From Zopfochytrium polystomum (taxonomy: Eukaryota; Chytridiomycota; Chytridiomycetes; Chytridiales; Chytridiaceae), in assembly GCA_025765615.1 (NCBI GenBank), contig JAIVFJ010000164.1, positions 1 to 64,000 of the forward strand: 64,000 nt of DNA. Reading direction: 5' to 3'. Each line of letters begins with the position of its first letter. The stretch's first letter is position 1. The notes beneath the pieces are model-generated. The model ran no database searches. It saw nothing but the letters and a program-made list of their open reading frames with translations, and was not told where the DNA came from. A program made the translations under genes and the position numbers. Positions 1-64,000 of this stretch are shown piece after piece.

Positions 1-383
1 GCCAGGAACTCCGAGCGCCGCAGTCCTGCCTCAATGAAAATCTTGGTGTGTTCTTTCGCCCTGACATCATCAAATGCAAAGAAAGTGAACCCAAACCCTG
101 ATCTTTCTGCAATGACATCAACTGCTTCCGCGGATTCTGCGTCAAATATCTACTTCTCAGTTTTCAACTGTAAGCCCGGTCTGCGATGCCGCAGAAGCAG
201 CCAAATGGTATTTATTAACTGTCAATGTTTCTTACGAACGGACTGATCTTTGTAACTTGCAACTACGATCACGACGGTATGAATATGCATAGAAGAACTT
301 CAAATAAGATAGCACAAGAATCAGACTGCACAAGATTCACGTCAGTTTAATGAGGGCGCAGCGGGGGTTTCATCATATCAAAG

Positions 384-1776
384 TCACGCGTCCATCAGCC
401 GGTCGGAGCGGAATGCCAGCGAATGCAGCTGGCGAATGACACGGTATAAAAAGAACCCAAAGAGTGGTATCGAGAGGAGGTACGGAGTCCTTCAAGCCCA
501 AGAAAAGGGACGGTTAATTTTGATAGAAAGCACAACCTCTGCCCCAGATCCGACTTACCCAAAATATACAAACGTTGTCAAAAACACCGTCACGAGCGGT
601 GACCCAACAAAGAGCGTCACCGTCAGCGAGAACACGACTGCATACGCCAAAAAGAATGCGATGCCCGCCGACAACCAGTTCAGCGCGACAACCGCCGCCC
701 GCACCGCCTCAACCAGCGCTGCCGTGCCGCCGCTGCCTCCGTCTCCCTCGACGCCGCCGATCCCGCCGCCTCGGGCGTTCCTGCGGTCGCTCTCGTCGGC
801 CTGCGAAGGCTCCCCTCCGCCGCCGCCGCCGCCGCCGCCGCCCCCCTGCCCGCGGTACAGCCGCGACCCGGCCGCCTGCCGCCTTGCCTCCGGCGACACG
901 CTCTTTGCGCGCAACTCGACAGCCTCAACGAGCGTGCGCAGCTGCCGCGCAAAGGCATGGCGGGTGACGAGCACCAACACGAGCACCGACACCCAGCACA
1001 CGACGTACAGCGCGTCCGCGACGGCGACGACGGCGCGGTAGCGCGCCGGGGCGGCGGGGTCGCCGCTAAAGTGGGCGTAGTCGGAGTAGTAGCCTTGGAA
1101 GAGGGTGAACGCGAGGGTGACGGCGGCGGGGATGGTGAGGGACGGGAGGAAGCGGGTGCGCAGGTTTTTGAGGAAGGGCGTTTGCACGCCGGCGGATCGG
1201 AGGACGATGTTGACGAAGAGGAGGGAGGCGGTGTAGACGAGGAAGGAACGGATCGCCAAGAGCGATCTAATGAGACGCAGAAAAGGATGTGGTGGATTAG
1301 CCGGGTGCAGGTGGCTGCAAGGGCAGAGAAATGTGGCTTACAGAAAGACGGTGGAGCTTGTGTCGAAGAAGGATGCGAGGGTCATTGCGATGCCCGAGAA
1401 TATGTTTGAAACTGTGTACAGGATGATGAACCACTCGAACTGGCTGAACGAGAATATGGGTATGGTGGATTGCGCGTCGTCCAAGCGCGATCTTGTCTTT
1501 TGAAGTAGCTTTTGCAAGACCACCAGCAAAACACCCATCGCAATTGATACGTAGCATATGCATGCGAGGATCTGGCCTGTGGTAGCAAGAAGGGACACGG
1601 GTTTGAGGTCGGCGAAACGATGATCTCAAGTGGGCAGGGGGGGGAGGGGAGCTGGCGGTGGGAGTCCTCACCAAATGTGTCCAGGCCGGGTGCGTAGTGA
1701 TCTGCGCAGAAACGGAGCTGCGCATAGTACACCCCCAACACAAAATGTGGTTGGGGAATGTCTCGAATTTCTGCTG
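384..1776 (-). CDS. Polytopic (7-8 TM, receptor-like) membrane protein, 5' end missing
   Basis: Four exons read on the minus strand: about 1776-1672, 1576-1342, 1266-559 and 489-384, joined by GT/AG sites that keep the frame, with a TGA stop at 384-386. Hydrophobic helices lie around TFGQILACICYVSIAMG, FEWFIILYTVSNIFSG, IRSFLVYTASLLFVNIV, FLPSLTIPAAVTLAF, DALYVVCWVSVLVLVL, a double helix after a poly-Gly cytosolic-type loop, and a last helix TPYLLSIPLFGFFLY. This is GPCR-like topology, but I recognise no family signature, so function is open. No ATG exists in the first exon frame and an in-frame stop precedes it, so an upstream exon must exist or has been lost; the transposon begins just upstream of this 5' end. 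The gene at 12.5-13.5 kb has the same layout. Confidence 0.55.
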
Positions 1777-2160
1777 GAGACAAACGTCGACTTCTTCTGA
1801 GAATGTCTCAGAAAACATTGAGGAAGGGATCCCTAACTCCAGACTGTTGTTGCTCTCGAACAATCGTCGAGACGTCCCAGACACATGTCAGAAACATTCC
1901 TGCGGCATGTGGTAATGCTCCTCCAAAGTAGTTTTACAGACTCTTTGGGACAACTTCCATCATCATACAAGCTGCAGACATTGCTCAGTATACATATGTA
2001 TGACATCTGTGAAACACTCCGGAAACACTTTGATTTCATCCAACAAACAACTATTATCGTGTGTGTGCACTATTATATTTTATTTTAAAGAGAAGCACAA
2101 TCAACAAGAAAAGCAAGGTTGGGTGTCAAAGTTCTACAATGTAGAAGGAAGCAAAGAGGG

Positions 2161-3723
2161 TTAAGCTGGAAGTTGGAGCTCAGTCACTGCATTGATTAGT
2201 GGTAGTTCGTTTGGCCGAGGTCGAATGTAGAGCTCATACTTTGACACCACCCCCTTTTGAGCCTCTTTGGAGAGAGCCTCAAACTTCTGTAGATAGCAGT
2301 TTGTATAGAGCCAGTAGTCACACCCAGCAAGCTTGACAGGATGTCTCTTCAGCACAACGGCTGTATACATCTGAGCCAAAAGTCAGTGGTTGCACTTTCC
2401 GAACAGCGACACATACGCAAATCAAAGCAAAGCATCTGCGGCGATAATTGATTTCATCTGCAAACGTGATCTTCTGGTCAGTCACGAAAAGTGACTCGTG
2501 CTCAGCGTAGAGCCTCGACACAAGACTTTCTGGTGAAGGAGATACTTCGTTGATCTCTTCGTTTATCTGCCCAAATATTTGTAAAAGCAAGGAGAGACAG
2601 TTGACACATTCTCACTGCAACTTTCCACGTCGACTTGATTGAAGACATACTTTTCGAGCACAATCCGTTGAGCGACTCTATGATGGGAAGCGACTCAATC
2701 GGATCGTAGCCATTCTTTGGAAGCAAAACATTCTGATCAAGAAAATTAATACAAGGTAATACAAATCGACTAAACACCCACCTTTATCCACATGCAGCAC
2801 TCTTCAGCACATGGCATCAAATTCACTATCGTTATAGATGCCTGTTTGAACAGATCGGCCTGCGCCTTTGATGCTTTCACCGAGACTTGCGGAAAAGGGT
2901 CAACTTTGCACAGGTATTGCATGCAAAAGCGCTTTATATTTGCCTAAAATCAACCCAGTGAGAAAAGCGCAAAAACTTGCAGGAGGCGACTATATAGTTA
3001 CAGTCAAATAGGACGGGACAGATGCGTTTGTTCCAGATGATGGACCAAACGCAATCAGACCGTACTGAATGGTGAGCATGCCTTCAACATCCAGTTCCTG
3101 AAGCCGAAATGAGCCCTAGCAGCTCGAGATATTAGCCGTTTTCTCACCCTGAAGTTCCGAAGATGTGGGATAGCGTCGGTTGAAATTAGCCCACGCGCGA
3201 TCAAAACTTCGGCCAGACGCAGCCACGCTGGCGTTCCTGGATCAGCAGTGGCCATTCGACTACCTGACAGAATTCCCCTGGACCGTGAAGAAGAGATGTC
3301 AGTTATGGACCAAAACTGACCATGTTGTGCAGTCTCGTACGAGAAGAACATTTTGCCAACCTGGGCCTATACCTGCGCCGAAGGTGATCTGTACTCTCAC
3401 CTATTAGATCCACCAGCGATTCGTCGTCGCTTGTTGGGCCGGTTGAAAGGGAGCGCCTGAAAGTTACTTCTCTCGTTTGGGGCAGTGATTTTGTGTGGCT
3501 GATTTTGAATTGGCCCATCTGATCGTGGTGCGGTTGTGTCAGGTTGTGTTGCTGATTGCGGAATCTCGTCCAGTGTGGGTGGTGGAGCCAGCTCTTGCTC
3601 GTAAGTTTCCTCATGCATACGTTCAGTAGGTGCTAAGTCTTGCTCTTCTTCAAACGAGGGGCTGAAGCTCGCTGCTCGACGAGGGGATGGTGCCCGCGAT
3701 GGTGCCCGTGACGAGCGGCTCAT
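2161..3723 (-). CDS. Unrecognised multi-exon gene downstream of the transposase
   Basis: ATG at 3723 opens a Ser/Arg/Pro-rich start (MSRSSRAPSRAPSPRRAA), then an acidic and a basic stretch ending NRPNKRRRIAGGS, a good donor (GTGAGA) at 3400, and further open minus-strand segments at about 3350-3055, 2777-2502, 2590-2318 and 2379-2163 ending in TAA at 2161-2163. I could not join the later exons in one frame with confidence, so the exon set is provisional. No family is recognised. It may be the accessory ORF that often travels with this transposon class, or an unrelated host gene. Confidence 0.3.
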
Positions 3724-3915
3724 TGATGCTGGAAAGGCAAATTTTTCTGTCAATTCATGTCAAGTTATTTTCTCTCTCTGTTTCTCCTCCATCGAGCATG
3801 GCCAACGCGAGCAGCTATCTTCTTATGAGCACCAATGATTGATTCATAGCTGCTATTATAGATTCCGATCTCAATCCGCATTCCAATACGCTACTTGATC
3901 TCCTCTTCCAGGGTT

Positions 3916-6900
3916 TCATGGCTCTGACGGATCCTTGGCAGATTGTTTCCCTTTCGCTGATCGTTTTGCATGGGAAAGCCAGTCAGAGACTTGTTTTTTT
4001 GTCCATTGTCGTTCGTTGTTCTCGTTCACCGCAGCAAGTGCCTCATCCACAACACTCACTCCAATCGTAAAATCATCCAAGTAGCTTGACAATACTTTCT
4101 TCTCCGAGTCAGTCGTACGGTTGTTGGCCTTCCTCTTGCCTGTTGTTCCAATCAATGGCTCGGTTGATTGAGAAGTAATATTAGCTGTTACAGCTACTGG
4201 CTCGAAAATATCTATATTACGCCGCAATTCTGCAATGGTCGTTGGCTCATGCAGGTCTGCTGCTGGTGTTTGCTTCTGAATACCTGCTGTTCGAAGTCGC
4301 TTGGATTTTGCAACACAAACCTCTTCAACCCTTTTCGCCTTCTTTGTTCGACTAGAGAATGATAACATTGCTTCATCGAGTGCTGCTTCCAAAACCTCTG
4401 ATGACCCAAGGGAGGAAATTTCGATGAGTCCAGCATCATAAAGTAGATCAAACGTAGAAGTACAGTATATGTTGAGAATGCGCAATTTCCTGCTGCTGTT
4501 GTGCTTCACATACTGCATTGACCGCTGCGACTCGTTTTTAATAGGCTTCAACGAAATTATGCACAACTCGTCGCAGAAGTGGGGACAATTCACTGTATAA
4601 ATATTGTTCACAGTTATACCACTCTGCCATGTGTCTGTTTCACCGCTGGGCTCCATGACAGGACAGTGATTTTCCATTTGTCCGTTTAGCCTGTATTTGC
4701 GTACGTGAAGTTGGTCGTGGGCTTTGAATGATATGATTTCCCCGAACGTGTTTTCTCCATCCTCCTGCTTCAAAAGCATTGTGCCAATTCGAGCCAATTG
4801 CAATGGAGGAGATTCGGCAGTTAATTGGTCTAGATATACATATATATTTAAAAGTCGTAGTTAGCTGTTGGGTACAGTGGCATCTTCACTTACGCATTCG
4901 AATTTGTGGGGGGCAGAAATCAATTGTCAACGACTGCCAAATTGAACCAACTTGATAAAGCCCTCCTGCAGTAAGATGTCGAGCGGCAGCTTGCCGTGCA
5001 AAAGCTAATGCAACATCTTTCGACGTGTTTTGCCTGTTTGAACCGATAATGTTGCTGCGAATATGCTTATTAAAGCTCTCTTGCGTTTCTGAGGCATAAT
5101 CCTTTGGTCGTCCAAACCTCTTCACATAGAACGGAAGTTCTCGTAGGAGATGAAGCTTTGGCTTGATCATTTTCCAGCAATAGGGGCTGACGAGGATTGC
5201 ATTCACCATTGCATTGAGGATCCGGTCCAGATGATCACAATAGTTTTCGATATTTCTAATTTCGCCTCCGTTGATAATTACTACAAGCGCAGCCAAGGAG
5301 GCCCAAAGCGTTTGAACATTTGCTGGAACTAGACCACGTAAAGCAAAAACAGATATTTGGGCGAAGTTTTTGAAGTCTTTTCCGTTTAGAGACCCAACAT
5401 ACTTGACCTATAGTGATGGGACTGTCAGCGTCACGTTTATATAGACAATACAACCATCTCGTGTCCGCGAAACGGAATTGAAAACCCAGAATTATCGACC
5501 CCTTCAATTCGTGCTTTGAGCTCCTGCTTCTTCGCATCATTCAGAGATCTTATCGTCTCTTGCATACAATACTTGACAACCCCAAGGTTTACGGTGTGCA
5601 GAATTTCAACTGGACAATCCAATGAGAGATCAAAGAAAGGTTCCTCGTTCATTTTGCCTCAGTTCGAGTTAGTTTTAGAACGTAAATTGTCACACAATAT
5701 ACCAAGCAACGGATTCATCATTAACGGACGATGTGGCTGCATAAGCCCATGCTCGAAATGCTTGTCTTTGATGCCCATTTCTGCCGCCAATGAGATAGCT
5801 TTACCAACTTCTATGTCACCCTCCAGTACCCTTCGATGTAAAGAAGCGAGAAAGTTTTTCACACTATGTCCATCTTTAATACCGGCACTTGGATGCTGTT
5901 GGGGGCCAATAAACTCAAGTAGCTTTGCTCTTGCCCGCATCGGATCCTTTTCATTCTTCCAGCCACTTCTTCGACAAAGACGGCATGGTCGATTCGAAAG
6001 TGTACCTGTGTGCGAGGCAATGACTGAGTGCATGGGATTATCCCCAACAACAGATAGAACTGATGTAACAATTAGGATAGGAGCATGAGTCAATGGGTTA
6101 ACTCCTTTAACTCCGTCTCTGGTTATTCGCAACTCATTGGAAATGACCTCTGCTGATTCAAAGCCAGCAGCAGATTTTGAGGTCGTTAGAAAGTGGACAT
6201 GCTCAGGTCTATTTCGCAGTTCTGCCTGTAGTCCAGGGAAGCTCATGATCCATGATTCATACTTGTTCCATTTTTTTGAAGTATTGCCACTTGTGTCGTC
6301 GCTAAAGAGAGCGATAAGAATCATGACAACAAGCACTCCAGCAGCACGAGTTCGGAGGGTTGATGGGCCAAACTTCATTCTTGATAATTTCCATGGTTGT
6401 TCAAGGCCGCTCCTTTCTTCCACAATTAAGGAACTCATATCACAAAACTTGAGCTCTGACCCGTTGCCAACCCTATGTTGAACCTGAGTGGATAGGTCAA
6501 CTCTTACAAGGGAGTCGGCATGCACTTGACAGCGATACCCTCGCCAAACAACATCCTGTCCGTAGTATCCAAATGTAGTGATGAGATAAAGTTTTCCAGT
6601 AGACTCAGTAGACTTCTGTAACATGTAAACTTACCCTGAGAACAAATCCTGAGTTTCTGTTCTCCACATTGGCGATTGCACATGTTCTCTCCATTTTGTG
6701 CATCCAGATATATCAGTCAACGACTCATCAAAGTGTGGAAGAAACGTCATGTTGTTCCAAACTTCCTTTTTTCCCAACTCCATTCTCAAGATATCCGCGA
6801 TGGAATTATGATGAATGACCTTGTTTGTTGAAGTGAGCGCTTTTTTTGGCTCATTTCCACAAAGGTCGACACAATCTGTGATCACCCGTTTAATTTTGCT

Positions 6901-7614
6901 TAAGGATGGAACATTTTCAACCCCAAGCTGATGAAGGAGATCCAATATGGCCACTTTCACAGGGTCTGAAAAGAGTGAAGCCTCTTGGTAGAAAAAAAAC
7001 GCAAGCTTCATATCTTGGATGCTGTACTTCCTTGTGAATAGAGGATCGAACGGCTGTTGGGAAAACGAACCCTTCGGGTCACTTTCCTTTTCTTGCTGTT
7101 CCAAACCAGCCTCTCCCTTGCTGCTTTCTGACGTGACTGTATCTGGCAGAGAGGTTGCATATCGCTTTTCCGGGCTCGAATCGCTGCTGTTGGGAGCGCT
7201 GTTCATGTCGGAATTTTTGTTGCTTGAATCGCTTGAATGCGAGGAGTTTGAACTGCTGTCCGTTGGGTCCCTTTCGCTGTCGGCATTTGACATATGGTCC
7301 AATAATTCTCCATCACGATTGCCTTGAACCTCGTTCATTCTGTCCGGACCTGTGTCAAACTCCTGGGGTCCACATGATGGGGGGATCGCACATGATGGCT
7401 GATTCCCCCTGTTTCCCGTTTCGTCAGTTCTCTGAGCTGACAGAATCTCCAGCGCAACATCAGCCTCAACAACCGATGGTACGTTTACAACACGATTGAG
7501 CCGCTCAAGCCGCTTATGCTTGTCTGATAAGTTGTGAAGGTGAATCTGCGACAAATGCTTTACTTTGAGTTCGATTCTGCAGAGCGGGCAAAAGTAAAGC
7601 GATTGAGAGCCCAT
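3916..7614 (-). CDS. KDZ/Plavaka-like transposase, interrupted by two in-frame stops
   Basis: Exons 7614-5455, 5407-4894 and 4829-3916 keep one frame. A C2H2-like knuckle near the start (CPLC, then spaced histidines) is followed by a Ser/Asn-rich linker. The core contains LFSDDTSGNTSKKWNKY, CRLCRR, PVEILHTVNLG and, further on, KLHLLRELPFYVKRFGRPKDYASETQESFNKH, all recognisable landmarks of the DDE transposases of fungal KDZ/Plavaka elements, here in the expected order. DNA cleavage and rejoining in the nucleus is the family role. Two in-frame stops break the frame: TAA at 6631-6633 (overlapping a GTAAGT) and TGA at 5659-5661, with coding sense resuming in the same frame after both. No normal-length intron removes either, so this copy is probably inactive, or unusual short introns are used. 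Confidence 0.75.
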
Positions 7615-8910
7615 GGAATTTGGGTGTCGTTTTGCTGACGTTCGGTACACAAACGTCGGTTGTTGGGGGGACGTCTGTGAGATCGTCGGGGAACTGTTTT
7701 TGTCGTTTGACCGCCGGGCAAGACAGAGATGAACAGAAAAAATTTTTCTTCAGACAAGCGGGAACGGAGTTTCATTGGTCATCCTCAATACATTTGGTCC
7801 CCCACACATTCCCCGCCAACCTTGAAAAATCTCTGAGAAGGAACTGACAAGTCAGGACGCCCCCAGGACATCTTGCTTGTGTGGGGTGTAGCAATCTGCG
7901 AGTTCGTGTTTGCGTCAGTCCAAGAAAAGAGGAGCTGAGAGATCGCACCGGTCAGATCGGCCATGCTGTTATTAATACTGTTTTTTTTTTTTTAGGCGCC
8001 TGCTGTTGCTTCCGGTGCTGCTTTCGGGGGGTGGGCGGGTGCGGCCCAACGAGCTAGTCGATTCGGGCTCTCGTCAAAATGAACAGCAGCCAGACTGGCG
8101 GAAACACAAGGGTCGCTCTGAATGAACGAATGACGTATAATAAATGGAGAGACAAGCTTATCGCCTAGTTTTCCGTTGCCTCTCCCCTTTTTGGAAAATG
8201 GTTATTCCATTTCGCAAGGACCCGTGACGCTGATTGAGAACCGCCACAGAGGGCATCTGGAAAACATACATCATGTCGAGCGGACCAGATTCGGGCAACA
8301 AGCTCAATGGAGCAAGCCAACTCGGCGAGGAGTGAAAAGTCGAGAGTACTTCCAGCACGTGGGACCCCCCACCCTTGGATGAACGTCCCTTGAAGCGAGC
8401 ACCTCTCTCGTCCTCGATTGGGGGTAACTATGGAGCGTGCAGAAAAATGTAATAAAAATCAGAGTTGCTGATCAAGCAGAGAATTCAATTACTTGCGCAA
8501 AGCTCCCCTCAAGCTCGTTTGTATATTTTCCTGTTCGAACGCATCGGGAAGACAGAACCAGCTCGAAATTTTTTTCCTTTCTCAACCCAATCCACCGCAT
8601 GCGCTCTTTCACCGAAACTGCCGCAAAAGGAAACGGGTGGGAGGGCTTGTTCCAAAAGGGACTTCGTTCGGATGTGGGAAGTTGGCCCGCTCAGCCGAGT
8701 TTTCAAAGAAGCATGAAATAACACGGCAGACAGACGGAGACAGACAGCGAGAGAGAGAGAGAGAGAGAGAGACAGACAATGAGAGGGTTGAGAGTGAGGG
8801 AGGGAGACAGAGAGACGCCCCCCCGCGAAGCCCTCACACACTCCGCAACAAGGACAAAAACTCAGAAAAAAGGCAAAGAAAATCATACCAGCCAACCCCG
8901 CCCCCGCACA
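7615..8910. other. Intergenic stretch between transposon and protease gene
   Basis: No reading frame here looks like a real gene. It contains a T-run at about 7981-7994 and a GA-rich purine tract at about 8748-8790 just upstream of the protease. The right end of the transposon must lie in its first part, but I could not place it. Confidence 0.5.
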
Positions 8911-10522
8911 ATGCAGATCAGAACCGCCGTCGCCGCCGCCGCCGCCGTCGCCGTCCTCCCAGCGACCCTCGCTCTCGCCGCCCCCACCACCGCGGACGGC
9001 GTCGTCACCGTCCCCATCTCAAAGCCCCGCGCCCCGACCGCATCCCACGCGATCGTCGGCGCCCTGCGAAGGGCAAAGTTCTCCCGCGCCGTCAAGGGCG
9101 ACGACGCCGACCCCGCGCCCAAGGTCTTCACCTCGAAGAACCCGCAAGGGTCCGCGAACCTGTACAACGAGCTGGACCAGCTCTGGTCCGTCAACATCAC
9201 CCTCGCCAATGGCGATGTCTTCTCGATGGACCTCGACACGGGGTCCAGCGACACTCACATCAGGTACGAAGGGAAAGCTTGGTTGTTCCTGTTTTCTAAA
9301 CTCCCCTCCTTCGCTAATTAAGGGGCACTCGCTGCACAACCGAAGACGGAGACACTTCCTGCGATGGCAAGATGATCAGCTTGAAGAACTCGGCCAAGTA
9401 CCAGTTCATTCGCCAAAACAAGGCATTCTATGTGCTCTACGGCCTTGGCGCTGTGGCCGGTGACGTTGTCACTGGACCAATCACTCTTGGAGGTAAGATA
9501 CGAATGGCCTTGCCGCGCTCTTTCTGAGAAGTGCTTCTCCAGGATTGACGGCCAACATCTCTCTCGGCATCAACGCCATCGAGCTTTACTTCTCCGGCTC
9601 GGACGGCCTGATGGGTCTCGGCTACGACTCTATTTCCGACATCAAGAAGTACACCAACCTCAGCACCAACTGGTTTGACGCTCTCGGCTACAAGGATCAC
9701 CGGAACAGGTGCAAATTTCTTGCCTTGGTGGCAAGATGGTTCCTCCCTAATACTCTTTAAAAGGTTCTCCTTCTACCTCTCCAACACTGTGGACGACTAC
9801 GGCGAGGTCACCTTCGGCGGCTCGGACTCCAGCAAGTTCAAAAACAACATCCACTGGTGTAAGTATCCGACCGTTCAACAATGGTCACCATCCGTCTAAA
9901 CATTTCGCGTTTCTCAATTCCACACAAAAGACCCCCTCACCTCCGAAACCTATTTCCAGCACTCCATCGCCAACTGGACCTACACCGTCGGAAAGAAGAC
10001 GGGCCAGCTCTGGAACTACCAGCCAGGCACCACGGTCCCCGCCGACACCATCGTCGACACGGGCACAACGCTCGTCTACCTTGGTCAAGACGCCGCCGAC
10101 GGCATCAACGGCGCTATCGGTGCAGTCTACGACAACACCAGCGGTGTATACCTCTTGAACGACACCCTGTGCGACCCCAAGGTCCTCCCCGTAGTCAAGT
10201 TCTCGGCACCGGCGACGGGATCGACCCCAGCCACCACTTTCGAGATCCCGCCTGCTTCCTGTGAGTCTTTCACCCTCTTTTGCAATCCTTCTCCACTTAT
10301 TCAAAAATTATTAAACGACTCGGCGCCCCCTCCCAAAAAAACCACTCAGACCTCGTCCCCAACGTGGACAACAACGGGAACCCCATCCCTGGATGCGTGT
10401 CCGGATTCTCGAACGGCGGTGACGACCTCGGCATCCTTGGCGACGTCTGGATCCGCGCCCAGTACACCATCTTCGACAAGAACTCGAACCGCGTCGGGTT
10501 TGCGACCGCCGTCCACCCCTGA
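8911..10522 (+). CDS. Secreted pepsin-like aspartic protease (A1 family)
   Basis: Six exons: 8911-9263, 9323-9492, 9543-9708, 9764-9858, 9931-10260 and 10350-10522, total 428 codons, all with GT-AG borders and continuous frame. The start is the ATG before a hydrophobic Ala/Val-rich signal peptide (MQIRTAVAAAAAVAVLPATL). A propeptide follows. The two catalytic motifs are present: DLDTGSSDT in exon 1 and VDTGTTLVY in exon 5. FSGSDGLMGLGYDSIS and the C-terminal WIRAQYTIFDKNSNRVGFA also fit the pepsin fold, and length is typical. It would cleave proteins at acidic pH outside the cell or in the vacuole; no GPI-anchor-like tail is visible. No frame damage is seen, unlike several neighbours. Confidence 0.93.
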
Positions 10523-11337
10523 GAAGACAGCCCGCAGTCTGAAGAAACTGCTGCTTCTTTCTTGTTTTTCCTTCTTTCCTTTCAAAAGACTTTATCCTGG
10601 CACTTGCAGTAGGATCCTTGTTGGATCTTTGCAAACCGTCCATTTAATCAAACCCCGACACCCCGGCCTTTTTTTTTCTCGTCCTACGTTCTTTGGTTCC
10701 TTTACGAATCGCTCAAACTTTCTCCCACCAAGTAATCCTGAGGTGTTCGTATGACATTTCTGTCTAATAGAGTGGTTTCAAGAATGAAATGGATTCTCAC
10801 CCTCCTACCTTACCTTTATTTCTCACGCTTCACTTGTTCCCTCCCTCATAAAAGTGCAAAAAATAAGCATAATGTCGCAATGACAAATTATGAAGGTTTG
10901 TTTCACCAAATGTGTCGTTGGAATCCAGAATCATTTTGAGTTGACATTGCTGAGAACAACCAGGAGCGCGTGTAGCAAGTAGTGAGGTTGGCAACCTTGT
11001 TCGGGTTGAGGACAAATTCCGCGGGTTGAGGATTTGTCCTTTCTCCTTGCCACGTTTGGGGATGAGGGTGCTTTACTCAAAGACGCTTCAATTTTTTCTC
11101 CACTGCTCTTCCCTTCACAAGTACATATCACAAAACCAAAACGGGTCGAGGTTTGCTTTGGCGCACGAAAGAGCAGGCAAAGAGATGCCCAAATGATTTC
11201 TGCGGCGGGGGGAAAAAAAGTTAGCTTGGAGGCTCGACCGCTGCTTGGAACGATTTAACAACACCATCAACACAAATCCTAAGACGCGGTATCCAGTGCC
11301 CAGCGCGAATATAGCCAGCAGGTTTCGCGTGGTTTGG
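10523..11337. other. Intergenic, no supported gene
   Basis: Pyrimidine-rich 3' sequence of the protease gene followed by sequence with only short, unconvincing frames. I see no gene or repeat family here. Confidence 0.5.
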
Positions 11338-11389
11338 TCAATCGTGCACCAAATTTTCAGATTTGTTTGAAAGCCGTGAGATGATGCGG

Positions 11390-12402
11390 AAAATTAATCC
11401 CTCACCTTCCCCTCCCCAAAAAAAAGTGTCCCAAGCCCCCCAACAACATACCCAAACAACACCGTCGACAAAATCACATTGTACACCTCGCGGTACCAGT
11501 CGATCCACATGCGAAACTGCGCCTCGGCAGCCCACCGGTTGGGGCTGAACGCGAAGAGGAACTGGTTCGTCGGGGTCAGCGACGGCCGGCCGCAAAAGAC
11601 GTCGAGGAAGAGGCCGACCACCACCACGAGGAGGGACGCGTCTTGCCGCAGGACGAGGAAGGAGATGACTGTTACGACGTCGCTGGGAGATGAGTGAAAT
11701 GGAGGGAGGGAAAGTGAGTTTATTTGTTGGTGAACGCGTGACATACTAGATGGCGTACTAATTAAGGAAAAGAAGGGCACTTGATATGTCACCGGAATGG
11801 CAGGCTTTGCGAGCATATAGTGGACCGTGGATTGGATCGGGAGAGGAGAATGGGCAAAAGGCCGATCGTTGAGTGACTTTTACAAAGAGCCCATGTCGGG
11901 CAGGGGAAAAGAAAGAAGTACCAGCTGTGAAATGCAAGGAAGCCAGCGCAATACGAAAAAAGGAAGCCACCGTTTTGCCCTTACGTTTGGTTTGATCAGC
12001 GTCGGTTTGGTTCTCCTCACAAACGAACTCACAATGTGGCAGACGGTTTTGCGGTGACTGGAGGACTCTTCGCGAAAGAAGGCCGCTTTCTCCTCACCGA
12101 AAATCTTCACGGCAGGCGGAGACGCGGCCAGCGCCACCGCAAAGCTCCATGCCGATGCTGACGCACTTGCGCTGCCCGTCGGAGATGCCGCGGGTGAGCT
12201 CGCTGCCGATTTGAGTGTGGACGACTTCTTCGAGGCTGCGGCGGTTTGGGCGGGAGAGGATGCATTAGCGACCCACATCCGTGCACCCCTTGTTTTCCCC
12301 GCCTGAAACACTCAACTTGAGAGCCTTTATGACATTATCCACGTGGTTTTCAATCTCTTGCTTTCGTCCACGAGCGGGGCAGCCGAATTCGTGCTGCGTA
12401 AG
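11390..12402 (-). pseudogene. Decayed ABCG (half-size/white-type) ABC transporter
   Basis: On the minus strand an exon ending at 12317 reads KQEIENHVDNVIKAL, joins across a GTTGAG...CAG intron (12316-12235) to LEEVVHTQIGSELTRGISDGQRKCVSIGMEL, which is the helical subdomain plus ABC signature loop of ABCG transporters (usual form GISGGxRKRVSIGMEL). Directly after it a frame break leads to LAASPPAV and then unrelated sequence: the Walker B/LDEPTSGLD segment is gone. A later piece (about 11640-11470) reads FAFSPNRWAAEAQFRMWIDWY, like the C-terminal end of ABCG24-type proteins. Walker A and most membrane helices are absent. I infer an internally deleted pseudogene. Confidence 0.6.
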
Positions 12403-12456
12403 CGGGCTGGATAAGGGTGGCACGCGACTACTTCCATTTGCAAAGCAACGCACAAA

Positions 12457-12483
12457 TACACACACACACACACACACACAAAT

Positions 12484-12512
<29 letters not shown>
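12457..12512. repeat. (CA)n microsatellite
   Basis: A CA/AC dinucleotide run interrupted once by AAATAC, lying between the ABCG relic and the membrane-protein gene. Confidence 0.9.
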
Positions 12513-12516
<4 letters not shown>

Positions 12517-12544
12517 CAACTCAATCCATTCATTCATTCAATTA

Positions 12545-13540
12545 TCACGCATCGGTGAAAGGGGGCGCTTTCGATTCACATTCGTTTTCCGTGGATTCAA
12601 CCACCTCGACGATGCACGCGGCGGCGAAATACGAGTGCTCGGCCCAGGAGGCACTCGGCTTGGCAGACAGGATCCGCGCGGTCTGTTTGTTGCAAGCGTT
12701 TGTTTTTCGAGTTGCTGTTAAGCTCGCAGTTGAGGGTTTCTGGCATTCAAAGAAGAAAGAAGAAGATCTGACCCTGTTGGATCGCAACGCGAGCGCGAAC
12801 GCAGTCGTTTGGAAGATGAGATAGGTCCCGTATCCACCAAAGACGTGCTACAGGGCGTGGGCGGGGATTGAACCCCAAATGCGACCAAGGCGACAGAGAC
12901 GTTTCTCATATAAGCTCCAAATGATTGCAGCCACCACGAGCAAGCACGCGCCCGTCATTGCATATTCATACGCTAGCTTGATTTGCTCGGCCTTGCAGAA
13001 TGGGTCGCAAGGCGCGCCTTGCTTTGTCGTGCCCGAGACCCTCTCTGCCTCCCTCTTTCTGCTCGCGAGGCTGAGAACGAGGCACACGACGCACACCACG
13101 TAGACCGCAACCTCCCCCGCGGTGCCCAGGTCCGGCATCTCCGTTGAGGCCTCCGATACAAGCGTGACGACAAGTCCCGACGTGAGCAGCTTGCACAAGA
13201 CAACCTCCACCGCGGCCCACGCGGCCGCTGGCAACGACGCAAGGCGGGCCTCCGCGACCTTGTCCTGGGCGTTGCTCTGACCAGCCCGGGAAAGCGTGGA
13301 GACGCACTCGTGGACGAGAAATGGCGCCACAAGGATGCCTGGGACGGTGATGGTGAAGCCGTCGAGCCGGTTCCAGTCGGCGCGTCCAGTAAAGTGAGCT
13401 CCGAAGGAGGCCACGCCGTTGGCTGTCATTAGAGAGTACAGCGCGAGGAGCAAGCTGTCGTTTCTGTTGTACGCTAGGGTGGCGGCGGTACCGAGGAGTC
13501 CCAGAAGGACGATTACCGCGGCCGAAGTACTGCTCGCCAC
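12545..13540 (-). CDS. Second polytopic membrane protein, similar layout to the gene at 0.4-1.8 kb
   Basis: A minus-strand exon to about 12870 holds several helices (AAVIVLLGLLGTAATLAY, GFTITVPGILVAPFLVH, VVLCKLLTSGLVVTLV, VAVYVVCVVCLVLSL, GACLLVVAAIIWSLY) with a basic loop. Across a CTGTAG acceptor at 12848 the next exon reads FGGYGTYLIFQTTAFALALRSNR and continues to a TGA at 12545. The donor is not clear. Reading begins at a GTG, not ATG; upstream in the same frame is a TAG (at 13558-13560) preceded by a stretch with an ATG. So the start is unresolved. The order of helices, the charged loop before the last two helices and the RS-D/N-R tail resemble the gene at 384-1776; I infer distant paralogy. 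Confidence 0.45.
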
Positions 13541-13560
13541 CTCGGGGAATCCACCCTACC

Positions 13561-14413
13561 GTGCTTCGCAGAATGGGAAATCGCCACTACGGACCTCTGT
13601 GTTCATTGACGTTTGTTCTTTTTCTGGATGTGGAAATACAGAAATGGAAAAGCAATATTCGAGAAGCCGGAGAGGGAACAGAATATGGGACGGTAATGTG
13701 CTTTTCAATCTGGCTTCCGAGAGGCTCTTTGCAATGTGATGTACAAGCATCCAGTTGAACGGCAGCACCAAAAATAGTGATCTAGGTTGTCTAAATGATA
13801 CAATACCATTTTACCAAAAATAGCGCGCCACAGTGTGCAGTTCATGATATGCCTACAAACTCAACCACAGAATGCTGAAACACAGACGAAACGACCGTGC
13901 AGATTTTGAATCCTGGCTGGGAAGGGGCGTAGGAGAAGGCTGCTCCGAGTGTTGGCTCGACTTTTGGCCATCACTACACACTCATCAGCGGTTATGTTAA
14001 CCAGCAATGATGGGGCGGAAGAGGCGGTTTGGCCAACGATGGGTTTCAGCTTCAAGAGCACAAATGGATTGAAGAACTTTGTCGTTCACGTGAACAGTTC
14101 TAGCATTGGTGTCGTCGTAAAGAACAAACTCGCAGACTCCACTTTACCGCCATGTATTTCGTGGTTTCCGGCCAGACCCTTACTTCTCGCTCCCCGCGTA
14201 CTTGTACACACCCCCTTTTCGTCCTTCCAAAAAGGTCGCAGAGCCGGCATCGTGTGAGGCGGGCGCGGTGTGGGCGAGGCCGTTTGGGAGGAACAGCGAG
14301 TACCCGCCGCACGCGGCTTACGGCACGCTCGAGGGTGGCGTCGTGGGCCAGGACCGCTCGTACTCGGGTGCCGCGTTGTGGGAGCAGTTCTAGTTTGATT
14401 GGTGAAGCGAAGG
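13561..14413. other. Mostly non-coding; one weak plus-strand C-terminal-like frame
   Basis: Only one frame is suggestive: plus strand about 14240-14393, after a possible acceptor (GTCGCAG), ending GALWEQF-like at a TAG. It carries Gly/Tyr-rich sequence but matches no family I know and has no clear upstream exon. Confidence 0.25.
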
Positions 14414-14539
14414 TCAAGGGCCAGGAGCGTCAGTCTCATTTTGCTCGCCACAGCAGATGAACGGTCGAATGGCGAGAACCGCGATCCTGACCTGTCTGTG
14501 ATTGGCTTGGGTGAGCCACACAACACTGAGGTGCAAGGT

Positions 14540-14870
14540 TACCAGGATCTCTACAACTGATGCAGTGAGGACCCGGCCCTTTTTTCCTGTGAAACTGAGG
14601 TACGTTAAGCCCGCTAATAATACTTTTGTGGATACTGCATATCCAAGCCGCTCTGACAGCCTGCTTGCAATCTCATCCTGATGCATCTGGGGCCGCTCAC
14701 GGGTAAGAGCTTCAATAAAGTCCAAGTCCTTGCGAGTGAGGGACATTGGATGTCCACTTCCGACAGAGCAAGGGGCTGTATGTGTTCCCCCTTCTCGTAT
14801 ACAGCCAAAATTTTCTCATAGATTGCTTGAAGATTACGAAACGTTCAGCCAGCTTCTTTGTTGTCGGGCG
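14540..14870 (-). pseudogene. Tc1/mariner-type transposase N-terminal relic
   Basis: Minus-strand residues MSLTRKDLDFIEALTRERPQ and MHQDEIASRLSERLGYAVST have the pattern of the second helix-turn-helix of Tc1/mariner or IS630-like transposases (L-T-x-E-D-L-x-F-I then DEI...L...G..VS). Upstream, in another frame, a short helix-like piece follows. The catalytic DDE part is absent, so this is a scrap. Confidence 0.5.
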
Positions 14871-15503
14871 TCAGGGCTATGGTAGCAGGTGTACACCCGT
14901 TGGAGATGCGTTTGCCTCCATTGCTGTGGAGGATGACGGTGGTGGAGGCACAGTGGAGGCAGTTTTGTGATCAAGCAACATGGAGCGCAAGTGATGAACT
15001 GTTGCCCCCTGTGTCCTTCCTTCGTAGCCTACCAATGTGACCTGCTCCAGTGATATCAAATGCTAGCGTGATAAGCTCCATGCAGGTAGTGCGCCACCAA
15101 AGCGACGTGGAAACCAAGGTTCAAGGGAAATTGCTGTAGGTGCAGCGTACGTCAACTGAAATTAAGCAAATGGTAAATTCCGCCTCCATGAGGCAGTTTC
15201 TGCCGGTAAGGCTCAGCCCACCGGTTTCGGACGCCATCCCAGAACGGAGGTCAGCTGAATGAAACAGCCCATTGAAAAAACAAGAAAATTCATGCGACTT
15301 TCCTGCATCATTTCAGCCGGACCATGTCTTTTGCTCTGTCGTCCTTTTATTGATCAAAACCCAAATCCAAACCTGGCAACAATGACTGGCGGAGCCCTTG
15401 GCTGAGCCACCCACCACTCACCCAACACTACATAAACCGACCACCTTCTTTGTCGGTCGACCCAACAGTACAATCTCGGTCGCTGATCTCCCATAAAACA
15501 CAA
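14871..15503. other. Intergenic upstream of the micro-exon gene
   Basis: No supported coding frame. The last 90 bases before the ATG hold a TATA-like ACATAAACC at about 15430 and pyrimidine-rich leader sequence. Confidence 0.4.
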
Positions 15504-16343
15504 ATGGCTGCTCCCCGACCGTCGCTCGTCGCTCTTCTCTCCCTCGTCCTTCTCGTTCTGGCCACTTTCGTCCCCAGTGCCTTTGCAATCGGACCTGCCG
15601 TGCTCAAGCCCCGTACATGAATCAGTGTCCGTTCAAACCTTCTGCCTAATACTCGTGAGCAACCGCCCAATCTCATCTCCCTCGTTTAAGACTTACTTAA
15701 CTTTGCCTCCCCATAGGCCCTGTAAACAAAGAACGTAAGCCTTTCACCCAACCATAACAGTACACTCATCCCCATCACTCGAAAAAACTAAAAATAACAT
15801 TCAGCCGCTGTTGCAAGTATGCAATCTCTTTACGTTAATTTGTACCTTTTTCTTTCCGATTGCTCGCTGACTGACTTCGTCATCCCACATTTTCCCCTTC
15901 CTGAAGCCCCCCGAGTCGCTTCCAGCGCTGGTTCAGCTCGTGAGTTGCCGCCACCTTCCTTTCCTTCTTTCTCGTATAATACTCACTCCTCTTTGCCTGA
16001 CCCAGGCTTCCTGAACAGAGAACGTAAGCCTTTCATCCAACTGATTCGGCAACTCCTTTTTATCGCTTGCTCCGGCTTGCTGACTTCGCGAACCCCACAC
16101 CAAATCCTTCTTGAAGCGGTACGGGTCGCCTCCAGTGTTTCCCGTGAGTTGCCACCTGCGTTTTCCTACTTTTTTCTCTCCTAATACTTAAGCCGCTTTG
16201 CCTGACGCAGGCGCCGTGAACAAACAACGTAAGCCTTTCTTCGACTTTAGCAAAACTGATCCCCAGCCCTCGAACAAAATAATCTTTCAGCCGTTGCGAG
16301 GAGTGCCTCCAAAAGGGTAAATTTCTCACATTTCTTTCGGTGA
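15504..16343 (+). CDS. Secreted peptide precursor encoded by tandem micro-exons
   Basis: Exon 1 (15504-15612) encodes a clear signal peptide (MAAPRPSLVALLSLVLLVLA, then TFVPSAFA) and ends in phase 1. It is followed by six micro-exons: 15717-15734 (18 nt), 15805-15816 (12), 15907-15939 (33), 16006-16023 (18), 16117-16143 (27), 16211-16228 (18), and a terminal exon 16291-16343. Every internal exon is a multiple of three and phase 1-1, with canonical GT and AG borders, so any could be skipped without losing frame. The 95-residue product carries repeats of R-x-V/L-N-K/R-E/Q alternating with P-V-R-V-A-S-S-type segments and ends near a Lys-Arg pair. I recognise no family. A GTAAAT inside the last exon leaves an alternative downstream continuation possible. 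Likely exported; function unknown. Confidence 0.7.
15655..16316 (+). repeat. Tandem exon-intron repeat units inside the micro-exon gene
   Basis: Three copies of an 18-nt exon, each flanked by matching intron ends: upstream introns begin GTGAGTTGCC or GTGAGCAACC and end near CTTTGCCTGACSCAG, and downstream introns begin GTAAGCCTTTC. The alternating 27-33-nt exons also share sequence (RGTCGCYTCCAG). Both exons and introns were duplicated together. Confidence 0.75.
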
Positions 16344-17100
16344 AAACTTTTAACATTCTTTACCCCCTTTGACAACGAATAAAGGCACGACGCTAATTGC
16401 CAGGAGAAACGCTTAGTCCAACTCCGCTGTGGCAAGCTGTTCGTCGACCGGTCAAAGGAGCTTCCATTTTTTATTTGTTTTGTTGTGCGCGATTTTGGTG
16501 TGTCAATCAAAAAATCTTGGGTGTAAAACAATGGAAACGTGAGCCTTCAACATTTTGATTCGCTGTCCCGGGAGCGTGTGAAGAAAGGGAGAAAGGCGCA
16601 GCTGGAAACGAGCGGACCTGTCGCCCCTTTCCAGGGTTTCCAATTGAGCGCCCCAGAAATATGGAAAAAGACAGAACATCCTTGCAAATATTCCACCCCA
16701 AACCGAAGTACATGTACGGGAATATTCCCGGTAAAACTACACTTTCCGTTGGGTGAACAGTGTTTCAAAACAGAATTCCCTAGCGATTCTCTCTTTCTTC
16801 AAATCACTTTTGAGCAGAATCAGACGCAATCGTCGATCAATTCGCCCAGTTTGTTCGTCAAACACCAACTGGTCTCAACTTGATCCGCGAACAAAAGGCA
16901 TGCACAGTCCTCGACCATCGCTTCGCTGAAACACGCTCTTTCAAGAAACTTCCAAGGCTTGAGCGCAACGCCAGCGTTGCCCGCCCGCGCCGTGGTCGCC
17001 GCCACCGCCGCGTTTGTAGGCTCCGCATCGATCGCGATCGACGACGGCTGAGATGGAAACTGACTGTGAAGACGAAGAGTTTTCGGAAGTGGCGGAGCTT
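16344..17100. other. Intergenic; weak minus-strand frame only
   Basis: A minus-strand frame at 16820-17227 is open for 135 codons and Ala-rich in the middle, but has no recognised domain and overlaps the cerato-platanin upstream region. I do not call it a gene. Confidence 0.35.
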
Positions 17101-17119
17101 TCAAAATTTCCGGGGGTGT

Positions 17120-17140
17120 GGATTGGCAAAATGCCAATCT
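17120..17140. promoter_or_regulatory. Perfect inverted repeat with CCAAT motifs
   Basis: GATTGGCA, a three-base AAA spacer, then TGCCAATC. Each arm holds a CCAAT/ATTGG box, and a third half-site (GATTGGCAC) occurs at about 17184. It lies about 570 bases upstream of the cerato-platanin start and may be a bound operator-like site. Confidence 0.4.
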
Positions 17141-17289
17141 AAAGTGACGATGTTTTGACGTCCGTGCCAAATCTTCAAAGCCTCGATTGGCACATTCCTT
17201 TTTGGGCATCCTCCATCGCATCGCCATCGCGCGCTCCCTCCTCCATCAGCCCTCATTCCAAATATGGATTGTTGGGGCCGGCTGCAAAG

Positions 17290-17425
17290 CGGCAGGCCCT
17301 GTGGTTGCGCGTTTGTACGTACTGGCTTGGTCGCACCACTTCGGAACTCGAGCGAACCATAAATTTTTGCGAGACGGCCCAAACCGGACCCGGCAGGCCT
17401 TGTGGCTGCGCGTTTATTCTCGCTT
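17290..17425 (+). repeat. Imperfect direct repeat in the cerato-platanin upstream region
   Basis: CGGCAGGCCCTGTGGTTGCG at about 17290 recurs as CGGCAGGCCTTGTGGCTGCG at about 17389, both followed by CGTTT, about 98 bases apart. Confidence 0.6.
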
Positions 17426-17561
17426 GGTTCCCATTTCGTGCATTGAAAGCGACAGCACAGAGACAGAGAGACAAAGTCGGTGCAAATGGAGATGGTGTGG
17501 GGGAGGAGTCAAGCCACACTCGCACACACACTCCTCCCACGCGCTCTGGACGCCCCGGCAT

Positions 17562-17570
17562 TATATAAGC
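17562..17570 (+). promoter_or_regulatory. TATA box of the cerato-platanin gene
   Basis: ATTATATAAG sits about 140 bases before the ATG, followed by a CA-rich leader with a (CA)n run at about 17622-17647. Confidence 0.55.
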
Positions 17571-17705
17571 TGCCCAGTCACCTCGCCCTCACCACCCACT
17601 CAACGCACACACGTTCATCAAACACACACACACACACACCCACACACCCTGAATAGGCTCAACCCCCCAACCGCCAAAGCAAAGCTTCGCACAAAAAGAA
17701 CAGCA

Positions 17706-18158
17706 ATGCAATTCAAGGCCATCCTCGCCGTCGTCGCCGCCGCCGCCGCCGCCGCCACTTCCACCCCGTCCGCTCTCGCGTCGCCGCTCCACCGCCGCGA
17801 CGACGTGTCCGTCGCCTACGACCACAACTACGACCGCGCGACCGACCTGTCCCTCGCAAGCGTCACGTGCTCCGACGGCAGCAACGGCTTACTTACAAAG
17901 GGCTACTCGTCGATCGGCGCCCTGCCCGCCTACGCCGCCGCGTCGCCGTACGTCGGCGGATGGAACTCGCCAAACTGCGGCAAGTGCTACACCGTGTCGT
18001 ACAACGGGCGCTCTATCAATGTCATTGCCGTCGACCTCGGAAACTCCTTTGTCATGGGCGAGGACGCCATGAACGACTTGACCGGCGGTCAGGCTGAGGC
18101 GCTCGGTCGCGTCGCCGCCACCGCGGTCGAGGTGAACCAGTCCGTGTGCGGCCTGTGA
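17706..18158 (+). CDS. Cerato-platanin family secreted protein
   Basis: Single exon of 150 codons. The start ATG precedes a signal peptide (MQFKAILAVVAAAAAAATST), then a possible Kex2-type site after LHRRDD. The mature part has the full family pattern: SVAYDHNYD, then LASVTCSDGSNGL, YVGGWNSPNCGKCYTVSYNG, INVIAVD, AMNDLTGGQAEALGRV and the C-terminal VNQSVCGL. Four cysteines (TCSDG, NCGKC, VCGL) are placed as in known members and would form two disulfides. These small double-psi beta-barrel proteins act in the wall or are secreted, bind chitin-type oligomers and can be recognised by plants. The family is best known from Dikarya. A strong TATA, direct repeats and a palindrome lie upstream, suggesting regulated high expression. 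Confidence 0.95.
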   Translation: MQFKAILAVVAAAAAAATSTPSALASPLHRRDDVSVAYDHNYDRATDLSLASVTCSDGSNGLLTKGYSSIGALPAYAAASPYVGGWNSPNCGKCYTVSYNGRSINVIAVDLGNSFVMGEDAMNDLTGGQAEALGRVAATAVEVNQSVCGL

Positions 18159-18581
18159 TTTGATTCCATTTAGCTTTTGATTGGGTTTCACTATCATTAT
18201 GATCCTTCCATCTTGGATGGCGCGGCTTTCGCCGGCGTCAGACCAGCTCTCTTCTTTCTCCTGTAGCTTTTCCACCTCCCTTTCAGCTTAGAGACCTCTT
18301 TCCTTTCATGCAACGTGCACTTTTCTTCCTTGGGTGCCATCGAATAGAAACAATCTCTGCATCACCATTATATTGATGTACCAAGAGTCTTGATGGAGCT
18401 CCCTCTCTTTACATCTTTGAGCTGTGCCTGAATGACGAACCTAAGCTCTGTGCAATAACCCTCTCCTGTCACGATAGAAACATATTTACTCCAACAATAT
18501 CAGAGGTCCTTTGAACTGTGGTTCATTTGAACTATTCTGTACCTAAACACAATGATATTTTATATCGATCACACGGCAACA
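18159..18581. other. 3' flanking sequence, nothing identified
   Basis: AT-richer sequence after the cerato-platanin stop. No supported gene. Confidence 0.5.
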
Positions 18582-18990
18582 TTAGGACGTTGCGCAGGAC
18601 AACGCGCTGGTCCTCCGGGTCGCGCCCGCCTCCACCAACGCTTCGACAATCTCCTTGTGCTTAAAGTGCTGCGCGACCATCATCGGCGTGAACCCCTTTG
18701 CGCTGACGCGGTTCACGTCGGCGCGACCCGACGCGACAAGGAGCCTGATCATATCCACCAGCCATTCGCCGCCGCAAACGTCTGCGGCGTGTGCCCGTCG
18801 AAGCGCTCCACGTTCGGGTCCGCCCCCGCCTCCAGCAGTGCAACACGCAGTCCGGGTGCCCGCCCATCACCGCCGCCGCCAGCGGCGTCACACCTTTGCT
18901 GTTCCCCACGTCCACGTCCACGACAACGCGATCACCGGCGTCGTTCTTGATTGCCTGCAGGTCATGTGGAGGGCGGTGGTGGCCAACGTC
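18582..18990 (-). pseudogene. Ankyrin-repeat protein, two frame breaks
   Basis: Minus-strand pieces in three frames make consecutive ankyrin repeats: SKGVTPLAAAVMGGHPDCV, then after a break ALLEAGADPNVERFDGHTPQ, then after another EWLVDMIRLLVASGRADVNR, VSAKGFTPMMVAQHFKHKEI and VEALVEAGA, ending at TAA 18582-18584. The breaks fall within repeats and are too close for introns. It is either a pseudogene or a consensus-error victim; no other domain is visible. It is divergently arranged with the Hsp20 gene. Confidence 0.7.
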
Positions 18991-19050
18991 CCTGGAACAC
19001 CGTGGTTCGGAATGGAGCGACAAGAAATGGTTTGGTTGTGCCACCCGCGT

Positions 19051-19075
19051 GGAATTGTCCAGAAACTTCCAGGCG
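19051..19075 (+). promoter_or_regulatory. Heat-shock element upstream of hsp20
   Basis: Five contiguous 5-bp units GGAAT TGTCC AGAAA CTTCC AGGCG follow the alternating nGAAn/nTTCn plan; units 1, 3 and 4 are exact and unit 2 has one mismatch. Located about 95 bases upstream of the TATA box. Confidence 0.75.
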
Positions 19076-19144
19076 GGCGTCGGTCTGCCATGCCATTTTT
19101 TCATACTCACGAAACCCACTTCTTTTCGTTTCCACGCGCTCGAG

Positions 19145-19152
19145 TATAAATA
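19145..19152 (+). promoter_or_regulatory. TATA box of hsp20
   Basis: TATAAATA about 115 bases before the ATG, downstream of the heat-shock element. Confidence 0.75.
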
Positions 19153-19266
19153 GGCGGAATGGCACACAGCCTCTCCCCACTGCATTCGAACATACCTGCC
19201 TGGACAGCAAAAAGCATCAAAACCAACAAACAGCCCACAACCCCCACATCTACCGCAATTAACAAA

Positions 19267-19752
19267 ATGGCCGTCTTCTTCCCGCGGGACTCTCCCTTTG
19301 GCGACTTTGACCGCATTGTCTCGGCCTTCTTCGACCCCGACGCTGGCACAACCACGGCGGCCCGCGGCAACAACCAGCGCCAGCAACGCACCCCGCGCTC
19401 CACGATCCTCACCCGCGCCGGCTTCCACCCGCGCATCGACCTAGCCGAGACCGACGCGGGCTACGTAGTGCACGCGGATCTCCCCGGCATCCCCAAGGAC
19501 AAGGTCGACGTCTCGATTTCCGATGAAGGCGTGCTGGTGATTTCGGGCGAGCGCAGCTCGAACAAGGAGATCAAGGACGAGCAGCGGCACGTAGTGGAGC
19601 GGAGCTACGGGCGCTTCGAGAGGGCCGTTCGGCTGCCCCAAGACGCTGACCGGGAAAACGTGCAAGCGAAAATGACCGATGGCGTACTGGAGCTGGTCGT
19701 GCCGAAGCTGGCGCCTCCCAAGGAGGCTATCAAGAAGATCAGCATTCTGTGA
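19267..19752 (+). CDS. Small heat-shock protein, Hsp20/alpha-crystallin domain
   Basis: Single exon, 161 codons. A short N-terminal arm (MAVFFPRDSPFGDFDRIV) contains the F-x-D-F type region. The alpha-crystallin domain follows from about residue 55: FHPRIDLAETDAGYVVHADL, PGIPKDKVDVSISDEGVLVI, SGERSS, YGRFERAVRLPQDADRENVQ and GVLELVVPKL, with the A-x-x-x-n-G-V-L motif represented by KMTDGVLEL. The C-terminal tail contains a weak I-x-I (ISI). It should form oligomers that hold unfolding proteins. The heat-shock element and TATA upstream say it is heat-inducible. No introns, as is common for rapidly induced chaperones. Confidence 0.95.
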   Translation: MAVFFPRDSPFGDFDRIVSAFFDPDAGTTTAARGNNQRQQRTPRSTILTRAGFHPRIDLAETDAGYVVHADLPGIPKDKVDVSISDEGVLVISGERSSNKEIKDEQRHVVERSYGRFERAVRLPQDADRENVQAKMTDGVLELVVPKLAPPKEAIKKISIL

Positions 19753-19957
19753 TTGAGCCACAACAGTTTTTTGTTGACGCTTACTGCAGTGTGACTTTCT
19801 TTGTCGTTTTTTTTTTCTTTTTTTTTGGGTTGTGGAAACGTGTTGCCCTTTCTCTTTTGGTTCTTTCTCAACCGATATCCTCGTTGTCCATCTTATCGAT
19901 TGCTTTGAGAGTGTCCAAGATGCTAGTCGCACTGCGCGTATATCAATATATCCAAAT

Positions 19958-20340
19958 TTAAAAAAAAAAACAATCTCTTCTGAAATTTGGTATCTTTCGA
20001 GGGCCGCGGCGGACGGTGAGGGCGATCACATAGCGGGTGGGGTTGGTGCCCGTTAGGTGGGTTAGCAGCGACAGGGACGGGGTTGAGCTGGCCAGGGCGG
20101 CGAGGGCGAGGGCAACGGGTTGTGGCAGGAGCGGCAGGAGTGCCGGCAAGGAAGGAGGTGCCAACGATTGCGATCGTGGGCACGTAGGAGGAAAGCAGTA
20201 TCTTGAGGGAGGGTCGAAGGATGCGAGCGACTGGCGGGTTGGGTCCCAACACGGCGGCGGATGTGGTTGCCTACTTGGTTCCTGATGCGGGGAGATTTAT
20301 CAGAGAAGTTCCTTTCTTTGTCAGCTGTACCGATGCTGCC
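19958..20340 (-). CDS. Possible C-terminal part of a membrane protein (fragment)
   Basis: Minus-strand pieces in two frames are hydrophobic and coding-like: SLKILLSSYVPTIAIVGTSF and, after a one-base shift, LLPLLPQPVALALAALASST followed by a basic tail. No start and no family are recognised. It may pair with the equally fragmentary membrane sequence at 20.4-20.9 kb, but that one reads on the other strand. Confidence 0.25.
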
Positions 20341-20479
20341 TAGCCTTTTCAAAGGTGCTGCAAAGGGGAGTGCGGGGCGGCGGCGGCAGCAACGGCGGCG
20401 AGGCGACGAGCGGGAATGAATAGGTGGAGCACATTTTGCATAACACGCGTCTCCCACTTTTGTCTGTTGGCAGAAAACC

Positions 20480-20924
20480 ATGTTTGCGGACCGACCTCGC
20501 CGCCTCGTCGCCGTCGCCGCATCGCTGTCCGCCGCAAAGTGTGCACACGCCGCCGTCGCCGCTTCGCCCGTTGGCCGCCAGTGGCGAACAGCGTCGCCGT
20601 CGACGGCGCACTCTGACCAGCAACAAGAGCTGCAGCAGCAGCATCACCCAAACACCGCCAATCCAAATGATTCCGCCACCGGGCCTTCACAGCAGGCGCG
20701 GCGGCCTCCGCGGCAGCCATCGGCTTCGCCATCGGCCCCGCGGTGCTCGACGTCGTGGCCTCGTCTCTGCTTCGTCGATGGCGACCGAGTGCCGGGACGA
20801 GACGCAGCGCATCGCGGTGGCCGCGGCGCTGCTCGTGTCCGAGGCGGTGCTGCTGTTTGCGACGTACCTGCGGCTGCTGGGAAGGCCCGAGGTGCTCGGT
20901 CCTGTGGGTCGGACGAGAAGATAA
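20480..20924 (+). CDS. Possible small membrane protein with mitochondrial-type N-terminus (frame-broken)
   Basis: ATG at 20480 gives a basic, Ser/Ala-rich start (MFADRPRRLVAVAASLSAAK). Later plus-strand frames give two helices, AFTAGAAASAAAIGFAIGPA and RIAVAAALLVSEAVLLFATY, ending at a stop near 20924. They are in different frames, so an intron or an indel is needed between them. No family recognised. Confidence 0.25.
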
Positions 20925-21115
20925 TCCCAGGAATACTCCCTTCGTCACACCCTCTGGTATCCCCGGTGAGACAATTCGCTTCGCATTGTCGGAGGCGGGG
21001 TCGGAATGGCGCTCATCGCTTTTCTTCTGCGAAGAAGATATTCCGCAATTCTCTCCAAGGCCCACCATTCTGCTATTTACTTTTCTTTCGTCTCTTTCCC
21101 TTCCGAGCCGTCTAA

Positions 21116-21143
21116 GACCGACCGACCGACCGACCGACCGACC
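21116..21143. repeat. (ACCG)n tetranucleotide repeat
   Basis: About six tandem ACCG units. Confidence 0.85.
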
Positions 21144-21348
21144 GGACTGACTCTGGGAGAGTACGTAGCAACGGGGCGAAGTTGGTGTTAGTTGCGCCAC
21201 GACTTGGCGCTCTGTTGTGGCTTGGGTGGTCGCTGTGGACGTGTGAATGAATCCAATCCAAGGAGGAGGAGGATTATTTATTTTTTGTGGGATTTTTGCT
21301 TGATTTCACGAAAATCGATACGACGATCCACCCCCCATCAATTCAGCC

Positions 21349-22625
21349 ATGGTGAGTGTGTGTGTGTGTGTGTGTGTTGAGTGCGTGTCGTGTGTGCGGA
21401 GGAGGAGGTGGCTCGGATACGTTGCCGCCCGTCGCAGATCCTGCACTCTCGCCGGTTGCCTAGCGCGCCATCAGCCGTTCTCTCTCTTTGCGCGGGGCGC
21501 TCCCTAACCCTTGACCCCCATCCGATCTCGACCCCTTCGGCGCCGCGTGGATCCTCCCACATGACCCGGCGATCCAATTGACGCACCGCCTGATGGTTCC
21601 AACCCTCATCCCCAGTACAACAACAACCCCTACGGCAACCCCCCGCCCCCCCAGCAGCCGCCCTACGGCCAGCAGCCCTACGGTGCCCCACAACCCCAGT
21701 ACGGCGGCGCACCCCCGCCAGGCGCGCCCTACGGCGCCCCTCCCCAACAGCCCTACGGCGCCCCGCAGCCCTATGGCGCGCCTCCTCAGGCACCCTACGG
21801 AGCGCCACAGCCGCAGTACGGCCAGCAACCGCAGTACGGCGGCGCGCCACCACCGCAGCCGTACGGACAGCCGCAATACGGACAGCAGCCGCAGTACGGC
21901 GGATACCCCGCGTACCAGCAACCGCCGCCCCAGCCACAATACGGCGGTGCGCCACCGCCGCAGCAGCAGTACGGCGCGCCGCCACAGGGCACGATCTACG
22001 TGCCGCCGGGGGGCTACGCGCCGCCGCCGCAGACCCGTCCCGTCGGGAACATTGTCGAGGTCACGGTCATTAGCGCGCGGAACTTGAAGTCGAAGGACTT
22101 TTTCAGTTGAGTTTCTTTTTGGTTGTGTGTGTGTGCGTGGCGGATTTTTTTTTTTTTTTTTTTTTTGTTCTAGTTGGAATCGGGCTGAACCAACAAACCA
22201 ACAAACACACACAGCTCAAAACGACGCGTACGTGGATATTTGGTTGAGCAACAAACACTACAAGCAAAAGACGTCGGTGATTCAGTCAAAGACCCCGCGA
22301 TGGAATCAGACGTTCACATTGTAAGTTGTTTTGGTAAAATTGCAAAAAAAAAACAAAAAAAAAAACATCTGTTGTCGAGCTATCCAACTAATCGTCCGCA
22401 CGCACCCCATTCCCTCTCAGCAACTACCAACCGCACGAGCGCACCATGCACTTCCACGTCCTCGACAAGGACCTCGTGGGCACGGACGGCATCGGGTACG
22501 CCGAGGTCGACTTTGGGCACCTTGCCGTCGGGCAGACGGACGCGCGCGAGCTCACGCTCAAGGCGAACCTGTTTGACTTGACACCTAACGGGTACTTGAC
22601 GGTGGCCGTCACAAAGAGGGGTTGA
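21349..22625 (+). CDS. C2-domain protein with Pro/Gln/Tyr/Gly-rich N-terminus, copy 1
   Basis: Exons 21349-21351 (only the ATG), 21616-22105, 22215-22320 and 22421-22625; 267 residues. The first coding exon ends exactly after ATG at a GTGAGT donor. Residues 2 to about 150 are a low-complexity run of PYG, QYG and YGAP units. The C2 domain follows: [16 protein letters not shown], then [18 protein letters not shown], and [19 protein letters not shown]. Acidic residues in KSKD, NDAY and LDKDLVGTD match the calcium-binding loops, so calcium-dependent membrane binding is likely. Intron 2 uses a GTTGAG donor shared by the neighbouring copy. A (GT)n run occupies intron 1 and a T-run intron 2. Confidence 0.85.
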
Positions 22626-23223
22626 AGTGAAAAGTTGGGATGATGGGGAGTGGATGGGGATTTGGGAGGAAGCCGGGACGAGGGCTGCCTCACTTTTTTT
22701 TTTTTCTCCTTTTTTTTCTCGATCCTTGAGGGGTTGCATTTTCACGCTCTGCAGGTAGTTGTATTCTCCTCTTTGTTGTTGTCCCTCGTATCTTTTTTAA
22801 AATTTCTCTTTCTTGTTTTGCACAATCTCGAAATCATGGATATCGGAATTATATTGAGTTGATTTGTTTTTTTCTCCTGATTTGGCACCTCCTCCGCAGC
22901 AGTGGTGCCGTCTCTGGTAGTCCACCTAAAACAGGAAAGAAAGGGGTTGCTTGCTTACCTTGACGCAATCATACTGGCTCCAGAGACGAAAAACAAAGTT
23001 GTAAAATAGTCAGGTTCTGACTGGGTTCCACCGGGCGGGAAAACCCGCAGACTGGGCATTAAAAAAAAAAAAAAAAAAAAAAAGAATCAACACAAAAATC
23101 GGACGAAAATCTGATTTTTTGTCATGTCGCACAGAAGGAAGACAAACAACCGTTTCTGCCTTGACTATAAAGAGAACAAAGGAGAAAGGAGCCAAGAAGA
23201 TTTCAAGTCGCCCCACCCAAAAA
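22626..23223. other. Intergenic between the two C2 genes
   Basis: Contains T-rich and A-rich homopolymer tracts (A-run at about 23060-23081). No gene seen. Confidence 0.6.
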
Positions 23224-24522
23224 ATGGTGAGGAGAGACGTCTGTCAGCCGGGTGGCCCCCTTAACCCACCGCCCTTCCCCTTCCATGCCGCGTCCACCGC
23301 TGGCACCGCCCCCTCCCCCATCATTCCCTTAGATCTACTCCCCCGTTACCACCACCACCACCCCAGAACCCCCTTTGCCCCGCACCGCACAGCACCGAAA
23401 GTAACTGACACCCCCGTTTCCTTCCCCTCCTCTCACCTGGCGATCTTCATCGCAACCCGCAACCTACACAGTACAACAACAACCCCTACGGCAACCCGCC
23501 ACAGCCCGGCTACGGCCAGCCGCAGCAACCGCCCTACGGCCAGCAGCAGCCACCTTACGGCCAGCCCCAACCCCCCTACGGCGCCGCTCCACCACAACCC
23601 CCCTACGGCGCGCCGCCCCTGCAGCAGCCTTATGGCGCGCAACAACCCTACGGCGCGCAACAACAATCACCCTACGGCGCCCAGCAACCCTACGGCGCCC
23701 AACCCCCTTACGGCGCACAGCAGCCCTACGGTGCACAGCAGCCCTACGGTGCACAGCAGCCCTACGGTGCACAGCAGCCCTACGGCGCACAACAACCCTA
23801 CGGCGCACAACCCCAATACGGCGCACAACCCCAGTACGGCGCTCAACCCCAGTACGGCGCGCAACAGCCGCCCTACGGCGCCGCTCCCTACCAAACCCCG
23901 GCGGCGGCGGCGCCGCTCCCCGGCGCAGGCAGCTACGTCCAGCCGACGGGCAGCATCGTCGAGGTGGCCGTCATCAGCGCGCGGAATTTGAAGTCGAAGG
24001 ATTTTGTCAGTTGAGTTCGGCGGGTGTGTGTGTGTGTGTGGTGGGGCAAGACAGCGTTGTCTTCGTTCCCTGCCTGTCTGAATTTCTGACTCGTGTTGAA
24101 TGTGCAGCGCTGAACGACGCGTACGTCGACGTGTGGCTGGGCAACAGCAACTACAAGCAGCGCACCAACGTCATCCAGTCGCGGACGCCGACGTGGAACC
24201 AGGTGTTTACCTTGTAAGAAGGAGTCTCTTTTTTTTTTTTTTTTTTTTTTTTCTCCCCCCTTTTTTCTAGTTTTCCTTACCCGCGGTTGCCGGCTTACTC
24301 AACCCCCCCATCAAAAGCAACTACCAACCCCACGAACGCACCGTCCACTTCCACGTCCTCGACAAGGACTTTATCGGCACCGACGGCATCGGGTACGCAG
24401 AGATCGAGTTCCAGCACCTCTATGTCGGTCAGTCTGAGACGAAGGAGCTGACGCTCAAGGCCAACCCGCTCGACTTCACTCCGAACGGGTACTTGACCGT
24501 CGGCGTCACGCGAAAGTCGTGA
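23224..24522 (+). CDS. C2-domain protein with Pro/Gln/Tyr/Gly-rich N-terminus, copy 2
   Basis: Exons 23224-23226 (only the ATG), 23472-24009, 24108-24213 and 24318-24522; 283 residues. All exon phases, and the lengths of the last two exons (106 and 205 nt), equal those of the copy at 21.3 kb, proving tandem duplication. The N-terminal low-complexity region begins with the same [10 protein letters not shown] and is expanded by 18-bp repeats encoding AQQPYG. The C2 domain has [29 protein letters not shown] and [18 protein letters not shown], with the calcium-ligand acids kept. Probably a calcium-dependent phospholipid-binding, self-associating protein at membranes. Confidence 0.85.
23719..23792 (+). 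repeat. 18-bp coding tandem repeats in C2 copy 2
   Basis: Four near-identical GCACAGCAGCCCTACGGT units in a row, with more diverged units on both sides. They encode AQQPYG repeats. Confidence 0.9.
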
Positions 24523-24975
24523 AAGAAAGAGAGTAACAGTTTGGGGGTGTAAAGGGATCCGGGATGTGCCACGCTATTGCCTATGAGAAATGAATATGAG
24601 AAATTGGATGTGTGAGGAGAAAACAAAAAGCAAGGTGTCACCGCAAGAAGTTTGGAAACAAAAAGCTTTTGCAGGCTATGCGCACTTTATAGTGCTCCTT
24701 TTTTCTTTATTTCTTTCAAGAGCCAGAAAAAACAGGAGGAACGAAGTGTGAAGCAAGTGCAGCAAAAAAAAGGGTCGAGAGCTAATATCCACACGCAAAG
24801 GTAACGAGAAACATTTCAAAGATAAGCTTGAGGCTTATCTTCACAACAATCTAACCAGCTGCATCAGGCGGGAGCCTCCAAAAAAGAGATGAAGCGTGGG
24901 AGAAGAAAAAAAAAGAAAAAAAAAAAAAGGCACGGTTGAAACAACTCCGGGTCTGGCCACCCCAAAATCTCCATG
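24523..24975. other. Convergent 3' region between C2 copy 2 and the proline-rich gene
   Basis: AT-richer, with A-runs near 24905-24928. No gene seen. Confidence 0.6.
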
Positions 24976-27900
24976 TTACATCGTCAACCGCCTGATCTTG
25001 TTATCGTCCGAATTCACGACCGCGTACGACTTTTTGAGCAGCGGAATAAGCACGTCGAGCGGCACGCCGCCCATCGTAATGGACCCTTTCGGGTTTGGAA
25101 TCGCCGGCTCCTCCTTCTTCTTTGCCTCCGCTGCTGCTGCCGCCGCCGCCGCCGCCTCGGCGTTCTTCTTTGCGACCCCGTCCTCCTCCTTGGCCGACAA
25201 ATTCATGTTTTTCAAAAACTCGGGAGTCAGCTTGAGCCCTTCGTCCCTAATGATAATGCCCGTCTGCTTCTGCAGCTGCTTCGCCACGTCCTTGATCCGC
25301 GCCGGGATCGACTGCACAATCTTCTTGAGCTGCCGCACCGAAAACTCTGCAAACGTCGTGTGCAGCGCCTCCCCCATCCGCCGCATCTCGTCCAGCGTCT
25401 GCTCCAGCTGCGCAAAGTTGCTCGTCAGCGTCGTGTCCGTCTGCAGCAGCTTTTGGAAAATCAGCTCAAACTGCGGGAAATCAGACTGCAGGTACTCTTG
25501 CCGCTTGATGTTCCACAGCTCCCAGTTGCGCCGGTTCTCGAGCGAGTTGTCTTGCTTCGGCTCCGGGTCGTTGAACGGCGGCGGCTGAACGGGGAAGTTG
25601 GCGGTCTTGAGCAGCGCGAGCGAGTCTAGCGTGTGCTTCTTGTTGAGGTTGTCGAACCGGTACAGGTGAACCCGCGCGATGATGCCGCGGTCGTGCCCGC
25701 TCGGCTCGTCGTCTTCAGAGTCCGTGCCGGCCGAGTGCCGGTTTTTCAGGTCCGACTCGGTGGTGTCTGCAACTTCAATGGCTGACATCCACTCCCTGCC
25801 GGGCCACACGGTCACCGGCGGGCCGGCAGACCCGGGCGACTCGACGACGCGGTAGCCGTGCAGCCAGCCTCGGCGAATCAAGGTGAAAATGAAGCTGCGA
25901 CAGGTGTTGGTCGCGTTCTTGCACTTTTCCATCAGCTCTTCGACGTTGCCGTTCGGTGCCTCCATGTAACCGAGCAATTCGATGAACAGCTCCTGCTTCT
26001 CAGCCTCCTGGCTCGCTGAATGCTCCTCCTCGGACACGACGGGCACTACTGGCTTCTCTGGTGGCGGCGCACGTTTCTTGAGTCTGTTTCGCAGGTTGGG
26101 ATCTTTTAGAGCGTTCATGAGCTCGGCTTGAAGGTCGCCGCCAGATTTGGGAACGGCAGGGGGAGGCGGGGGAGGAGGCGGACCAAAGCCGGGAGGGGGT
26201 GGCGGCGGTGGTGGCCCACCACCAGGCATTGGAGGAGGCGGTGGCGGGGGAGGGGGTCCGCCCATCATCGGGGGAGGAGGAGGAGGCGGTGGGATACCGG
26301 GAAGGCCAGGAGGGGGTGGCGGTGGGGGCGGGATACCTCCAGGCATTGGGGGCGGTGGCGGTGGGGGCGGAATCCCGCCCATGACAGGTGGTGGAGGGGG
26401 CGGGGGTGGGATGCCTCCCGGCATTGGAGGCGGCGGAGGAGGGGGTGGAATGCCTCCCAAAACAGGAGGGGGTGGTGGCGGTTGGGGGATATTGCCAGCA
26501 ACCGGCGGAGGCGGCGGGGGCGGCGGGATCGTCCCTGTCACGGGAGGCGGCGGTGGGGGCGGCGGGGGCGGCGGCGGAGGCGGCGGCACCGCTCCTGTCG
26601 GCTTGTCTGGTAAAACGCCCACAACAACTGGTGGAGGGGGTGGTGGTGGTGGTGGAGGCGGAATTGGTGCAGCGTCCAAGGTAGAGTCCGTCGCCTTGCT
26701 ATCAGCCCCAGAAACAGTACTCTCAGAAACGGAGAGCCGTGAAGATGGCAGAGCGGGCACGATCGAATTGCGCGCGGATGGGGGCAGAAGCATCGAAAAA
26801 CGTGAACCTTCGACCGCCGGAGGGGGTGGCGGTGGTGGAAGTTCGGCACCTGGTACCGGGTCTGCGAGCCATCCGGGCACAGGCGACGGCGATCGCTGCT
26901 GAGCCCAAGGAACCGAACCACTTGAAAGGGAATCGGTGATGGACGATGGCCGCGACGGGGCCACGGCGCTCTTTCCATCGATTTCGGAAGATGGCTCAGC
27001 GGTAAACTGCTCGCCCGTCAAAGCTGAACCCGACGAAATGCTTGGCCGCGTACTTCCATGCCTTCTTGCGACGCCAATAACACCAATCGACCCTCGAGAT
27101 GAGTCTCGGCGGATAGCTGACGCCGAAGATGCCGCTTCTGGCTCCTCGCTCATTGGCTCTAAGGATGATGCGAAGGACTTGCCAGATTGAGGGGTTGTCG
27201 CTGATTTTCCGGCCGCAGCATCGGCGTCGCTTGACTTTGGAGGAACTGCGAGGGAAGCACGATTCAGTCTTCAATTTCGTATAAAGAGATATGGTTCAAG
27301 CAGAATGACACTCAACGGATTCCCATGAGGATATTCAAAGCTGAAGCACGGGTCAACCTCTTTGTTTTCATAGCTTCCATGGACTGCTTCTTTGCCACGG
27401 ATTGAATGTCCGAATCGCCTGGGGAGTTACGAAAAATTAGTCCGGCAGGCGTACGATAGACTAAGATGCATATCACACTACCAAGAGTCCACGCCACGTC
27501 GTCAACCGACGCTCGAGTAAGACGAGAGGGCCGTCTTGAACCTGAACCTCCAAGATACGCGGAATCGACAACGGGAAGATGATCTTCGTTGACTTGTTTC
27601 ATATCTGTGCATAAAGCCAGTGGCCCTTTCGTTTACTTTTCCACAAAAACAGTCAGGCCTACCTGCCACCATTGAGTTCAAATCATCCAAAACGGAATCA
27701 AGCGCCAAGCTGATGCGTGGATTCAAAGAAAACGAGGATCTGTCTTTCATGTGGGCGGGAATCGCGGACGCAGTAACAGGAACCGTTGGTGCCTGATACG
27801 TCGACGTTCTGTCTCCAGTGTCCCCGCTGGCCGATCGAGACGGCAAAATTGCGTGCGCAGGTGGTACAGGAGGAACAGGGGGAACGGCCGGAACAGGCGG

Positions 27901-28972
27901 GGCGCCCGCTGGGGTGACGAAAAGGTCAGAGGAAGACTGCAGGCCTTGCGCATCGATTTTGCCCAGAGTCCGGCGCCGGCGGGATTGCCTTTGTTGCGGT
28001 GCCTCGTACACCGATCCGCTGGAGCCCGGGTTGAACGCGTTCTGAAAAGCGGGCGGGATATTCGTGATTTCGTCCGCGGTGATGGCAAATAAGATCTGGG
28101 GAAATGGATGTCATGATTGGTTAGACACTCCAGTTCGTCGAGAGAAAGGATCTTGTCCGTACCTTATTCTCCTTACAAACGTCAAATATCTTCTCATCGT
28201 CTCTTGCGACTGATCCATCGGCAGTCCTGGCCGCTACCAATGGTTCCCTTTGGCCGTCGTCTTCCTGCTCGTCGTCGTCATCATTCACAATTTTCTTATT
28301 TGGGATCGCGCCCTTCATCATTAGATCGGTTGCGGCGTTCAGCGCCCATGCCACGGTCGAGTCAGGCCCACACTTGACCAAGAACGTTCCGCGAGAAGTG
28401 ACAATGATGATGTCTTTTTGGTTGTGGTCCGGTAGTAGTGACAGGGATGATCCAGTCAAGGACGAGAGCGAAGATAGAGTCGACGTCGGCGTGCTCTGAG
28501 TAGGGACAAGAATCGGGGGACCGGAGGCGCTGGCCATGGACGCAAGGGCGGCCAACGCAGCGCGACTTGGTTGTCGCTGTGCTGCATCGGCGGGAGGAAC
28601 TGGCAAGGCAGGTCTTTCGCGGACCACGGTCGAGGCGCGGGTCGTCGACTTGGAGCGGTCCCGAGTGGCGCGCGGGATACCGCTCAGCTTTGGGGATGAC
28701 GAGGCGGGCGAGGTGGAAGCGGGAGGACGGCTCCTGCTTCTGGCGGGAGAGGAAGGAGGCGGAGGAGACGCAGCAGCGGGAGGGGAACGAGGCGTCTTTG
28801 GCGGAGGCGGGGGCGGTGCGGGGGGGGTGAGGGGAACCGTCGGGGCCGCGCGCCTCGGTTTTGCCCGATCCACTAGGATCTCGTGGCCGTGGCCGTGGGA
28901 CGCAGCATGCAGAGACGTGGACGAATGACCGCCGCTGCCGTGGCCGCTTCCGGTCCGAGCCTTTGACGACAT
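24976..28972 (-). CDS. Large proline-rich protein with PH-like and WH2-like regions, probable actin regulator
   Basis: Five exons: 28972-28163, 28095-27663, 27604-27482, 27418-27317 and 27245-24976; 1245 residues, frame intact. ATG at 28972 opens a Gly/His/Ser then Pro-rich start. Near residue 200 KDIIIVTSRGTFLVKCGPDS and the spliced KILFAITADEITNIP look like a small PH/EVH-type beta domain split by an acidic insert. The last exon has a long polyproline array (many repeats of G-x-I-P8) of the type that binds profilin and SH3 domains. It is followed by DLQAELMNALKDPNLRNRLK, resembling a WH2 actin-binding helix, and then a helical C-terminus with coiled-coil potential. Polyproline plus WH2 suggests actin nucleation or polymer delivery. 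I looked for a formin FH2 core and did not find one. Exon 4 uses a GTTGAG donor. Confidence 0.6.
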
Positions 28973-29464
28973 TGTTCCCACAGGACAGATTGCAGCGACC
29001 GAGCTGCTTGGCACGAGGTTCTTGCAGAGAGTTGTTTCGACGAGACGTCTCTATGCCCGCCTACCAGGGTGCAGGCCCGACCCACCAAGGGGAGTTGGTT
29101 GGTTGTGTGAAGAAGAAGTGAGTGGGGGGTGTGTGGGGGGTGTGTGGGGTGAGGGGCTGGGAGCCGGATCGCGCGGCGCAAGGGGAAGTGTGACGGACGA
29201 TTCGTTCGCTCCTTCCGTCACAGTCTCCACTCCCTCCAATCTAGCGCTCTCTGTCTCCAGCCTAATTTGACATGAATGAATGTTAGGTTGTTTGTCTTCC
29301 TCTCTTCAATGAACTGCTGCCAAAAATAAATAAATTTTTGCAAGCATGCCTCCGTCACATCTGATTGGTTGATTCGTTCACATGCTGGATGGGTGGTTCA
29401 ATCCATCCAATATTCTCGCAAACAGGGACGAATGTGCCGCACAGGGGTGAAGAGAGCACTGCTT
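28973..29464. other. Upstream region of the proline-rich gene; no other gene
   Basis: GT-rich stretch near 29120-29150 and AT-rich stretch near 29320. No supported coding frame. Confidence 0.5.
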
Positions 29465-31882
29465 TTACAGCATGTTCAGGCGTGCTGCCACAAAATCCCT
29501 TTCCTCGCCCCGCTCGATAAAAGCACCCTCAAACGCCAAGACATTCATCCGACGCAAGTCCTGCCACGACAAATCCGGTCACTCGCGCTTGATGACCGCA
29601 AACTCTTCGGACAGCGCGCTGCCAAACACGGCGCTGTCGTCCGTGCATATACTGAACCGCGCCGCCTCGCGACGCAGAAACCGCTGGCGGTAGTCGTCAA
29701 AGTGATGGAGGTCGTAGCGCTCGACGCTCCGCGACAGTAGGTTGCTCGTCAAACACAGTTCGACCGGGATGCCCGATCGGCGCAGCCGCCGCTCGTTTTC
29801 GAGAGATATGAAGCAGACGTGGCCCATGCGGTCGGGTCGAAAGTCTAGCATTGCGGACATTTCGCCGTCGGTGTTGGGGACTTCTCCGGCGTGGAGGGTT
29901 GTGCGGAGCCCGGCGGACCGCGCTCGGGACAGTGCAGGCTTCCAATCGGACCACGTGCCTTTGGTTGGGTCCCCGCTCAGGTCGATTCCCACGACCCCGC
30001 GGGCCCGCAGCGCCACGGCGAGATCCACTGTTCTCTCGGCGGCTTCAGGACCGCCGCGGCGATCGATGGAGAGAAGCAGCCGAGCGATCGTTCGCGAAGC
30101 GAGTCCCGAGCGTGACTCTGCGTATTCTTCCATTCCACTTAGCACTGCATTGCAGTACCCTTCCTCGTTAAGCCCGTAGTCTGGCTGCGCCTTTGGCGTC
30201 GTCCGAATCTCGGCGTACGCAACGCCGTCGGCCTCCATGTCTTCGAGAACCTCGCGCACGACTCGTCGGATGGTCTCCTTCCCTCGAACAACTTTATGGA
30301 TGACGTCAAAGACCGCAAACATCTCCGAAAGCGTGCGCGCGTCGTTCTCGACAACGTGGGCGGCCTTGTCGTCGAGGCCGCAGCGCTTTGCGAGCTCGCT
30401 GAGCGTCGAGCGGCGAATGGACCCGTTCAAGTGCGCGTGAAGTTCGACTTTGGGGAGGCGACGGCAAAGCTCGAGGGTTTGTTCCGGAGAGGGTGGTGAA
30501 ACGTCCAATCGCATCTGCAAAAGCGCTCTTCCGTGCTGTGAAAAAATTGCGGATATGGAGCCTGGCGAGTCGGGCGGTGGAGAAGTGCTGAAACCAACAT
30601 CGGATGCTTCTTTCCCTTCCAGAACACGGCGCCGAAGGATGAGTCGCTCGCGCTCTGCTCCTTGGTGGCTGGCGATGCCGGAAATGCCGTCGATTCCAAA
30701 CGCAAGCTGCTCCACTTGGCCGCCTCCAGCGTTGAAGCAAGCCGCCCTTTCATCTGTCGGACCAATGACAAACACAGTCGACGACCGAGTTCTTGCGTTG
30801 CCAACCAGCAAAACAACTTCGGCACCACTACCAAAGCCGAGCTGTAGCAACTCATTACTCTTCGATTTAATGATTGCCAAGCATTCTTCCGTCCAATTAT
30901 CGCCGAGGAGTAAGAATTGCTGGCTCAACCCAGCTGGAGGGCCATTACGGAAGTAAATGGCGCTGTGCTGGTGACCTGCTGCGATCGTCACGTCTACCGC
31001 ACATTGATCAGCCTCGGTAAACTCCAAGATAACTTGAGGAGTCCAAAATATGCCGTTCAGCGCAGCCGAGAGTACCGAACCGCGTACCGCTGCGAGCTCA
31101 AGCTGTCGGTGTCGATTGTCGCCCCAGCCAATCACAGCGTGGCGGGCACCCCGATCTCCCAGAGAGCAGTGAACAAGAGTGTGATGCAGACCCGCCGCGA
31201 CAGAATGCACGCGCAGCCTACCGAGCCTGGGCCCCGCAAACGCCCGTCGCAAATCAATAAGCCTGGCATGATACGGTGAGGCGGGGGCTGGTTCATGAAA
31301 CTCGCCGCAGCCGAGCTCCCCAAAGTCGTTGCGGTCCCCGAGCGCCAGAAGTAGATCGTCTGATTCGCCCTTGGACGATCCTTCGGACGAGCCGTCCTCC
31401 AGCACGACAAAGCTGCACCATCTCCCGCACCCAATCGCTTTCAGACGTAAGCGATGTGTCGCCGTCAGTTGCTCCCCGTTCAGAGCCTGAGCCAAGAGAC
31501 TTCGCCAGTTCAATTGCATAAAGTCCAAGTCCAGATCCGCTCCGGGCGTTGGGGGAATCACACTGCCGCTCTGACCGCGAGAGCTGTCGCCGGCGAACCA
31601 GAGCTGTGGGTCGTGGAAATCTATCGACGTTGTCTCGAGGACGGCGAGGGTGTGGCTCTCGCCTGCGCTCAGTTGAGTTACTTTCCAGCCAGGGGGCGGG
31701 AAGGGCAGCGGGTCGGTGGCTGTGCTTCGGGACGTTGATGGGATCGCGGGTGTTGTCGCCTGTGGCAAGCTGTAGGTGGCGCGGCGCGCGGCGACTTCAC
31801 TCTCCGTTGAGACGGCATCGTGCGGATCGTCCGGCAATGCTAACAGCACGTAGCGATCGGATTCGTGTGAAGGTGCGTGCAT
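29465..31882 (-). CDS. Fusion: RCC1-like (ATS1/Kti13-type) N-terminus with adenosine-deaminase-like C-terminus
   Basis: One long exon from ATG 31882 (an earlier in-frame start is TTG). The first half has RCC1/ATS1-style blades: VTQLSAGESHTLAVL, LKAIGCGRWCSFVVLEDG, VHSVAAGLHHTLV and TIAAGHQHSAIYF. From about residue 460 it is an adenosine deaminase: KVELHAHLNGSIRRSTL (metal-binding HxH), TTLHAGE (catalytic Glu), MGHVCF and SICTDDSAVF (metal Asp). This is the ADAL/MAPDA subgroup pattern, which deaminates N6-methyl-AMP. A TGA at 29579-29581 stops the frame, yet 37 further in-frame codons (PDLSWQDLRRMNVLAFEGAF onward) to TAA 29465-29467 look like the normal ADAL C-terminal helices. So the protein is either cut 38 codons short, read through, or affected by a base error. 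Confidence 0.85.
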
Positions 31883-31988
31883 GTGCGTTGTGGTGGCTGT
31901 CGGATCGAGATCGCGCTTGTCAGACTCAGCGGAGTCCAAGCTTGCTCCACCAACACGTCATATTTCATTTAGGATGTTTTATTGCACT

Positions 31989-33128
31989 TTACTCGGCGGG
32001 GAGCCGCGATCTGCGCCTCTCTTGCGCCGTTACCACGCCCGGAACATTTACAGAAGCCTCACGGGATTGGACGCGCTTCCGGGAGGCTTCGTCTATGTCG
32101 GCGGGCAGCTTTGGTGCCCTCGTGTCCAGCTCCGTGCCAAATGCTGTCGACTTTTTTCTGTCGCCAGAAGTCGCTGTCGTGGATGGCTTTTGAGGAGACA
32201 GCGGCGGCAGCACTCCCTCAGGCAGACCGTGGCCCGTGGTTGCCGCTCGTTTCGGCTGAACGCGGTACCTTATCTTGCGGTGTTTTGGCCGTGCGTAGAG
32301 CGGGTGCTGCTGCATCCAAAACTCGACGCGGGAGCTGAGATACTGCAGCCCCTCCCGAACGAGCGATTGCAGCTGCGCATCGGGGTGTTCGATCAAGTCC
32401 TTGTCGTTGAGCAGGTTGTAGAGGTAGCACTTGTCCTCGTACAGCTCCCCGAGCAGCTTGCACTCCATCGTTGGCGTTAACTTGGACACGTACGGATCCG
32501 CCCCCGAAGACGCCCCAGCGTCTTTTGATTTCGCGTTTCCGCCTCCGTTCTGGTACGCGGACTCTGCGGCTGTCGCCATCCCCTGGACCCCCGTCGCCCC
32601 GCCGTCCCCCGCCCCGCCCGCCATCATCGCGGCCCTGCGCCCCGCCGGGACCCCAATCTTGATCGGGTTCCCCGCGCCTCCGATCGCGTTCTCGATCGCC
32701 TCCCTCGACTTTTGAATCCCGATCCGAAACGAGTCGAGCTCCGGCCGCAGCCGGTACCCGCGGTGGTAAAACACCAGCGCGACCTCAAAGTCACCGCGCG
32801 CGTACAGCGCCTGTGCCTTCTGGAACAGCCCCTTCACCGACTGCGGGTCGATCGCGAGACACGCCTCCGCGTCCGCGAGCGCCATGGCGGGCGACCCGAC
32901 GCTGATGTAGCATTTCGACCGCGCGACCAGGCAGTGGGTGTCCGCCGGCCGGATCGCGAGCGCTTGGTCAAAGACGGAGATGGCTTCGGTGTACGCGCGT
33001 TTCTGCGCGAGGAGGTCGCCTTCGGCGGAGAGCGTTTGGAACTTTGCCACAAGGTTTTCCTGCGACTCTTCTTCGTCGAAGCCACCGCCGCCGCCGCCGG
33101 CGTTCGCGTTGGTGGCGTTGGGGTCCAT
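31989..33128 (-). CDS. ODAD4: TPR protein of the outer dynein arm docking complex (ODAD4/TTC25 type)
   Basis: Single exon, 379 residues, ATG at 33128. Three TPR units near the start: LLAQKRAYTEAISVFDQALA, HCLVARSKCYISVGSPAMAL and KGLFQKAQALYARGDFEVAL, followed by VFYHRGYRLRPELDSFRIGI and QKSREAIENAIG, a stretch typical of TTC25. The second conserved block is KLLGELYEDKCYLYNLLNDK and LVREGLQYLSSRVEFWMQQH, then PLYARPKHRKIR. The protein is shorter than animal TTC25, which has a longer disordered tail. It anchors outer dynein arms to axonemal doublets, so it supports a swimming zoospore stage. Confidence 0.85.
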   Translation of the reverse strand: MDPNATNANAGGGGGGFDEEESQENLVAKFQTLSAEGDLLAQKRAYTEAISVFDQALAIRPADTHCLVARSKCYISVGSPAMALADAEACLAIDPQSVKGLFQKAQALYARGDFEVALVFYHRGYRLRPELDSFRIGIQKSREAIENAIGGAGNPIKIGVPAGRRAAMMAGGAGDGGATGVQGMATAAESAYQNGGGNAKSKDAGASSGADPYVSKLTPTMECKLLGELYEDKCYLYNLLNDKDLIEHPDAQLQSLVREGLQYLSSRVEFWMQQHPLYARPKHRKIRYRVQPKRAATTGHGLPEGVLPPLSPQKPSTTATSGDRKKSTAFGTELDTRAPKLPADIDEASRKRVQSREASVNVPGVVTAQERRRSRLPAE

Positions 33129-33385
33129 TTTGTTGGGTCAGGTGGAGGGTGGGTGATTGTGTCTGGGAGCGAATTGGAGGGAGACGCGTTTTTCGCGATT
33201 TTTCTTTTCTTTCTTTTTTCTATTTTCTCTCGTGTTGAGAGGACATTCGATCAAAAGTCTTCCAATCAAAAGTCTTCCACAGTTTAAGCTGTATCCTTGC
33301 TCTTGAGCAGAGTCTCTGCGAGGACACCCAAGCTTGTGCGGCGACGAAAACTGTTGTTTAGTCCGAAACGACATCCTCGGTGAGA

Positions 33386-33837
33386 AGCAAACTTCGTTGT
33401 CCCCGACCACTTTGAGATCTGCGATATGCACCGCCACGGTTCGTTGGAGGGCGACGCCATCTCGTGTGGGCCTCATCTCCACTTTAACATCGCTGTAACG
33501 CGTGGCGGCAGCGTCATCGTCTTGCGGGACGCATAAAACGCCCATCCAGAGATGGGTAAATTGAGGAGGCTCGGTGCGGACGCTTGGATCGGTGCCTCCT
33601 GATCCGTCAGAGTCGAGGACCCCGTACACGTAAATCGCAAAGAGAGCGATGCTAAGGATCTCGGGCGAGCAGCTCGGGATCGGCCAGGTCGATCTGAACG
33701 GGCGGTATTCGCCCGTGGGAGGCATGAGGTTTGCGTCGGTCCAGGGGCGAGGAGCAGCCCGCCGCTTGTGGCCATAAGTACGATATGGCGGCGTCAAAGT
33801 GTTCGACCTCGCTGGTTGGGGTGTTGAGGAGTCGCAT
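33386..33837 (-). pseudogene. HET-domain gene relic, N-terminal part fused to a later piece by deletion
   Basis: Starts MRLLNTPTSEVEHFDAAISY, parallel to the intact HET gene upstream, then after a frame shift STWPIPSCSPEILSIALFAI and FTHLWMGVLCVPQDDD (HET motif region). It then jumps straight to RYSDVKVEMRPTRDGVAL, which corresponds to a segment about 300 residues later in the intact gene, and ends soon after. So the middle was deleted and the frame broken. Confidence 0.75.
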
Positions 33838-34004
33838 CTGGTTCGCTTCTTTCCGCTCATCATCATTCGATTCTATGTGTCCCTTTTTGGGAAGCGCCGC
33901 CAGTCCTCGGCCTGTTCGTTGGTGTTTTGTTTGCCGACAGACACCGTCGGAGCGCCAACAAGGGAACTGGTGTTTATTAACCCGCAAACATGCATCCCGA
34001 TGCT

Positions 34005-35913
34005 TCACTTGATCAGGACGTCCTTGCGGCAGAAATCGTCGAATAATGGCGTGCCATCTTTCTGGACCGCCTTCTTGTCGCCGTACGAAAACGTGTGGAA
34101 AACACCCAGCTTTTTCAACACCAAAGGCTTTCCGGGAACGTACGGCTCGAGTTGGATGCACACGGCGTAGTCGTCAGTCTGCTGATCACAGGAGCCATCC
34201 GAGCACATGGACACGCCCGAAAACACAAGCACGATCTGCTTCCCCGGGCTTTCGGCCATCACTCTGCCGTCGTCGCCGATTCCTTTCATCAGAGTCCCGT
34301 TGGCGGTAACAATTTCGACGTTCTTGACAAACTTGGGGTACGCAAAGGACAAATCTGGCCTCGATTCTTTGAACACGAATATGTTTGCGCTGGCGGTGAG
34401 GCCGCCGACGACGCGGTCGACGAGCCCGTGTGTCTTGAAGCGGCTGGCGTGCGCGAGGAGCTCGGCGCGCGCCCAGCTGAGCAGCGGCGGCTCGATCTTG
34501 GTCATGTGCGTCATCAGATTGACAAGATCCGTGAACGCCGACTGCGCGTCGACGCCGTTGTAGTTGTCGCGCACCGCCTTGAACTCTGAAACGTGAACCA
34601 CCACCGTGTTGTCAATCTGCACTCCGTCGGGGGTCACCTTGATGCCAAAATCAACGTCCTTGTACCGCGCCCCCGCGGTCTCGGAAAACATCTCGTCCAT
34701 CGCGGACGCCGTAAACTTGTAAAAGTTGTCCGTCAGGATTCGCCGCACCGTCTCCGTGTCGGGCTCCTTCCCGACCGTCCCGTTGATGAAGAATCCGGGC
34801 TTGAACGAGCCGAACCAGCCCATGTTTGTGTGCTTGGAAAAGGCCTCCTGCTGGAGCTCGGGCGGCGCCGGCGAGATGGTCCCAAACTGCCTCACGACCG
34901 CGGGCCCCATCGCGAGCGCAAAGTCCGCGGCGACCTCCTCGAACGGCTTTTTGTAGTCGACCTTGATTTTGCTGTGGTCGAAGACGGACACGTCGTTTAG
35001 AGGAAACAGACCGAGCACCCCGTACAGGCGGTCCGAGGGGAACCGGCAGTCGCGCATGCTGGAAAGGAGGAGAGCTGTGCGCGCAGACGGGTTTTCCACT
35101 CCGAGCGCGAGCAGTTGAAGGCCTGCGGCGAGGGCGTACGCGGGAGTCATCTCGCCGAGAATGAGCTCCAACTGGCTTGCCACCCAAACGTGGGCGATGG
35201 CGTGTTTACGCGAAATCCACAAGGGGTTGAAAGGTTGCGGAGACTGAGCGTTCGATTTCGAGTTGAACAGAGAGGTGAGAGGATTCTTGGATTTCGATGG
35301 AGCGACAGATTCAACGTAGAAAAAGTGCTTGCGCGGAAGCACGCACTCCTGCAGCGTCCACCTAAAAAGAAAGTTGTGTTTATCAGAACTCGACCCTCAT
35401 CCAGCCAATGAGAGCTTGAGCTTACAGTCTTGTGAACCATCGAGCAGGCTTCTGCCCCTTCCGCAGGGGAATAGACGGCTGGCCGAGATCGTCCAGAAAA
35501 ACCCACGCGCACACCGCGTTTGAATAGTAGCTCCCCATTTTCGAAACCTCGGCGCCTTTCGCAACGTCGTCGTCCTGCGGGATGCACAGAACGTCCATCC
35601 AGAGGTGGCTGAACTGCGGGGGCGGGGACGCGGCGGCCGGATCGCGAGACGCATCGGCGTCGAGCACAGAGGCGCCGCCGAGGTAGATGGCGGTCAGCGC
35701 GGTGTTGAGGGTCTCTGGCGTGCAGCTTGGGATCGGCCATTTCGACTGGAACGGCGCGGGCTGGCCCGACGCGGTAACGAGCGCGGCCGAGGTCCATGGA
35801 GCGATCGCGGCGGTGCTCTGCGGCCAGAGGTACGAGACTGCGGCGTAGGGCGGGGCCGAGGCGGCGTCGCTGAAGTGCTCGACCTTGTTGGTGCGGGTGT
35901 TGAGGAGGAGCAT
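34005..35913 (-). CDS. HET-domain (heterokaryon incompatibility-like) protein
   Basis: Exons 35913-35426 and 35361-34005, joined in frame (T-R-L-W-T-L across the intron); 614 residues. The HET block is complete: RTNKVEHF, YAAVSYLWPQ, FSHLWMDVLCIPQDD, MGSYYSNAVCAWVFLDD, and RLWTLQECVLPRKHFF. The remainder (RFPSDRLYGVLGLFPLND, then a long C-terminal half) has no recognised domain. HET proteins in filamentous fungi trigger cell death or growth arrest after non-self contact; here that role is inferred. The start at MLLLNT matches the start of the downstream relic; ATG codons further upstream are possible. Relics of the same gene lie on both sides, so this is a tandem family in turnover. Confidence 0.85.
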
Positions 35914-36254
35914 GTGGGCGAGGTTTGCAAGCTGTTTGATTTTCGTTCGTGGCTGCGCATCGTTTCTTGGCACGGTGTCTGTCCTTGCATTATCTTTGCA
36001 GAATAAATGACCCACCCAAACTGTACTCGGAGTGTCTCTTTCATGCCAAACAACATGTGACGTAAACAGCAGTCTCTCAAGAAGGCAGGCGGCGTGTGAA
36101 GGCAGCAACTATTGGCGTAGTGCCGGCGGTTTTCGCCACCTTTTCGTCTTCCCTCAAAAACACTTCACCTATAAAGTAAATTGTTTTTCTGTTGTTTCAA
36201 CAAGTTAATACTAACTTGCATTCTTGTTTCCCAATCCCTCTCATACAAATAATG

Positions 36255-37220
36255 TCACTTTATCAACACGTCGCGCCGGCAAAAGTCCTCGAACAGTGGC
36301 GACCCCGGACTTCCACTGAATGTCGACACCGCCCTCCGCTTTTTGATCTCGTCGGTGTAGTCAAACGTGTGGAACACCCCGAGCCTCTTCAGCACCATCG
36401 GCTTCCCCGGCACGTACGGCTCGAGCAGCACGCAAACCGCGTAGTCGTCGGTGCGCCAATCGATCCCGTTCGAGCACATGGACACCCCAGCGAACACCAG
36501 CACGATCTGCTTCCCCGCGCTCTCGGCCGTCGTCTCCGATACCCCACAGCACCGCCCCGTTCGCCGTGGTAATCTCGACGACCTTGATGAACTGCGGGTT
36601 ACACGAACTTCATTTCCGGAATGTCTTTCATCTTTGCAAAAAAGATCTCCACTCCGCCCGCGAACCTGGCGATCAGTCGATCCCAGAGCCCGTGCGTCTT
36701 GAGGCGGCTGGCGTGCGCGAGGGCTTCTGTCCGTGCCCATGACAGGAGCGTCGGGTCGACGTCGGTCATTTGGGCCATCGACTGCACCAGGCCAGACAGG
36801 GTGGACGCGGGGTCGTCTGCGTATGAGTAGTTTCCCTTGATCTTGAACTGGGAAACGTGCACGACCACCGTGTTCTCAATGTAGACCCCGTCGTGCGTTA
36901 CTCGCATTGCAGGTTCGAAGTGAAGCTAACAACGTCGGTCTCATCGGTAAACTCGTACTTGAAGTGGTCGTCGGTGAGAATGCGCTTGAACAAGGCCGGT
37001 TCCGGCTGACACTTGATCGACCCGTTCATGTAGAACCCCGGTTTGAACGAACCGAACCAGCCATGTTTGTGAGCTTGGAAAACGCCTTTTGCTGCAGCTC
37101 GGGCGGCGCCGGCGAGATGGTGCCGAACTGCCTCACGACGGCCGGTCCCATCGCCAGGGCAAAATCCGCGGCAATCTCCTCGAACGGCTTCTGATAGTCG
37201 ACTTTGGGCAACGTGTCGGA
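36255..37220 (-). pseudogene. HET-gene relic, C-terminal half only
   Basis: Minus-strand segments in several frames match the second half of the intact HET gene in order: VDYQKPFEEIAADFALAMGP, AVVRQFGTISPAPPELQQ, HGWFGSFKPGFYMNG, ENTVVVHVSQFK, SWARTEALAHASRLKTHGLW, AGKQIVLVFAGVSMCSNG and, at the end, PLFEDFCRRDVLIK. The HET domain itself is missing and at least four frame shifts occur. Clearly dead. Confidence 0.85.
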
Positions 37221-37690
37221 TCAGGACCCGGCGCCTCTTCAACTCTTACGACCTGGTCGAGTCAGGTGGCATCTCGACCGACGCGTTTAGTGGCCTTGTG
37301 ATGATGCGCTGGCAGCTTGCTTTTTCACCTCCAAAGTTTACTTCACTAAATAGGATCCTTTGAACAAATAGATCTACTCGCTTTGTTTTTTGAACGACGA
37401 ACGTGGGAGTTTTTGGCCTGGTGGGAGTCCGACGCTTCGCGACCAAAAGATTGAACAAAATTACGAAGTTCTCCACTGAACACATCCGCTCAAAGCAGGT
37501 GGCTAATCGAGGTCGGGTCGATCCAAATGAACGCCCATCACAGCCTAGAATACGCACCAAGGGACGAGAGATGATGTAACAGCGCATCTCTGGAGTAGAA
37601 GTCACACGCGAGTAATATGCTGATAATATATAAAGCGTAGATCCATGCGGTTCAGCCACTCGGCGACATTGAGCAAACCCTCGCCAGAAA

Positions 37691-39594
37691 ATGTCAGTTG
37701 CTGCTCCGCCTCCGCCGTCTGTCGTCTCCGGGGCCGACGCCGCTGCGGCACCGACCGCCCCACCCGCCGCGATCGCAGACGTCTCGACCGCCTCGGCGCT
37801 CTTCCCCACGCTCACTCCGGACGCGGCCCCGCGGCGCGACCCGCTCTCGTCCCTCCACGCCCTGTTCGTCCGCTTCATCCTCGCCCAGAACGCCCTCGAC
37901 AAGGAGCGCGACGCCCGCTTCGCCCGCCGCAGCCCCTCCATCAACCTGCTCACCGCCTTTCCCGTCACCACCCTGCGCGTCGTTGCACGCCTCAACGGCT
38001 TCGTCTTTGTCAAAGAGGCTCTGGAGGACATTCTCGTCTGGGACGACGTGCTCCTGTCCGCGGCGTGCCTCGTCTGCTACCTCTCCATCTGTTGGGTGCC
38101 TCGGTCTGGGCTCTCCTCTCGTACCACCAACTTAACCCGTTGTTCCCTCCCTTCCCACCCGCTGCGCACACATACACACACACACATACCGAAACAAACA
38201 GGCTTCTACCCATCGCTCCTCCTGCTCTCCCCACAGCTCGCGATCCTTGCGATCGCCGCCTACCACCGCCTCCACCCCTCCCCCCGCGATGCCTCGGACG
38301 CCACCGCCGTCGAGCTCCAACTCTCCGCCGGCGCTCTCCCCACCGACGCCTTCACCTCCCTCCCGCCCACCGCCAAGCGCCGCCTCGCGAAAAACTTTGC
38401 CGCCCTCCAGTCCGCCATGGCCCTCTACGCCGACCTCTACGACGCCGCTGCAAACGTCGTCGCCGCCGCCCTCGACCCGGACTCGGCAGAGCCCGCCGCC
38501 GTCGCGGCCACGTTTGGGATCGCGTGCGGAGCGGCCGTCGTCGCGGTGGCCGTTGTCGTCGCGGGCGGAGGGTTGCCGTTGGGGGGCGTTGCGGGGTGGC
38601 TGAGGGCTGTGGCGGTGGTGGGAGGCGTTTGGGCGTTTGTGAGGGGGACCGTCGTCGGGAGGGCCGCGGCGGGATTGCTTGCGGTGCCGAGGAAGGCCCT
38701 CGACGTTGGGCTCTACGGACTTATTGCGGCCGCGAGGGCGAGGTCGTCGGCTGCGACGGCCGCGGCGGCGGGACCGGGGCCGCTGGCGGGCGACGTGGAG
38801 ATCGTCGATGCGGGGCGCGGCGTGGGTGACGCCGTCGCAGAGGTGTTTGAGAACCAGCGGTGGTGGATCGGTAAAGTGGGGCATTCTTGATTTGCCGGTT
38901 TTTCGTCTGCTGACCTATGTTTTTTTTTTTTAGGGCTGGGATGGAGCCCGAGTCTGTTGGAGCACGAGCGGGCCATGTGGAGCGACGCGAGCGGGAACCG
39001 CGTCAGCGCTCCGTCGACGGAGCTCGAGCGCCCCGGCCCGCCCGGATGGGAATGGACCGACGAGCGCTGGTCCGTCGACTCCAGCTGGGCCGACACCGAC
39101 CTCGACGGATGGGTTTACAGGTACGACGAGGGCCGCGTTGCGGCGCTTGTAGCATGCCGCACTAACTCACCTGCCCCCTTGAACAACCCTGACTTCTTTC
39201 CACCCCCTCATTGACACGCTGCGCATCTCCCAGCGACCACCGCTGGCGGAACCCGTCGAACGCGCGGTCCCTCGCCTCCCTCACGCGCCGCCGGCGCTGG
39301 GTGAGGCGAATGCGCAACGCCGCCTTTGCGTCCGACGCCGCGCAGCTCGAGGCCTCTGCCCCCGCCGCCGCCGCCGAGTTCGTGTTTTCGTTCAGCGGCG
39401 TCGCGTCGGCGTTTCGCAAGCGAACGGCCGGCTTGATGGGCGCCGTGTCGGGCGCATCGACCCCCTTTCCGTTGCAGCAGCAGCAGCAGCTCGACGCGCA
39501 AACGCCGGCGGCGTTCGCGTCGTCGCTGGCGGAGGCGCTGCGGAGCTTGACGGCGGCGGGGGCGGGGGTGGGGGCGAAGCAGAAGGCGGAGTGA
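37691..39594 (+). CDS. Peroxisomal membrane peroxin with dysferlin domain (PEX28-32/PEX23 type)
   Basis: Exons 37691-38090, 38202-38870, 38934-39120 and 39234-39594; 538 residues, frame intact. The first half is a membrane region: LFVRFILAQNALDKERDARF, then VWDDVLLSAACLVCYLSIC, SLLLLSPQLAILAIAAYH, and two more helices after residue 270. The second half is a dysferlin N/C module: VFENQRWWIG, LGWSPSLLEHERAMWSD, GWEWTDERWSVDSSWADTDL, DGWVYS and the Arg/Trp-rich RRRRWVRRMRN. This combination is the PF06398 peroxin family, which controls peroxisome size and number and contacts with the ER. Intron 1 uses a GTTGGG donor. Confidence 0.85.
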
Positions 39595-40093
39595 GACGGT
39601 GGAACTTTTGGTTGTTTGCGTCGGGGTTTTCTTTCCCGTGAGCGATGGGATGCTTCGTCCTGCTGGGTCTGCGGTTACATTCGTCCACTACGCTAACCAC
39701 GATGCGATCATGAGCAACAGAGAATTTATGCTGTGTGCACCGCGCCTTTTCTTCGGGAACGCGGGCTGGTCACTTGTGCATGCAAAAGCTAACACGGGGT
39801 TAGGATTGTTGGCGCGCGCTCTCGACCGGGGGGCGGGCTTGAGCGGAGGTGCCTCGGGAGTATAATAACCGGCCGGGTTTGTTTTTGTTTTTGTGCAATG
39901 TCCGAGGGGCATGAATGTGAATCACGCAGCACGGTCTGCTGCTTTCGCTGGCCGCTGCTGCTTGCCCTCACGGACCCACATGCTATATTAGAGAAAGCTC
40001 CCAGTTCCCTCCTTTACCTCCACCACCTCCTCCTCCGCTCCTTCCACCTCCACCCCCCGAGCTTGCCCCTCTCTGCCCTCTCCCCAATACGCC
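39595..40093. other. Intergenic
   Basis: No gene seen. The last part is a CT-rich leader preceding the acetyltransferase ATG. Confidence 0.5.
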
Positions 40094-40855
40094 ATGACGA
40101 CGACGACCCAACCGGCACCCGATAGCTCTGCCCCTTCCTCCGACACTGGCACCACCGCCATGACGGCCCCCGTCATCACCATCCGCACCCCGCGCCTCGT
40201 CCTCCGCCCCCCAACCGACGACGACGCGCCCGCCCTCGCCGCCTTCTTCTCCGACCCCCTCAACTTCCCGTGGCCCGCCGAGCAAGACCTCACCGCCGCC
40301 ATCATGAGCGCCCGCATCGCGCGCTGGACCGCCGCCGCCGCCGCCGGCAAAAACGCCTTCCTCGTCATCACCGAATCCCACCCCGCGGACCCCACCGACC
40401 CTACAGCCGCCGCCAACCGCATCCTCGGCTTCAGCGGCTTCAACAACCTCCCGTACGCCCCGCCCCTCGGCTCCCAGCCCGTCTGGACCATGCCCCGCCT
40501 CACCCGCGACGACCCGCGCGCCGTCGCCGTCGCCGACGTCGGCGTCTCCATCGATCGCAGGTTCCAGCGGCTGGGATACGCAAAGGAGACCCTCTGCGCC
40601 GTCGTCGAGTACGCGTTTGGCGTCTTGCGCTGCGCGTGGGTTCATTTGGATACCGCAAAGAACAACGAGCCGTTCAGGGCTGTGATGCGGAGCATGGGCG
40701 TGCCAGAGGTCGAAGGGTCCGAGGAAGATCCGCTGGCGCCGGTGGAAAACGCGGCGTTTTGGCTTGCAAGGAAGAGCTGGAACTTCGATTTTGACGCTGC
40801 GACGTGGGGGGGGATCAGGGAGGACATGATGAGGAAGGGAAAGTGGCCGTTGTAA
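40094..40855 (+). CDS. GNAT-family N-acetyltransferase (RimJ/RimL-like)
   Basis: Single exon, 253 residues. After a Thr/Pro-rich start comes ITIRTPRLVLRPPTDDDAPA, the usual first strand and helix of the Acetyltransf_3 group. The core motif A is VADVGVSIDRRFQRLGYAKE, with the R-x-x-G-x-A acetyl-CoA loop as RRFQRLGYA, then TLCAVVEYAFGVLRCAWVHL and DTAKNNEPFRAVMRSMGV (the N-x-x-S-x-x-x-x-x-x-G end of the family, here NEPFRAVMRSMG). It transfers acetyl from acetyl-CoA to an amine; the substrate cannot be told from sequence. Confidence 0.88.
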   Translation: MTTTTQPAPDSSAPSSDTGTTAMTAPVITIRTPRLVLRPPTDDDAPALAAFFSDPLNFPWPAEQDLTAAIMSARIARWTAAAAAGKNAFLVITESHPADPTDPTAAANRILGFSGFNNLPYAPPLGSQPVWTMPRLTRDDPRAVAVADVGVSIDRRFQRLGYAKETLCAVVEYAFGVLRCAWVHLDTAKNNEPFRAVMRSMGVPEVEGSEEDPLAPVENAAFWLARKSWNFDFDAATWGGIREDMMRKGKWPL

Positions 40856-40928
40856 TCTTTCAAATAGAGTAGAGTTCATTTGCGCGGCACGTATGTATTG
40901 CACGCCCTTGGGGCACAGGCTCTCTCTT

Positions 40929-41836
40929 TCAAATCGGCGAAAACGACGGTTTCAACACGTCCCTCGTAGCGCCAAAGTCCCTCAAGTTGCTCTCCACCCG
41001 CCTCATGGCCTCGAGCACCTCCCCCGGCACGTCCGCCTTCCGCTGGTGCTTGTGGTCAAAACACACAATCGTCGCCGTCCCCTCCGCAACGACCTTGCCA
41101 GTGCGCGCCGACACCGTCCGCACCTGCTGCCCAAATCTGTCCTGCTGGACCCAGTCCGTCCGCGTCCCGATCAGGAGCGTGTCCGGGTACGTGCACGGGT
41201 TCAGAAGTTCGAGCGTCGAGGATTTGAGAATTCGGCCGATGCCGCGGCCGAGGATGAAGCCGGTGTGCGTGGCGGGGGTGAGGTGCGGTGCGATCACTGT
41301 CGTGGGAGCGGGAGGGAGGGAGGGGGGGGAAGGTAGCTGTTAGCCGCAGCCGGCTTCTCCACTGGTAGTTGCGTACGTTCGTTGAAGTAATGGAGTCGGC
41401 CAGACTCGAACTGCAGAAGAGAAACAGAAAGGTTAGCATTGGGGGCTGGCGACCGAGATCGATGGATCGACTCCCGCCTTACGTGTCTGTAGATCATGAC
41501 GGGGCTCGCCGTCCCCGACGCGTCCTGGTCGCCCCAGTGCAGCGGCAGCACCAGGATGGACGGGAAGCGATCGAGCGACGGATGGTCCCGGCGCAGCCGC
41601 TGATGCAGGGGATCCGAGGCCGGTTGCTCCGTCGTCGCCGAGGAGGACGACCACAGCCGCTGCTGGGATGACCGATGCGCCAGCCGCGGCGGAGTGTGTA
41701 TTCGCCGCGAGGCAGCAGCGGATGATCTGGGATGCGCGAAGCCGAGCGGTGGGACGGTTGAAAGCGGCAACAGCGATGGCGCATCCGCGCGAGCAGCCGC
41801 ACGGGGGATGGTGCGTTGACAGATATGGAGCGGCAT
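40929..41836 (-). CDS. 4HBT/hot-dog thioesterase with mitochondrial-type presequence
   Basis: Exons 41836-41483, 41410-41377 (34 nt) and 41296-40929; 251 residues, frame intact. ATG 41836 opens an Arg/Ser-rich, acid-poor start (MPLHICQRTIPRAAARADAP) that fits a mitochondrial targeting peptide. The hot-dog core is LHWGDQDASGTASPVMIYRH, FESGRLHYFNE, then IAPHLTPATHTGFILG, TYPDTLLIGTRTDWVQQDRF and ARTGKVVAEGTATIVCFDHK. The W-G-D-x-D in place of the usual D-x-D/N and the GR in FESGR sit at the active-site helix. Likely an acyl-CoA thioesterase. It is divergent from the large gene, sharing a 320-bp upstream region. Confidence 0.85.
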
Positions 41837-42160
41837 TGCAAGGTGAGGGATCTGAGCCCTTCGCTTTCTCAAGCCAGGACCGATCGCGAAGCCACCCACT
41901 GCTCAGTCCGCTTGCGCGCGACCCTCGCGTCCGTTTTCTTCGCTGTTATTAGTCGGAAACCCCTTCCGCACACCATTGTCTCGCCTTGACACTTCACGCA
42001 GGAGAGCAATATGCTGTATATTAATACTGATCAGAGCTGATAAGGCCAGAACGCGTCGCGCGCAGACGTGACAAAAAATTAAAAGCGCGTCCTCCTCCGA
42101 CGGCGACCGACCAACGAGCGATCGGGAGCCCCCCCGACAGTGCGAACAACGCCGCGGAAC
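41837..42160. promoter_or_regulatory. Shared divergent upstream region
   Basis: About 324 bases separate the thioesterase ATG (minus) from the probable ATG of the large gene (plus), so both promoters must lie here. I see no clear TATA box. Confidence 0.4.
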
Positions 42161-45100
42161 ATGCCTGGCCCCGCAGCTGCGGCCTCGCCAAAGGTTCCGC
42201 CAAAACCCCCCTCCCCCGTCCAAAACGCCGTCGCAGACGGTGGTCGCTGCGCCGAGTCCTGCACCAGTCTCTAAACAGGTAAGCTTAAATGGGCGATCAG
42301 CTCGTACTCGGAGGACTAAAGACAGCTGTCTCAAAAACAGAGCTCCGCACTGCTCGATGTCGGCAAACCTAAACCCCCTCTATCAAAAAACACTTCGCAG
42401 GTCGCCTTTGCTGGATCACCAAAGGACGCGCCGAAATCGACTCAGCCCGTGCCACCACTTTCAAAGCAGGTTTGAAGACTTTTCTGGGGAACTTGTGGGC
42501 CGCGTTGACGTTGATCTTTGAGCCAGAGCTCGGGGGTCCTCGATGCCACCAAACTGAAGGCGCCGCTCTCGAAGAACGCATCGCAAGCAGTTATACCATC
42601 CAGCCCACCACCGCTGTCAAAGCAGGTACCGATAGCTCTTGCTTTCTCCCTCGATCGTTGAGGAATCGAGTTCACACAAACATTACTTTCCGACAGAGCT
42701 CGGCAGTGCTTGACGGCGGCGGCAAGCCGGCGGCTATCGTTCCACCGTCACGCGAGTCCGTCAAGCCCGCCAGCAAAAAGGCCACAAAACCCGCCGCAAC
42801 AGAAAAGCCCGCAGAACCCGACCCGCGTGACCGCCCGCCGCCGCCTTCACCGAACGTCGCAGCAACAGCGCCGAAACCCAGCAGCAGCAGCGCGGCGGCG
42901 ACAGCGCCGTCCCGCGCCGTGCCGCAGATCGTCGTCGAGCCGCCGAGCAACAGGCCGTCGCAGATTCGAGGGCCAGGGGCGGCGGGCGGCAGGGCGCCTT
43001 CGCGCGAGGCTTCTCGCATCGCGCTGCTCAAGTCGGAGAGCGTGTCGAGCGCTGGTGGTGGTGCCAGGGTGACGGAGACGAAGGACGACGCGTCCGAGGC
43101 GGCGCTGAAGCCGAAGCTGGCGCAAAGTATGGCGGGAGGGGAGGGATCTCGCATGGTGCGGCTGTTGCTAACGTTGCGGAATTTTTTGCAGAAGGCGACA
43201 CCGCTCTTAAAAAAGTTGGTGTAGGCGGCCAGTCGGCCGCGGCAAGATCTGCCTCACCAAGCAGAGAAAACGCGCAACCACCGTCCGAGCCATCTGCAAG
43301 TTCCAAGCTGTCTCGAGCTGACCCTCCTGCTGCGTCCCCAGCCGGCGCAGCCCAGAAAACTTTAGTTAAGCCGACTGCGATAAAGAAACAAGCTGGACCA
43401 CCAACCCAAGCCGAGACCGAGCCGCCAGCGAACCTATCCACTAGCACCCCGACAGCGATAGGACCTCGTTCCAAATCGCCCCCACCGCAACCCTCGCTTG
43501 CCCCCAACGCACCGACGAAAATACCGACAAAAAGTAGCCTGAAGTCACCGGCGGATTCCTCGGCTGCAGATAAAAGCGGCGGGCCGTCGGTCGTAAGCCC
43601 AAAGCTGGGAAACAAGGACGTTGGTGGACTTCCCCCCTCTGTAAAGTTCAGTGCCGACACTGCAGGAGGAACATCCCAGGAAGCTTTGGTGAAGAAGACG
43701 ACCAGTCTGAAAAAGAGCGGAACCTCTGCAGCCAAAGGCAGCGCAGGTGATTCTCCAGCCGTCGCTAGTTCAAACCCTTCAGAATCCGAAACGAAAGGTG
43801 GACTGTCAGTAGCAGACGCAAAAGGAAAAGTAACGAATACTACTATGCCGAAAGGTCCTGCTAAAAAGGACTCTTTGGCAAAGTCCCCAAAAGCATCTTC
43901 GCTCTCTGCCGGGCCCGAGACGTTGCAGCCAGATCAGGCCTCTGGAGGCCCTCCTGGAACCGGGCCCGCAAATGGACTACCAGGCTCTCCTCAATCGCCT
44001 TCGAGTCCTGTCACCCGGAAGCCGAGAGCAGCTGCGGGCCTCGCACCCCCGGGCCCGTCTTCCCCGCGCCCTTCTCCCGCCAGACCCGTCGTCGGCCAGA
44101 AGTCTCTCGCCGTCGCCCCAACCGAACAGCCGTCGCCAGCCTCCGACGGCAGACCAACTGCGCAAAGAGCTGTCACACGGGAGGAGAAGACCCTTTCACC
44201 GACATCGGACGGCCCGCGCTCCCCACCGCCCCCGCCCAAACGCACAGCCCCGCAGAACGCCCCAACGCCCACTCCAGCGAGACAGCCCACCAAACCGTCG
44301 CCCAACTCGCCGTCGCCACTCTCCCCGCCGCCGCCCCTTGCCCGCTCCCGCGCCGCCGCCGCCGCCGCACCGCGGGGCGTCCCGCCCGACTTCAACCCCG
44401 CCGCGTCCTCCCGCACCATCTCCGCCTTCCCCGACAAGCCGCCAACAAAAAGGGCGGGCGGCGCCGCGACAGCGACCCCGCGCGACCTCGCGCTGACAAA
44501 GGAGGAGATCGAGAGGGAGGCGGCGGAGATTGCAAAGGCGGTTACGGACGAGGAGAGGAGGGTGCGCGAGGTCAAGGAGGCGGAGGCTGCGGCCGCGCGC
44601 AGGGCGAGCGTCGCGGCCGTAGTCGGTGGTGGTGGTGGAAAGGGTGCCGGCGGCGGCGCGGCTGGGAAGACGGCGGACTCTAAAACGAGGACGCGAGCGG
44701 CACCGGGGTCGACGACGGGAGACGGGGATACCGGTGAGGCGGAGGAGGTGGCGGCCGACGGGGCTGAGGGCGGCGACGGGTCCGTGACTGCTGCGAAGAG
44801 CGCCGCGCAGGGGCAGCCGAAAACCGTCACCGTCGAGAAGAAGAAGCTCCGACCTGTTCCCGGCCCAGCGGCGGCGGGCGCTAATGCGGGGGCGAGCGGA
44901 GCGGCGACGAAGCCGGCTGCACGGTCTGCGCGATCCGAATCGGTCCCGCCGCCGCCGAGAGTGAAGCTGACCCCGGCCGCCGCAAACCCGGCGGCGTCCA
45001 GAACGGCCAAGAACGCGGGAAAGCCGGCGGCAAAGGCAAAGGCTGAGGGGCCCGCCAAAGTCGGGTCGGAACAAAGACCAAAATCGACGGAGGCCCGCGC

Positions 45101-48100
45101 GAAATCGTTGGAGAGGCCTGTGCCGAAGAAGGAAGGTGAGAAGACCGCGAAGCCGCAAGGGGCCAGGCCGCCACAAGGGGCGGCGGAAAAAGGAGCAGTG
45201 AAGCCTCCAAAGCCAGCTGCAGGAAAAGATGGAGAGACAGCCACATCGCAACAGGTCGGTCCAGACGCGAAAGCGGCGGAGGGGCCGGCGAAGATGGAAG
45301 TGAAACCCGTCATTCTGAAGAGAAAGTCCAATTCTGTCCCACCGCCGAGCGACCGGAAGCCGGCTCAGCGGCGTAGGCGGCCGACGGACGGCAACCTTGA
45401 TGACGGAAGTGAAGGAGAAGGAGCAAGCGAGACTTCCGGTGGAGGCGGCAAAGACGCAGAAAAGTCGTCAAGCAAGCCGAGCTCTGATGGAAACCGCGCA
45501 AAATCGCCAAAGCCAGGAGGAAGCCCGACAAAACCCGACGGAGCTCGCAAACCGGACGGAAAGGCTGGAGCGAAAGGCGACGGAAAGCCTCCCACGGACG
45601 GGAAACAAGGAAAATCGGGGGGCGGCGCGAAGGGGAAACGGGCAGATTCAGCGAGTCGCGGCAAGCCGCCGCAGAACGAAGCAGCCGGCGGAAGCCGGTC
45701 CGCGAGCGCCGGGAAGAAAGGCGGTTCCGCAGGCGCCAGGAAGTCAAAGGAACGGTCCGCCGAGCCCCGACCGGAGCCCTTCGTCGAAGCTACTCCGGCG
45801 TGGTACGCCCAGCCGGAAGACGACGGCTTCTTTGCAATGGGCCTCGCTCCTCCGCCATCGCAACCACCGCCGCCGCCGCCCCCATCGGCGCCCTCGCAGA
45901 CGCAGCCGCCACCAGCACCGCCTCGGCCGGCCCGCGCGCAGGACCTCCCGCCCCCGCGAGCGCCCCAGTTCGTTCCATTCGACCCGGCAGCCGCCTTACC
46001 CTCGGCGCCTCTCGTCCTCCGCCCGTCCCGCCCGCAGCCCCCCCCGCCCTCATTCTTCCCCAGCCCGACACGCCCACAGCCGCGGCAGCCCCCACCAGAC
46101 CGATATCCCGTCGCCGCCGCCGCCGCCCAGTCCTGGGAGTTTGCAGAGCCAAAGAGCGTCACCTGGAACGACATGGAGAGCTTCTACGGACGCCCGCGCC
46201 ACCGCCGCCACCACCACCATCGGCCCGCGACATTTGACGGCGCCGGCGGACGGAGGAGGAGGCGAAGCGCGTCTGCGGCGGTGTGGGATGATCCGGAGTA
46301 CGTGTGGGCGCCGGCCGACAGGCTGTTTGACGGAGAAGATGCGGTGGACGAGTACTGGGAGGAGGTCGAATATTACCCGCCGCGCCGCCGCAGAGTGAGT
46401 TTGTGGCCGGTTTCATTTTACCCCCTCGGCTTTGCGGTGACTCCAACACTTGCGCCGGGCTCAATCACTCTGTTCTTTTTGATCTGCAGGGAGCTCGAAA
46501 CGGGTACGATCGCCCGCTCTATGTCGACTTCGACCGTTTCGACTATGACGACTTTGACGGCCGCGAGAACCGCTTCAGGAGAGACGGAGCGCGGGAGAAA
46601 TGGCTGTCACGTAAGAGCGCTCTCTTTGTCCACCTACACCATTCTATAACACCACTCACCCGCCACCAGAGCCGGACACCTACGATGGCGGGAACGACAG
46701 CAACTCGTGGCGAGCACCAGGCCCGCGGCCCACCACCGCGGCACACGCCGTCAAGCGCGGTCGGACTGCCGCCGAGCCCGCCGGCGGAAACAGCGACCAG
46801 GCATCCGACTTCCCCGATGCGCAGCCGCCAAATCGCGCCGCCGAAGACGAGGACGACTCGGCGCCGTCCGCCAACGCCGCCGCCGCCGGACCCAGCCCGC
46901 AGGCCGACGCCGCCGCCACCGCCTCCGGCCTCCCGTCGCCGCCGTCCGCCGCCGCCACCGAGCCAGAAAGCGGCCCCGACGCCGACCCCGTTCCGCGCAC
47001 CGACACCCCCTCGCCGCACGACGACGCGGCGCCGATGCACCCGTCAGGACGCCAGGCGGCGGGGCAAAAGTCACGCGCGGCGGCCGCGGGCAAGGTGCAG
47101 GGAAACTATCTGGCAAAGTACCTCGAGCGCCGCGGCGGTGGAGGCGGCGACGGTGCCGTGCCGCCGCCGGTCCGGCTGGAGAAGGCGGCGTCGGCGTTTT
47201 TGGAGGTGCCGGTTATCGAGCGGCCGGCTACGCGGGCGCTGCGGCGGGTGGAGCGGAGGGGTCGGAGTATGGGAGGTGCTGAGGAAGAGGAGGCGGGGGA
47301 CGCGGAGAGGCGTGGGGGACGGCGGTTACGGTGGGGGGAGAGGGGGCGGTGGGGTGGGGAGGACGACGATGTGGAGCAGAAGGAGGGGCAGGGTGAGTAC
47401 CGGAGGAGGAGGCGAGGGAGGTGGGATGACGGGGACGACGAGGAGGAGGAGTATGACGAGCGGTATTCGCAGAGGGTGAGACGGCGACGGAGGGAGAGCG
47501 GGGTACCGAGACCGGGTGGACGACGACTACGACGACGAGGTCGAGGTCGACGACCGTCCGCGCAGGAAGCAGCCGTCCCGCCTCGACGACGGCATCGTCG
47601 ACCGCCGGCGAGCCGCGGAGCCGGCGGCCGCACGCAGCGTGAACCGAAAGCCGCCGGCGAAACCCGTCACCACCACCACCTCGAGAGCACTCGTTGCCAA
47701 GAAACCCAGCGCGACCACTCAACCGCAACGCGGAGCCCCCGCGTCGACAGCCCCACCGCTGCCGCCAATCTACACCTTCCCCCCGCTCGACCCCGCGCTC
47801 TGGATGGCAGGCTTCGCGCCACGCACCCAACCTCCTCCACAGCTCCGCAACCCGCTCAACACCTCCGACTACTCCGCCGCCGCCTTCCACGCCTCCCTCC
47901 CCGCCGCCGGCGCCATGCCCCCACACATGTCCGCCCTCCTCTCCTCCGCCCTCTCCGGCGCCCTCCCCACCTTCGTCCACCTGCCGCCCCCACCCGGCTT
48001 CCCCGCCTCCACCACCACCACACCAGCAGCAGCAATCCCGCACAGTAAAACGCATCGAAAATCGCGCCCAAGCCCCGACGGACACCCAGTACTTCAACGC

Positions 48101-48512
48101 AACAAACGCACCCCACCAGTTCCTCCACCCCGCCCGCGTCAAGCTCGCCGCTGTCCCCGTCGTCGCAATGCGCCCCGCCATCGTCATCGACACCCCCTTT
48201 GGCCCCGCCCCCGCCCATTTCCTCCCGCTCCCGGACGACAACAACTCTTCGCCAAACTCACCGTACCCCTCTGCCGCCCTCCCGTCGCCGCCGTCCTTCC
48301 CGCCTTGGATCCCCGCGGACCCGACGGCAGCCGCTGCAATGGCCGCGCTACTGCTCGCCGGCGGCGGCGGCGGCGGGGGGCAGGGGACCGCCGCTGGAAT
48401 GGCCGCGGGGCCTACCGCCGCCTTCGGTAGAGGCGGCAAGCCCGCGGCCGCGGGGGTGGGAGCCAAGCCGCGCAAGGTCAAGCTGAAGGGGGCAAAGTAC
48501 CGCGTGTCGTAA
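42161..48512 (+). CDS. Very large Ala/Pro/Lys/Arg-rich low-complexity protein, frame-broken
   Basis: Exons 42161-42278, 42341-42469, 42527-42625, 42697-43126, 43192-46394, 46490-46610 and 46670-48512; roughly 2000 residues. No known domain. Exons 2 to 4 begin alike (SSxxLD) and exons 1 to 3 end alike (SKQ), showing tandem exon duplication. The middle is Lys/Pro/Ala-rich (chromatin- or nucleolus-like composition). Near 46.2 kb there is an acidic, Tyr-rich part (EYWEEVEYYPPRRRR, then YVDFDRFDYDDFDGRENRF). The C-terminal region has YTFPPLDPALWMAGF, FNATNAPHQF, VVAMRPAIVIDTPFGPAPAH and a basic end. Single-base frame breaks occur in the first exon (C-run near 42205), near 47505 and near 48010. Function unknown. 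Confidence 0.6.
42341..42800 (+). repeat. Tandem duplicated phase-0 exons
   Basis: Exons at 42341-42469 and 42527-42625 and the start of 42697-43126 share AGCTCSGBRSTSCTYGA at the 5' end, and the first two share an AAGAACRCWTCGCA core and a TCAAAGCAG 3' end. Introns between are short. Confidence 0.65.
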
Positions 48513-49010
48513 ACCACCCCCCAACAATGCCCCTTACTCCGGCCGCTCTCAACGGCATCGTTACCTCCCCGTTGCCGTCTATTCCACCCCCCGCCTGTTT
48601 CCTTTCCGACTTATATATTTTTCCCTCCTTCTGTGATGTACCCCTGTACCGGTCGCGCGTGCGTGGTTCGCTCCCCGCCCGATCGGTGCGGGATTTCTGT
48701 AACTATGTAAAGTGGAAAGAGAGGGGGGCGGGGGAGGGGAAGGAGGGAGACGGATTGGGGGGATGGACATAGACGATGCATTTCTTTACAAAAATAACAA
48801 TATATAAATCATAGGCTTCGCTTCCCTGGCCCGAGGGTGATTCAATTGTTTGTTGACGCGCAAGTTCTTTATTCGCACTCCCGCAAACCAGTTCTTCAAC
48901 CATTCCGACTGACTGGACAACTGCCAAAACCAAAAAAAAGTCAAACTTGCAGAAACAACCCCCCAATCAGCCAGTAGTCAACCGTTATCCCCCTTCCCCC
49001 CCCCCCTTTT
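48513..49010. other. Convergent intergenic region
   Basis: 3' ends of the large gene (plus) and VPS23 (minus) face each other. It contains a TATATAT stretch near 48612 and C-runs near 48995. No gene seen. Confidence 0.6.
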
Positions 49011-51589
49011 TCACTGGAACGCAATCGTCGTCTGAATCTTTGCAATCAGCGCGCGCTTGAAAAACAGCTCGCGGCCCAGGGTTCGCGCGAGCTACAGGGA
49101 GACGCAAAGGTAATTGATGGTGAGTATTGGGGAAAAGTCAACCGGATGAATGAGCGAGACCCTATCACTTGGAGTCTTCTGCCAGTCCAACAGGCGACTC
49201 CCCACCCCACTGGCGCCCTCATCGACATCCCCCTTCCTCACCTTCAAAAACACGGCCAACTCGATCCGCTCCGAGTTCAGCGCCTTCCCGAGGTAATATA
49301 TCGTGTCCTCGATGGCGTGCTCTTCGGCGACCTGTGTCGAGAAGCCTTGACACACAAAAAAGAAATAAGGATTCAGAACCGCCCGCAGCAAGTAAACGTA
49401 AAAAAAAAAAAAAAAGAAACCCCCCTTATCCCCAAAACTCAACTGGTTGTACACGACGCCGCCGGCGCCCACCAGGATCTCGTCGACCTTGACCTCGGGC
49501 TCGCTCCGCACGTTCGCAATCAGCCCAATCAGCTCGGCGTTCTGCGCCTCCAGCGCGTCAATGTTGGTTTTCACCTTGCGCTGTTGTTTTCGGGAAGCGC
49601 ACCGAACGGTTGGGGGTTGGGGGCGGGGTTGTGTAACGGGTTCAAGTGCCCGGTCAGTAACGGTAGGAAAATTGAACGTATTTTGCCGGGGGGCATCCAA
49701 AAAACAAAAGCATCAACCACACTGCATTTTTTCACCTCCTCTTCCGCAAACCTCCGCAGCACCTCCTGCACCTGGCCCGCCCCCTGCCGCCAGGTGCCTG
49801 TTGACCGCCACCAGCCGCTCGATCTCGGCATGCGTGCGCCCGCGGTGCGCCGCGTCCGCAACCCGCAGCCGCTCCCTCAGCGCCGCGCGGAGCGCCGCCG
49901 CACGCCCCGCGTCGGCGGCGTCCTTACCGCTGCCGCCGGTGGTGGCGGTGGGGGAGGTTGCGGCGGTGGAGGCCGCGGTCGCGACGAGCGGGGACGGGGC
50001 GGGTGGCGACGGGCCGCCGGTACTGCTGATGCGCGATGGCGTACGGCGGTTGCGGAGCGGGCTGCGCGGGCCTGCCGAGGGGTTGGTGGAGGTGCGGCGC
50101 AGGCGGGAGGGGCGGCGGAGCGGGCGCGAGGACGTCGTGCAGCTGCGATTGCGGCGGGCGGGCGGGGACCGGCGGTGGGGAGCCCTGCGACGGCGGCGGC
50201 GGTGGAGTCACGCCCGGGCGGTTGTATGCGGCGGCCATAACCCCCGGAGCTGACCACGAAGTGGCTGGGGACGACGACGGCGGAGGCGATGTCGACATGC
50301 CGACGCCCGAAATGTAGCCGCCGGCGAACCCGGAGCCGGAGGAGGCGGCGGACGCCGGGGACCCGGGCTTTGGCGGAATCGCGGGCGCAATTTGCGAAGG
50401 GAACCCGCCGATGCCCGACGCGACGCCCAGCTTCGGCGACGACGACAGCGATGAGGTGCCGGAGGCGCCCGGCGGCTTTGCGGGGATCGCGGGAGGCGCG
50501 CCGCCCAGAGTCCTGGATGTTGGGGGCGATGCCGAGAAGGAGGTTGCGGTCGTGGTGGCGGCGCCGTCGACGCCATAGCGTCCAGAGTTTGCTCCAGACA
50601 CGAGGTAGGACGGAGTTGCGATGGGCATCGGTGCGGTGCGCTGAGAGGGCGAGTGGTGCGAAGGCGGGTATGGGGGCGGAGGTGGGGTGGCACTCCCGCC
50701 TTGTGGGTGCGGTGAGTTTCGCGGCTGAGAGCCGCCGGGGGGCGCCGCTGGCTTTGAGTAGACGGGTGGCTCGTTCGTGAAGATTGTCTGCATGACGCCG
50801 AGAAGCTGCATAAGCGATACGTCCTGTTTCGAGAGAGAGGGAAAACATGGTTCGGGGAAGATCAGCAATTGCAATGGGTAGCGGATGGGTGAATTGAGTT
50901 ACATCAGGTCTTGTGTGCCACGTTGACAGCAGAGGATGATAGACTTTTCCCGAAAGATCGACGTGCTTGCCCTGCCGCACGAGCATGGTTGCCGTTGGCG
51001 TTACGAAACAGAATGGGGGGTGGCGCGGATACGAGTAGGGAAGCCACACGGCGATCGGTATGTTGTAGGTCGACCCACGGAACGAGATCGGGATTGTCCC
51101 GTAGAGGCAAAAGAGCAGTTGCTTTTGACCGTTGTCGTGGGCTAACAGAAGAGATCGGGTGGTAGGGTGAGGCGTAGTATCAGCAGTGGAAAAGTCATTT
51201 TGATCGATCGAGCTACTGAACACTTGAGGAGCCTCAACTGAAGTTGTCCATCTTTGGAAGGATTCCTGCGTAGGCCACGAGGACCGCATCGACGTCGCGG
51301 AATGTGCGATCTACATTCTGGTACTGGCGTGTGCATCGTGAAACAAGGGGGGCGGGGTGGACGGGTGTTAAAGTATGTATTGGCCTGGTGCTATGATGGA
51401 TGATGAATGGGATGGGATGAGATCGACCGATCCGGTCCCTCATCCTATGCCTCATCCTTATATATCTTCATATACTCATATCCTCATCCTCTCGCAGCCC
51501 CCCACCTCCTCCTCCTCCTCCTCCTGCTCCTCCTGCTCGCTCACCTTTGACGTCAAGGTCGATCTGAGCCACTGACGCGTTGCGTCCAT
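49011..51589 (-). CDS. VPS23: ESCRT-I subunit Vps23/TSG101
   Basis: Eight exons: 51589-51545, 51323-51239, 51141-50903, 50823-49736, 49580-49439, 49345-49242 and 49091-49011 are supported; the fourth contains two frame breaks. The start MDATRQWLRSTLTSK joins QNVDRTFRDVDAVLVAYAG. The UEV domain follows: DNGQKQLLFCLYGTIPISFR, GSTYNIPIAVWLPYSYPRHP and HVDLSGKVYHPLLSTWH, then SLMQLLGVMQTIFTNEPPVY. As in all UEVs the ubiquitin-conjugating cysteine is absent. A long Pro/Ser/Ala linker leads to a coiled-coil stalk (IERLVAVNRHLAAG, QVQEVLRRFAEEE, IDALEAQNAELIGLI) and the steadiness box (AEEHAIEDTIYYLGKALNSE, ELFFKRALIAKIQ). It sorts ubiquitinated cargo into multivesicular endosomes. The breaks lie in GC-rich runs (near 50030 and 49790) and look like consensus indels because both flanks are conserved. 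Confidence 0.88.
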
Positions 51590-52880
51590 GTCAGGCTGGA
51601 TCCAAGCCACAAAGGCACTCACTTTCCACGAAAAAAAGCACAGCAAGAGAAAAGTCAAGCCTTGAAGCTTTGTGCAACCGGAAGAAAAATGATGTGGATC
51701 AACAAGACGTTTACGTGACGCTGCTAGTCTACTAAACTACTGTGTGGAACAAGGGCTTCGTACAGGCGTTGGACCGAGCGGCTGTCTCGCTCCACCAATC
51801 AAATTTACCTGCCTATCACCCATGTCGTCGCGTACGTGAAGAAGCAGGACAGGGAACAGCGGGCAAAGGATTCAGAAAGTGTGAATATTGGAAAAGGGGA
51901 GTGGGTCGTATGAGTGAGCAACGAAGGTGGTGAGTTGGTGGGTGGGATTTGGTGGGTCGGTCACCCGAACGACCCAGTGGGATGTGAAGAGCAGAGAGCT
52001 AAGAGAGTTGTGTGCGCGGCGTCTGGCTGGTTCGTTGGTTCGTTGTTGGGTCGGTTGATTGGCGGCTCAGCCTTTTTTTTTTTTTTTTTTTTTTGGGTGG
52101 GGAATGAATCGAGTTGATGTCGCACAAGGGAGAGAGAGACAGAGAGACATAGAGAGAGAGGAGAGGAAGGGAGAGAGAGAGAGAGAAAGTGTGTGTGTGT
52201 GTGTGAGTGAGTGAGTGTTGACCCTGAGAGACGTTCAAGGGACTGCGGCCAAGATCTCCCCACGGTCATCTCTGTCTCTGACTCTGTCTGTACTGTCTCT
52301 GTCGCTCTCTGTCCTTTCTCTCTCTCTCTCGCTCTCTCTATCTCTGTCCCTGTCTCTCTATCCAGTCTCAGTCCCTCTGTCTCTTCCCGCTCCTTTTCAA
52401 CTCCCTCCCTTGCGGAATGGGACACACACACCGCGGGCGTCCCTAATAATATCTGGCAGTGTGTAAGTAATTATCAGTGTGTTTCCGTTCATATTATCAA
52501 ATTCTTCTAAATATTTTATTACGTACCAACAAATCATAAATGTTCCAATGGGGGCACACTGATGGGATCGGGAGATGGGAAAAAAAATTGCTCTCCTTTT
52601 TTTTTCCGACGGCCTTTGTTTCATTGGTTCGTCGTTTTCTCAATCTTTTTTTTTTTTTCTTTCTTTTTTATATGAGACAAGGAGAAGAAGCATGCATGTG
52701 CGAGTGCATGGCCCGACAGACTTGCCCCTCCCCCGGCCCACGGATTATTCATAGGAAAAACACAAAAAAATACAACATGTTTGATTTGATGATGAATAAG
52801 GGGAAAACAAAAACAAAAAAAAAAAAATTTATTATAATAGGAATCAGCAGGACACGATCCAAACGGGGTCGAATCGATTG
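51590..52880. other. Intergenic with simple-sequence tracts
   Basis: Contains a T-run at about 52072-52094, GA/GT tracts at about 52120-52205 and CT-rich sequence at about 52265-52390. No supported gene. Confidence 0.6.
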
Positions 52881-52989
52881 AACAAGGAGGGACCACGACG
52901 AGGACTACAACGACGACGACGACGACGAGGACGACGAGGACAGCTGGCGGCGGCGCTGGCGGCGGCGGCGGCGAGGACGGAGGAGGCGA

Positions 52990-55900
52990 GGATGACGAAG
53001 ACGGGGGCGGCGGCGGAAGCAGCAGCAGAAGAGAGGGCGGAACGGGAGGTGGGGGCGGAGGAGGAGGCGGAGGAGCCGCAGATCGAGGAGATGGAGCAGG
53101 AGCAGGAGGAGCCCATGGTCGCGGTGGTGCAAGAGGGGGATCCCAGCGGTCGCGTGGACTGCTTCACCACCAACAGCCGCCGCAGGAGCAGCAGCAGCAA
53201 GAGCAACAGCCGCAACAGCAGCCACAGTCCGAGCACGTGGGCGTGGGTGGTGGTGGTGTCCTTGTCGTCGCACCCTTGCTTGCGCCGCAGCCGCCGCCGC
53301 CACCGCCACCCCTAGCCTTTGGACCCGCGCAGCACTGGTCCCACCAGTTGCCTCCCCAGCGCCAACACCAACAACACCAGCAGACGCACCAGCAGCAGCA
53401 TCACCAACAGCAGCATCAGGGACAGCAGCAAGCATTCGGACCGCCGCCACCCACCACGACGATGATGACGACGCCCTCCTCGCTCGTTCACGTGCAACCT
53501 CCACCAGATCCGGCGCGGCCGTCGACGACGATGCACCCTCCTCCCTCCTCCTTCATCACCAGATTTTCCGGTCCCCCGCCCCCCACACCAGCAGCAACAA
53601 CAGCAACAACTGCAAACGCAACAACACAACCACAACCCTCAACCTCACAGCCTGGTGGTCGTCCGCCGCCCTCCGGCCATTCCACCCCGCGCCGCCTGTC
53701 CGTCTCCTGGCTCTTGAACCGCGCGCAGTCATCCGACATCCCAGCCGATACCAACGCCCTCGCATCATCGGCCACTTCCCCGGAAGTCGCGGTGAACGCA
53801 GAAACTTTACCCCTCCTTGGTCATGGTCAGGATCGGGGTCCACCCGCGCAGCACCCCCGCGATCACCATCCAGCATTCGAGCAACCCCACCGACACCGTC
53901 GCGGACAGAATGCACCACAGCACCCTCGGCGCCCCCACCACCTCCGCCCAGCTGTCCTCGTCGTCCTGGACCGCCCGCCTCCACAGCCGCGCGAGCACGA
54001 TCAGCACCGCCACCTCCATCGGCAGCTTCCTCACCTTCGCAACGAGCGGCAGGAGCAGCACAAGCAGTGGTGGTGGAGGAGAAGTAGGGAGCAGCCGCGC
54101 GGACACGGGCAACGGCGTGGTCGTCGTCGCCGACGTCTCGGTCGACGCTGTGGGAACCAATGCTCCTGCGTCGCCGTCGTCGCCGCGCGACCCGCGCCGT
54201 GTCCGCCGCCGCCGACGAACCACGCCGCCCGCCCCAGACTCGGACGACGCCATGCCGTCGTACTACTTTCGCCGGCGCCGCACCGGCGCCGGGCCTACTT
54301 CGCCGCAGCCGCAGTCGCAGCAGACGGCGGTCGTGGCGGCGGGGGGACCCGCGGTGGCGACGCAAGGCGGCGGCGGCGGCGTTGGTGTGGTGATGGTGCC
54401 TAGGCTGGGTCGGTTGGTACTCGGGCGGTCAGGGTCGTCCTCGTCCGCAGGAGGGGGCCGGCGGCGGTGGTGCGTCAGAAGCGGGTGCTGCGGGGGCGGC
54501 GGGTGGGAACACGAGCGGTGTCGACGGCGTCGGCGAGGTCGGTATCGGAGATGAACCTGCTGGTGAGTCATGTTTACTCATGTTCCCCCGAACCGTGTCT
54601 GTCTGTCTGCCTTTTCCGGAAGAAAATCGCGAGACTCGCGGTCACTAGGCAGTGTCTTCTTCGGTTGCCTGCCTGTCCGTCCGCCTGTCTCTCTCACCCA
54701 CTCACCATCACAAAACCAAAAATACTCCAACTGCTCAATCTTGAACCAAACCCGAATCTGACGGATCCGTCCTCCGACTTGGAATTCTGAACCGAAAAAA
54801 CGCGATGGGTCGCACTCGGCTTTTGGATCGTGTCTATCTGTCTGACTGACTATTCTGACTATTTCTGCCTCTCTCTGATGTGTGTGTCTGACCTGGCCTG
54901 CCAAATCTTTCTGTCTGTTTGTCTGTCTGTCTGTCCGTCTGTCTGTCTGTCTCTGGCTGCCCTGCCCTGTGTATCTGTCTGTCTGTCTGCCGGCGCACAA
55001 ACCCCCTCACACGTCACGTCACTCCTCGTCACGTCACTCGACACGTCACTCCACTGCCGCCCTCTTGCGCTCTCGCAGGTAGACACGCCATCGACCTCGG
55101 GCCGCGCGCCTTCGACCCCACCGCCGCCGCCGCCCTCCTCGATGGCGGTCCCGCAGCCGGAACTGGTCCTGACGATGCTGGTGGTGCAGCCGCGCCGAGC
55201 TCTGCGCGCCAACGCCTGCAACGACCGCGCGGAGGTGTGATGCCGCCACCATTGCAGAGGATGACTACCCGGAGCAGCAGCAGGACCACCACTATCGGCA
55301 GCTTGGGCTTCACCGCGCCCGCCGCCGCAGCGCCGATAGCAACACCACCAGTGGTGAGCTCACCTCTGCCCCTCGCCACCTCTGCCGGCCGCGGGACAAG
55401 CAGCGGCGCATCCGCATCCGCAGCGTCTGGAACTTGGCCCAGCGCAAGACCGCGCCGTGCGAGGCCGCAGCAAGCCATCTCCAACCTCTCTTTGGTAGCC
55501 TCCTCCACGAGCGGCGGCGGCTCGACCACAACGACGACGACGGCTTCCGGCCCGACGGCCACCACAGCATCCAATCCCGTAACCACTCCCACTATCTCCA
55601 TCTCGCGCTTCGACGGCTTCCGCCGCCCACGTCGCACTTTGGTCAAGCCATCGCCTCAGCGTCCGATTCCTCCGCAACAGCCGTCACCTTTGGGTGCTGC
55701 TTCCGCGACGGCGTCCACTGCTGCTGCGGGGTCGTCCGTCAGCCCGCTTCCTGGATTAGACAACACGCCGCCGGCGTCCGGCAGCACGACGCCAGCCCTG
55801 AGGTCCACGCAACGGTCGGTGAAGGGCGGCCGCACCCGCACCGCGTCGCGACCGCTTCCCGCTCTGCCGCTTGAGCCGCATGTCGGAGGCAGCGGCGTCA

Positions 55901-56881
55901 TTGCCCCGCGCGGCGACTCGGACCCTGGACCGGACGACTGCGTTTGCCGATTTCTCCGTCCCCGCCACCCCCGCTGGCGCCGGCGGCAGTGCCGGTAGCC
56001 CGCGCAGCGCGCAGCCGTCCCCGGCGTCCGCCCGCAGCCTTGTGGTCCGTTCTCAGACGTCGCGCGAGCGCCGCGTCCACGTCCACTGGCACCGCGTCCG
56101 CACACCAATCCACCACTCCGCAGACCACCCGCTCGTCGTCCACCCCGTCCAATGCGTCCTCCTCCGCTACCCCCTCGCCGCCGCTGTCCGCCTCCGGCGT
56201 TGCGCCCCGCCGCCGCCCCACAAGCCACATCCTCTGAGATGCCGCCGACCATAACGACCAACCCCCCGCTGCAGATCTTCCCACCCGCGTCCTCGTCCTT
56301 CTCCACCACATCCACACCCATCCCGTCCCCCACCGCCGCCGCCCGACTCAACCCCGCCGCCGCCGCCCTCCCCACGATCACAACAACAACGGCACCCTCC
56401 ACCCCGTCGTCGTCGGCCCCGACAACCCCGACCGAGCGCCGCCGCGAACAAAACCGCCGCTCCGCCCAGCGCTTCCGCCAACGCCAGCTCGCCGAAGTCG
56501 CACAGCTCGAATCCCGCATCGCGGAACTCACGACCCGGCGCGACGAGCTGCGGCGGAGTATCGTGCAGCTCGAGGACGCGAGGCCAGGCTCGCGTCGCGG
56601 ACGAGGCGTCTTTGCTGGAGAGGTTGTTGGGGCTTGAGAGAAGAATGGCGGCGAGGATGGGGTTTGGCGTTCCGGCTTCCACCACCGGTTCCCGGGCCGG
56701 CGCCGCAGCCGCCGGCCCCGGGCCAGCGACCACGACGCAGGCGGCGGGCCCCCCGCCGCCGGCGCTGCAGTCGACGACGACGCGCCCGCCGACGACCGCC
56801 TTGCCATGGTCGAGGCCGCTGCCTCCGCTGCCCCCGGACGCGGCCCACCCGCCCGCGCCAGACCCGCCCCCGCCGCCGTGA
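52990..56881 (+). CDS. bZIP transcription factor with long low-complexity N-terminus, frame-broken
   Basis: The diagnostic part is at about 56430-56580: ERRREQNRRSAQRFRQRQLA is a bZIP basic region (N-x7-R as N-RRSAQRF-R) followed by a leucine-zipper-like helix EVAQLESRIAELTTRRDELR. After a one-base shift the helix goes on as ASLLERLLGLERRMAARMG and then a Pro/Ala tail to about 56881. Upstream, plus-strand frames are Gln/His-rich (53.2-53.5 kb) and Ser/Thr/Pro-rich to 54.56 kb, where ATGAACCTGCTG meets a GTGAGT donor. Coding resumes after CTCTCGCAG at 55078. Frame shifts near 53.8, 55.95 and 56.6 kb prevent one continuous product. Start not located. It would bind DNA as a dimer; targets unknown. 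Confidence 0.6.
54913..54990. repeat. (CTGT)n tetranucleotide repeat in the bZIP intron
   Basis: Runs of CTGT with a few interruptions within the intron 54563-55078. Confidence 0.85.
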
Positions 56882-58600
56882 TCCCGTCGGCGCAAACCCT
56901 GCCACGCGACGCGAGCCGTCCTGCGTCCTCCTGCTTGAGACTTTTGTCTATGGGCACATTTGCCGGAACCTCGTTTTTGCCAGCGAACCCTTCGCCCGCC
57001 CCACCTTTTAGCTGCCATTGAAACACGCCTCGACCTCGTAGCCTCTCTATGCCGATCATCCTACCAAGCGTTTCTTCACCCACATAGCAGCCCTCCCTCG
57101 CTCTCCTCCACCAGCCTCTTCCCTTCGTGTTCCCCTTTCAGTTTTTATTCCCTCCTCTCGCTCTTTCGTTTATCGGTTATTCCCCTGCCCCTTCCTCCGC
57201 CTTTCTGTTTTAAGTTTGCCTTCCTACTTATGCGACGATTAACCCTCACCTCTTAAATCTCTATAAAACAAAAACAAAGACCTTTTTTTATTGTTGCTCA
57301 ACCCCAACCACCCGACTCCCCCTTTTCCTCCCGCCCCACTTTTTTCCCCCCTTGCTTTATGTTATTGTTTAGGCACACTTGTATTGTTTTTTTGTTATTT
57401 TTGCCTCCTCGGACCCCCCCAAGACGGACTTGTTATTGTTGCTTGAATGTTATTTGGGTATGTTTTTTTTTTTTTTGGTCTGCGGTTTGTATGTTCCCTT
57501 GTTGTTGTGTGTTGTGGTGCTTTTTTTTTTTTTTTTTTTTTTTCGGTAGGTTGTGGCGCGCGTCGTGCGAAAAATACGAAAAACCTTTTGTTTCTGATGG
57601 TTGGGAAGACCAGCTGGGCCGGCGCCCGCCCGCTGCTCCAGTTGCGCACCGGCCGTAGGAATTGACGTTCAGCGTTTCGGTTGGGCTTGTGGAGACCGGG
57701 GGAAAAGGGGCGGGCTGCTTTTTTTTTTTTTTTTTTATTTCTCACGGCACTCGCCAGCGTTTCAAAACACCTCGCGTTCAAGGGGGGGGTATGTATCGAC
57801 ACGGTAGTCTCACGTTTTGGCCGGGTTTTTGAGGTTGGTTGGGGCCGCTTTGTGAAAAAGGAAAAGTTCCTTTTTTGCTTGCACAAACGTCGTGCGTTGG
57901 ATGCTTTCTATAATATGGATGCTCAATTTTGACCGGAATTTTCCAGAAAGGACCGGTGCCGGTCCGTTCTGTGGGGGACCGGCAGGAGTTTAATTTCAAT
58001 TATAAATTCCACAAACTTCCGGCAACGCGTTGCGTTGCTGGAGGCGAGAGACAAAATTGAGTATCCCTAATGTAATGTAACCTGGCCTGGCTCTCCTCCC
58101 ATCTGCTGTTTGATCTATCTGCTGCTGCCTGGGACTGGCTGGGTTGGCAGGGCTGCCTCCAAAAGCGAAAAGCGGATGGATGTTTGCCTTTCAATAAATA
58201 AATAAATAAAAATAAAATAAAAAATAACATAAAAATAAAAATGAAAAAAGCAGCGACAGAGCTAATTTTGAAGGGGAGTGAGTTGTCCCTGCCGCCACCC
58301 CCCCCCCACAGCTGCTTTTTGCTGTGTTCGCCAAGAGATCGACGGAAAGCGACAAAATAGCCTTATTAATTAATTATTTACTGTTTATCAAAAGGTGCAA
58401 ATTGGACACGGATGGCGGTTCTGCCAAGGACGTGGGTAAGACAATCAGAGACAGACAGACAGACAGACAGCCAGACAGAAAGACAGACAGACAGACAGAC
58501 AGACTGGCTGACTGGCAGACAGACGCCCGACGCCACGTGAATGAAACCGACAATAAAAAAGCACTGATGTGTAATATTGCCTTGGTTTTTCTTTCTTGAT
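56882..58600. other. Long intergenic region rich in homopolymers
   Basis: T-runs at about 57464-57476, 57522-57543 and 57720-57736, an A/T-rich stretch near 58190-58245 and a (GACA)n run. No gene seen. Confidence 0.6.
58446..58503. repeat. (GACA)n tetranucleotide repeat
   Basis: About twelve GACA units with small interruptions. Confidence 0.85.
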
Positions 58601-58627
58601 TTCTTTTGTGATTGTGATTGATATTTG

Positions 58628-60278
58628 GGATGGGGGGCTTCTCGTCTTCTTCTGCGTGGCATCAGCAGCAGCAGCAGCAGCAGCAGCACCACCATTATTG
58701 GCCTCGCCGGCTTCTTGGCGCTCCCCCGCCGTCGCCGGCCCGTCGTCCTCGTCGTCCCTGCGCGCCTCGCGCTTCGCCCTGGTGCTCGCCGTCGTCTTCT
58801 GCGTCGCCGCCGGCGTCGCCATCGGCTCCATGCTGGCTGTCGTCTCCGTGCGGCTAAGGGCGGCGGCAGCAGCGGGAACGGCGACGGCAGCGGCACTAGC
58901 GGGTGACTTTGGCGGGAGGAAGGGCATATCCACTACGCACAGGCATGCCGTCCAAGCTGGCGGCGCCAGTCGACCGCGACGGCGGCAAACACAGCCAAAT
59001 TCCCTTGCTTCCTTCATCAGCAAGCAAGCCGAATGAAGCTTCCGACGTCACGCATCGCCTGCCGAAAAAGAGTTCAGCCACCTCTTCGACGTCTTTGGTA
59101 AACAATTATTAGGGGGCCACTTCGTTTCACACTCACACACGCGCTCAACCTCTTCCCTCTCTCTCTCCCGTCCTTTTTCCGCATTATATATTCTGGGGGC
59201 ATCAAGTCTCCCACACCCTCCTCGCTGAACTTAAAGTACCCGTACCTGCAAGACGAAGCGCCGCCCTCGAAGCTGACTCCCCAGCAACGGGCCCAGCTTC
59301 ACCCAAAGCCGGGAGCCGCCGCCGCGCGCATCGCGTACCTCAATCGGACCCAGAACAACATGAACTGGATCATGGGAAAGCTCGGGCTGAGCGTGACACA
59401 AATCAATCCGTTCGATCTGGAATTGGAGTACGGCATGGCAAAGGCCGACGCGGACGCGCTGCGTGAAAATGGTGCGAGGGGGGGCTGCTCATTATAACCC
59501 GCCTACCACGCGCGAACGCTGACCAGCTGTTTCGCCAAAAACTCGCCCCCTCCTCTCTCCCTCTGTCCCTATTTTTTTTTGGTTTTTCTATAAACATTCT
59601 CAGATTTCACAAAGACCCTTTGTGCGCAATACGACATCATCATCGTCGGCGACACGATCCCCGACGCCCGCGCCATCCTGCAAGACCTGCAGCTCCAAAC
59701 GCCTCACTGCGGCGCCGCGCACGTCGTCCTCGAAATCACGGCCCGGTTCGACGCCTTTGTCGAGGAAGGACCCGACTACGACGACTACCGCGCCACGTTC
59801 CGCGACCTGTACAGACGGGACGAGAAGCGGCTCCACGTCGTCGCAAACAACCCGTTTGAAATGTTCCACGCTTTTCAGAACGGCGTTCGCTTTCGGAGGT
59901 GGCGCGTTCTGAGGCCGACTGGGTACAGCGACGTCCGGGCGCTGGTAATTTTTAAAATTTTTCATTTTTTTTTTTTGCTCTTTATGAAAACCTTCAATCA
60001 ACACTCTCCAATTTCAATCGCGAATTTTTCCAGGACAACGTCGATTCGACCCTCGCCGCTTTCAGGGGCGTTTGGCCAAAACTCGACGAGCTCTTTACCC
60101 AGTTTAACCTTCCGATCCACTCGCTGGACTACCACTACGGCGGGCCCCTCACCCTGGCAAAGTACAAGGCGTACGTCGACATGCCGTATCAGGTGTCGAC
60201 GATGAAGTTGTACGAGAATCTGGCAGCGGGAGTCGTCATGATGGTTCCGTCGGCGGCTCTTTGGCGAGAACTCAATTT

Positions 60279-60323
<45 letters not shown>

Positions 60324-60712
60324 TTACCTATGTCATTCTCCTGTCCATAAATTCTAACAATCTGTTCCTTCCAACGCACTTTTTTTCCATTGGTAACCAT
60401 TTTCACAACCCCTTTCCCCCCCTCAAGAACGGCACTCAAGAGTACACGCTCTGCTGGTCAGACGTGGAACCCCTCGAGCTCGGCGAGTACGCTCGCCTGA
60501 TCGATTTCTACCACGACGATCTGTCACCGTACATATACTATTTCGACTCCTTTGACATGCTGCGGGCCATGCTGAGCCCAGAGTCCGGCTGGACGGATGC
60601 CGGGAACAAGAACGTACGGGAAACGGCGCCATTGTGGGCGCTGCGGGAAAGGGAAAAGACTCTGAGGGGTTGGCAGGATGTCATGTTTGAGGCGGGCGCG
60701 TTGGTGCTGTAA
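58628..60712 (+). CDS. Type II membrane protein with glycosyltransferase-like lumenal domain
   Basis: Supported exons: to 58902, 58943-59097, 59207-59471, 59604-59944, 60034-60279 and 60428-60712, frame continuous after the first. The N-terminal exon encodes a single signal-anchor helix (RFALVLAVVFCVAAGVAIGS) after a Ser/Ala-rich stretch. The only ATG candidates (58628 and nearby) are in another frame across a CAG run, so the start needs an indel or another exon. The lumenal part has CAQYDIIIVGDTIPDARAIL, HVVANNPFEMFHAFQNGVRF, YHYGGPLTLAKYKAYVDMPY and STMKLYENLAAGVVMMVPS, then LSPYIYYFDSFDMLRAML. The S-x-M-K-x-Y-E-N-x-A-x-G-V-x-x-x-x-P pattern resembles the donor-binding end of GT-B glycosyltransferases. 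Golgi location and sugar transfer are inferred. Confidence 0.6.
60280..60322. repeat. (GT)n microsatellite at an intron 5' end
   Basis: A run of about 20 GT units begins exactly at the donor of the intron 60280-60427. Confidence 0.9.
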
Positions 60713-61590
60713 ATTATGTGTGTGTGAGAGCGGAGAGGGGGGCATTTGTAAGTGGACGCTGGGTTTCCTTCTTCGCCAAATTTTTTTTCCTTTCTGTTTT
60801 TTTTTCTGCAGTAGGCATTCTGAACTTTCTCACGTTCATCATAAATACCACACCGGTTCACAAGCGTGTGGTTTGTATATTCCATCAGAGCAAAAAGAGA
60901 GGTCCCTGTTTTATCCGACAGTGTTGATCCGGGGCGGATCCCCGCTGCAGACGATCGTCATTGCCGTTCCTGTCAACACCCTCGACAAATCCGAAAAGGG
61001 GGAAGCCTGTCGACTGGATGTCCACACAGATTTTTTTCCTCACCAACCAACAGCCTCCGCTATTCCCCTTTCCCCCTTTCGCAGGTCCAAACTTTCAACG
61101 CGTCGCCAGTCGACCGCGCCCGCGCCCGCATGAAACCTTGTCCTCTTCTCATGGGGATGCCAGCCCCTCCTCTCCCCCGGCCGCGGTGGACGGCACAGAC
61201 ATTCGAATCAGTAATTACCCCCGATCAACCCCGGATGCACAACCGCAAAAGCAAAAACGAGGCTGTGCTGCACCCGGTTGATGTTAGGCAGATGTAAACC
61301 ATTGGTGGGTCGATCTGCCCACGCTTCAGAATTTCGATAAACTCCCAAAGCAAAGGCAAACAGGGGGTGGTTATCATCTTGCTGCCATCGCGGATGGGTG
61401 AAAACGGAGCCGCTTCGTGTAACCCTCCTTCGACGCTTGCGAAAAGAAATCAGGTCTTTTTCCGCCACGTGATCAAATATTCAGTTTTCATTTTGGGTTT
61501 TTCAGGCGAGCTCCAAGTGTGAGGATGAAATAATCACAAACACGCGCAACGTCGCAAACAAGCTTTAAAGCACGTTTGAGGAAGAAGCTG
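60713..61590. other. Intergenic, no supported gene
   Basis: Only short plus-strand frames with no recognised domain. Confidence 0.45.
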
Positions 61591-62330
61591 TCAAACGACC
61601 TCTGCACTCTTGAGCACAAGAAGAGGTCGGAACTCGGACATGTCGTCAAAAACGCAAAAGCCAGGGGGATCAAGCTCGAACGTGTCGCCCATCAAAGGAA
61701 TGAAACGGTCCACCGTCTCCTCGACCTTGCGCTTCTGATCTTCAGAGAGGTGGAGCAGGATATACGCCAACGACAGATGAAACTCGTAAGTCGCATGCTT
61801 CGCCGAGCGGATAGCCAGGACCTCCGCAAGCCGATCACGCACGCCGCGCAGCTCGACCTCCTCCGCAGCAGCAAGCCGAAGCCCGATCCCGTTCTTCGTT
61901 CTGCCGACCACCGCCACGCGGATCGGCGCGGCCAGCTTTGTGTCAAACCCAGCCAGCTTGCGCGCAAACTGCGCCGTCACGTCCGCCAGAGGCGCACCCC
62001 ACGCAGCGTCCGACGGCCAGCGAACCCCGTCGCCGTTGCCGGCCGTCGCCGGCCGGATGCCCGCGCTCTTGGTCTAGGACGCCCTCGAACAGCGTCATGT
62101 GCCAGCTCGACGGCGGCAGCATCGCGATGGTGCGGGACGTGGAGGCCCGATCGAACGAGTCGCCAAGCGCGGTCAGCGCCGCGTGCAGCGCGGTCAGCGG
62201 CGCGCGCATGGGCGCTGGCGGCGGGAAGAGGGCAGACGATCGTGTTGCCCGGGAACCGCCGGAATCCACCGTCGGCGGTGAACTTGCGGCCGACGTCTTT
62301 CGTCGGCGTGCCCGGTGTGGCGCGGGGCAT
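61591..62330 (-). CDS. DUF1868 / 2H-phosphoesterase-like protein, two frame breaks
   Basis: From ATG 62330 the minus strand reads RKFTADGGFRRFPGNTIVCP; then, one base off, MRAPLTALHAALTALGDSF and IAMLPPSSWHMTLFEGVLDQ; then, one more base off, VTAQFARKLAGFD and KHATYEFHLSLAYILLHL, ending FCVFDDMSEFRPLLVLKSAE and TGA at 61591-61593. The two H-x-T/S-L motifs (HMTLFEG and HLSLAYI) are the hallmark of 2H phosphoesterases, and the order is that of the DUF1868 family. RNA or cyclic phosphate substrates are plausible for this fold but not shown. Breaks are near 62235 and 62058 in GC-rich runs; flanks are conserved, so a living gene with consensus errors is likely. Confidence 0.8.
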
Positions 62331-62751
62331 GTAGAGGAAACGCGACTTCCGTGGGGGTGGGTCTGTGGCGAGAAAACTTTGCCTGCGTTCGACTTCCTTG
62401 GGATCACCCCCCAACGCACTAATTGCCAGCGGGATGGTAAAATCTTTCTGATGTTACCTCGGCAGCGTGCCGCGAAGAAACAAGTTCACGGCTTTCATGT
62501 TCGAGCTCCAGTCGACCGCTGTGAATGTGTTTCCAGGTTTGACTGAACAAGGCGGACTCTGCTTTTTGGAGCAGGAAGCAAAAACGTTTTGTTTTACGGA
62601 ATGAATAAACGATGACGAGGCTGGGAAAAACAAGGTCAACACGCAATCAACACAGAATGAGTGCGTGCGGAGAGAAGTAAAGCAGCTAGAGAAGCAAGTG
62701 AAAAAAACGACACCCTCGCCAAATCAGAAACCAAAAATCCCTCTTTAACCT

Positions 62752-64000
62752 TTACTTCCACACTCGGTTCGCATTTGCGACCATCGCCGCAGCCTTTTCG
62801 AACTGCGCGCGCATTTCTTCGCTAAAAATCCTCGGCTCGCCCTCCGCCGCCGCTGCCCCGGCGTCATACGGCGTCCCGTCCGCCTCGCACACCGTCCCGG
62901 GCTCCGGAGGCGTGCCGTGCGTGAAAAAGCTTTGGATGGCTTTGACCTGTGCACGTCGAGAACTGCGCGAGGCTGCAGTGCCCGTAGCCCTTTTGCGTCA
63001 GGAGGACGCTGTTGGCCTCCGTCATGACAGACGCGACTGCTTTGCCGTTGCTGAGCGGGGTCACGGGATCGAGTGTGTTGCTAATGAGAAGAACCTAAAA
63101 AATGGGCGATTTCAGCAAGGATGAAGCGCGGAAGGGGGGCATACGAGAGGGCGAACTAGGGGCGTCAAACAAACCGCCGTTCTCACCTTGTTGCTCAGCG
63201 TTCTGTTCCACGGGCCGGTGTACCGCTCCACCGGCCTCGGCCAGAATGCGCACGGCCGCGCCACGTACGCCCACGCACGCCCAAGCAGCGGCGAAACCTC
63301 CTCGCCGCGCCTCGCCACCCTCTCCCACTCTGCGCCGTCCGTCGCCTCCACGGCCCCGTCCGCGCACTTGACCGCCAGGAACCCGTTGCTTCCCGACCGG
63401 TCTGTCGCGGGACAGTACGCTCCGGCGTCGTCGGCCTCCGGCACCGCGCCGAGCAGCCGCGCGAGGGGAAGAGGGTCCCGCTGCGAAGGGGTCCAGCAAG
63501 CGCGTAGGAAGGCGTCCGCGGCTGCGGGCCACGTCGTGGGGCTGTACAGCGTGACGGTGATCGCCTGTGCCATGTGCAGACCCGAGAGGAACGGTGTGAC
63601 GGACCCCGTCGACAGCGCCACGGGCGCCGCGTCGAGGTCGTCCAGCGCGCCGCGGAGCAGCGCCGCCACCGACGGCCGCGCCGCGGTAAGCAGCCGCGTC
63701 AGCGGGCACCTGCTCGCCGCCGCCGCCGCCGCCGCCTCGCACTCGCGTCCGAACCCGTCGAGCACGGCTTCGGTGTCCGCCAGCGTGCCGCGCGTCCAGT
63801 CCTCCACCGACGTCACGTACGGCGCCGGGTCCACGACGCCGTCCAGGACCACCGACCCGACGCGGTCCGGGAACATGTTGACGTACGAGACGCCCAGGAA
63901 CGAGCCGTACGAGAACCCCCAGAAGTTCAGCTTTTCGTCGCCCAGCGCCGCGCGCAGCAGGTCCATGTCGCGGTTGGTCGACGCCGTCGAAATGTGCGGG
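62752..64000 (-). CDS. Secreted TAP-like alpha/beta hydrolase (S33 peptidase type), partial at window end
   Basis: Runs off the right edge; the visible part is exon 64000-63187 and exon 63094-62752, stop TAA 62752-62754. The nucleophile elbow is LNFWGFSYGSFLGVSYVNMF (G-F-S-Y-G). The C-terminal TAP-like block has VLLISNTLDPVTPLSNGKAV (catalytic Asp) and KGYGHCSLAQFSTC (catalytic His). Paired cysteines (CPLT, CWTP, CPATD, AVKC, ARPC, STC, VCEAD) fit a secreted protein. It probably trims peptides or esters outside the cell. A one-base frame break occurs after STC near 62952, before IQSFFTHGTPPEPGTVCEAD. The N-terminus, with any signal peptide, lies outside the window. Confidence 0.85.

Follow-up and report, generated by a model that had tools for sequence, protein, structure and literature searches.

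The window analysed here, a stretch of 64,000 nt (positions 1-64000 of contig C164), comes from the zoosporic fungus Zopfochytrium polystomum (Chytridiomycota, Chytridiales; NCBI), an organism of the kind that the first-pass annotation of this DNA had named; the infection stages mentioned there were assumed, as no sign of a host was seen. It contains a candidate gene, the window copy W, in which an exon resembling, by eye, a signal-peptide exon is followed by a series of symmetric micro-exons (Table 1), the combination that had been proposed for it. Each of the six internal exons has a length divisible by three and is symmetric, lying at the position claimed for it between introns that are without exception in phase 1 (104, 70, 90, 66, 93, 67, and 62 nt, in order). 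The donor after exon 1 is GTACAT, and the internal exons are followed by GTAAGC, GTATGC, or GTGAGT. An 18-nt exon (A) had been described as occurring three times, and it does, with GTAAGCCTTTC directly after each occurrence. The description of two alternating exon types held for A and B, which recur, but a third type, b, sits between A1 and B1. An in-frame TGA had been placed 12 bases past the first donor; it actually begins five bases beyond position 15613, where the donor starts, and shares the frame of the ATG. Because of this stop codon, exon 1 of W can reach the micro-exons only by way of the donor GTACAT, which is weak as judged by eye, and W is probably impaired, a weakened or damaged member of its gene family. 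The same exon 1 donor position agrees with P0060, the protein deposited for the sister copy C164b. The ends assigned to exon 1 and to the last exon are provisional.

Table 1. Features of the window copy (W), in window positions; C164b, C496, C457, C58, C34, and C111 are the other copies in the genome.
Feature	Position	Strand	Remarks
Exon 1, signal-peptide-like	15504..15612	+	109 nt; starts MAAPRPSLVALLSLVLLVLATFVPSAFA...; ends CCCC, followed by GTACAT; signal peptide judged by eye
In-frame TGA, just past first donor	15618..15620	+	From sequence and alignment of copies; W only
Later phase-1 donor GTGAGC	15655..15660	+	Within open frame of sister C164b, beyond open frame of W
Micro-exon A1	15717..15734	+	18 nt (R-PVNKE)
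Micro-exon b	15805..15816	+	12 nt in W; 18 nt in C457, C58, C34
Micro-exon B1	15907..15939	+	33 nt in W; 39 nt in C34
Micro-exon A2	16006..16023	+	18 nt (R-FLNRE)
A-intron-B-intron unit	16006..16210	+	205 nt; one further tandem copy in C34
Micro-exon B2	16117..16143	+	27 nt (P-VRVASSVS)
Micro-exon A3	16211..16228	+	18 nt (R-AVNKQ)
Last exon, b-type start	16291..16343	+	PVARSASKR; TGA at 16341-16343; putative end (GTAAAT donor at 16317)
AATAAA, possible poly(A) signal	16378..16383	+	In W, C164b, C496, C457, C58, C34; absent from C111; putative function
Terminal exon of deposited rival model	16957..17051	+	Model skips all micro-exons

Aligned with each other, the two units A1-b-B1 and A2-B2 agree at 142 of the 201 positions compared, and neither b nor the intron halves next to it find a counterpart. 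The last exon together with the end of the preceding intron resembles b and its intron end (score 50, which none of 2000 shuffles equalled). From these alignments, we interpret the gene as a series of A-b-B exon triads, the second of which appears to have lost b, although it is also possible that b was gained in the first. Membership of exon 1 in the triads is not established, because its end aligns with A1 over only six junction letters, a match equalled in 1697 of 2000 shuffles. About 110 nt around the first intron, present in C457 and C34 and missing from W, C164b, and C496, include the exon 1 donor and the greater part of a 45-nt exon, B0; the resemblance of B0 and its intron to B1 and its intron, equalled in 1 of 2000 shuffles, is suggestive. 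The tandem exon duplication that had been proposed is supported. The extra A-B unit of C34 is identical to the neighboring unit at 199 of 205 positions. A shifted comparison of the C34 units (150/197 identical) was discarded, since it extends beyond the end of the array.

Three DNA searches of the genome (80.16 Mb in 761 contigs) agreed on the same seven places, W, C164b, C496, C457, C58, C34, and C111, so that there are at least seven copies; a large gene family, looked for genome-wide in these searches, was not found, the counts being lower bounds. Exon 1 DNA matched in at least five places, and the A-exon pattern with its splice sites gave at least 19 matches in the genome at three or fewer mismatches, all within six of the copies, with 0 for the control. 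With our choice of exons, two of the seven copies are open from ATG to stop. The first, C34, encodes 144 aa in 11 exons, with nine of nine internal exons symmetric, and is open up to the exon 1 donor GTAAGT. The second, C164b, encodes 109 aa and is open with either of two exon 1 donors, the later being GTGAGC. The TGA at 15618 is absent from C164b, C496, C457, and C34, the four other copies that have this stretch.

The remaining five copies, W, C457, C58, C496, and C111, are impaired or unclear. Exon 1 of C457 carries a 1-nt deletion, and C58 has no exon 1. These two copies are collinear in five pieces that are 97.9-99.0% identical and are probably alleles; a stretch of 343 nt with exon 1 and the upstream region (G000:C457:6443-6785) is missing from C58, which is probably the allele without exon 1. 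The distant copy C111 (∼70% identity) gave no match to exon 1 in the DNA search, and its b and A exons, counted by eye, measure 17 and 16 nt. In C496 there are 1-nt gaps, one of which leaves B2 at 26 nt. W and C164b differ at 42 sites; of these, C496 shows a gap at 17, agrees with W at 7, and agrees with C164b at 18, and it has 12 further gap columns, suggesting that this copy is probably a diploid consensus blended during assembly. Because of these signs of blending, frameshifts in the assembly need caution. Our frame counts leave out C496 and C111.

The sister copy C164b sits in an inverted arm of the same contig as W, and the arms (window 1-17534 and G000:C164:112556-123896) share 98.5-98.8% identity in three pieces of 1.7-5.7 kb; they may have arisen by genuine inverted duplication, or two haplotypes may have been joined into a chimera. 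A 6.16-kb insertion at window 1730-7887 (45.6% G+C), missing from the other arm, ends in CACCCC...GGGGTG with TA on both sides and looks like a DNA transposon. None of the four ORFs scanned in it matched a Pfam family over the cut-off, and it may be related to the Plavaka-type elements. At window 17805-18155, 1.5 kb downstream of W, lies a cerato-platanin gene (PF07249, E 3.5e-34). A genome search for cerato-platanin gave at least 25 matches over the cut-off, pieces and probable alleles included, and several adjoin copies of the micro-exon gene: C164b, C496, C457, and C58 have one within ∼2 kb, whereas the search gave none on C34 or C111. Since the two genes adjoin in some copies and not on C34 or C111, they were partly duplicated together. 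Farther along, at window 29579-31939, there is an RCC1-adenosine deaminase fusion whose best named match is in the basidiomycete Tilletiaria anomala (71%), followed among the named matches by Thecaphora, Violaceomyces, and green algae, with unnamed matches between; gene transfer or patchy loss may possibly account for this distribution. A basidiomycete origin of the window, which the best named match had suggested, was rejected once the peptide search pointed to Z. polystomum.

The predicted peptide begins with a hydrophobic N-terminus ending in AFA, as read by eye. The mature peptides predicted for W, C164b, and C34 have a pI of 12.0, with 13-20 lysines plus arginines and no cysteine, and are made of the repeat motifs R-x-x-N/I-K/R-E/Q and P-V-R-V-A-S-S, one short motif per exon. 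The earlier statement that the peptide belongs to no recognized family agrees with our searches. Pfam gave a single match to the C34 peptide, under the cut-off (E 0.027). A protein search with a profile of two predicted peptides (791 candidates scored; database 5.77 billion) and a second protein search (1 candidate) returned, at E ≤ 10, one protein only, DFJ73DRAFT_800457 of Z. polystomum itself; because candidates must share exact 5-residue words, very distant relatives may be missed. The best reading of these searches is that the repeat peptide may be confined to Z. polystomum. Rfam and tRNA scans gave no lead, nor did a scan for bacterial-type promoters and terminators, a method unsuited to a eukaryote.

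Taken on the sequence, we consider it fairly probable that Z. polystomum has a small gene family encoding a secreted, basic, cysteine-free repeat peptide from a frame-neutral A-b-B exon array. A secretion signal exon would come first, and the mature part would follow as an array of A-b-B triads. Whole exon-intron units could be duplicated or lost by exchange inside introns with the frame left intact, since internal exons that are multiples of three between phase-1 introns allow units to come and go without frame damage. The differences in unit number and exon length among the copies fit such exchanges, namely the extra 205-nt A-B unit in C34, the absence of b from the second unit, and the 6-nt changes in b and B1. 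The architecture, the copies, the differences in unit number, and the frame neutrality are seen in the sequence itself; the joining of the exons by splicing, their translation, the secretion of the peptide, and the location of the exchanges in introns are inferred.

Compatible with a family of this kind is the idea that, in the style of schistosome micro-exon genes, regulated exon skipping would produce many variant peptides from one locus. Since all internal exons are symmetric in W (6/6) and in C34 (9/9), skipping any of them would keep the frame. However, the same symmetry is equally what exon duplication requires and leaves behind, and regulated skipping is in our view possible, if somewhat doubtful.

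The evolution of exons and introns was compared among W, C164b, C457, C58, and C34. From A1 to the last exon, micro-exon lengths differ twice, each time by 6 nt (b and B1), and there are no in-frame stops in the micro-exons; intron lengths differ mostly by 1 nt, and also by 3 and 7 nt. Among close copies, roughly equal rates per site were obtained for nonsynonymous and synonymous change (0.083 and 0.048, respectively, for C164b and C34; 0.074 and 0.097 for C164b and C457; 0.113 and 0.091 for C457 and C34), and substitution is near neutral. Rates of this sort are what a dying family might show, in which an array that formerly coded now drifts and no functional peptide is made, and the five impaired or unclear copies, together with the absence of exon 1 from one of the two allele-like contigs (C58 versus C457), point the same way. 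However, C34 and C164b are open throughout, and the micro-exon length changes preserve the frame in all five closer copies. Moreover, none of 57 splice-site positions differs between C164b and C34, although this is weak evidence, with only ∼3.5 differences expected at the intron rate, and 3 of 57 differ when C457 is compared with either copy. On this evidence, we think it unlikely that the family is simply decaying.

The only deposited model for the locus treats the array differently. In that model, exon 1 is spliced between CCCC and GTACA directly to 16957-17051, and the array falls within a 1.3-kb intron. The NCBI protein P0060 (DFJ73DRAFT_800457, 67 aa, Z. polystomum) is consistent with this structure in C164b. 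Its first 37 residues are identical to those of the C164b copy. In P0060, KPR is followed by LSATPALPAR...DDG, and window 16957-17051 encodes this tail with one difference; the tail frame, as judged by eye, is open in W and C34 as well. In contrast, the tail acceptor and 5' part are missing from C457 and C58, and past window 16509 nothing matched in the 5-kb C111 locus. The model also does not explain why the supposed intron should hold, in six copies, an open chain of symmetric micro-exons with consensus splice sites, and the AATAAA common to these six copies would, if it acts as a poly(A) signal, fit a transcript that ends before the tail. We therefore regard the deposited structure as improbable.

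A secreted peptide with a role in recognition or in an arms race might be under diversifying selection, with exons changing faster than introns. An excess of exon differences was found between C164b and C457 (exons 12/152, introns 8/456, p=0.0008) and between W and C457 (13/152 and 10/453, p=0.001). However, the excess is not seen between C164b and C34 (11/152 and 28/455, p=0.70) or W and C34 (p=0.58) and is seen weakly between C457 and C34 (17/158 and 28/455, p=0.07), all of these being tests on small numbers that are not independent, because the copies share history. Synonymous change in the exons is also high between C164b and C457 (4 of 41.3 sites), so that the excess in this pair points to gene conversion or chance. 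Against C111, exons are slower than introns (19/90 and 89/235 for C164b, p=0.004; p=0.0008-0.004 over all three comparisons), with the reservation that the introns align poorly and the array is only partly present there. Diversifying selection thus seems quite unlikely, and the pattern is read as possible longer-term constraint with little recent constraint, with no claim of positive selection.

That the micro-exons are a chance chain of splice sites was rejected on the basis of scans and shuffles. We scanned 256,840 nt, comprising the whole of C164 plus 20-30 kb surrounding each of the other copies, on both strands and in three phases, for chains of symmetric, stop-free exons of 9-51 nt with donors GT[AG]NG[CT], acceptors [ACT]AG, and introns of 50-120 nt. 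In this background, which consists of C164 and the surroundings of the copies and is not a random genome sample, chains of five or more symmetric micro-exons occurred solely at copies of the micro-exon gene. The phase-1 chains numbered 6 exons in W, 7 in C164b, 5 in C496, 8 in C457, 10 in C34, and 7 in C58, with none in C111; the first member in C34, C457, and C164b falls within exon 1 and is not put forward as a separate exon. Phase-2 chains are also open in W (6), C164b (6), and C34 (5), but only in phase 1 do all six copies besides C111 have a chain of at least five. Against the six observed in W, none of 2000 dinucleotide shuffles of 15001-17000 reached four (plus strand, best of three phases), and when the whole 64 kb was shuffled and read on both strands, one of 30 reached five and none reached six. 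These statistics are descriptive, because the splice patterns were chosen after the exons had been seen and duplicated exons are not independent.

The family that we propose resembles the schistosome micro-exon genes (MEGs), in which, as described in PMC4350168, very small symmetric exons make up most of the coding region. MEG exons are given as about 6-36 bp, and the likeness would extend from several such exons to a product that is secreted or gland-associated (PMC8673669), the chytrid product being putatively secreted. The schistosome-type architecture attributed to the locus by the first-pass annotation stands as far as the small symmetric internal exons are concerned (six of six in W, nine of nine in C34). 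However, micro-exons account for 126 of 288 coding nt (44%) in W, less than most of the coding region, and the corresponding share in C34 is 144/435 nt (33%) when exons up to 36 nt are counted and 228/435 (52%) when exons up to 45 nt are counted. No relationship to MEG sequences was found in the protein search at E ≤ 10 among candidates sharing exact 5-residue words. MEGs also appear restricted to platyhelminths in the account of PMC4350168, whereas the organism here is a chytrid, and the splicing of its micro-exons is predicted. Because of the coding share in W and the absence of a sequence relationship, we do not class it as an MEG; the best reading is convergence with the schistosome genes.

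Other systems share parts of the design. Aphid bicycle genes, described as fast-diverging putative effectors, have many unusually small internal exons in one phase (∼17 exons on average), but nearly all of these are in phase 2 and the proteins carry CYC motifs (PMC9168663), whereas the chytrid exons are in phase 1 and the predicted mature peptides have no cysteine. The SP7-like effectors of arbuscular mycorrhizal fungi are, like the putative chytrid products, fungal proteins with a signal peptide and imperfect hydrophilic repeats that vary in number, and they too have dispersed, near-identical paralogues and copy losses (PMC11333574). In the description given there, a conserved island ends each repeat, an intron lies before the first repeat, and the effectors are reported only in Glomeromycotina; one exon per repeat is not part of that description. 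Trichoderma Xlr2 contains a functional fungal microexon, but it is a single one, in a transcription factor, with RNA support (PMC11121469). This 2024 paper describes functional microexons as previously undescribed in filamentous fungi and tested only in Schizosaccharomyces pombe, and P450 genes of a white-rot fungus are reported to contain microexons (PMC1184071). Among titles and abstract openings in the open-access PMC literature, we found no fungal micro-exon gene for a secreted peptide.

A stronger proposal, which we put forward as speculative and rather doubtful, is that the chytrid family might be an independent fungal counterpart of the MEGs, making variant secreted peptides by frame-neutral choice of micro-exons and renewing the set by unit duplication within introns. 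The locus also illustrates how a micro-exon gene can vanish from annotation, since the sole deposited model makes the whole array an intron. If the exons are spliced as read here, a micro-exon design for secreted peptides would have arisen independently in a fungus, and Z. polystomum, a cultured organism (strain WB228; described in PMC7482067), would allow one to ask whether such a design serves alternative splicing or is the footprint of duplication.
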